This document shows positions 1 through 32,950 of a DNA stretch of 32,950 nucleotides, piece by piece. Location: assembly GCA_020073615.1 (NCBI GenBank), contig JAIQEX010000076.1:1-32950 (forward strand), in the 5' to 3' direction. The notes under the pieces were generated by a model. That model was not told the origin of the DNA. It made no database searches and worked only from the letters and a program-made list of their open reading frames with translations. The translations under genes were made by a program, and so were the position numbers. Positions within the stretch are counted from its first letter, which is position 1. Each line of letters starts with the position of its first letter. This stretch comes from Terriglobia bacterium. Lineage in GTDB: Bacteria > Acidobacteriota > Terriglobia > Bryobacterales > Bryobacteraceae.

Positions 1-38
1 CACAGCACCAGCAGGATGCACCACAGCAGAAACTTCAC
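1..38 (-). CDS. 5' end of a gene running off the left edge
   Basis: Reading leftwards from a GTG at 38-36 gives MKFLLWCILLVL, a basic residue followed by a hydrophobic run as in a signal peptide or first membrane segment. A GGAGG sequence lies about 9 nt upstream of the GTG, a plausible ribosome binding site. Only 12 codons are inside the window, so no function can be given. It would be divergent from aroC. Confidence 0.35.
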   Translation of the reverse strand, partial: MKFLLWCILLVL

Positions 39-120
39 CACGCCACGCCTCCGTTCTCCATGGTAGTACGCGCCGAACCGGGGAATTGTTCCAGTCTGCT
101 ACGATAAAAACTCTCGTCTA

Positions 121-1293
121 ATGTTGCGATTCGAGACCGCCGGAGAATCCCACGGAGAGTGCCTGGTGGCCACGCTTGCGGGCCTGCCCGCGGGCATACC
201 CATCTCGCTCGAGGCGGTGAACCGGGAGCTTTGGCGCCGCCAGCAGGGCTACGGCCGCGGGGGCCGCATGAAGATCGAGGCCGACCACGCCGAGATCGTC
301 GCCGGTGTCCGCCATTCGCGCACCATCGGCTCCCCTATCGCCATCCTGATCCAGAACGAGGACTGGAAGAACTGGACCGACGCGCTGCCCGTCGAGGACA
401 ACGATGGCGGGGAAAACCTGCGCAAGCCGGTGACGCGGCCCCGGCCGGGCCATGCCGACCTGGCCGGCGCCCTGAAGTACAACTTCCACGACGCGCGTTA
501 CATCCTGGAGCGCGCCAGTGCGCGTGAAACCGCCGCGCGCGTGGCCGCCGGCGCCATGGCCAAAGCGCTGTTGGGCGAATTCGCCATCGCGGTCCTGAGC
601 CACGTGATCGCCGTGGGTGCGGTTCGCCTGGAGCGCGCCGCGGCGTGGGATGAGCTGGTGGCGCTGAGCCGCCGCGACCAGGTGCTGCTGGGCTGCGTGG
701 ATGAGGAAACGGAAGCGCGCATGAAAGAGGTGGTCGACCAGGCGTACCGCACGGGCGACACGGTGGGCGGCGTTTTCGAGGTGGTGGCGCGCGATGTGCC
801 CCCCGGGCTCGGGTCGCACGTGACCTGGGACTCGCGACTCGACGGCCGGCTGGCCCAGGCGCTGGTCTCCATTCAGGCGGTGAAGGGCGTGGAAGTCGGC
901 TTTGCGGCGGAAGGCGCGGCCCGCTTCGGGTCGCAGGTGCAGGACACCATCCACTACCGCCGCGAGACCGGGCACTTCTTCCGCGGCGCCAATCGCGCGG
1001 GCGGCCTGGAAGGCGGCATGACCAATGGCGAGGATGTGCTGGTGCGCGCCATGCTCAAGCCCATCTCCACGCTGCGCCGGCCGCTGGAATCGGTGGATTT
1101 CGCCACCCGCGAGCCGGCGCTCGCCGCCTATGAGCGCTCTGACGTCTGTGTGGTGCCGGCCGCCGGGGTGATCGGCGAGGCCATGGTGGCGCTCGTGCTG
1201 GCGCAGGCGTTTCTGGAAAAGTTCGGCGGCGATTCGCTCGCGGAAACGCGGCGGAATTACGATGGCTATTTGGAACAAGTGAGACGTTTCTGA
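121..1293 (+). CDS. aroC: chorismate synthase
   Basis: Chorismate synthase converts 5-enolpyruvylshikimate-3-phosphate to chorismate, the last common step of aromatic amino acid synthesis, using reduced FMN; it is cytoplasmic and tetrameric. The 390-residue product has the family's usual length. It starts MLRFETAGESHG with the GESHG motif at residues 8-12, continues with the G-R-G-G-R-M-K-I-E-x-D stretch at 45-55 that leads into the G-x-x-x-x-R-T-I-G-S-P-I block, and has R-A-S-A-R-E-T-A-x-R-V at 131-141. The late G-G-M-T-N-G-E block is also present. I see no strong Shine-Dalgarno before the ATG. It heads a run aroC-def-fmt-argJ with a 5-bp gap to def, so the genes are probably co-transcribed. 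Every signature is intact and the start matches the family N-terminus. Confidence 0.97.
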   Translation: MLRFETAGESHGECLVATLAGLPAGIPISLEAVNRELWRRQQGYGRGGRMKIEADHAEIVAGVRHSRTIGSPIAILIQNEDWKNWTDALPVEDNDGGENLRKPVTRPRPGHADLAGALKYNFHDARYILERASARETAARVAAGAMAKALLGEFAIAVLSHVIAVGAVRLERAAAWDELVALSRRDQVLLGCVDEETEARMKEVVDQAYRTGDTVGGVFEVVARDVPPGLGSHVTWDSRLDGRLAQALVSIQAVKGVEVGFAAEGAARFGSQVQDTIHYRRETGHFFRGANRAGGLEGGMTNGEDVLVRAMLKPISTLRRPLESVDFATREPALAAYERSDVCVVPAAGVIGEAMVALVLAQAFLEKFGGDSLAETRRNYDGYLEQVRRF

Positions 1294-1298
1294 CTCCT

Positions 1299-1814
1299 AT
1301 GGTTTATCCGATTGTGAGATTCGGCGACCCGGTGCTGGAGCGCGAAGCCGAAAACGTGACGCAATTCGACACCCCCGAGCTGCACCAGTTCCTCATCGAC
1401 ATGTTCGAATCCATGTATGCCTCCAAGGGCGTGGGGCTGGCCGCGCCGCAGATCGGCTTCTCCCGGAAAATTGCGGTGATCGATATCTCTAACGGCGAGA
1501 ACCCCGCCGACAAGCTGGTGCTCATCAATCCCAAGATCGTGCATATCGAGGGAAAGCAGGTGGGTGAGGAAGGCTGCCTCAGCATTCCCGGTTTCCGCGA
1601 GCAGGTGCGGCGCGCCCGGCGCGTCACCGTGCGGGCCAAGAACGCCCTGGGCGAGGAGTTCGAACGGACGGGCGAAGACCTGCTGGCGCGCGCCTTCCTG
1701 CACGAAACCGATCATCTCTACGGCCGGCTGTATATCACGCACATCAGCGCCTTGAAGCGCGACCTGATGAAGCGCAAAATCAAGAAGCTCCAGCGCGCCG
1801 GGGACTGGGGCTGA
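1299..1814 (+). CDS. def: peptide deformylase
   Basis: Removes the formyl group from the N-terminal methionine of nascent proteins; an Fe2+/Zn2+ metallohydrolase acting at the ribosome exit. All three family motifs are present in the 171-residue product: GVGLAAPQ at residues 44-51, EGCLS at 91-95 (metal ligand Cys93), and HETDH at 135-139 (metal ligands His135 and His139, catalytic Glu136). The third motif is usually HExDH, so the Thr is acceptable. The gene starts 5 bp after aroC and ends 10 bp before fmt. The def-fmt pairing is classical, because the two enzymes remove and add the same formyl group. Confidence 0.97.
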   Translation: MVYPIVRFGDPVLEREAENVTQFDTPELHQFLIDMFESMYASKGVGLAAPQIGFSRKIAVIDISNGENPADKLVLINPKIVHIEGKQVGEEGCLSIPGFREQVRRARRVTVRAKNALGEEFERTGEDLLARAFLHETDHLYGRLYITHISALKRDLMKRKIKKLQRAGDWG

Positions 1815-1824
1815 GGCGCGGCCC

Positions 1825-2769
1825 ATGCGCCTGGTTTTCTTGGGAACGCCGGCCTTTGCCGTGCCCACGCTGGAACGCGTGGTGGAAGCGGGTCACGAAG
1901 TGCTGGCGGTGGTGACCCAGCCGGACCGGCCGCGCGGCCGCGGGCAGCACGCCGCGCCCCCGCCGGTGAAAGAGACCGCCCTGCGCCTGGGTTTGCCGGT
2001 CTATCAGCCGGAGCGCGTGCGGCGTCCCGAAGCGGTGGAGTTTCTCGCCGGGCTGGCGGTGGATGCCATGGTCGTGGTCGGCTACGGCCAGATCATTCCG
2101 CAGGCGGTGATCGATCTGGCGCCGCTCGGCATCGTCAACGTGCACGCCTCGCTCCTGCCGAAGTACCGCGGCGCCGGGCCGGTGCAGTGGGCCATCCTCA
2201 ACGGCGAAACGCGCACCGGTGTGACCACCATGCGCATCGATGCCGGCCTGGACACCGGGGACATGCTGCTGAAGGCGGAGACGGAAATCGGCGCGGAGGA
2301 GGATGCCCTCGCGCTGGGCGGCCGACTGGCGGCAATGGGAGCGCGCCTGCTGGTGGAGACGCTCCGCGGACTGGCCTCGGGCGCCATCGTCCCGGAGAAG
2401 CAGGATTCCGCGCAGGCCACCTGGGCGCCGCTGCTCAAGAAGGAGGATGGACGGATCGACTGGAGCCGGCCGGCGCCCGAGATTCATAATCGCGTGCGCG
2501 GCCTGCAGCCGTGGCCGGGGGCATACACCACCTTTCGCGGGCAGACGCTCCACATTTGGACGGCCGTTGTGTCCGGGCGAGGCATGCCGGCACAGAGCTG
2601 CGGAAGCGGGAAGATCCTCAGCGTCCGGCCGCTGGTGGTGGCCTGCGGCTCCGGCGCCCTGGAGCTTCGCGAGCTGCAGCTCGAAGGGCGCAAACGCATC
2701 CCCGCGGCCGATTTCGCCAACGGTCAGCGTCTGGCCGAAAATGAAATCTTAGGAGAGACCGGGGCGTGA
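1825..2769 (+). CDS. fmt: methionyl-tRNA formyltransferase
   Basis: Transfers the formyl group from 10-formyltetrahydrofolate to Met-tRNAfMet before translation initiation. The 314-residue product begins MRLVFLGTPAFAVP, typical of Fmt. The catalytic centre reads N-V-H-A-S-L-L-P-K-Y-R-G at residues 105-116, with Asn105 and His107 as expected active residues. The partner Asp is Asp143 in D-A-G-L-D-T-G-D. The C-terminal part (about 200-314) is the OB-fold tRNA-binding domain. The stop TGA overlaps the next gene's GTG in a 4-bp GTGA junction at 2766-2769, indicating translational coupling to argJ. Intact and of normal length. Confidence 0.97.
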   Translation: MRLVFLGTPAFAVPTLERVVEAGHEVLAVVTQPDRPRGRGQHAAPPPVKETALRLGLPVYQPERVRRPEAVEFLAGLAVDAMVVVGYGQIIPQAVIDLAPLGIVNVHASLLPKYRGAGPVQWAILNGETRTGVTTMRIDAGLDTGDMLLKAETEIGAEEDALALGGRLAAMGARLLVETLRGLASGAIVPEKQDSAQATWAPLLKKEDGRIDWSRPAPEIHNRVRGLQPWPGAYTTFRGQTLHIWTAVVSGRGMPAQSCGSGKILSVRPLVVACGSGALELRELQLEGRKRIPAADFANGQRLAENEILGETGA

Positions 2770-3944
2770 CATTACCGCTCGGATATCTATACTCCGCCAC
2801 CTACGCCGGCATCCGCAAGGCGGCCAAAGACGATGTGGCGCTGATCGTGAGCGGTCTGCCGGCCAATGCCGCGGCCGTGTTCACGCAGAACCTGGTGCAG
2901 GCCGCCCCGGTGAAACTGTGCCGCCGCTTCCTGAAAGCGTCGCACGGACAGGTGGGCGCCATCCTGGTCAACGCCGGGAATGCCAACTGCGCCACACGCA
3001 CGGGGGAAAAGGCGGCCATGGCCGCGTGCAAGGCCGCCTCGTTGCTGCTGCGCTACCCGATTCCGCAAATTCTGCCCGCCTCCACCGGCGTGATCGGCGT
3101 GGAGCTGGACGCGCAGAAAATCGTCGCCGCCCTGCCGCGGTTGGTGGAGGCCTTACATCCGGACGGCTTCGAAGATGTGGCGCGCGCCATCATGACCACC
3201 GATCTGGTGCCCAAGACCGCGTTCGGGGAGGTGAAGCTGCGCCGCGGGGTGGTGCGCATTGCCGGCATGACCAAAGGCTCCGGCATGATCCATCCGCGGA
3301 TGGCCACCACCCTGGGATTCGTGATGACCGACGCCCAAATTCCGGTGGCGCACCTGCGTGCGATGCTGAAACGCTCGGTGGAGCGCAGTTATAACCGGCT
3401 CTCGGTGGACGGAGACACTTCCACCAACGACACCCTGGTGCTGCTCGCCAACGGGGCTTCGGGGGTGCGGCCGGATGTCGGCGAGTTCCCCCGTGTGGAA
3501 GAGGAGATCGCGCGCGTGATGGAATCGCTTGCCCGCGCCATCGCGCGCGACGGCGAGGGCGCCCGGAAGCTGATCACCATTCTGGTTTCGGGCGCGCCCA
3601 CTAACGATGCCGCGGCGCGGATGGCGCGCGCCATCGCCAATTCGCCGCTGGTCAAGACCGCGGTGGCGGGCTCGGATGCCAACTGGGGCCGCATCCTCTC
3701 CGCGGCCGGCAACGCGGGCGTGGCGTTCCAGCCCGCCCGCACCGACATTCACCTGCAGGATGTGATGGTGTGCCGCGGCGGGGTGGCGGCGCCGTTTTCC
3801 GAAGCCGGGTTGAAGAAGAAGCTGGATGCGCCGGAGTGCGAAATCCGCGTCGCCATCCGCGGCCGGGGCAAAGGCGAAGCGCGCTTCTGGACTTGCGACT
3901 TCACCGAAGAATACATCCGCATCAACGCCAGCTACCGGACCTGA
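2766..3944 (+). CDS. argJ: bifunctional ornithine acetyltransferase / N-acetylglutamate synthase
   Basis: ArgJ recycles the acetyl group from N-acetylornithine to glutamate in the cyclic arginine pathway. The proenzyme of 392 residues cleaves itself just before a conserved threonine. The KGSGMI-H-P-R-M-A-T-T-L-G-F segment at 170-185 places the cleavage between Ala180 and Thr181, which becomes the nucleophile. The oxyanion-hole segment S-T-G-V-I-G is at 106-111. The gene starts with GTG inside the fmt stop, and no other arg gene is in view, so arginine synthesis is split across the genome. Whether it is bifunctional or only an ornithine acetyltransferase cannot be decided from the motifs. Confidence 0.95.
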   Translation: MTLPLGYLYSATYAGIRKAAKDDVALIVSGLPANAAAVFTQNLVQAAPVKLCRRFLKASHGQVGAILVNAGNANCATRTGEKAAMAACKAASLLLRYPIPQILPASTGVIGVELDAQKIVAALPRLVEALHPDGFEDVARAIMTTDLVPKTAFGEVKLRRGVVRIAGMTKGSGMIHPRMATTLGFVMTDAQIPVAHLRAMLKRSVERSYNRLSVDGDTSTNDTLVLLANGASGVRPDVGEFPRVEEEIARVMESLARAIARDGEGARKLITILVSGAPTNDAAARMARAIANSPLVKTAVAGSDANWGRILSAAGNAGVAFQPARTDIHLQDVMVCRGGVAAPFSEAGLKKKLDAPECEIRVAIRGRGKGEARFWTCDFTEEYIRINASYRT

Positions 3945-3945
3945 G

Positions 3946-4380
3946 ATGAGACGCCGCACGTTATTGCTATCGTTCGCCGCCCTCGCCCTGTGCCACTCCG
4001 CCGCCCCGCGGCCGGATTCCGAACAGGAGGTTTCGGACCTGTTTGCCTCCCTGGCCGCAGCCCTGAGCGAAGGCAACGCCGGCGCGTTCCTGGAAGGATT
4101 CGACCCGGCCATGGCAGGGTTCGAGAAGCTGCGGGACGACGTGACGGGCCTGGTGCGCGAAGCCGAACTGCAGTCCTCCATCGAGTTTCTGGCCAACGAC
4201 GGAGACGATCGCGCGCGTACGGTGTCAGTCGATTGGATTCTGCGGATCGACCAGCGGCAGGATGCCGGCGGGGGCACGCGCCGGAGGCAGACGGTGAAGT
4301 GCCGGGTGGCGAAGCAAGGCAAAAGGTGGCGGATCGAGGCGCTCGACCCGCGAGAATTTTTCGCGCCGCCCCGCTTGTGA
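3946..4380 (+). CDS. small exported protein, NTF2-like fold possible
   Basis: A 144-residue protein starting with ATG one base after the argJ stop; an in-frame ATG further upstream lies inside argJ and is not a likely start. The N-terminus MRRRTLLLSFAALALCHSAA is a typical signal peptide. The cysteine in LALC is not in a good lipobox because Leu precedes it. The remainder is soluble and charged, with an N-terminal helix (SEQEVSDLFASLAAALSEG) followed by strand-like stretches ending in W-R-I-E-A-L-D. That helix-then-curved-sheet pattern resembles SnoaL/NTF2-like proteins, but no catalytic residue identifies a function. It is the last gene of the + strand run and converges on the ABC-F gene 21 bp further on. 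Confidence 0.75.
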   Translation: MRRRTLLLSFAALALCHSAAPRPDSEQEVSDLFASLAAALSEGNAGAFLEGFDPAMAGFEKLRDDVTGLVREAELQSSIEFLANDGDDRARTVSVDWILRIDQRQDAGGGTRRRQTVKCRVAKQGKRWRIEALDPREFFAPPRL

Positions 4381-4401
4381 GCACAGGGCCCCGCCCCTGA
4401 G

Positions 4402-6198
4402 TTAACCGCCGGCGCCTTGCTTGGCCTCGAGCTCCGCCCATCTTGCATAGAGCGCCGCCACACCCGCTTCGGCGGATTGCAGTCTCCGGTAACAGTCGTG
4501 GAGCCGCACGCCGTCGGAGACTACTTCGGGCGATTGCATTTCGGTTCGAATCGCTTCCAGCTCGCGCTCGGCTCCGAGGATGCGCTCTTCCATGGCTTCC
4601 CACTCGCGGGCTTCCAGGTAGGAGAGCTTCTTCTGCGCGGAAACCGGGCGCGGTGGCGGGGATGCCTTGGGCGTGAGCGGCCCCGGCGCCCGTTCCGCCT
4701 GCTCCCATTGCCAGTAGTCGGCGTAGAGCTGTGCCCCGCCCTGGCCGTCGAGACCGAGGACGCTCGTGCACACGCGGTCGAGCAGGTAGCGGTCGTGGGT
4801 CACCAGCACCAGCGCGCCGGGAAAATCGGCGAGGCTCTCTTCGAGCACGTCGAGCGTGGGAATGTCGAGATCGTTGGTGGGCTCGTCGAGCAGCAGCAGG
4901 TCGGCCGGCTGGAGCATAAGCCGTGCGATGAGCACGCGCGCCTGTTCGCCGCCCGAGAGGCTCGCCATGGGGCGGTCGAGCTGGCCGGCGTCGAACAGAA
5001 AGCGCCTGGCCCAGCCGGCCACGTGTATTGGGCGGTCGCGGAAGATCACCGTGTCGCCGTGCGCGCCCAGCCCCTGGCGTAGCGTCTGCGCGGCGTCGAG
5101 CTGTTCGCGCGCCTGGTCGAAGTAGACCACGCGCAGCGCGTCGGCGCGCTCGATGCGGCCGGCGTCCGGCTCGAGCTCGCCCGTCAGAATGCGCAGCAGC
5201 GTGGTCTTGCCAGTGCCGTTGCGCCCCACCAGCCCGAGGCGCGAGCCGGGTTGCAGCGTGAAGCTCAGATCGCGGAACAGCGTGCGGCCGCCCAGATCCT
5301 TGGCGACGCCCTCCGCCGCGGCCAGCCGTTTGGTGCGGCGGTCGGTGGCCGTGAAATCGATCTGCGCCACGCCTTTGGCGCCGCGCGATTCCAGATCGCT
5401 CAGCTCGCCCATCAGCCGGCCGGCCGCGTCGATTCGCGCGCGCGACTTGCCGGTGCGCGCCTTGGGGCCGCGGCGCAGCCATTCCACTTCGCGCCGCACG
5501 CGGTTGGCCAGCGATTCCTGGCTCCGCGACTGCGCCAGCAGAAACTCCTCCTTCTTCTCCAGGAACTGGCTGTAGCTGCCCTCCACGCGAAAGATGCCTT
5601 GCGGATAGACGCGGTCGATTTCCGCCATATCGTTGACCACGTTGTCGAGGAAGTAGCGGTCGTGGCTCACCACCACGCTGGCGAAGGGCGCGGTGGCCAG
5701 CAGTTTTTCGAGCCACAGGATGCCCTCCAGGTCGAGATGATTGGTGGGCTCGTCGAGAAACAGCAGGTCGGGCTGGAGGGCCAGCTCGCGCGCGATGGCC
5801 AGGCGCCGCTGCCATCCGCCGGAAAGCGATTGCGCGCGCACGGCACCGCCGGTGAAGCCGGCGCGTCCCAGCGTCTGGTTGATGCGCGCGGCGCGCTCCA
5901 GGGGGTCGAGGCGCTCCTCGGCGATGGCCGCGGCGACGATCTCCGCGGCCGATTGATCGCCCGCGAAATCGACCTGCTGCGGCACGTACCCCACGCGCGT
6001 ATTGCGGCGCATCGAGAGCGACCCGGAATCGGGCTCCATCCGCCCGCACAGAATTCCGAGCAGCGTGGATTTTCCCGAGCCGTTGGCGCCAATCAGACCC
6101 AGGCGTTCGCCTTCGGAGATGCCGAGGGAAATGTCCCGGAACAGCGTGCGCGCGCCGAAGCTCTTGGAGAGGGAAGCGCAGCTTACCAGCAGCGCCAT
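4402..6198 (-). CDS. ABC-F family ATPase, Uup-like
   Basis: A soluble protein of 598 residues with two ABC ATPase domains and no membrane segment, the layout of ABC-F proteins that act on the ribosome or on DNA repair intermediates. Walker A motifs are GANGSGKST (37-45) and GRNGTGKTT (325-333); the signatures are LSGGW (125-129) and LSGGE; Walker B with the ABC-F hallmark is LDEPTNHLD (148-156). The linker between domains contains G-P-K-A-R-T-G-K-S-R-A-R, as in Uup. After residue about 510 a charged coiled-coil tail (A-Q-K-K-L-S-Y-L-E-A-R-E-W) matches the Uup C-terminal domain. The ATG directly follows the stop of the upstream FtsX permease (TAG-ATG), so it is in that operon. It is not a MacB-type transporter ATPase. 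Confidence 0.92.
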   Translation of the reverse strand: MALLVSCASLSKSFGARTLFRDISLGISEGERLGLIGANGSGKSTLLGILCGRMEPDSGSLSMRRNTRVGYVPQQVDFAGDQSAAEIVAAAIAEERLDPLERAARINQTLGRAGFTGGAVRAQSLSGGWQRRLAIARELALQPDLLFLDEPTNHLDLEGILWLEKLLATAPFASVVVSHDRYFLDNVVNDMAEIDRVYPQGIFRVEGSYSQFLEKKEEFLLAQSRSQESLANRVRREVEWLRRGPKARTGKSRARIDAAGRLMGELSDLESRGAKGVAQIDFTATDRRTKRLAAAEGVAKDLGGRTLFRDLSFTLQPGSRLGLVGRNGTGKTTLLRILTGELEPDAGRIERADALRVVYFDQAREQLDAAQTLRQGLGAHGDTVIFRDRPIHVAGWARRFLFDAGQLDRPMASLSGGEQARVLIARLMLQPADLLLLDEPTNDLDIPTLDVLEESLADFPGALVLVTHDRYLLDRVCTSVLGLDGQGGAQLYADYWQWEQAERAPGPLTPKASPPPRPVSAQKKLSYLEAREWEAMEERILGAERELEAIRTEMQSPEVVSDGVRLHDCYRRLQSAEAGVAALYARWAELEAKQGAGG

Positions 6199-7452
6199 CT
6201 ATTCATACCTCAGCGCCTCCACCGGATCCAGGCGCGCGGCCTTCACGGCGGGCCACACTCCGAAGAAGACTCCCACCGCCACGGAAACGCTGAAGCCCGC
6301 GAACAGCGCCCAGGCGGGCACCTGCGAGGGCAGCGAGGGCACCAGCGCGCCCACCAGCATGGTGAGCAGGACGGCGATGAGGATGCCCATGACGCCGCCC
6401 GCGCCGGTCAGGGTCATGGCTTCCACCAGGAACTGGCCGATGATGTCGCGCCGCCGCGCGCCCAGGGCCTTACGCACTCCGATTTCGCGCGTGCGCTCGG
6501 TCACGCTCACCAGCATGATGTTCATGACCCCTATGCCGCCCACCAGCAGGCCGAGGGCGGAAATGGCGATGGCCACCAGGCCGATCAAGCCGGTGATGCG
6601 GTCGAACTGCTGGATGATCTGGTCAGGGGTGGAGATGGAAAAATCGTTGGCCGTGCCGGCCGCCAGGTGGCGCAAGCGGCGCATGGCGCCCTCGACTTCC
6701 GCATACGCCTCCTCGCGCTTCCCCGTTTTGGCCTGGGCGATGATCATGAAGCGGTCCACCTGCGGGTAACGGCTGCGCGCCGTTCCCAGCGGAATGACGA
6801 TGGCGTTGTCCATGCCGTTTTCGCCGAAGAAGCCGCCCTTGGCCTTGGCATACACTCCGATGATGCCGTACTCGGCGCCATCCATCATCATGGTGCGGCC
6901 CACGGCGTGGCCGGTGGGAAACAGCGCCTCGGCCACGCCGGCGCCGATCACCGCCACGTGCGCGCTCCGCCGGTCTTCTTCGTACGTGTAGAAGCGGCCG
7001 GAAGCGAAATCGCGCGGCGAAATGTCGGCCATGTTGGGCGATTGGCCGGAGACGTTGATGGTGTCGGATTCGTAGCCGGGCACGCGCGCGGTGATCGGCT
7101 TGCCGTCCACCACCGGCGGCAGCACCACCTCGAGGCCCGTGTCCGCCACCGAAAAGCACCAGCGCTTGATGAAATCGGCGTACTCCGGTTTCAGCGCGCG
7201 CCGCTTGGCCTCCTTGGGAATCCGCGAGTCCTGGCTGGGGTCGCCCGTGGTCCGGAACAGGAAGATGTTGTCCGGACCGAGCTCCTGAAAGAAGACCACC
7301 ACGCCCTGGCGCAGGCCGGTGAGCAGCGAGGCCACGGTCACCACGGTGGTGATGCCGATGACGATGCCCAGGATGGTGAGCAGCGAGCGGAAGCGGTGAC
7401 TCCACACCGCGTAGACGGCCATCTGCATGTTTTCGCTGGCGCTGATATTCAC
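6199..7452 (-). CDS. MacB/FtsX-type ABC permease
   Basis: Inner-membrane permease of the MacB class, 417 residues with a GTG start. Topology: one membrane helix near residues 20-45 (S-L-L-T-I-L-G-I-V-I-G), then a large periplasmic domain (MacB_PCD type), then three helices forming the FtsX domain in the last 140 residues. The hallmark coupling segment M-N-I-M-L-V-S-V-T-E-R-T-R-E-I-G-V-R-K-A-L-G-A-R is present. The C-terminus ends A-x-x-L-D-P-V-E-A-L-R-Y-E, the common MacB ending. Family members pair with an ATPase to drive export or lipoprotein-linked mechanotransmission. Three bases separate it from the paralogous permease upstream. The substrate is unknown. Confidence 0.9.
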   Translation of the reverse strand: MNISASENMQMAVYAVWSHRFRSLLTILGIVIGITTVVTVASLLTGLRQGVVVFFQELGPDNIFLFRTTGDPSQDSRIPKEAKRRALKPEYADFIKRWCFSVADTGLEVVLPPVVDGKPITARVPGYESDTINVSGQSPNMADISPRDFASGRFYTYEEDRRSAHVAVIGAGVAEALFPTGHAVGRTMMMDGAEYGIIGVYAKAKGGFFGENGMDNAIVIPLGTARSRYPQVDRFMIIAQAKTGKREEAYAEVEGAMRRLRHLAAGTANDFSISTPDQIIQQFDRITGLIGLVAIAISALGLLVGGIGVMNIMLVSVTERTREIGVRKALGARRRDIIGQFLVEAMTLTGAGGVMGILIAVLLTMLVGALVPSLPSQVPAWALFAGFSVSVAVGVFFGVWPAVKAARLDPVEALRYE

Positions 7453-7455
7453 CGG

Positions 7456-8730
<1,275 letters not shown>

Positions 8731-8771
8731 CTCTTTTCAGGATACTCTAAGATGAAGATTCGGCGCTCCTC

Positions 8772-9341
8772 ATGCCCCTCCTTCGCCTCGCTTACGCCAC
8801 CCAGTTTCTGATCGCTCTGATCGCCGTCTTCGTGCTCTGGAGCCAGGTAGGCGGCCAGAGCCATCTCGATCTGATGCCGTGGTATTTGAAGCTAGGCCTG
8901 GGCGCGGGCGCGGCGCTGGCCGCGGTGAAAGCCACGGCCGCCGCGGTGGCGCGCGAGCAGCCCTGGAATTCCGGGACGCTGAAGTGGTTCGGCATCCTGC
9001 TGGCGCTGCTGGCCGGCTGCGGCCTGGCCAGCTACTACTACCACGTCTACGGCGAAACCGACGAGGAGCAGGACCAGCCGGATGTGTCGCAGTGGAGCAG
9101 GCCTCCCAGCCCGTCCCCATGGCTGACCGGGCTTCCCACAACGCGGCCCGTGGCCCGCGCCGGGAATTCACCTCAACCGGGAGAAGTCGAGCAACCACCG
9201 GTTACCGGGTTCGTCTCGATCGCCGGGAGTCGCCGGTCTCACGCCTTCGCCAGGCTCTCGAGGTACTCCATGGGACAGCCAACACCCTCAACCTGCAATC
9301 CAAGGCCCCGCAGCACATCGATGGCTACCATCCGCCGGTAG
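8772..9341 (+). CDS. small three-helix membrane protein with a probable read-through tail
   Basis: Open frame of 189 codons; the first ~107 residues look like a complete membrane protein. Three hydrophobic segments are visible near residues 8-25, 42-60 and 72-90, followed by a short acidic tail (E-T-D-E-E-Q-D-Q-P-D-V-S-Q). After that the composition changes to Pro/Arg/Ser with no structure, and the last ~100 bp run antisense to the AraC-DinB gene. The CAG-TGG-AGC-AGG-CCT at 9090-9104 aligns with the CAG-TAG-GGT-AGG-CCT that ends phhB, suggesting that Trp108 (9093-9095) replaced an ancestral TAG stop. I do not recognise the family. Divergent from the permease operon, 41 bp away. Confidence 0.6.
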   Translation: MPLLRLAYATQFLIALIAVFVLWSQVGGQSHLDLMPWYLKLGLGAGAALAAVKATAAAVAREQPWNSGTLKWFGILLALLAGCGLASYYYHVYGETDEEQDQPDVSQWSRPPSPSPWLTGLPTTRPVARAGNSPQPGEVEQPPVTGFVSIAGSRRSHAFARLSRYSMGQPTPSTCNPRPRSTSMATIRR

Positions 9342-10270
9342 GCATTGAAGGTAATCACGTGCGCGAACATGCCGCCGAAGGTGAAGGTTTCCGGGGGTTC
9401 GCATAGCGCATCGACAAACGTGTCCTCCCAAGCGCTCCGATTGCGGACATCTGTGAGTACGCTGTGGAACGCGCGATCCGCTTTCTCCAGGCGCGCCAGC
9501 ATGGCCGAAGGAGTTCGGTCCTCCGGTGGGGCATTGTCAAACAGGGGCGCACTGCCGCCCGTCAGTGCCGCGGCCCAGGCTTCCTTGGTTTGCACCATCC
9601 GGTCCAGAAGCTGGCGTAGGCTCCGATCCGGGCCATCCCATGGAAATACACGTATCTGGTTGTTCAGAGGGCGGTCCAACTGTTCGCCGTTCAGCGTCTT
9701 CGCCAGATCGAGAAGGCGTCGCGTATGCCAGGACTCCTGGCCGGAGAAGATATCAAAGAGATCCATGAATAGACCTGCTCCTTTCGTGTCATCCTTACCG
9801 GAACGGTGGTGAATTCCATTCGCTGTGTGGAGGTGCGTGTACGTCGCCCCCATGCGGCGATAGAGGCTCGGTGAAACGCCGAAGGCATTTCGGAACGCCC
9901 GGGTGAACGCTTCCAGCGATCCGTAATTCGCGTCGAGACCGATGTCAGTCACCGGGAGTTGGGTGCGAGACAACTGCCATGCCGCCCTCTCCAGAAGCAG
10001 CCTCCGGCGCATGGCAACCGGCGTCTCCTCGATCATTGCCCGGAACACGCGATAAAACTGCGTCCGGCTTCGATAAGCGCGCCGCGCGAAACCGTTCGCA
10101 TCCTGCTCTTGATCGAGCGAATCAAGCACGATTTCGCGTAGCCGCTGTGCTTCGTCCACACAAGGAAAATACCACTTTGAAGGGCCGCCCGCCTGATAGG
10201 GAATCCCAAAATTCCCGCGGGGAAGCGCCGGTGTGGCGGTCACCCGCGGTGCGGCCCCACGCCGCAGCAT
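9239..10270 (-). CDS. AraC-type DNA-binding domain fused to a DinB-like domain
   Basis: A 343-residue product. Residues about 40-140 form an AraC-family double helix-turn-helix: Q-R-L-R-E-I-V, then F-A-R-R-A-Y-R-S-R-T-Q-F-Y-R-V-F, then the second HTH with D-I-G-L-D-A-N-Y-G-S-L-E-A-F-T-R-A-F-R-N-A-F-G-V-S-P. Residues about 165-335 resemble a DinB-like four-helix bundle, with a recurring D-R-x-L-x-x-L-L-D-x-M-V-x-T-K-E pattern and a late F-x-G-G-M-F-A-H-V-I-T-F-N-A-Y-R-R. Probably a transcription regulator with a thiol- or metal-binding sensor; this is inferred from the domains. The start is uncertain: the first 37 residues look unstructured, and a GTG at 10159-10157 would begin V-D-E-A-Q just before the HTH. 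Confidence 0.8.
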   Translation of the reverse strand: MLRRGAAPRVTATPALPRGNFGIPYQAGGPSKWYFPCVDEAQRLREIVLDSLDQEQDANGFARRAYRSRTQFYRVFRAMIEETPVAMRRRLLLERAAWQLSRTQLPVTDIGLDANYGSLEAFTRAFRNAFGVSPSLYRRMGATYTHLHTANGIHHRSGKDDTKGAGLFMDLFDIFSGQESWHTRRLLDLAKTLNGEQLDRPLNNQIRVFPWDGPDRSLRQLLDRMVQTKEAWAAALTGGSAPLFDNAPPEDRTPSAMLARLEKADRAFHSVLTDVRNRSAWEDTFVDALCEPPETFTFGGMFAHVITFNAYRRMVAIDVLRGLGLQVEGVGCPMEYLESLAKA

Positions 10271-10273
10271 TTA

Positions 10274-10298
10274 CCGGCCGCTCTGAACAGAGGGCCGG
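10274..10298. promoter_or_regulatory. inverted repeat upstream of the AraC-DinB gene
   Basis: CCGGCC-G-CTCTG faces CAGAG-GGCCGG across two bases: an 11-bp-per-arm inverted repeat with one unpaired G. It lies in the divergent space between the regulator and the cupin gene, so it could be an operator. A transcript hairpin is equally possible. Confidence 0.3.
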
Positions 10299-10393
10299 TT
10301 AAGCCGACCTTCCTGGAGTTGGCAACCGTTGGGTCAAAACGGAGGTCCCGCTCAGGTCCGGGTTCGTTATGGGAAAATGGCTAACGTGGAGCA

Positions 10394-10750
10394 ATGTCCG
10401 AGGAAACGATTCCTCACCGCGGAACCACAGTAGTACGGCGATTGTTTCTTGCACCTGGTGAGGCCACAAGGTGGCACCGCGATCCTTTCCATCGCGTGTC
10501 GGTCGTCTTCAGCGGTGATATTCTGGCCATCGAATTCCGCGACGGCCTTCCGAGATCTTTTTCCTGGCCCACCCAGATGATGTCCCGCAGCCGGACGTTC
10601 CTTAACTGTGTGCGCCGCCTTACGGATGGCGGTCGATTGATGCACGAGTCGGAGAGTCCTCTCCACCGGAACGCCCGCCAGATCTCCGTACGGATGGCCG
10701 ACCAGCCGGAGGTCAGTGAAGCCAGGTCATCCGTGCCTGTCTTAAGATAA
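10394..10750 (+). CDS. cupin-like small protein
   Basis: 118 residues. The N-terminal half reads as one cupin motif: L-F-L-A-P-G-E-A-T-R-W-H-R-D-P-F-H-R-V-S-V-V-F-S-G-D, matching the P-G-x(4)-H-x-H-x(n)-G pattern with His28 and His33 as possible metal ligands. The second cupin half is weak, although L-M-H-E-S-E-S-P-L-H-R-N-A near residues 80-92 could correspond to it. No catalytic role can be assigned. The ATG has GGAG close upstream. It precedes the alpha/beta hydrolase gene by 38 bp, and the two may be co-transcribed. The loss of cupin motif 2 may mean a degenerate gene. Confidence 0.55.
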   Translation: MSEETIPHRGTTVVRRLFLAPGEATRWHRDPFHRVSVVFSGDILAIEFRDGLPRSFSWPTQMMSRSRTFLNCVRRLTDGGRLMHESESPLHRNARQISVRMADQPEVSEARSSVPVLR

Positions 10751-10788
10751 GAGTTCGTGTTGCTCTATCCTGACTCTGGAGCATTTCG

Positions 10789-11790
10789 ATGAAGCCTTTG
10801 ATCTTTGCTCTTTATGTTATGTCAGCGTTTGGCAGTCTGAGCGCGCAGAAGCCTGTGTGGCAGCCTTCGCCGGGACATACGCAGATACCGATATGGCCGG
10901 GGGCGGCCCCTGATCCGCAGCCTGTCGCGGGGCCAGAGTACGCTGAGACGTCGGGGAAAGACTTTCTTCCCGGCGGGAGGCCGGCAGTTAGTGTGAGCAA
11001 CGTGACGCGGCCTACGATGACGGTCTACTCACCGAGGGGAAAGAATACCGGCGCTGCGGTGGTCGTGTTTCCTGGCGGGGGCTATCAGGTTCTTGCCATC
11101 GATCTCGAAGGCACGGAGGTCTGTGACTGGCTGACGCCGAAAGCGATCACGTGTGTGCTGTTGAAATACCGCGTGACGGATGTGGGGCCGTATCCGAAAT
11201 CGGGACCATATCCGGAATCACCGATGGCGTTGGAAGATGCGCAGAGGACCATGGGACTAGTGCGCTTGCACGCGGCGGAGTGGCACATCGATCCTCACAA
11301 GATTGGCGTGCTCGGGTTTTCGGCAGGTGGGCATCTATCGGCAGCGATCAGCACGCACTACGCGAAGCGTTTGTACCCGGCTGTCGATGTCGCCGACAAA
11401 GAAAGCTGCCGGCCGGACTTCGCGGTCCCTATCTATCCAGGCCATCTGTCGCTTTCCGCTGCGGAATGGGATGCTAAGCAAGGCACCAAAAAGTTCGTGG
11501 TTCCTCATCCGGCGTCCGCCGATAAACATCTTTCGTTGAACCCCGAACTCCCAGTGACCCCCCAGACGCCGCCGACGTTCTTGCTGCAGTGCGAGGACGA
11601 CCATGTGGACAACGTAGCCGACTCTCTGGCTTACTACATTGCGCTGAAGAACGCGAGCGTGCCCGTGGAGATGCATTTGTATGCTCAAGGCGGGCACGCG
11701 TTCGGACTGCGGCGAACGAAGTTTCCGGTGACGGCATGGCCTCAGTTGGTGGAGACGTGGCTGAGGACGATTGGGGTGATTTCGGAGTAG
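10789..11790 (+). CDS. secreted alpha/beta hydrolase (esterase-like)
   Basis: 333 residues with a signal peptide ending near residue 19 (MKPLIFALYVMSAFGSLSA). The alpha/beta hydrolase elements are F-P-G-G-G-Y at 94-99 (oxyanion side), the nucleophile elbow G-F-S-A-G-G-H with Ser178, an acidic residue in C-E-D-D-H at 268-272, and the general-base His303 in G-G-H-A-F-G. The closest recognisable group is the BD-FAE / acetyl-xylan-esterase-like hydrolases often annotated 'alpha/beta hydrolase' or 'endo-1,4-beta-xylanase' in acidobacteria. It probably removes acyl groups from polysaccharide-derived substrates outside the cytoplasm (inference). GGAG sits 8 nt before the ATG. The catalytic triad is complete, so the gene is functional on its face. 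Confidence 0.88.
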   Translation: MKPLIFALYVMSAFGSLSAQKPVWQPSPGHTQIPIWPGAAPDPQPVAGPEYAETSGKDFLPGGRPAVSVSNVTRPTMTVYSPRGKNTGAAVVVFPGGGYQVLAIDLEGTEVCDWLTPKAITCVLLKYRVTDVGPYPKSGPYPESPMALEDAQRTMGLVRLHAAEWHIDPHKIGVLGFSAGGHLSAAISTHYAKRLYPAVDVADKESCRPDFAVPIYPGHLSLSAAEWDAKQGTKKFVVPHPASADKHLSLNPELPVTPQTPPTFLLQCEDDHVDNVADSLAYYIALKNASVPVEMHLYAQGGHAFGLRRTKFPVTAWPQLVETWLRTIGVISE

Positions 11791-11875
11791 GCGCTTTGGG
11801 ATTGTGCACCAAGAACGGGACTGGTCGAAAGCGAGTCGCACACGCCCTCCACGGCGGCACCCACCCGAGCGATTC

Positions 11876-12059
11876 TTCGAGCGCCGCCATTTTCCGAAGT
11901 ACGCCGCGCGCGGCTTCCGCGATGGTTCTGCACGGCGTTCGTCCGCGAAAAATGGCCTCCGGACCAAGTTGGTCCGGGCCCGGAAAACCGGCGTTGAAAA
12001 CAAACTGCTTTCGAAGCGGCCAGACCAACTTGGTCCGGGGCCAGGCCGGTAGGCCTACC
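11876..12059. repeat. intergenic repeat, copy A
   Basis: The segment from TTCGAGCGCCGCCATTTTCC to TCCGCGAAAAATGGCC (11876-11956) recurs at 14490-14571 with about 80% identity in the same orientation. The two ends of the unit are roughly inverted (GCCATTTTCCG / CGCGAAAAATGGC), giving a hairpin or MITE-like form. Copy A also contains two near-palindromes, GGACCAAGTTGGTCC (11961-11975) and GACCAACTTGGTCC (12022-12035), separated by ~46 bp that copy B lacks, and ends in a GGCC-rich hairpin at 12043-12059. No gene is visible between the hydrolase and the pseudogene. Confidence 0.65.
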
Positions 12060-12389
12060 CCACTCGTCCCCGCGTGAAATCGGGGAAGCGCACCGGCGCG
12101 CTGCCCTGGGCCACCGACTGCTCACTCAGCGGACCCGGAGCGCTCATCGACACGAGGTAATCGAAGCGGTCGCGGTTGATCTCCATGTAGTGCGCCATCG
12201 GTCCGGGGCCGTGCGTGGGATACAGGTTGCCGTTGCGGTTGAGGTGCTCGAAGCGCCGCCACAGCCCCTCTCCTTCATTGGAGAACAGGATGCCGTGCAG
12301 ATCGTGGTTGTAGGCGCAGGCGCCGTGCGTGATCTCGGCGAAAACGCCGGCCCGCACCATGTTCAGCACCAGCAGCTCGTTGTAATCGT
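12055..12389 (-). pseudogene. truncated, internally deleted duplicate of the GH109-type gene
   Basis: The translation D-Y-N-E-L-L-V-L-N-M-V-R-A-G-V-F through G-N-L-Y-P-T-H-G to Y-L-V-S-M-S, then S-A-P-G-P-L-S-E to D-F-T-R-G, matches two separate parts of the intact protein encoded at 14608-15939. Homology stops at 12389, corresponding to about 15386, so roughly the N-terminal 185 residues including the NAD-binding motif are missing. The internal gap corresponds to 14705-15139, 435 bp or exactly 145 codons, so the frame is kept. The deletion ends fall at imperfect direct repeats CCGGCG(C/A)GCTC. One codon is also lost in the E-I-N-R-G-D-R-F segment. It cannot make an active enzyme. Confidence 0.85.
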
Positions 12390-12415
12390 GCCCTGCCCCG
12401 GAGACTGACAGAACA

Positions 12416-12956
12416 TCAACCGCCGGCCAGCATTTCAAGCCAGAGCCGCAGCGTTAGATCGTGGCGCTCCGTATTCACAAGATACGGTCGAAGCTCCGAG
12501 AAATATCGGCCCTCAAGAACCGCGAGATCGAGTGGAACTGCACGGGCGAGGTATTTCACATCTTCTCGATCGCGAGCCGAGTTCCGTTCCAATTTCGATA
12601 AGGCGAGGTCGTGCGCTTCGAGCCCCAGGAGCGACAATGTGCGATATGCCGACGGGAACATCAACGTCAGGCGGTCGGCATAATTCTCGGGAACGGTCAC
12701 GATCCCAACATGCTGTGCGTATACGCCGTACTTCTTGTGCAACGCGGATCCCTCTCCCGCAAGCAATTGGAGGGGCGCAGTCTCCTCGACCCGGGACGAT
12801 CGCCAGGCAATCGACGTCAACCGTCGGACGCGGCAAACCATATAGCATCGCCATCGCGAAGCCGCCGATGCAGTGAAGGGCGACGGGGCGGTCGAAGGTC
12901 TTGTCGATCTCAAGAAAGAACGAGTGCCAGGGCTCCGGTGGCCGGTCATGCGACAT
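12416..12956 (-). pseudogene. nucleotidyltransferase (DUF6036 / AbiEii-like), frameshifted
   Basis: Starts M-S-H-D-R-P-P-E-P-W at 12956 and reads well to V-D-V-D-C-L-A-I-V-P-G. The coherent continuation (L-Q-L-L-A-G-E-G-S-A-L-H-K-K-Y ... L-W-L-E-M-L-A-G-G) is in another frame and ends at 12416. The shift lies near 12789-12796, next to a CCCGGG run, and equals one extra or two missing bases. The joined product of ~180 residues has the nucleotidyltransferase core G-G-F-A-M-A-M-L-Y-G followed by D-V-D, as in DUF6036 and AbiEii-type toxins. The ATG overlaps the end of the upstream XRE gene by 11 bp, so the two are coupled. Either a real inactivation or a sequencing error. Confidence 0.7.
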
Positions 12957-13629
12957 AGGGCAAGAGTTGGGCATTCAGATCCGTCAGCAAATTCCAGTGG
13001 CGGGCTTCGACGGAGCGCGTCTGCCGAAGCCAGCGGCGTTCTGCGTCCGGGAGGGACGATTGGCATAGAGTGTCCTCGCGGACCAGGCGGGCGCGGTCCA
13101 GGATCTCCTCAATTTCGCGAAGCCGGGCAGTCACCAGGGTGTCGCCCCGTTTCTCTACGACGTGCCGCGCCAGCATGACGACGAATCCGAGCCGGTTCTG
13201 GACGTCCCGCAACTTGGCCTCGCGAATCAGCCACTCCCAATCGAGATCGCTGTATTTGACCAGGAGCCAGGGCAGCGCCTCGACCACGCGGACCTCCACG
13301 TCCCGTGCGGCAACAGCGGCAAGCAGGACGAGAGCGGGATTCTTCGTGCCGACTCCGCGCAACTGCCGGAAGCCGGGGTAGCCGAGCCTGGCGAGTGCCG
13401 CCGCCAGGGACGAGGAATTCCACGAATCGACGCTGGCGGCCTCCAGCGGCAGCGCAGTAGGACCGAGGCCGTACAGCTTCACGATCTTTAGTCCGAGTTG
13501 GGCAGTGACCGGCCGCCGGCCACCCTCCAGAAGGGCGAGATATGCCTGGGACACGCCCAACCGGTCCGCTGCCTGTTGTTGTGTCAGACCCGCTGTCTGA
13601 CGTGCCGATCGCAGAAGTTCCGGGCGCAA
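12946..13629 (-). CDS. XRE-family regulator, probable antitoxin
   Basis: 227 residues starting at a TTG codon (13629-13627), chosen because AGAGGA lies 7 nt upstream and the reading begins M-R-P-E-L-L-R-S-A-R just before the HTH. Residues 5-60 are a lambda-repressor-like HTH (R-Q-T-A-G-L-T-Q-Q-Q-A-A-D-R-L-G-V-S-Q-A-Y-L-A-L-L-E-G-G-R-R). The remaining ~165 residues are mostly helical and charged, with no domain I can name. It overlaps the nucleotidyltransferase gene by 11 bp. An HTH protein encoded immediately before a DUF6036-type nucleotidyltransferase matches the order of type IV-like toxin-antitoxin pairs; that role is inferred. A near-perfect palindrome covers its promoter, consistent with autoregulation. 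Confidence 0.85.
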   Translation of the reverse strand: MRPELLRSARQTAGLTQQQAADRLGVSQAYLALLEGGRRPVTAQLGLKIVKLYGLGPTALPLEAASVDSWNSSSLAAALARLGYPGFRQLRGVGTKNPALVLLAAVAARDVEVRVVEALPWLLVKYSDLDWEWLIREAKLRDVQNRLGFVVMLARHVVEKRGDTLVTARLREIEEILDRARLVREDTLCQSSLPDAERRWLRQTRSVEARHWNLLTDLNAQLLPYVA

Positions 13630-13649
13630 GGCGCAATCCTCTCAGACCC

Positions 13650-13676
13650 ATTATAACAAGATTTGTAATAACGCAA
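13650..13676 (-). promoter_or_regulatory. promoter and palindromic operator of the XRE operon
   Basis: On the minus strand a perfect TATAAT (13655-13650) follows TTGCGT (13676-13671) by 15 bp. The short spacer is a weakness, but the box is in an AT-rich island of a GC-rich region. At 13651-13671 the pattern TTAT-n-ACAA-n3-TTGT-n-ATAA is an 8-bp-per-arm near-perfect palindrome that covers the -10 and spacer. Transcription would start about 14 nt before the TTG start codon. Binding by the XRE protein is an inference. Confidence 0.6.
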
Positions 13677-13714
13677 GAGCTCTGAGGTCGGCTCTGACCG
13701 GCGTGGTGCGCCCC

Positions 13715-13820
13715 TCAGTCCGACATCGTGGCCGCTGCCTGCTGCCATTTTCCCCGCGAGAAATCGGGGAGCGCACGGGATGCGCCTTCCAGGGTGACGC
13801 GTTTTGCTGACCAGAGTCCC
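13715..13820 (-). pseudogene. possible C-terminal remnant of a GH109/Gfo-Idh-MocA gene
   Basis: One minus-strand frame ends L-P-D-F-S-R-G-K-W-Q-Q-A followed soon by TGA (13717-13715), closely matching the F-P-D-F-T-R-G-K-W-Q-A-G end of the intact gene at 14608; W-S-A upstream in the same frame also fits. There is no start codon and the frame upstream is short. It would be a third 3'-end fragment in this patch. The similarity is brief, so the call is tentative. Confidence 0.3.
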
Positions 13821-13841
13821 CACACCGAATGTTCCACGCGC

Positions 13842-13870
13842 TTGTTGTGCCGAAATCTCCGCGGGATAAT
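13842..13870 (+). promoter_or_regulatory. sigma-70-like promoter
   Basis: TTGTTG (13842-13847) and GATAAT (13865-13870) are separated by exactly 17 bp. Transcription would start near 13877, about 27 nt before the ATG of the small hypothetical gene at 13904. Confidence 0.45.
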
Positions 13871-13903
13871 GGTGACGCATACCCAGTAGATGTGAGGTCT
13901 TCA

Positions 13904-14233
13904 ATGAGCCTGAGCCCCATGTTCCAATACGACCCCAAATGGGAGGCCGGCATCGTTTGGCTGGACCCAGTGGCCAAGGAGTCCCTATTCGTCCGGGAGA
14001 CCACGGCCAAGTTCGCCCGACGAGCTGGTGCGCCCCCTCGTCGGATGCGACACTATGTTGCCTATGCAACGCTGCAGGCCCATGCCCCCTCGATCAGCCC
14101 AGGTGTGTTTGAGAGGCGGGTTTGGTACCTTCAGCCGCACGACCCTTCTGGCTATCCCATCCAAGCAGTGGATCCGCACAGCATCGCGGCTGATCAATCA
14201 TCGAAACGGGGCAAACGCGAAGATGCAAGGTAA
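13904..14233 (+). CDS. hypothetical protein of 109 residues
   Basis: Starts M-S-L-S-P-M-F-Q-Y-D-P-K-W-E-A-G-I-V-W-L-D. The ATG is favoured because a GAGGT sequence lies 7 nt upstream and a promoter-like pair lies at 13842-13870; an in-frame ATG at 13829 would lie ahead of that promoter. The product is soluble, ends in a basic tail (K-R-G-K-R-E-D-A-R), and has no motif I recognise. The first 25 residues look protein-like, while the later Arg/Pro-rich part could be non-coding. It sits in the accessory patch between the XRE operon and repeat copy B. Treat it as a candidate. Confidence 0.4.
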   Translation: MSLSPMFQYDPKWEAGIVWLDPVAKESLFVRETTAKFARRAGAPPRRMRHYVAYATLQAHAPSISPGVFERRVWYLQPHDPSGYPIQAVDPHSIAADQSSKRGKREDAR

Positions 14234-14308
14234 GAGCAGGCGGAACTGCTTCCACGGGGAAAACTCGGGGCCAGATGAAACGTTACTTAAGAATTTTCGC
14301 CCCCAGGA

Positions 14309-14441
14309 AACGTTCCGTCTGTTCCGTGTTCTGCATGTCCCGTGTTCTGCACAGCTTTGACACAACCGCTTGGCCTGCGATACGAAAAGCTGGAAAAGTG
14401 GGAAGCCCATACGCAGGGGACGGCGCGGCAGACGGAACGTT
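14309..14441. repeat. 13-bp perfect inverted repeat bounding a 133-bp segment
   Basis: AACGTTCCGTCTG at 14309-14321 is the exact reverse complement of CAGACGGAACGTT at 14429-14441. Between them are two imperfect direct repeats (TCCGTGTTCTGCA and CCCGTGTTCTGCA, near 14322-14350). No transposase frame is present. The 14234-14607 stretch contains no convincing gene. The arms could be ends of a small decayed mobile element, or a long-range hairpin. Confidence 0.45.
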
Positions 14442-14489
14442 CACAACTGGATAACACCCGTGACACGCCGCCCCCCCCGGCAGCGGTTT

Positions 14490-14612
14490 TTCGAGCGCCG
14501 CCATTTTCCGAAGCCACGTCGCGTGCGGCTTTGCGATAGTTCTGCACGACGTTAGTCCGCGAAAAATGGCCTGCGCACCAAGGTGGTCCCGGGGCAGGCC
14601 AGGAGGCCTACC
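14490..14612. repeat. intergenic repeat, copy B, with stop-codon hairpin
   Basis: Same unit as at 11876-12059 and in the same orientation, lying just beyond the 3' end of the GH109-type gene. Its right part is a hairpin with 8-bp arms GGCAGGCC (14593-14600) and GGCCTACC (14605-14612), in which the TAG stop of the GH109-type gene is embedded. Confidence 0.65.
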
Positions 14613-15939
14613 CCGCCTGCCACTTCCCCCGCGTGAAATCGGGGAAGCGCACCGGCGCGCTGCCCTGCGCCACCGACAGCTCGCTCAGCGGACCCGGCGC
14701 GCTCCACGCCGCCGCGTCGTAGACGTCGATGTCCGGCGCCGTGCCCTGGCGCATCGCCTGCACCAGGCGGTAGGCCATCACGAAATCCATGCCCCCGTGC
14801 CCGCCCAGTTGCCGCGCCAGGTCGCCGGTCTCTTTCCACCAGGGATGTTCGTATTGCGCTTTGTAGGGGTCGATCGGTCCGAACTCCTCTTTGCCCGAGC
14901 CATCCACATAAATCCGCGGCGGGTAATCGCGGAACATGCCCCTGGTCCCGGCGATCAGGTTGATGCGGTCGTACGGCTGCGGCGTGGAGACGTTGTGCTC
15001 CAGCGTGATTACCCGCCCCTTGGCCGTATGGATCAGGCTCACGTTCAGATCCCCGCAGCGGTACACCTCCTTCTGCCGCGGATCATTGGCCGCCAGATGC
15101 TCCTTGCGATAGGCCGCGAGCGACGCCACCGGCGAGCTCATCGACACCAGGTACTCGAAGCGGTCGCCGCGGTTGATCTCCATGTAGTGCGCCATCGGTC
15201 CGAGGCCGTGCGTGGGATACAGGTTGCCGTTGCGGTTGAAGTGCTCGAAGCGCCGCCACAGCCCTTCGCCTTCATCGGAGAACAGGATGCCGCGCAGGTC
15301 GTGGTTGTAGGCGCAGGCGCCGTGCGTGATCTCGCCGAAAACGCCGGCCCGCACCATGTTCAGCACCAGCAGCTCGTTGTAATCGTAACAGCAGTTTTCT
15401 AACTGGACGCAGTGGCGCGCCGTGCTCTCCGAGGTGTCGACCAGCTCCCAGCACTCGCCGATGGTGCGCGCGGCGGGCACCTCCACGGCCACGTGCTTGC
15501 CCTGCTTCATGCCCGCCACGGCCATGGGCACATGCCAGATCCACGGCGTCGCGATCACGACCAGGTCGATATCGTCGCGCTTCACCAACTCCTCAAACGC
15601 GCGCTCGCTCGAATGATATGCCGCCGGAGGCTTGCTTCCCGCCTGCTCCAGTTTGGCCTGCGCGTTGTCCACCTTCTCTTTCACGGTGTCGCACAGCGCC
15701 GTCACCTGCACCTGCGGAATGGCGGTGAAGTTCTTGATGAGCTCGGTGCCGCGTCCGCCGATGCCGATGAAGCCCAGCCGCACGCTGTCTTTCGCTTCGA
15801 ACTTCATGCCCGAGACGCTGCGTCCTGCGGCCGGCGCGGCTTGCTGGGGAGCGGCTGCGGACAGTTTCATGCCGAGCGAAGCCAGCGACGCGAACCGCAA
15901 CAAGTCGCGCCGCGAAGAGTTCTTCGGATCTTGGTTCAT
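14608..15939 (-). CDS. Tat-exported Gfo/Idh/MocA family protein, GH109-like
   Basis: 443 residues from the ATG at 15939, which has GGAGGTGAGT directly upstream. The N-terminus S-S-R-R-D-L-L-R-F-A-S-L-A-S-L-G is a Tat leader. The NAD-binding Rossmann motif G-I-G-G-R-G is at 59-64. Several blocks typical of glycoside hydrolase family 109 (NAD-dependent alpha-N-acetylgalactosaminidases) are present: N-R-N-G-N-L-Y-P-T-H-G-L-G-P, I-N-R-G-D-R-F-E-Y-L-V-S-M-S-S, H-G-G-M-D-F-V-M-A-Y-R-L and D-V-Y-D-A-A-A-W-S. It probably acts in the periplasm with bound NAD on an N-acetylhexosaminide; the substrate is inferred. It follows the symporter gene by 2 bp. A truncated copy lies at 12055-12389. Confidence 0.9.
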   Translation of the reverse strand: MNQDPKNSSRRDLLRFASLASLGMKLSAAAPQQAAPAAGRSVSGMKFEAKDSVRLGFIGIGGRGTELIKNFTAIPQVQVTALCDTVKEKVDNAQAKLEQAGSKPPAAYHSSERAFEELVKRDDIDLVVIATPWIWHVPMAVAGMKQGKHVAVEVPAARTIGECWELVDTSESTARHCVQLENCCYDYNELLVLNMVRAGVFGEITHGACAYNHDLRGILFSDEGEGLWRRFEHFNRNGNLYPTHGLGPMAHYMEINRGDRFEYLVSMSSPVASLAAYRKEHLAANDPRQKEVYRCGDLNVSLIHTAKGRVITLEHNVSTPQPYDRINLIAGTRGMFRDYPPRIYVDGSGKEEFGPIDPYKAQYEHPWWKETGDLARQLGGHGGMDFVMAYRLVQAMRQGTAPDIDVYDAAAWSAPGPLSELSVAQGSAPVRFPDFTRGKWQAG

Positions 15940-15941
15940 AC

Positions 15942-17744
15942 TCACCTCCAGAGGCGGTTGACCACGCGAATCAGGAACCCCGCGCTCACCACGAACACCG
16001 CCAGCAGCGCAAAGGCATAGTTCGTGCGGCCGTAGAGAAAATTTCCCACGGTAAACAGCGCCGACCAGATCATGACACACCCCGACACCCAGCCGAGCAG
16101 CGCCAGCGGAAAATTCGCGCCCGCGGCGTCGAGCGCCGCTTCGTTGGCGGAGATGCCCGCACGCACGCGGATGCGCCGCCAGCCGGGGCCGAAGGGTCGC
16201 ACCTTCTTATAGAACGACTCCAGCACCCGCGGATCGGTTTGCGGTCCCAGGTAAGCGGTGGCTACCCAGCAGATGGTGGTGCAGATGATGGTGATCAGCA
16301 GTTGCTGATGCGTACCGGGCGCCGCGCCGTTCTTCGCCAGGATCAGAAACAGCAGCGACATCCCGAAAGAGCTGCCCATGGCCACGATCTCGCACCACGC
16401 CGTAACCCGCCACCAGAACCAGCGCACCAGGTAGAGCAGGCCGGTGCCGGCGCCGATTTGCAGGATCACGTTGAAGCTGTCTTTGGCCGTGTCGAGCGCG
16501 AACACCATCGCCGAAGAGGCCAGGAAGAGGCCCACCGTGGCCAGGCGGCCCGCCACCACGTAGTGTTTCTCGCTGGCGCCGTGCTTCACGAAGCGGCGGT
16601 AGAAATCGTGCACCAGGTACGATGCGCCCCAGTTGAGATGGGTGAGGATGGTGGACGAGTTGGCGGCGATCAATCCGCCCAGCATGAGGCCCATCCACCC
16701 CACCGGCAGAAAGCGCAGCATGGCGGGGAAGGCGATGTCGTGGCCGATGAGCTTGGGGTCCAGGTGGGGGAACGACCGCTGAATGTCGGCCAGTTCGGGA
16801 TACACGATCAGCGACGCCAGCCCTACCAGGATCCACGGCCACGGCCGCAGCACGTAATGCGCGACGTTGAAAAACAGGGTGCCGCCCAGCGCGTCTTTCT
16901 CGGATTTCGACGCCAGCATGCGCTGCGCGATGTAGCTGCCGCCGCCGGGCTCCGCGCCGGGGTACCAGACGGACCACCATTGCACCGCGATGGGCATGAT
17001 GAACACGGCCACCGCCAGGTCCCAGTTGTTCGTGAAGTCGGGCAGCATGTTCAGGTAGTTCAGCCCGCCGGGCCCGCGCACGTGCGATAGCTTCTCCACC
17101 AGGCCGCTCATCCCGCCCACCTGCGGCAGGCGCACGGCGAAATACGCGGCGGCAATCACCGCCGACATCTTGATGAAGAACTGCACCATGTCGATCACCA
17201 GCACGCCCCACAGCCCGGAGTGCGCCGCAAAGGCCACGTTCAGCAGTCCCACGGCGAGCAGGGTCTGCCAGCGCTCGAACCCGAACAGCACGGCGGCGAT
17301 CTTGCAGGCCGCCAGGTTCACCGTGGCCATGATGATGCAATTGAAGAACAGCCCCAGGTAGACCGCGCGGAAGCCGCGCACCGCGCTGGCCGCCCTGCCG
17401 GAGTAGCGCAGCTCGTAGAACTCCAGGTCGGTGAGCACGCCCGAGCGCCGCCACAGCTTCGAGTAGAAGAAGACGGTGGCGACGCCCGTGAGCGTGAACG
17501 CCCACCACTGCCAGTTGCCCGCGACGCCTTCCGTGCGCACGAAATTGGCCACCAGGTTGGGCGTGTCGCTGGAAAAAGTCGTCGCCACCATGGAAAGCCC
17601 GGCCAGCCACCACGGCACGGAGCGGCCGGAGGCGAAGAATTCGGCGGTGTTCTTCCCCGAGCGCTTGCCGAAGAACAGCGCGGGCACGAAGCAGATGAGC
17701 ACCGAAACCAGGGCGATAATCCAGTCGATGGGATGAAGCTGCAT
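15942..17744 (-). CDS. sodium:solute symporter (SSF family)
   Basis: 600 residues with about 13-14 hydrophobic segments, beginning M-Q-L-H-P-I-D-W-I-I-A-L-V-S-V-L. Family marks are F-F-A-S-G-R-S-V-P-W-W-L-A-G-L-S-M-V-A-T-T-F-S-S-D-T-P near residues 36-62 and G-L-I-A-A-N-S-S-T-I-L-T-H-L-N-W-G near 352-368 (sodium-site region). The length agrees with SSF members that take up sugars, sialic acid or other organic solutes. The stop is 2 bp from the GH109-type gene, so the symporter probably imports the sugar that the exported enzyme releases (inference from context). I see no good Shine-Dalgarno before the ATG. Confidence 0.92.
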   Translation of the reverse strand: MQLHPIDWIIALVSVLICFVPALFFGKRSGKNTAEFFASGRSVPWWLAGLSMVATTFSSDTPNLVANFVRTEGVAGNWQWWAFTLTGVATVFFYSKLWRRSGVLTDLEFYELRYSGRAASAVRGFRAVYLGLFFNCIIMATVNLAACKIAAVLFGFERWQTLLAVGLLNVAFAAHSGLWGVLVIDMVQFFIKMSAVIAAAYFAVRLPQVGGMSGLVEKLSHVRGPGGLNYLNMLPDFTNNWDLAVAVFIMPIAVQWWSVWYPGAEPGGGSYIAQRMLASKSEKDALGGTLFFNVAHYVLRPWPWILVGLASLIVYPELADIQRSFPHLDPKLIGHDIAFPAMLRFLPVGWMGLMLGGLIAANSSTILTHLNWGASYLVHDFYRRFVKHGASEKHYVVAGRLATVGLFLASSAMVFALDTAKDSFNVILQIGAGTGLLYLVRWFWWRVTAWCEIVAMGSSFGMSLLFLILAKNGAAPGTHQQLLITIICTTICWVATAYLGPQTDPRVLESFYKKVRPFGPGWRRIRVRAGISANEAALDAAGANFPLALLGWVSGCVMIWSALFTVGNFLYGRTNYAFALLAVFVVSAGFLIRVVNRLWR

Positions 17745-17937
17745 GGGAGAACCAAGAGTTTACGCCATTTCGGCCGAGAGCGCGGCGGGGCCTGACAGCG
17801 GCGCCTGACGGCGTACAGCGTGACAGGCGTTACCGGACGGCCCGGTGTGACCGCGCCCTCTGCACCGGTGAATGCGGAACGGCCGGCAGGCTCCGGCGCC
17901 GCCGTACGCAGGCCTCGCGCCGGCGCGTTGCGGCTGT

Positions 17938-20352
17938 CTATTCGTGTCTGAGGGCGATCATGGGATCGATCTTGGTAGCATGGCGCGCGGGGATAAAACA
18001 GGCGGCCAGAGCGACCGCGGCGAGCAGAACAGAGGCCATGGCGAACGAGACCGCATCTCTCGCGTGTACCTGAAATAGCAGGCTCTCCAGGGCGCGGGTC
18101 GAGGCCCAGGCGCCCATCAGGCCCAAGGCCACTCCCACCAGAATGACCGCGGAGCTCTCCCGGAGGACCATGAACAACACGTCCCTGCGGGCGGCTCCCA
18201 GGGCCATTCGCACCCCAAATTCGTGCTTGCGCTGCGCTACCGAGTAGCCGACCACGCCGTAGATGCCGATGGCGGCCAGCACCAGGGCCAGCCCGGCCAG
18301 CGCACCCACCAGCACCAGGTAGAACCGCGGCACCGCGACCGATTCCGCCAGCAGGGCCTCGATGGTGTCGATCTTCAGAACCCAGCGCGTGCTCACGGCC
18401 CGAATTTCCTTGCGCACGGCTGACGCCAGAGCCGCGGGGGGCACGGCCGTCTGCACGATGAGGTAGGTGGCGTTGTTCCATGAATTCTGGCGGTAGGGTA
18501 CATAGACCGTCGGCATGGGGTCGCCATCCACGCCGAAGCTCTTCGCGTCGGCGACCACTCCCACCACCGTCCGCCACCATTTCTTGTCGGTGGACTGCAC
18601 ATTGTGGCCGAGGAGGCTCTGGCCGCGAAAGTACCGGCGCACGAGGGCTTCATTGACCACCGCGACCTTGGGAGCATCCGCGGTGTCCGCATCCCCCGTG
18701 AACCGCCCTTCGCGCAGCGCCATACCGGCCGTGCGGAAATAATCCGGAGTGACCAGGATGATGCCGGCTTCGAGTTGCCTGCCGGCGTTTTCGCCATCTC
18801 CGACGGCAAAGCTGCCGCTGTACCCCGGCGGCGCCTGAGGGAAGGCGGTGGCGGCGCCGGCCGAGCGGACGCCCGGCAACGCCCGGATCCGTTCCAACAC
18901 CCGGTCGATCTGCCGGTTGGCGACGTTCGGAAGTTCCACGGCCAACAGCCCGTTCGGCCGAAAACCGAGCGGCACGCCGACGCGCCGCACGAAGCTGCGC
19001 AGCAGCAGGCCGCCGCCCACCAGGAGCACGATGGCGAGAGCGATCTGGGAGATCGCCAGCAGGTTGCGCCCGCGCGCGTGCACCGGTCCGCCGGGTGCCT
19101 GGCGCTCGGCACCCTCCTTGAGGCACTCGTTCAGATCGGGCCGCGAAACGCGCAGCGCCGGCGCCAGGCCGAATATGACGCCTGTCGAGACCGCCAGGCC
19201 GAAAGTGAACAGCAGCATACCGCGGTCGACGGCGATTTCGGCGAGCCGCGGAAGGTGTAGAGGGTCCCACGCCACGAACAGCCGCACGCTCCAGTAGGCC
19301 CACGCCACTCCAAGCACACCGCCGGCCAGAGCCAGGATGACACTCTCCAGGAGCAGCATGCGGACGATGCGCCATCGCGCCGCGCCCAACGCCAGGCGCA
19401 GGGCGATCTCCCGCTTCCGCCGGCTGGCGCGGGTCAGAAGGAGGTTGGCGACGTTGGCGCAGGCGATGAGCAACACACAACCCACGGCGCCCAGCAGTAC
19501 CACCAGGGCCTGCCGCGAATCGCCGACAATCTGCTCCCGCAGCGGGACCATGGTCACGCCGATTACCGGATTGTGGGCGGGCTGCGCGGCGCGCAGCCGC
19601 AAGGCGATGGTATCCAACTCGGCGCGCGCGCGCGCCAGATCGAGGCCCGGCTTCAGTTTGCCGGCCACCATCAGGTAATGAAAACTGCGATCGGGCAACT
19701 CGGATTCGGCGAGCGGAGTCCAGACCTGGCAGCCAGGGGGAAACGCAAATGCGGGCGGCATGATGCCCACGACCAGGGTGCCCTTGCGGTCGATCTGGAC
19801 CGTGCTGCCGATCGTCTCCGGGCGGCCGCCCAGCCGTTGCCACAACCGGTAGCTCACCACGGCGACCCGGTCCGCGTGCAAGTGCTCTTCCGCCAGAAAG
19901 GCGCGGCCGAGAAGCGGTTTGACGCCCAGCGTTTCGAAGAAGCCGCCTCCCACGCCGGCCGAACGGACTTCCGCCGGCTCCTCGCCGAGCGCAACCACCG
20001 AGCCGCTCCCCCACACCGCGGCCATGCGTTCGTAGGACTGGCTCTGCCGCTTCCACTCCAGATAGTTGTCCGGGGAAACCCCGACTCGGTCCTTGCCTTT
20101 CCGGCCCCAGTTCTCCCAGAGCACGGTGAGCCGCCCGGCATCGCGATAGGGCAGCGGCCGGAAGACAACTGCGTTCACTACGCTGAAGACGGCGGTGTTG
20201 GCGCCAATCCCCAGAGCCAGGGTCAGCACCGCGAGGGCGGCGAATTCGCGGCCCTTGCGCAACGAGCCAAGAGCGTACTTAAGGTCGAAGCGCAGGCGTT
20301 CCAACCGCTCCCAACCGGCAAGTCCGCGCGAACCTGTGAAGCTCATTTTCAT
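17938..20352 (-). CDS. acidobacterial duplicated orphan permease (ADOP family)
   Basis: 804 residues made of two MacB_PCD-FtsX halves: helix 1 near 37-60 (A-A-L-A-V-L-T-L-A-L-G-I-G-A-N-T-A-V-F-S), periplasmic domain, helices with N-L-L-L-T-R-A-S-R-R-K-R-E-I-A-L-R-L-A-L-G-A, then a second set ending A-Q-R-K-H-E-F-G-V-R-M-A-L-G-A and I-D-P-M-I-A-L-R-H-E. The opening R-L-R-F-D-L-K-Y-A-L is typical. ADOP proteins are abundant in Solibacter-like genomes, lack a dedicated ATPase and have unknown substrates. Many lie next to PadR regulators, but none is here. The upstream gene on the same strand is the radical SAM enzyme, 70 bp away, so co-transcription is possible. Confidence 0.93.
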   Translation of the reverse strand: MKMSFTGSRGLAGWERLERLRFDLKYALGSLRKGREFAALAVLTLALGIGANTAVFSVVNAVVFRPLPYRDAGRLTVLWENWGRKGKDRVGVSPDNYLEWKRQSQSYERMAAVWGSGSVVALGEEPAEVRSAGVGGGFFETLGVKPLLGRAFLAEEHLHADRVAVVSYRLWQRLGGRPETIGSTVQIDRKGTLVVGIMPPAFAFPPGCQVWTPLAESELPDRSFHYLMVAGKLKPGLDLARARAELDTIALRLRAAQPAHNPVIGVTMVPLREQIVGDSRQALVVLLGAVGCVLLIACANVANLLLTRASRRKREIALRLALGAARWRIVRMLLLESVILALAGGVLGVAWAYWSVRLFVAWDPLHLPRLAEIAVDRGMLLFTFGLAVSTGVIFGLAPALRVSRPDLNECLKEGAERQAPGGPVHARGRNLLAISQIALAIVLLVGGGLLLRSFVRRVGVPLGFRPNGLLAVELPNVANRQIDRVLERIRALPGVRSAGAATAFPQAPPGYSGSFAVGDGENAGRQLEAGIILVTPDYFRTAGMALREGRFTGDADTADAPKVAVVNEALVRRYFRGQSLLGHNVQSTDKKWWRTVVGVVADAKSFGVDGDPMPTVYVPYRQNSWNNATYLIVQTAVPPAALASAVRKEIRAVSTRWVLKIDTIEALLAESVAVPRFYLVLVGALAGLALVLAAIGIYGVVGYSVAQRKHEFGVRMALGAARRDVLFMVLRESSAVILVGVALGLMGAWASTRALESLLFQVHARDAVSFAMASVLLAAVALAACFIPARHATKIDPMIALRHE

Positions 20353-20368
20353 GTGTCACCCTGGCCTG

Positions 20369-20400
20369 TGGCCGGCCGGCGAGGAAACCGGTGCCGGCCA
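20369..20400. terminator. hairpin between the radical SAM gene and the ADOP gene
   Basis: TGGCCGGC (20369-20376) pairs perfectly with GCCGGCCA (20393-20400) across a 16-nt loop, in the 70-bp gap between the two minus-strand genes. There is no U-tract, so it may be a partial terminator, a processing site or a stability element rather than a full stop. Confidence 0.4.
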
Positions 20401-20422
20401 GGCACCCTTCCGGCTGCTCCAC

Positions 20423-21661
20423 CTATTGGGTTGCGGCGCCCTGGACCAGCCCGTGGGAGCAGCGGATCTTCTCGAAACGGTAGCGTCCGAGGCTCGGCAG
20501 ATACAGGTCGCCGGTTTCTTCGTAGTTGTTCGCGTAGCACCCGCCCGGATAGTCCGCGGCGATGCCGCACTTCTCGCAATTCTCCTTGACCCGGAAAGCA
20601 GTGGCGAACTCGAAGCGGTGCCGGAAATGAGTCAGTCCGAATTCCACGTCACCCAATTTCTTCACCAGGTTCACGCTGTTCAATCCCAGGATGGTGGCAC
20701 AAGCCGAGATCTCTCCGGTGGTGGATACCGTCACGGCATTCCGCCCGGCACGGCAGCCGAACACGCCATGGCTGGCCTTGCCTTCGAAGTCGCCGGTAAG
20801 CCGCACTTTCGGCGCTTCCCGGTCCCGCCACTCCAGCACGCGCCGGAGTTCGCTCCCGTAGAAGTCCATCAGATCGTCCGGCCAGTCGGAGCCGATGGCC
20901 GCACCCACCAGGAAGCTTCGCACGCCGAGCTTGTGAAGCCCCACTATGTCGTCGTAGAAGCGCGGCACATTCCGGGGCATCACGGTCATGCGGACGCCCA
21001 CGTAGTTATGTTTGCGGAATACCAGTTCGATGGCGCGCCCGACGCGGGCAAAACTGCCATTGCCCGCGTGGTCGACGCGGCAGGAATCGTGCGATTCGGC
21101 GAGCCCGTCCACGCTCAGCAGCGGCAGAATGCCGTGGGCGGCGAAGAAGTCGAGCGTCTCCTCCGTGAGCAGGGTTCCGTTGGTTGTAATATCGAACCGG
21201 ACTTTCTTGCCCGCGGCGGCAACCCGCTTCCCGGCATACGCGACGCAATCCTGCATGACACCGAAATTCATCAGGGGCTCGCCCCCGAATAAGCAGAGGT
21301 AGAGCTTTTCGGCCTTGCCCGAGTAATCCACCAGGAAATCGACGGCGGCGCGGGCCGTTTCGGCCGTCATCTCGTGTTTCACGGTCATGCGCCGCTCAAA
21401 GCAGTACGTACAGGCGAGCGTGCACCGGTCCGTCATCATCAGGTCAACGGTGTTGATTGCGGGGAAGTAAGCGGCATTCAGGTCCAACACAATTCTGCGC
21501 AGGAACCTTCGCGCTTCGTCCTCGCCGAGAACGAGCTCGTTGCGCACTTCCCGGCACAGCGCTGCGGCATCCGGAGACTCGGAGATCAGCGCGCCTTCAA
21601 TCTTCTTGGTCACGGCAACCAACTGCCGGCGAGACGTCCCTTTCGTGATCGTTTGCCTCAT
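20423..21661 (-). CDS. radical SAM/SPASM peptide-modifying enzyme (candidate RiPP maturase)
   Basis: 412 residues from the ATG at 21661, which has AAGGTG 6 nt upstream; an in-frame ATG further out lies in the leader. The radical SAM cluster motif is C80-T-L-A-C84-T-Y-C87-F, followed by the SAM-binding G-G-E-P at 126-129. The C-terminal SPASM domain has Cys303, Cys321 (in G-E-I-S-A-C), Cys362, Cys365, Cys375 and Cys401, enough for auxiliary clusters, though one or two fewer than the fullest SPASM set. Family members make thioether or carbon-carbon links in ribosomal peptides or oxidise sulfatases. Here no sulfatase is nearby, and four divergent genes encode small Cys-rich peptides, which points to a peptide maturase. 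The N-terminal ~65 residues may bind a leader. Confidence 0.9.
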   Translation of the reverse strand: MRQTITKGTSRRQLVAVTKKIEGALISESPDAAALCREVRNELVLGEDEARRFLRRIVLDLNAAYFPAINTVDLMMTDRCTLACTYCFERRMTVKHEMTAETARAAVDFLVDYSGKAEKLYLCLFGGEPLMNFGVMQDCVAYAGKRVAAAGKKVRFDITTNGTLLTEETLDFFAAHGILPLLSVDGLAESHDSCRVDHAGNGSFARVGRAIELVFRKHNYVGVRMTVMPRNVPRFYDDIVGLHKLGVRSFLVGAAIGSDWPDDLMDFYGSELRRVLEWRDREAPKVRLTGDFEGKASHGVFGCRAGRNAVTVSTTGEISACATILGLNSVNLVKKLGDVEFGLTHFRHRFEFATAFRVKENCEKCGIAADYPGGCYANNYEETGDLYLPSLGRYRFEKIRCSHGLVQGAATQ

Positions 21662-21705
21662 CGCGCACCTTTTCCCGTAAACTCGCCGCCCGAGGCGCAA
21701 ATCGC

Positions 21706-21727
21706 CGCACATCATAAACGATGTGCG
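21706..21727. promoter_or_regulatory. hairpin in the radical SAM mRNA leader
   Basis: CGCACATC (21706-21713) and GATGTGCG (21720-21727) form a perfect 8-bp stem with a six-base loop, ATAAAC on the + strand. It lies about 45 nt upstream of the start codon and within the predicted transcript. Confidence 0.4.
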
Positions 21728-21761
21728 CGGGCGCTGAATTCATCCGAAAAAAAATCCTGGA

Positions 21762-21777
21762 CGGATAATATCATCCG
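21762..21777. promoter_or_regulatory. palindrome overlapping the radical SAM -10 box
   Basis: CGGATAATATCATCCG matches its own reverse complement at 14 of 16 positions. A further CATCCG half-site occurs at 21741-21746. The position over the -10 box makes it a candidate operator; no regulator gene is adjacent. Confidence 0.45.
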
Positions 21778-21793
21778 ATTATCTGTAAGTCAA
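21765..21793 (-). promoter_or_regulatory. promoter of the radical SAM gene
   Basis: On the minus strand TTGACT (21793-21788) and TATTAT (21770-21765) are separated by 17 bp, 5/6 matches to each sigma-70 consensus. The predicted start near 21758 leaves a ~97-nt leader. Confidence 0.6.
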
Positions 21794-21821
21794 TAGAAAA
21801 TGCGACATGCAACGCACCGGC

Positions 21822-21843
21822 CGGTCGAACGGGCTTTCGACCG
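21822..21843. promoter_or_regulatory. 8-bp hairpin in the divergent region
   Basis: CGGTCGAA (21822-21829) and TTCGACCG (21836-21843) are perfect arms around six bases. It lies between the two divergent promoters and outside both predicted transcripts, so it is more likely a protein-binding site than an RNA structure. Confidence 0.3.
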
Positions 21844-21982
21844 CCTTCGTACCCCCCTATTATCGTGAGTTAGTAGTCCATTCTTTCCCTTCGCGCCAGA
21901 GGCGCCACAAAGGCGACTGCGGCTCGTTACACAGGAACTTACGAAGGCATTTTGAGAATTTAGGGAGACACTTACAATAGCA

Positions 21983-22011
21983 TTGACACGCCGCAAGGTT
22001 TCGGTTAGTAT
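21983..22011 (+). promoter_or_regulatory. promoter of the Cys-rich peptide gene cluster
   Basis: A perfect TTGACA (21983-21988) is followed after 17 bp by TAGTAT (22006-22011). It faces the peptide genes, and no other promoter as good is visible before 22247. Confidence 0.6.
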
Positions 22012-22017
22012 CGCTGT

Positions 22018-22246
22018 GTTTAATTTATTTCAGGTTTTAGTGCCTTAACGCCTGCATCCATACGGCCGGTGCCTTGCCGGCCGCTGGCGAGGCGAACTCC
22101 GCCGGTCCCGCACGCCGACGTGCGTCCGAATGGCCCGCGGCCGGCACCGGAACCGTCCGGCGGCATGCACCCGAACACCGGAGTTGTGCCCGGGAAAGCT
22201 GCCGGGGCACCCGGCGGCAGCCGTCAAGCAACGAAAGGAGAATCCC
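22018..22246 (+). other. long structured leader of the peptide cluster transcript
   Basis: About 229 nt separate the predicted transcription start from the first peptide gene. The leader contains complementary GC-rich segments: CCGGTGCC near 22065 pairs with GGCACCGG near 22141, and GCCGGCCGC near 22076 pairs with GCGGCCGGC near 22136. It contains no convincing gene. A regulatory fold is possible; no known riboswitch is recognised. Confidence 0.35.
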
Positions 22247-22516
22247 GTGAAAAACATGGCAAAGCCCCCCTCGGATCTTTCGAGTGAGGTGACCGATACC
22301 CTTCGGAGGCGCAACTTCCTGCGTGGCCTGGCCTATGCGGCAGGCGGAGGGGCCCTGGCCTTGCTGGCGGCGCGCCGCGCCAAGGCCTATGACGAGGACT
22401 GTCCGCAGAAGTTCAGCTGCGACAAGCCCGTGAGCTGCAGCTCACCGTTTACCTGCGATGACAATGCGTTTACCTGCAAGCCGGATTATAAGAAGGCCGC
22501 CGAGGACGCAGCCTGA
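22247..22516 (+). CDS. Cys-rich peptide with Tat-type leader, precursor 1
   Basis: 89 residues starting at GTG (22247), chosen because AAGGAG lies 7 nt upstream; a longer in-frame ATG at 22130 would read through the structured leader. Residues 20-47 are L-R-R-R-N-F-L-R-G-L ... A-A-R-R-A-K-A, a twin-arginine leader with a hydrophobic stretch and an A-x-A end. The predicted mature part, 48-89, has Cys52, 58, 64, 70 and 77, i.e. C-x5-C-x5-C-x5-C-x6-C, with F-S-C-D and P-F-T-C-D and a tail D-Y-K-K-A-A-E-D-A-A. This is the first of four paralogues divergent from the radical SAM gene. Most likely its substrate; alternatively an exported metal-binding or disulfide peptide. Confidence 0.85.
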   Translation: MKNMAKPPSDLSSEVTDTLRRRNFLRGLAYAAGGGALALLAARRAKAYDEDCPQKFSCDKPVSCSSPFTCDDNAFTCKPDYKKAAEDAA

Positions 22517-22522
22517 TCGGGT

Positions 22523-22541
22523 CCGCGGCCTCCGCCCGCGG
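22523..22541. terminator. hairpin after precursor 1
   Basis: CCGCGG (22523-22528) pairs with CCGCGG (22536-22541) over seven bases, just after the stop codon. There is no U-tract, so read-through to precursor 2 is expected. It may set the relative mRNA levels of the paralogues. Confidence 0.35.
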
Positions 22542-22614
22542 AATTGAGACGCGCCAGTCCAGAGCTGAGTTGGCGCCGTGTGGCCCTCATTGGCGCGGCT
22601 GGCGCCATCCGCGG

Positions 22615-22644
22615 GCCGGCCGCTTCGGGAGACTCGCGGCCGGC
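22615..22644. terminator. hairpin between precursors 1 and 2
   Basis: GCCGGCCGC (22615-22623) and GCGGCCGGC (22636-22644) are perfect 9-bp arms with a 12-nt loop. The rest of the ~200-bp gap between precursors 1 and 2 holds no gene. Confidence 0.4.
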
Positions 22645-22716
22645 GCCGGGCCGGGCGTGAGTGTTTCGTGTGCTCGACGCCCGGCAGGCACGATGGGGAC
22701 GAAAGGAGAAGTCAAA

Positions 22717-23016
22717 ATGAATGATACGCAAGGCCAGCATGCCGCCGCGCAAAATATCGATGTCGCGGCCGGAACGATGGCCCGATGGTTGCGCGGGCGC
22801 CGTGGTTTTCTCGGCTCGCTCGCGACGGCGGCTGGCGCGGCCGCCTTACTCGTAGGGGGAGCTGGCAAAGCGTGGGCCAGCGATACCTGCGACAAGAACT
22901 TCATATGCGACCAGAACCATAAGTGCAACCTGCCGTTTCAGTGCAACAACTTCTCGGAGTTCTGCGACGCGCAGGGGTTCTTCCGGGCGCCGCAGAAGGA
23001 AGAAGAAGAGGACTGA
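22717..23016 (+). CDS. Cys-rich peptide with Tat-type leader, precursor 2
   Basis: 99 residues; the ATG at 22717 follows AAAGGAGA by about 7 nt. The leader has an N-terminal extension of ~25 residues, then R-G-R-R-G-F-L-G-S-L-A-T-A-A-G-A-A-A-L-L and an A-W-A site at 52-54. The mature part (55-99) has Cys58, 64, 70, 76 and 83, the same C-x5-C-x5-C-x5-C-x6-C spacing as precursor 1, with N-F-I-C-D and P-F-Q-C-N. The tail is strongly acidic (K-E-E-E-E-D). The hydrophobic stretch after RR-x-F-L is consistent with Tat export; modification by the divergent radical SAM enzyme is inferred. The leader Cys-free / core Cys-rich split is clear. Confidence 0.85.
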   Translation: MNDTQGQHAAAQNIDVAAGTMARWLRGRRGFLGSLATAAGAAALLVGGAGKAWASDTCDKNFICDQNHKCNLPFQCNNFSEFCDAQGFFRAPQKEEEED

Positions 23017-23080
23017 TAAGCCGTAGTAACAGACGGTAGGAGAACGTACTGTCGATTCAAGAGAAAGCGAAGGAGTCTTT

Positions 23081-23356
23081 ATGGAGAATACAAGCGTATC
23101 CGAAGCGGTTGCGGCAGGAGTGTCCCACCGGCTTCGTAACCGGCGCAAGTTTCTGAGCGCGCTGGCTGCGGCTGCCGGCGCGGCAGGCTTGGCGACGTTG
23201 GGCGCGCGCAAGCTCAAGGCCGATTCCTGCGATGGCAACTTCACATGCGACCAGGGTTACCATTGCACGCCTACCTTCAACTGCAAGGGGTTCACTCGAT
23301 CGTGTACACCCCCGTACAAGAGCCAGGAGGAGGAGGAAGAGGAAGTATATGGCTAG
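23081..23356 (+). CDS. Cys-rich peptide with Tat-type leader, precursor 3
   Basis: 91 residues; the ATG at 23081 follows AAGGAG by 5 nt. The leader contains R-N-R-R-K-F-L-S-A-L-A-A-A-A-G-A-A-G-L and ends L-K-A at residue 47. The mature part (48-91) has Cys50, 56, 62, 68 and 75, again C-x5-C-x5-C-x5-C-x6-C, with N-F-T-C-D and T-F-N-C-K, then T-P-P-Y-K and a run of six Glu. It lies 64 bp after precursor 2. The core differs from the others at most non-Cys, non-Phe positions, a pattern usual for variable cores under a conserved leader in RiPP families. Confidence 0.85.
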   Translation: MENTSVSEAVAAGVSHRLRNRRKFLSALAAAAGAAGLATLGARKLKADSCDGNFTCDQGYHCTPTFNCKGFTRSCTPPYKSQEEEEEEVYG

Positions 23357-23406
23357 TATCGCCGGCAGGCCGCCTCGCCGATAGCCGGTCTGACCTGGCG
23401 GGCGTG

Positions 23407-23471
23407 CCTTCCGCCGGGCGATGCGGGCTCGCGCCGCGCATCGGCCGAAGGTCGAATTGCCCGGCGGAAGG
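23407..23471. terminator. large hairpin between precursors 3 and 4
   Basis: CCTTCCGCCGGGC (23407-23419) is the exact reverse complement of GCCCGGCGGAAGG (23459-23471). A second nested stem GATGCG/CGCATC begins right inside it. A stem this strong in the 171-bp gap could attenuate transcription or block RNA decay; no U-tract follows. Confidence 0.5.
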
Positions 23472-23527
23472 TCTGTTCGTTCAACCGAAGACGAAGAGGA
23501 ATATTACACAACTAAGGAGGAACTAAT

Positions 23528-23800
23528 ATGTCAAAGGACATCGCGGATACCATCGCTCAGGCGGTGGGCAAGACTCTGCGGAGGCGCGGATTCCTGAAAG
23601 GAGTAGGCGCGAGTCTGGGTGCGGCGGCACTGGGCGTGGTAACGCAACGCCGGGCCCGGGCGATGGAGTCCTGCCAGGGTTTCACCTGCGATCCGCAGCC
23701 CCACAAATGCAGCGACCCATTCACCTGTGTGGGTACGACTTACAACTGCTCGGCACCGTTTAAGAACCCGGCTGCCCAGGAGGACGAGGAGGCCAACTGA
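23528..23800 (+). CDS. Cys-rich peptide with Tat-type leader, precursor 4
   Basis: 90 residues; the ATG at 23528 has an ideal TAAGGAGG upstream, the strongest ribosome binding site of the four. The leader reads L-R-R-R-G-F-L-K-G-V-G-A-S-L-G-A-A-A-L, the closest of the set to the Tat consensus, and ends A-R-A at residue 45. The mature part (46-90) has Cys49, 54, 61, 67 and 74, so the first two intervals are changed to x4 and x6 while the total span stays 26 residues. G-F-T-C-D and P-F-T-C-V keep the F-x-C motif, followed by A-P-F-K and the acidic tail E-D-E-E-A-N. The shifted second Cys may make it a diverged product. Confidence 0.85.
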   Translation: MSKDIADTIAQAVGKTLRRRGFLKGVGASLGAAALGVVTQRRARAMESCQGFTCDPQPHKCSDPFTCVGTTYNCSAPFKNPAAQEDEEAN

Positions 23801-23822
23801 GGCGGCCGCCCGGGTGCCTCAG
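23797..23822. terminator. hairpin at the end of the peptide cluster
   Basis: CTGAGGC (23797-23803) and GCCTCAG (23816-23822) form a perfect 7-bp stem whose left arm overlaps the precursor 4 stop. It lies between convergent genes and could serve both strands, but no U-tract is seen. Confidence 0.4.
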
Positions 23823-23842
23823 TCAGAAGAGGGAAAGGCGTG

Positions 23843-25414
23843 CTACTGGCCCTCGACGGCTACCAGTTCGAGAGCCTTGGTCTCGCCTTTCCCAAGAACC
23901 ACGGCTACGGCCTTGGATTCGTACGGCTTCATGTAGCCGGCGTTCCGGTACCCACCGGACACGATGCTACTCCAGGCCATGACCTTGTATGTTCCCGGCC
24001 TTATTCCGCTAATATGCGCTACGCCTGTTTCATCCGCTTGTTCGGCCCGGTAGTCGGCCGGGCGCCCGGAGTCCGGAATCAAGGTGACCAACGGTGCGTA
24101 CGCGGGCTGGCCGTCAGCGGCGGCCACACGAGCCGACAAGGTGGCGCCGGCGCAGGAGAGCACGAGATCGAGATGCGCGGGTGCCGCGGGGTCGTAGCGT
24201 ATGGTCAGGCCGTCAAGTTCCTGTTGTCCGTAGGTGGCGGACTCCACGAATGCGTCACTGGGAAGGCCGGTGAGTACCAGGGTATACAGACCGGCGCCGA
24301 GGCCGCTCAACCGGAACGCGCCGGCCGGATCGATGCTGCTTCGCGGTCTTGCGGCTTGCGAAAACTCGACCGGATCGAGACCGGCTTCAACATGAGCGGG
24401 CCGGTCCGCGCCGGTGGGCACGTCTTTCCACGTGACATGGCCTTCCAATTGAGCCTGGCGGCCCACATAGACGACGACGTCGGGCGCTCTATCGGTAACT
24501 TCCACGCCCACCCAGGCGCCGCGAAATTCCTGGGCAACCAGAAAGTAACTGCCAGGGATGACATTTACGAATGCGAATGCGCCGCGCTCGTTAGATCGCT
24601 CGGACCTGGCGCCCCAATAGTCCAGCCCTCCTGTTTCGTAGCCCATTGGATAGAGGGCGAGGCTGGACCCGGGAATCGGGCTCCGGTCCTCCCAACGGAC
24701 CACGTGTCCGCGGATGACGGCCAGCGGGCCTCTAGCCAGAATCATGTCGATTCCGGCGGTGCGCGCTCCGGCGCTGACGACGAGAGGAGCGGCGGATTCA
24801 GGATCCGGAGCATTCGGGTAAAACGCCAAACCATAACCCTCGCCGGAACGGTCCGTCCGGTTGTTTCTGTACAGCGCTCTCACGTAATAGGTGCCGGGGA
24901 CCAGGGTGGCGAACTTGAACTCGCCATCGGCTTCGGTGGTAGTGCGGTCGACGTACTCCAACGAGGGGCGGCCTCGTGAATAGATGCGCCGCAGCACTCT
25001 TACGTCGACGCCCGCCAGCGGTATGCCTTCGGGGTCGTGCACCGCCCCGCTGATGGAAGCGACTGGCGTGAGACGCACGACGAATGGCGGCGCGCCATCG
25101 GCTGGCACGAGTACAATCACGGGCGACTTTACAAAATCCGGGCGTGCCGCCTCCAGGTAGTACCGTTTTCCAGGAACGAGGCGCAGCTTCACTTGACCGT
25201 TGGCATCGGCTTCGAGATGCCGCGTCTGTTCGCCCGCTCCCCGGAGGTCGAGGGAGGCCCGGCCGACGGCCTGTTGCGAAGTGCGGCTGACGACTTGAAT
25301 GATGGTCTCGACGTCGTCGGAGGCGGGCGAAGCTGCCCTCACACACAAGATCGCCAGCGCGAATTTCCATTTGGCAGAAGATCGACAACGGCGCATTCGC
25401 GGACCAGTGGTCAT
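23843..25414 (-). CDS. exported protein with carboxypeptidase-regulatory-like domains
   Basis: 523 residues with a signal-type segment near 15-32 (W-K-F-A-L-A-I-L-C-V-R-A-A-S-P-A-S); a second in-frame ATG at codon 7 is an equally good start. The mature part is a string of beta-sandwich repeats of the carboxypeptidase regulatory / SdrD B-like kind, seen in S-I-S-G-A-V-H-D-P-E-G-I-P-L-A-G-V-D-V-R-V, then G-E-F-K-F-A-T-L-V-P-G-T-Y-Y-V-R-A, G-A-F-A-F-V-N-V-I-P-G-S-Y-F and H-I-S-G-I-R-P-G-T-Y-K-V. These domains are adhesive or structural and very common in Solibacter-like bacteria. No catalytic domain is present. It follows the kinase gene by 27 bp on the same strand and converges on the peptide cluster. 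Confidence 0.8.
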   Translation of the reverse strand: MTTGPRMRRCRSSAKWKFALAILCVRAASPASDDVETIIQVVSRTSQQAVGRASLDLRGAGEQTRHLEADANGQVKLRLVPGKRYYLEAARPDFVKSPVIVLVPADGAPPFVVRLTPVASISGAVHDPEGIPLAGVDVRVLRRIYSRGRPSLEYVDRTTTEADGEFKFATLVPGTYYVRALYRNNRTDRSGEGYGLAFYPNAPDPESAAPLVVSAGARTAGIDMILARGPLAVIRGHVVRWEDRSPIPGSSLALYPMGYETGGLDYWGARSERSNERGAFAFVNVIPGSYFLVAQEFRGAWVGVEVTDRAPDVVVYVGRQAQLEGHVTWKDVPTGADRPAHVEAGLDPVEFSQAARPRSSIDPAGAFRLSGLGAGLYTLVLTGLPSDAFVESATYGQQELDGLTIRYDPAAPAHLDLVLSCAGATLSARVAAADGQPAYAPLVTLIPDSGRPADYRAEQADETGVAHISGIRPGTYKVMAWSSIVSGGYRNAGYMKPYESKAVAVVLGKGETKALELVAVEGQ

Positions 25415-25441
25415 CTCGGTTCCATCCTGCCAGGCGTTTCT

Positions 25442-26611
25442 CTATGGTAACCCCCGGCATGCTCCGGGGCCGGGCTCGGCCTCGATCAGGTGCCGATCTT
25501 CGTCGAACGCGGGACGCGCGCGGTAAAACCGCTCGATCAGCCCGCGGCGCACGGCAGCCAGGTCCGGCTTCGGGCAGAACACCACGGCGCATCCGCCGAA
25601 GCCCGCTCCCGTCAGCCGCGCGCCCGTGGCGCCCGATTCCATGGCTGCTTCCACCAGGCGGTCGAGCGCCGGGGAACTCACCTTGAGCCGGTCGCGCAAG
25701 CTCGCGTGCGATTCCAGAAGCAGGCGCCCGAAAGCGGCTGCATCACGGCGCAGCATGGCATCCACCGCCTGCTCCACCCGTAGCGCCTCGCTGGTGACGT
25801 GCAAGAAGCTGTCCCGCTCCGGCCCGGGAGCGAGCGATTGCGCACATTCTTCCGGCTGCCCCGCGACGGCCGCACGGTAGGAAGCGAACCCCAGCCGCGC
25901 AAGCGCCGCGGCGCCGGCCTGGCGCCGCCGGTTGTATTCCTCGCGCGCGCCCCCGGATTTCTCGGCGGTCTCGAGCGAATGCGCCGCCAGAAAGCCCCAG
26001 TCTTCCGGAACCGGAATGGGGCGCACGGAAAGCGGCGCGAACCCGATCAAAGAAGCGCACCCTGCCCGCGACGCCAGCGAGGCGGCATGGTCCATTCCCC
26101 CGCCGCGCGTTCCCACAAACTGCTCGCCCTCGGGTAGTACATCCATCAACTCCTCGAAGGTGGCGTGGAGCCCGTTGGCCCGCAGCAAGGCCAGCATGAA
26201 GGCCACGAGCAAAGCCGAAGACGACGACAGGCCTGCCGCCGGCGGCACATCGGATACCACTGCCGCATCCACCCCACGCAGGCTTTCCGGCCCGCGCAGC
26301 ATGCTGACCACGCGCGCCGCCGCGCGCAGATAATTCTCCCAGTCGCCGGGTGCGGCCGCGGCCGGATCCGCTGTCCACGCGAACTCGCGGCGCCCGTACC
26401 CCGCGCTGGCGGCGCGAATCGTGGTGTCGTCTCTTCTCCGGAACGCCACCCGGACGCGCCTGGCGATGGCCATGGGCAGCACCGCGAGGCCGTGATAGTC
26501 GATGTGCTCGCCGATCAGGTTCACGCGCCCCGGCGCCGCCACGAGCGCGACCTCGCCGCCCGCTCCAAAAGTCCGGGCCAGCAGCTCCCGAGGGTCCGGA
26601 AGTTCTTGCAT
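25442..26611 (-). CDS. GHMP sugar kinase, GALK2-like (galactokinase or GalNAc kinase)
   Basis: 389 residues. The galactokinase signature G-R-V-N-L-I-G-E-H-I-D-Y is at 28-39, the phosphate-binding loop P-P-A-A-G-L-S-S-S-S-A at 123-133, and T-G-A-G-F-G-G near 338. The active-site stretch is G-T-R-G-G-G-M-D (167-174) with Asp174 as base. Classical bacterial galactokinases have G-E-H-T-D-Y-N-G and C-G-I-M-D; here G-E-H-I-D-Y-H-G-x-A-V-L-P-M-A and G-G-G-M-D instead resemble eukaryotic GALK2, which prefers N-acetylgalactosamine. The GH109-type protein and symporter ~9 kb away would fit GalNAc use. Substrate choice is an inference. Divergent from the beta-propeller gene. Confidence 0.85.
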   Translation of the reverse strand: MQELPDPRELLARTFGAGGEVALVAAPGRVNLIGEHIDYHGLAVLPMAIARRVRVAFRRRDDTTIRAASAGYGRREFAWTADPAAAAPGDWENYLRAAARVVSMLRGPESLRGVDAAVVSDVPPAAGLSSSSALLVAFMLALLRANGLHATFEELMDVLPEGEQFVGTRGGGMDHAASLASRAGCASLIGFAPLSVRPIPVPEDWGFLAAHSLETAEKSGGAREEYNRRRQAGAAALARLGFASYRAAVAGQPEECAQSLAPGPERDSFLHVTSEALRVEQAVDAMLRRDAAAFGRLLLESHASLRDRLKVSSPALDRLVEAAMESGATGARLTGAGFGGCAVVFCPKPDLAAVRRGLIERFYRARPAFDEDRHLIEAEPGPGACRGLP

Positions 26612-26640
26612 TTTGCTGCGCTCCCGATCACGATACCACT

Positions 26641-27600
26641 ATGGGTTCATTGCGAAGCTCGATCTGCTGTCTGCTGTCCATCGGCGCCCTCGCGGCCGCC
26701 GAAGTGCCTTCGCCGGCACTGCTGGTATTGAACAAGGAAGGCTCGGTGGCCATTGTCGACCCGGCCTCGCGCCAAGTGGTGGGCCGCGCGCCTACCGGCG
26801 ACGGTCCGCACGAGGTGGAAGCCTCGTCCGATGGCAAGCTGGCGTTTGTGAGCAACTACGGCTCGCAAACTCCCGGCAACACTCTCTCCGTCATCGACCT
26901 CGCGAGCCAGAAGGAACTGCACCGCGTCAACCTGGGCCCTTTACAGCGCCCGCACGGCCTCTCCTTCGCCAACGGCAAACTCTATTTCACCGTCGAGGCC
27001 AACAAGGCGATTGGCCGCTATGACCCCGCCAGCAACCAGGTGGACTGGCTGCTGGGCACCGGCCAGAATGGCACGCACATGGTGCTCTTCAACTCCGCCA
27101 CCAACCAGATCTACACCGCCAACATCGGCTCCGACAGCATCACCATCATTGATTCGGCATTGAACGAAACCGTGGTGCCGGTGGGCAAGGGACCCGAGGG
27201 ATTCGACCTGTCGCCCGACGGCAAGGAGATCTGGGCGGCCCACTCGCGCGATGGCGGCGTCTCCATTATCGATATCGCTTCCAAGCGCGTCACGCACACG
27301 TTTAACGTGCAGACCAAGCGGTCCAACCGGTTGAAATTCACGCCCGACGGCCGCCTGGTGCTGATCTCCGACCTCGACGCCGGCGACCTGGTGGTGCTGG
27401 AGCGGGCCACCCGCAAGGAGTTGAAGCGCGTGAAGCTGGGCAAGAACCCCGCCGGCATCCTGGTCGAGCCCGGCAGCGCGCGCGCCTATGTGGCCGTGAC
27501 CGGCGACAACAACGTGGCGGTGATCGACCTCAAGACCCTGGATCTGACGGCCCGCATCTCCACCGGCACCGGCCCCGACGGCATGGCCTGGATAAAATAG
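26641..27600 (+). CDS. secreted YVTN-type beta-propeller protein
   Basis: 319 residues from the ATG at 26641; an in-frame ATG nearly 300 bp earlier would overlap the divergent kinase gene and add low-complexity residues. The signal peptide is M-G-S-L-R-S-S-I-C-C-L-L-S-I-G-A-L-A-A-A. The rest consists of about seven ~40-residue blades with the pattern V-x-I-x-D-x-A-S-x-x-x-V followed by G-x-x-P-x-G/H and S-x-D-G-x-x-x-x-V-S-N, e.g. S-V-I-D-L-A-S-Q-K-E-L and I-W-A-A-H-S-R-D-G-G-V-S-I-I-D-I. These YVTN/NHL-like propellers bind partners or ligands; no catalytic site is evident. It precedes phhB by 21 bp, with which it may share a transcript. Confidence 0.88.
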   Translation: MGSLRSSICCLLSIGALAAAEVPSPALLVLNKEGSVAIVDPASRQVVGRAPTGDGPHEVEASSDGKLAFVSNYGSQTPGNTLSVIDLASQKELHRVNLGPLQRPHGLSFANGKLYFTVEANKAIGRYDPASNQVDWLLGTGQNGTHMVLFNSATNQIYTANIGSDSITIIDSALNETVVPVGKGPEGFDLSPDGKEIWAAHSRDGGVSIIDIASKRVTHTFNVQTKRSNRLKFTPDGRLVLISDLDAGDLVVLERATRKELKRVKLGKNPAGILVEPGSARAYVAVTGDNNVAVIDLKTLDLTARISTGTGPDGMAWIK

Positions 27601-27621
27601 GCCTGAGGGAGGAGAGCAACG

Positions 27622-27945
27622 ATGACTTTGGCTGAAAAGCACTGCGTGCCATGCCGCGGAGGAGTTCCGCCCCTGAAGGGCGAGGCGCTCGAAAAGATGA
27701 AGCCGCAGGTGCCCGGCTGGCAGGTGGTGGACGAACACCACCTCGCCCGAACCTATGCCTTTCCCGATTTCCGCACCGCGCTCGAGTTCGTCAACCGCGT
27801 TGGCGGCATCGCGGAAGCCGAAGGGCACCATCCGGATCTATACCTGGCGTGGGGGAAAGTCGAAGTGAAGATTTGGACCCACAAAGTCGACGGACTGACA
27901 GAAAGCGACTTCATCCTGGCGGCGAAGATCGACGCGGTGCAGTAG
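27622..27945 (+). CDS. phhB: 4a-hydroxytetrahydrobiopterin dehydratase
   Basis: 107 residues, the usual size of pterin-4a-carbinolamine dehydratase. The enzyme dehydrates 4a-hydroxytetrahydropterin to restore the cofactor of phenylalanine hydroxylase. The family block E-G-H-H-P-D-L-Y-L-A-W-G-K-V-E-V-K-I-W-T-H is at about residues 66-86, with the catalytic His68-His69 pair, and is followed by G-L-T-E-S-D-F-I-L-A-A-K-I-D. GGAGGAGAG precedes the ATG. No aromatic hydroxylase is in the window, so it may serve a distant one or a general pterin-recycling role. The TAG stop is followed at once by hairpin repeats. Confidence 0.93.
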   Translation: MTLAEKHCVPCRGGVPPLKGEALEKMKPQVPGWQVVDEHHLARTYAFPDFRTALEFVNRVGGIAEAEGHHPDLYLAWGKVEVKIWTHKVDGLTESDFILAAKIDAVQ

Positions 27946-28028
27946 GGTAGGCCTCCCGGCCTGCCCTCATGGCCCGAAGGGCCACCGAAGGTGATGAAAG
28001 CCGGTGGGCAGGCTGAAGGCCGCCCACC
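27946..28028. terminator. three hairpins between convergent genes
   Basis: GGTAGGCC-TCCC-GGCCTGCC (27946-27965), TGGCCC-GAA-GGGCCA (27970-27984) and GGTGGGC ... GCCCACC (28003-28028) follow each other in the 130-bp gap between phhB and the TPR regulator. The first is a member of a repeat family also seen at 9096-9114, 12041-12059 and 14593-14612, each next to a gene's 3' end. No U-tract is present. Confidence 0.55.
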
Positions 28029-28075
28029 ACGGCAGCATCTTCAATCGCCTGGACTCGGCTTTCAACCCTGCGCGG

Positions 28076-29833
28076 CTACGGGCTCAAGCCGACGCGCCGC
28101 ACCAGGTCCTGAAACCGGGCGTCGCCGCGCAGCGGGTCGTATACCGGGTCCACCTTCAGGCCGGTCAGAGCGTTGGAATGCTCCAGGTAAGCTTTTTCCA
28201 GGCAGGCCATGGCCTCGTTTGTGTTGTCCACGCCGAGGTACGCCAGCGCCAGCATGGGCGGCACGTCCAGCTGCGGATTCCCGCTTTGCGATTCCAACTG
28301 CGCCAGCGCCTGCTGCGCCTGCGGCCGCCGCCCGGCACGGCCATTGACATAAGCCCGTAAGGTCCCCCAGTGCAAATCGGCCGGATCCTGACTATCGATG
28401 GCCTTGAGGGCTTCCTCCCAGCGTCCCGCCTGTACGTACGCGGCGATCGCGATGGCCTGCGCCCGCGAGAAGTGCGGCTCCATCTCGAGTACCCCGCGAG
28501 CCTGTTCGATGGCCCGGCCATACTGGCGCGAGTAATAAAAGATGGCGCCCTTGTCGGCGCCCAGGATGGGCGAGAGCGGATCCAGTTGGCGGGCGCGCTC
28601 CATCTCCGCGAACGCCTCGTCGAAACGGCCCCGGAACGCCAGGTATTCCGCGTACCAGTGGTGCGCAGTGGCGTAGTTGGGATCCAACTGGATACTCCGC
28701 CGGAACTCCTTCTCCGCGGTCTGCCAATCCCAATCGTAATTCTCCACGATCAGGGCGAGCGAGGCATGCGCCTCCGCCAGGCTGTCGTCCAGTTGCAGCG
28801 CGCGCAGCGCCGCCCTCCGCGCCTTGGGCATCAACTCGTTGTGCGGCGCCAGGAAGTAGCTGCTCATCAGCGCGTAGGAATCCGCCAGGCCCGCGTAGAC
28901 CCGAGCGTAGGTGGGATCGTTGGCGGCGGCCTGTTCAAAGCACGCCACCGCCTGCCGGAATCCGTCCGCGGTCCGCTTGTTCCAGAAGTAGCGGCCCTTC
29001 AGATAGAGATCGTAGGCCGCGTAGCTTTTCGGCGCTAACGGCGCCGGACGGAAGGGGGGCCCGTGGCCGCCGAGGGTAAGCTGGATCTCGTCGGCAATCT
29101 CCTGTGCGATCTCCCCCTGCACGATCAACAGGCTGGTTAGCTCGCGGTCGTACTCCCGCGCCCACAGGTGGGTCTGGTCCTTCACCTGTATGAGCTGGGC
29201 CGCGATCCGCATGCGGGATGAATCGCGCCGCACGCTGCCCTCCAGGATGTACTCGGCCCCCAGCTCGCGCCCGATCCGGCCCAGATCCTCCCGGCTGTTC
29301 TTGTAGCGCATCACCGAGGTGCGCGCGATCACGGCCAGGCGCCGGGAATCGAGGCGTCCAAGCTGGGTAATCATCTCCTCGGTCAGGCCATCGCCGAAAT
29401 ACTCCTGCGCGGCGTCTCCGGTGAGATTCTGAAAGGGCAGCACCGCCAGCACGATGCGCCTCTGGGGGGCCGGAGCGCCGGGACGCAGAAAGCGCCAGCC
29501 CACGTAGGCCGCGGCGGTCACCGGCAGGAGCACCGCCGCGGTCAGCCACAGCCATCTTCCCCGCGCCCCCGGCGGGATGGGGACCGGGACGGCGATGGCG
29601 GCCTCCGCCGGCTCAGCCTCGACCGCTCCCCCGCCGGTTTCGCGGACCTCGGCGACAAACCGATAACCCCGCCCCGGCACCGTGACCACCACCCGCGCGC
29701 CTTCGCCTTTGTCTCCCAGCACCTTGCGGAGCATGAAGACGGTTTGCGTCAGATTGGCATCGGCCACGGCGGTGTCCGGCCACAGCGCGGCCATCAGGTC
29801 CTCTTTCGACACCAACTGCCCGCTCCGTCTCAC
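28076..29833 (-). CDS. winged-helix / TolB-like / TPR membrane regulator
   Basis: 585 residues from a GTG at 29833, but this start cuts the winged helix in half: the same frame continues upstream to 29942 as Y-E-F-T-G-F-Q-L-D-P-D-N-R-L-L-R-R-G-G-E-P-V-S-L-T-P-K-V-F-D-A-L-L-F-L, the expected first part of a Trans_reg_C (OmpR/CadC-type) domain. Only a CTG at 29941 is available there, after a TAG. The order is wHTH, one membrane helix (about 92-115), a TolB/FlgO-like segment beginning L-A-V-L-P-F-Q-N-L-T-G-D, and about six TPRs to the end. Probably a one-component membrane regulator. It is divergent from the secreted protein gene, and the spacer carries 11-bp-phased repeats suited to this type of DNA-binding domain. 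Confidence 0.85.
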   Translation of the reverse strand: MRRSGQLVSKEDLMAALWPDTAVADANLTQTVFMLRKVLGDKGEGARVVVTVPGRGYRFVAEVRETGGGAVEAEPAEAAIAVPVPIPPGARGRWLWLTAAVLLPVTAAAYVGWRFLRPGAPAPQRRIVLAVLPFQNLTGDAAQEYFGDGLTEEMITQLGRLDSRRLAVIARTSVMRYKNSREDLGRIGRELGAEYILEGSVRRDSSRMRIAAQLIQVKDQTHLWAREYDRELTSLLIVQGEIAQEIADEIQLTLGGHGPPFRPAPLAPKSYAAYDLYLKGRYFWNKRTADGFRQAVACFEQAAANDPTYARVYAGLADSYALMSSYFLAPHNELMPKARRAALRALQLDDSLAEAHASLALIVENYDWDWQTAEKEFRRSIQLDPNYATAHHWYAEYLAFRGRFDEAFAEMERARQLDPLSPILGADKGAIFYYSRQYGRAIEQARGVLEMEPHFSRAQAIAIAAYVQAGRWEEALKAIDSQDPADLHWGTLRAYVNGRAGRRPQAQQALAQLESQSGNPQLDVPPMLALAYLGVDNTNEAMACLEKAYLEHSNALTGLKVDPVYDPLRGDARFQDLVRRVGLSP

Positions 29834-29953
29834 CAGGAACAGAAGCGCATCGAAGACCTTGGGTGTGAGCGAAACGGGTTCGCCGCCGCGCCGCAGCAGG
29901 CGATTGTCGGGGTCGAGTTGGAACCCTGTAAATTCGTACAGTTCCTACAGAAT

Positions 29954-30004
29954 ATCTCAATTTGAGAAATTTTTGAGACGGCTTTGATGTAATTTTGAGG
30001 ACTT
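29954..30004. promoter_or_regulatory. four 11-bp-phased TTTGA(G/T) repeats with a palindrome
   Basis: TTTGAG starts at 29961, 29972 and 29994 and TTTGAT at 29983, exactly 11 bp apart, one helical turn. The first repeat is the right arm of the palindrome TCTCAA-T-TTGAGA (29955-29967). The block is conserved almost base for base at 32573-32623. The OmpR/PhoB class binds 11-bp-spaced direct repeats, and a protein of that DNA-binding class is encoded next door. Confidence 0.65.
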
Positions 30005-30059
30005 CTGCGATCACCATCCCGGAGAATGCGTTCAACGCCGCCGACTCAGGAGGAACCTC

Positions 30060-31667
30060 ATGACACGAAAGATTCTCGCACTGGCCGCACCTATACTCTT
30101 GCTGGTCACCCACGCCCTGGCGGACGACGGCTCCAAGGCCAGCGTGCTGCTCTCCACCTCGAACGCGGCCATCACCCAGACCAGCGACACCGCCTGGACC
30201 CTGGCCAAAACCGGCGTCCTGGTCCCGGCGGCATCAACTGTTAACTGGACCATCACTGCCACCCAGGGCGCAACCGTGGGCGGGCACATGGTGGTCTCGG
30301 GCTTCATGGACGTGGTCAACGCCGGCAGCGGCGCGGCCACCATCGGCAACATCGTGGTCAACCTGCAGGCGAACGTGGGCGGACGGTGGGTCACCGAATC
30401 GTCCGACATTGCCGACTCCACCAGGGGAGACGCCGCCATCGCCGCGCGCGTGGTGGCCCGCGCCACAACGGAGAACGTGGGCACCTTCACCGAGAATGCC
30501 GCCTCGGGCAAGCTGGCGTTCATGGACAAGGCCACCAACACCATCTTCTCGCTGGTGCCGCCGGTGACCATCGCGGCGGGCGCGACCGTGCATCTGCTGT
30601 TTTCGGCGTCGTTCGACAACAACGTGCTGCACCTGGCGGCCGGGACCGCGGCGCGGACGGAGGTGATCGTGACCTTCGGCAGATCGTCCGGCACCTATCC
30701 CACGGACTACAACATGGACATCAACGGCAACGGCAAAATCGACGCCGACGAGCTAAAGGTCCACAGCGTGACCGCGCTGATTCCGGGGACGATTCCGGCG
30801 ACGCAAGCGGGGAACGCGGCGCTCACGCTCAGCGATACGGCCGCCGACATTACCACCACGGGCACGGTGACGGTCACGAATCCGGTCATCCAGCTTGGCG
30901 CCACGACGGGCACCGCTTCGGCGACCTACAACGGCGGCGCCACGGGCGGCTCGGTTACGAATTGCGCGCACGCGGCCGGGAGCGGCATCACGAGAACCGT
31001 CGGCACGTTTCAGTTCCCCATCGTCGCGGCCGTGAAGCTCGACGCGTGCAACACGCAGGCGATCAACGCGCATGTCTGTACGGCGGGCGCCCTCGGCTGC
31101 GGCTGGCACGATGGAGATATGACCACGTTTGTACAGAACTTCTGGGGCGACATTCCGACGCCCGGCAACGCGGCGCAGCTTCTCTTGGACAACTACAATT
31201 CGGTTTACGCGTCTACAAACGACGTGTTCGAGGTGGGTTCACCTTCGGGTTTCACCTCGGTTTTCGGGGATGCCTTTGCGCTCCTGGCCTATTTGCCGGC
31301 CAACGGCCTCCCTGGGACTTTTGACACCATTCTGGTAGACCCGACTTCCACCGCATCTGGAGTGTTTGGCGGAGAAGTTGCGGCGCTCAAGCTCAACATC
31401 GACTTCTCCGATGCCGGGCTGCTCCCCGGAACCGCCAAGCTACGCTTTGGCGACCTCACCCTTTGCAATTTCACGACGTTCCCTACCATGAACGGTTTGA
31501 CCGTTCGCCAGTTCAGCGCACAACTGAACACCCTGCTTGGCGGTGGGCCCGGGGCTTTCAACATCACTGACATTGACCCGGTAGCCGTGACACTCAATGC
31601 TGCCTTTCTTGACGGGGCTGTGTTGCCTTTCGCCCAGCAACACCTGGTGAACGGCGCCTGTCAGTGA
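30060..31667 (+). CDS. secreted protein with an EF-hand-like calcium motif
   Basis: 535 residues with a signal peptide M-T-R-K-I-L-A-L-A-A-P-I-L-L-L-V-T-H-A-L-A (cleavage near 21-22). AGGAGGAACCTC precedes the ATG. The mature protein is Ala/Thr/Gly-rich and beta-rich, like a filamentous or adhesive exoprotein. Residues 220-231, D-I-N-G-N-G-K-I-D-A-D-E, fit an EF-hand or dockerin-type calcium loop. The second half has several Cys (C-A-H-A, C-N-T-Q, C-T-A-G-A-L-G-C-G-W-H) that could form disulfides. I do not recognise the family. A second, almost identical copy begins at 32742. Its control by the divergent winged-helix regulator is inferred from the shared spacer. Confidence 0.8.
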   Translation: MTRKILALAAPILLLVTHALADDGSKASVLLSTSNAAITQTSDTAWTLAKTGVLVPAASTVNWTITATQGATVGGHMVVSGFMDVVNAGSGAATIGNIVVNLQANVGGRWVTESSDIADSTRGDAAIAARVVARATTENVGTFTENAASGKLAFMDKATNTIFSLVPPVTIAAGATVHLLFSASFDNNVLHLAAGTAARTEVIVTFGRSSGTYPTDYNMDINGNGKIDADELKVHSVTALIPGTIPATQAGNAALTLSDTAADITTTGTVTVTNPVIQLGATTGTASATYNGGATGGSVTNCAHAAGSGITRTVGTFQFPIVAAVKLDACNTQAINAHVCTAGALGCGWHDGDMTTFVQNFWGDIPTPGNAAQLLLDNYNSVYASTNDVFEVGSPSGFTSVFGDAFALLAYLPANGLPGTFDTILVDPTSTASGVFGGEVAALKLNIDFSDAGLLPGTAKLRFGDLTLCNFTTFPTMNGLTVRQFSAQLNTLLGGGPGAFNITDIDPVAVTLNAAFLDGAVLPFAQQHLVNGACQ

Positions 31668-31715
31668 CGCCGCCGTGGAGTAACGGCCGGATGGGAGATA
31701 ATAAGATCGACGAAT

Positions 31716-31982
31716 ATGCAGGTCAACGTGCATCTCCCGGAAGACATCGCCAGGAATCTGGCGCCGGATGCGGAGGGGCTGGAGCGCGCCATGTTGGAGA
31801 GCCTCGCGGCGGAAGGTGTCCGATCGGGCAAGCTCACGCGCGGACAGGCGCGGCGCCTGCTTGGCTGCGAAACGCGAGACGAGGTTGACGGCTTCCTCAA
31901 GGCGCGCGGCATCCCCGTTCAGGAGAGCCTGGAGGAAATTCAGCGTGACAGCGAATTGGTGTTGAAGCTCGGCCGGCCATGA
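31716..31982 (+). CDS. UPF0175-family antitoxin
   Basis: 88 residues; residues about 25-70 show the UPF0175 pattern L-A-A-E-G-V-R-S-G-K-L-T-R-G-Q-A-R-R-L-L-G-C-E-T-R-D-E-V-D-G-F-L-K-A-R-G-I-P, a small HTH-like antitoxin fold. The C-terminal E-E-I-Q-R-D-S-E-L tail would bind the toxin. Its stop overlaps the toxin ATG by 4 bp (ATGA at 31979-31982), typical of toxin-antitoxin operons. A GATAAT at 31697-31702 lies only 14-19 bp before the ATG and no Shine-Dalgarno is obvious, so the mRNA may be almost leaderless. It separates the two copies of the secreted-protein gene. Confidence 0.88.
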   Translation: MQVNVHLPEDIARNLAPDAEGLERAMLESLAAEGVRSGKLTRGQARRLLGCETRDEVDGFLKARGIPVQESLEEIQRDSELVLKLGRP

Positions 31983-32467
31983 TCGTGGTGGCGGACACTT
32001 CGCCGCTGCGTTACCTGATCGTCTTGCAGCAGGCGGACGTCTTACACGCCCTGTTTCAGCGGGTGGTGATTCCCGAAGAGGTCTGGTTGGAATTGCGGCA
32101 CCCGCAAGCGCCGGACGAAGTTCGGCGGTGGATTGCCGCGGCTCCGGCATGGCTGGAAATCCACCCGGCGTCACCGGCGCCCGACGCGCTCACCGACCTC
32201 GATGCCGGCGAGGCTGCCGCGATACGGCTTGCCGGGCAACACCAGGGATCGGCCTTCCTGCTCATGGACGACGCGAAAGGCCGGCGGGAAGCGGCCCGCC
32301 GAGGAATACCAAGCACGGGGACGCTGGGTGTCCTGCGGGCCGCTTCACAACGCCGACTCCTATCCTTGCGGGACGTTCTGCCCCGGCTCCTGCTGACGAA
32401 CTTCTTCATCGCCTCGAATCTTGTGGACGCCTTGATCGCCGAAGAGGAATCCAGCCGCCGCTCATAG
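31979..32467 (+). CDS. PIN-domain toxin (DUF3368)
   Basis: 162 residues beginning M-I-V-V-A-D-T-S-P-L-R-Y-L, the PIN active-site start with Asp6 and Ser8. Further acidic residues expected at the metal site are seen in V-V-I-P-E-E-V-W (Glu near 38), L-D-A-G-E-A-A-A-I (Asp/Glu near 74-77), and L-L-M-D-D-A-K-G-R (Asp near 96-97). DUF3368 proteins pair with UPF0175 antitoxins and are presumed RNases that slow growth when free. The set is intact and coupled to the antitoxin, so it may be active. A likely stabiliser of this duplicated stretch. Confidence 0.9.
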   Translation: MIVVADTSPLRYLIVLQQADVLHALFQRVVIPEEVWLELRHPQAPDEVRRWIAAAPAWLEIHPASPAPDALTDLDAGEAAAIRLAGQHQGSAFLLMDDAKGRREAARRGIPSTGTLGVLRAASQRRLLSLRDVLPRLLLTNFFIASNLVDALIAEEESSRRS

Positions 32468-32572
32468 CCGCGGCCGGTTCACTGTCAGGCATCGGTACGC
32501 CGACAACGATCCCCGGAGGGGAGTCGCTGACTGTAATAACTTTCAGGGAGAAACCCCTCAGGACGCGGGAAG

Positions 32573-32623
32573 ATCTCAATTTGAGAATTTTTTGAGACGG
32601 CTTTGATGTAATTTTGAGGACTT
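32573..32623. promoter_or_regulatory. second copy of the 11-bp-phased repeat block
   Basis: TTTGAG at 32580, 32591 and 32613 and TTTGAT at 32602 repeat the 11-bp spacing, with the same palindrome at 32574-32586. It lies 119 bp before the second copy of the secreted-protein gene. The ~55-bp stretch following (about 32660-32725) is absent from the first copy. No gene is visible between the toxin stop and 32742. Confidence 0.65.
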
Positions 32624-32741
32624 TGGCGTCACGGTACCGGAGAATGCGCTCAACACTACCAACCGGCAACCGGGGAGGGGTCCGATGAGACTCAAAACGC
32701 AGGGTCCGTCCGCCGTCCGGCCATCTCTCAGGAGGAACCTC

Positions 32742-32950
32742 ATGACACGCACGATTCTCGCACTGGCCGCACCTATACTCTTGCTGGTCACCCACGCCCT
32801 GGCGGACGACGGCTCCAAGGCCAGCGTGCTGCTCTCCACCTCGAACGCGGCCATCACCCAGACCAGCGACACCGCCTGGACCCTGGCCAAAACCGGCGTC
32901 CTGGTCCCGGCGGCATCAACTGTTAACTGGACCATCACTGCCACCCAGGG
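32742..32950 (+). CDS. second copy of the secreted-protein gene, cut by the window edge
   Basis: Starts M-T-R-T-I-L-A-L-A-A-P-I-L-L-L with the same AGGAGGAACCTC before the ATG. From the fourth codon to the window edge (about 200 bp) the DNA reads identical to the gene at 30060; only codons 3 and 4 differ, changing Lys4 to Thr. The signal peptide and first ~48 mature residues are included. The high identity over coding DNA means recent duplication or gene conversion. Whether the copy is full length cannot be seen. Confidence 0.85.
   Translation, partial: MTRTILALAAPILLLVTHALADDGSKASVLLSTSNAAITQTSDTAWTLAKTGVLVPAASTVNWTITATQ

Follow-up and report, generated by a model that had tools for sequence, protein, structure and literature searches.

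The locus studied here lies within a window of 32,950 nucleotides (the whole stretch that was analysed) and comprises a radical SAM/SPASM-like gene for a putative peptide maturase on the reverse strand (20423..21715) and, divergent from it, four paralogous small genes (p1 to p4) on the forward strand, each with a strong ribosome site. All parts of the layout in the original prediction, a radical SAM/SPASM gene divergent from four small ORFs, were located as described. The likelier start of the enzyme ORF is the ATG at 21661, which is preceded by GGGAAAAGGTGCGCG and gives a product of 412 aa, because the first ATG lacks a clear ribosome site. Promoter-like sites are found 5' of the enzyme gene (21765..21793, reverse strand; TTGACT-17-TATTAT with TG before the second hexamer) and 5' of the peptide genes (21983..22011, forward strand; TTGACA-17-TAGTAT); both are consensus matches only, and the two sites in the region compare with a mean of 0.6 in shuffles. 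From the second site, about 235 nt of leader RNA would precede p1. A structured 5' leader RNA was considered and dropped (folding z -1.5), and Rfam gave no match at the gathering score. An imperfect palindrome (ACGGATAAT-8-ATTATCTGT; 21761..21786) with 9-nt arms of 89% complementarity overlaps the -10-like hexamer of the enzyme gene and is a possible operator. An ADOP permease (TIGR03434) was also considered as a dedicated exporter and dropped; related genomes commonly encode permeases of this kind.

The precursor gene p1 (22247..22516) has a GTG start and encodes 89 aa, with a leader that ends in AKA and a core that begins with CPQKFSCDKPVSCSSPFTCDDNAFTC. The leaders of p2 (22717..23016; 99 aa), p3 (23081..23356; 91 aa) and p4 (23528..23800; 90 aa) end in AWA, LKA and ARA, respectively. 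Every small ORF had been credited with its own ribosome site, and these were found 5' of p1 and p2 (AAAGGAG in both), p3 (GAAGGAG) and p4 (TAAGGAGG). Counting also bore out five cysteines per core and a Cys-free leader in all four peptides; the acidic tail ascribed to them is strong in p2, p3 and p4 but weak in p1. All four leaders contain the twin-arginine signal RR-x-F-L, followed by an A-x-A-like end two to four residues ahead of the first Cys. The TIGR01409 Tat model (cut-off 16.7) is passed by p3 (18.6) and p4 (18.0) only, with p1 (13.8) and p2 (13.9) below, and it is the sole NCBIfam or Pfam model for which any of the peptides exceeds the cut-off; the cores have no Pfam match at E up to 10. 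The same genome harbors a TatC gene (214.4 bits). A dN/dS comparison was dropped because most pairs are saturated, or nearly so, in synonymous changes.

The enzyme passes general domain models only (Radical_SAM and Fer4_12; PF04055 at 60.8 bits) and stays below the cut-off of every NCBIfam model among the 25 listed of 71. Its closest families are PapB, with rSAM_PapB as the best match (204.7 bits, cut-off 340), followed by the nif11-type, QhpD and SCIFF maturases. With only Tat matches for p3 and p4, the system is thus named by no curated model, in agreement with the earlier remark that it was not recognised as a named RiPP class. The Pfam SPASM model reaches 13.6 against a cut-off of 21.5. 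An RRE was not recognised at the N-terminus: Pfam has no match at E<=1 ahead of the radical SAM domain, and a low-confidence structural model (pLDDT 46.7) shows three helices there.

A search by the enzyme alone retrieved a single clear ortholog, with 41% identity and 339 bits (171 for the runner-up), from G1011, a genome in the Planctomycetota sample. The two enzymes form a clade with a support of 100/99 and share their top NCBIfam model, the scores of the G1011 enzyme being 204.6 for PapB, 85.6 for YhhB and 84.4 for DynA. About 125 bp upstream of the G1011 enzyme gene and on the same strand lies a gene for a peptide with nine Cys and the same C-x3-[FY]-x-C module as the window peptides. In comparison, two or more modules occur in none of the 1607 small ORFs collected from a further 47 radical SAM loci, most of them covered for about 1.5 kb on each side. 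This supports the proposal that the enzyme and the peptides belong together. The G1011 peptide has neither a twin-arginine motif nor an acidic tail. Without the twin-arginine motif there, the view in the original prediction that the Tat leader is part of the class definition is not supported, and the family is defined by the module and the enzyme. The likeness of the cores of p1 to p4 to the G1011 peptide was reached by 13, 0, 19 and 16 of 2000 Cys-fixed shuffles, respectively. The corresponding values for the leaders (p4 0.013, p1 0.16, p3 0.68, p2 0.99) are not significant, and homology of the window and G1011 leaders was therefore dropped. The enzyme-peptide pairing looks real, and the family is known from two loci.

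The DNA pattern for C-x3-F-x-C-[RAN codon]-x4-C-x3-F-x-C-x6-C occurs three times in the window, against an average of 0.00 over 100 shuffles, and the eight C-x3-[FYW]-x-C modules observed were reached by none of 20,000 shuffles in which the Cys were fixed and the other residues shuffled. An aromatic residue occupies Cys+4 at 11 of the 20 Cys of the window peptides and at six of nine in the G1011 peptide, counts attained in 0 and 2, respectively, of 20,000 shuffles with the Cys fixed, and an acidic residue is found there at 0/20 and 0/9. With the module, an aromatic comes to stand at Cys-2 as well (11/20 and 5/9), so that +4 is not the sole regular offset. Deviations within the window are the last aromatic of p2 at +5, the first aromatic of p4 at +3, an additional aromatic at +4 of C2 in p3, and the spacing of p4, which has C-x2-F and x5 in place of x3 and x4.

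The RS-cluster cysteines (CxxxCxxC; C80, C84 and C87 in the window enzyme) are present in both enzymes. The six later Cys described before apply to the SPASM region (303, 321, 362, 365, 375 and 401 in the 412-aa numbering), but nine Cys follow CxxxCxxC in all. Based on the PapB cluster ligands given in PMC10470005, the AC1 ligands C352, C370 and C421 correspond to C303, C321 and C375, all three of which are kept in G1011. The AC2 positions (PapB C408, C411, C417 and C440) are occupied by C, C, Y and Y in the window enzyme and by C, R, F and Y in its ortholog, two and three of the four ligands, respectively, being missing. At positions 371 and 394, where the two enzymes have Y/F and Y, Cys is present in 43/43 other homologs. 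Judged from this alignment, both enzymes appear to lack a normal AC2 cluster.

Searches for further members returned the two known loci. Among the 250 nearest genomes only the own genome matched the enzyme at E<=1e-40, and G1011 alone matched within its order (62 genomes, 1e-55) and its class (75 genomes, 1e-50). At E<=0.01 a peptide profile matched 23 of 151 genomes, counting the own; the matches in other genomes reach at most 23.3 bits and are mostly over leader positions, apart from four loci (L010, L011, L014 and L017) whose matches extend into the core. The core profile matched 11 of 300 genomes (own included), none outside the own genome better than E 0.027. None of the 945 ORFs of 35-200 aa at 39 loci from these profiles (L005-L033, L065-L074) contains two modules. 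Exact-motif scans yielded 10 stretches in genome contigs and 16 in viral contigs, which were read as chance frames. The viral contigs gave no match by peptide alignment, none for the clade signature GIAAD[YF]xGGC, and two distant relatives (28% and 24%) with the enzyme pair as query; a single-enzyme scan of the genome contigs gave no relative. Plasmids contained no match to the window enzyme at 1e-30; 42 plasmid records matched the G1011 enzyme, and the 20 listed are all <=28.3% and annotated as PeaB, as nif11-type or not at all. Neither the G1011 core in plasmids nor the p2 core in phages found a match.

The reading we favour, with moderate confidence, is a RiPP-type system in which an AC2-poor thioether maturase installs Cys-to-aromatic links before Tat export and signal-peptidase cleavage. 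SAM would be bound in the cytoplasm at the RS cluster, and the thiolate of a substrate Cys would be held at AC1. Abstraction of a hydrogen from a residue C-terminal to the bound Cys would then lead to a thioether ring. PapB links Cys to Asp/Glu at +4, and by analogy the Phe/Tyr at +4 would be the likely acceptor here; we know of no aromatic acceptor for a PapB-type enzyme. In the window peptides such residues follow C1, C3 and C5 for the most part and would thus give about three rings each, with C2 and C4 largely staying free thiols for disulfide or metal. The compact peptide would be exported by the Tat pathway and cut by signal peptidase at the A-x-A-like sequence that immediately precedes the core. 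Export signal and leader removal would then be one element. More tentative is the narrower proposal that natural AC2-less PapB relatives form multiple Cys-S-Cbeta(Phe/Tyr) thioethers within cores of the C-x3-[FY]-x-C type, with the Tat signal serving as the leader here and signal peptidase cleaving it, and that they represent a new RiPP family.

It is rather doubtful, though worth weighing, that the enzyme modifies the peptides to a different product, namely a bond from sulfur to an alpha carbon (sactionine), a bond to the Ser/Thr/Asn next to the aromatic, or a C-C/aryl link as in cyclophane makers. Ser/Thr/Asn at Cys-1 (13/20 in the window, 6/9 in G1011) and the [FY]-x-C spacing, whose regularity is similar to that of C-x3-[FY], are compatible with such products, as are partial matches to the sactipeptide maturase RumMC (94.0 bits), to DynA (90.9) and to the cyclophane maker YhhB (80.1). 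The sactipeptide maker SkfB likewise lacks AC2 according to PMC10470005. Four ranthipeptide- or thioether-type models score far above RumMC, DynA and YhhB, at 152-205 bits; this argument is of moderate weight, because most of each score comes from the catalytic core that these enzymes share.

Exported metal proteins would also be expected to combine Cys-rich cores with acidic tails and Tat signals, and the core profile weakly matches 1fwo, a granulin domain (entry title oryzain beta chain), at E 0.014. That the peptides are small, unmodified proteins that leave by the Tat pathway and bind metal or form disulfides, with the radical SAM gene having another role, is nevertheless improbable given the co-occurrence of peptide and enzyme in the second genome, where the peptide lacks Tat signal and acidic tail, and the failure of the cores to match Pfam; the odd Cys counts of all five peptides (5, 5, 5, 5 and 9) are moreover awkward for disulfides alone. 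The missing third member in the genomes searched could suggest that the G1011 pattern is coincidental and the window an isolated orphan locus, but four intact paralogs with ribosome sites and the rarity of the core likeness in Cys-fixed shuffles make this very improbable.

What the second auxiliary cluster does in SPASM peptide maturases is not settled; a laboratory PapB without AC2 performs a single turnover only, as reported in PMC10470005. A natural enzyme pair lacking AC2 ligands, with several apparent sites in each substrate, would make the question directly testable; if the narrower proposal above is true, such enzymes would test what AC2 is for. Aromatic acceptors at PapB spacing would broaden the thioether repertoire, and a RiPP leader that is also a Tat signal would unite export with leader removal. 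No natural example of the latter appeared among the papers listed from the open-licence literature; one of them deals with engineered nisin display.

Among the known systems, QhpD/QhpC (quinohemoprotein amine dehydrogenase) has a related enzyme, but the window enzyme scores 165.6 bits against the TIGR03906 cut-off of 453, and no QhpC-like ORF occurs among the translations around it. The own genome carries a separate locus of the QhpD/QhpC kind (L243). The CteB/SCIFF system shares a Cys-rich precursor, and the nearest solved structure by sequence is 5wgg, CteB. The enzyme differs from SCIFF maturases in its score (152.3 bits, TIGR03974 cut-off 425), and no NCBIfam precursor model, Tat models aside, matches the peptides. 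The name CteB for 5wgg agrees with PMC10470005. According to the same paper, the Twitch enzyme SkfB has RS and AC1 only, as the window enzyme appears to, but its sactipeptide chemistry is at the alpha-carbon. The closest counterpart is PapA/PapB (freyrasin, a ranthipeptide), with the best NCBIfam match, a substrate in which Cys is followed by a regular residue at +4, and identically spaced cluster-ligand positions (RS, AC1 and AC2), whose numbering is shifted by constant offsets relative to PapB. It differs in the scores of both enzymes, which fall short of the NF047865 cut-off of 340 bits, in the replacement of the AC2 ligands C417 and C440 by Tyr/Phe and Tyr, in the Tat leader of the window peptides, and in the substrate motif, which is C-x3-D/E for PapB and has an aromatic, never acidic, residue at +4 in the window and G1011 peptides.

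The small genes p1 to p4 (22247-22516, 22717-23016, 23081-23356 and 23528-23800, plus strand), each preceded by its own ribosome site, encode peptides that are paralogs and align over their full length with five all-Cys columns. The Cys-rich cores of p1, p2 and p3 share the pattern C-x3-F-x-C-D-x4-C-x3-F-x-C-x6-C, and that of p4 shows x2 and x5 variants of this spacing. A four-peptide profile found no further clear relative in 150 other genomes or in the same genome, where eight more matches at E<=10 mainly involve the leader and reach 18.2 bits at best. The core profile (22388-23797) weakly matches 1fwo, an oryzain beta chain entry (E 0.014), perhaps merely reflecting a common Cys spacing.

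The window represents the entire contig C22 (32,950 bases) of a genome assembly that is 98% complete (6.96 Mb, 252 contigs). The radical SAM gene (20423-21715) lies on the minus strand, divergent from the four peptide genes, and the group is flanked on one side by an ADOP-family permease (TIGR03434, 854.8 bits); the gene on its other side encodes a carboxypeptidase-regulatory-like domain. Promoter-like sites are predicted in both directions of the intervening gap, where an imperfect palindrome (21761-21786) covering the -10-like hexamer of the enzyme gene could be an operator. A largely G+C-rich leader RNA of about 235 nt (22012-22246) would precede p1; its predicted fold is not clearly stronger than that of shuffles (z -1.5), and it has no Rfam match.

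The scores of the enzyme for rSAM_PapB (204.7 bits, cut-off 340), nif11-type (180.6, 518.7), QhpD (165.6, 453) and SCIFF (152.3, 425) document its kinship with thioether makers, yet it passes no curated cut-off among the best 25 of 71 families and is thus assigned to none. Among the 250 nearest genomes only its own contains a match at E 1e-40. In 396 genomes of its phylum, 44 (its own included) match at 1e-20, the best match outside its own genome showing 36% identity. Many of these matches adjoin small ORFs that we take to be QhpC, and the L035 enzyme, one match tested, exceeds the QhpD cut-off. The second SPASM-type enzyme of the genome (L243:3032-5537, contig C138) also adjoins a QhpC-like ORF, so that the genome apparently encodes an ordinary maturase of the quinohemoprotein type in addition to the divergent enzyme. 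In genome G1179, an ORF of repeated HGCPNRSK-like units (L237:5954-6274, minus strand) adjoins a PapB-like enzyme on the opposite strand. This ORF might encode a repeat precursor or be no more than a tandem DNA repeat.

An ortholog was found in Planctomycetota (the phylum of genome G671), where three of 199 sampled genomes match at 1e-32. The strongest, G1011 (E 2.1e-105, 41% identity), reaches 339 bits in blastp, the runner-up among 44 scored loci 171, and pairs with the window enzyme in a tree of 23 enzymes (support 100/99). Two further phyla yielded two matches at 1e-32 (194 genomes) and four at 1e-40 (199 genomes), none above 164.7 bits, and no more members were found in the order (62 genomes) or the overlapping class (75 genomes) of G1011. 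These samples are a small fraction of known genomes, and other spacings could escape the exact-motif scan of genome_contigs.

About 125 bp upstream of the G1011 enzyme, on the same strand and behind an AAGGAGG ribosome site, lies an ORF of 102 aa that ends in ...CPVDFTCGHQYAACKAFTHSCPSTYSCPGMVLNPDPCGKNFSCGNFSCSEPYTCSGIFKF and contains nine Cys and four C-x3-[FY]-x-C modules. The locus was retrieved through the enzyme alone, and its peptide is therefore an independent test of the pairing. Two modules in one ORF were found in none of 1607 ORFs (35-200 aa) of a control set from further radical SAM loci (47 loci with 43 different enzymes, of which four occur twice; 223 kb in total, mostly reaching about 1.5 kb to either side). 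They were present in 36 of 7117 ORFs at viral-contig loci, as expected because these loci were picked by the motif, and those ORFs look like low-complexity Cys-rich frames. On one viral contig of 223.7 kb (IMGVR_UViG_3300028549_000563; L240:2977-5905), a very Cys-rich ORF of 202 aa lies between an ORF of 464 aa that is radical SAM/SPASM-like and a second radical SAM-like ORF; the three may form a peptide-modifying cassette. The enzyme/peptide family is based on two loci, and its chemistry is inferred.

Each of the four window leaders contains RR-x-F-L, and its A-x-A-like end lies two to four residues ahead of the first Cys; the TIGR01409 cut-off is exceeded by p3 and p4 only. TatC is present in the genome. 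The Tat system transports folded proteins, and such a leader would suit a peptide cross-linked ahead of export. The G1011 peptide has no twin-arginine motif, which suggests that a Tat leader is not a feature of the family as a whole.

PMC10470005 lists as PapB ligands C119, C123 and C126 for the SAM-binding cluster (RS), C352, C370 and C421 for the auxiliary cluster AC1, and C408, C411, C417 and C440 for AC2. The spacing of the window enzyme (412 aa) fits exactly, with offsets of 39 for RS, 49 for positions 303 and 321, and 46 for 362, 365, 371, 375 and 394. The last five are C, C, Y, C and Y in the window enzyme and C, R, F, C and Y in that of G1011. RS and AC1 are thus intact in both, whereas of the four AC2 ligands the window enzyme keeps two and the G1011 enzyme one. 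In an alignment of 45 enzymes, positions 371 and 394 are both Cys in every one of the 43 others, of which 41 or 42 keep each of the five remaining ligands, a few distant rows being less surely placed. The AlphaFold2 model of the window enzyme is poor (mean pLDDT 46.7, two sequences), so the absence of an N-terminal RRE is only suggested. Within this set of relatives AC2 loss is unusual, but it has a precedent in other radical SAM enzymes acting on peptides, since Twitch enzymes such as SkfB naturally lack AC2; PapB without AC2 is reported to perform one turnover, and the role of the cluster is described as unsettled (PMC10470005).

An aromatic residue stands at Cys+4 for 11 of 20 Cys in the window peptides and six of nine in the G1011 peptide, counts equalled by 0 and 2 of 20,000 shuffles with fixed Cys positions and all other residues permuted. 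The window peptides, being paralogs, are not independent cases; G1011 is. Aromatic residues at Cys-2 are about equally regular (11/20 and 5/9; 0 and 36 of 20,000 shuffles). PapB joins Cys to Asp or Glu within C-x3-D/E (PMC9413430), whereas no acidic residue occurs at Cys+4 in the window (0/20) or G1011 (0/9) peptides. The cores thus keep the spacing of PapB substrates without the acidic acceptor, with an aromatic residue in its place.
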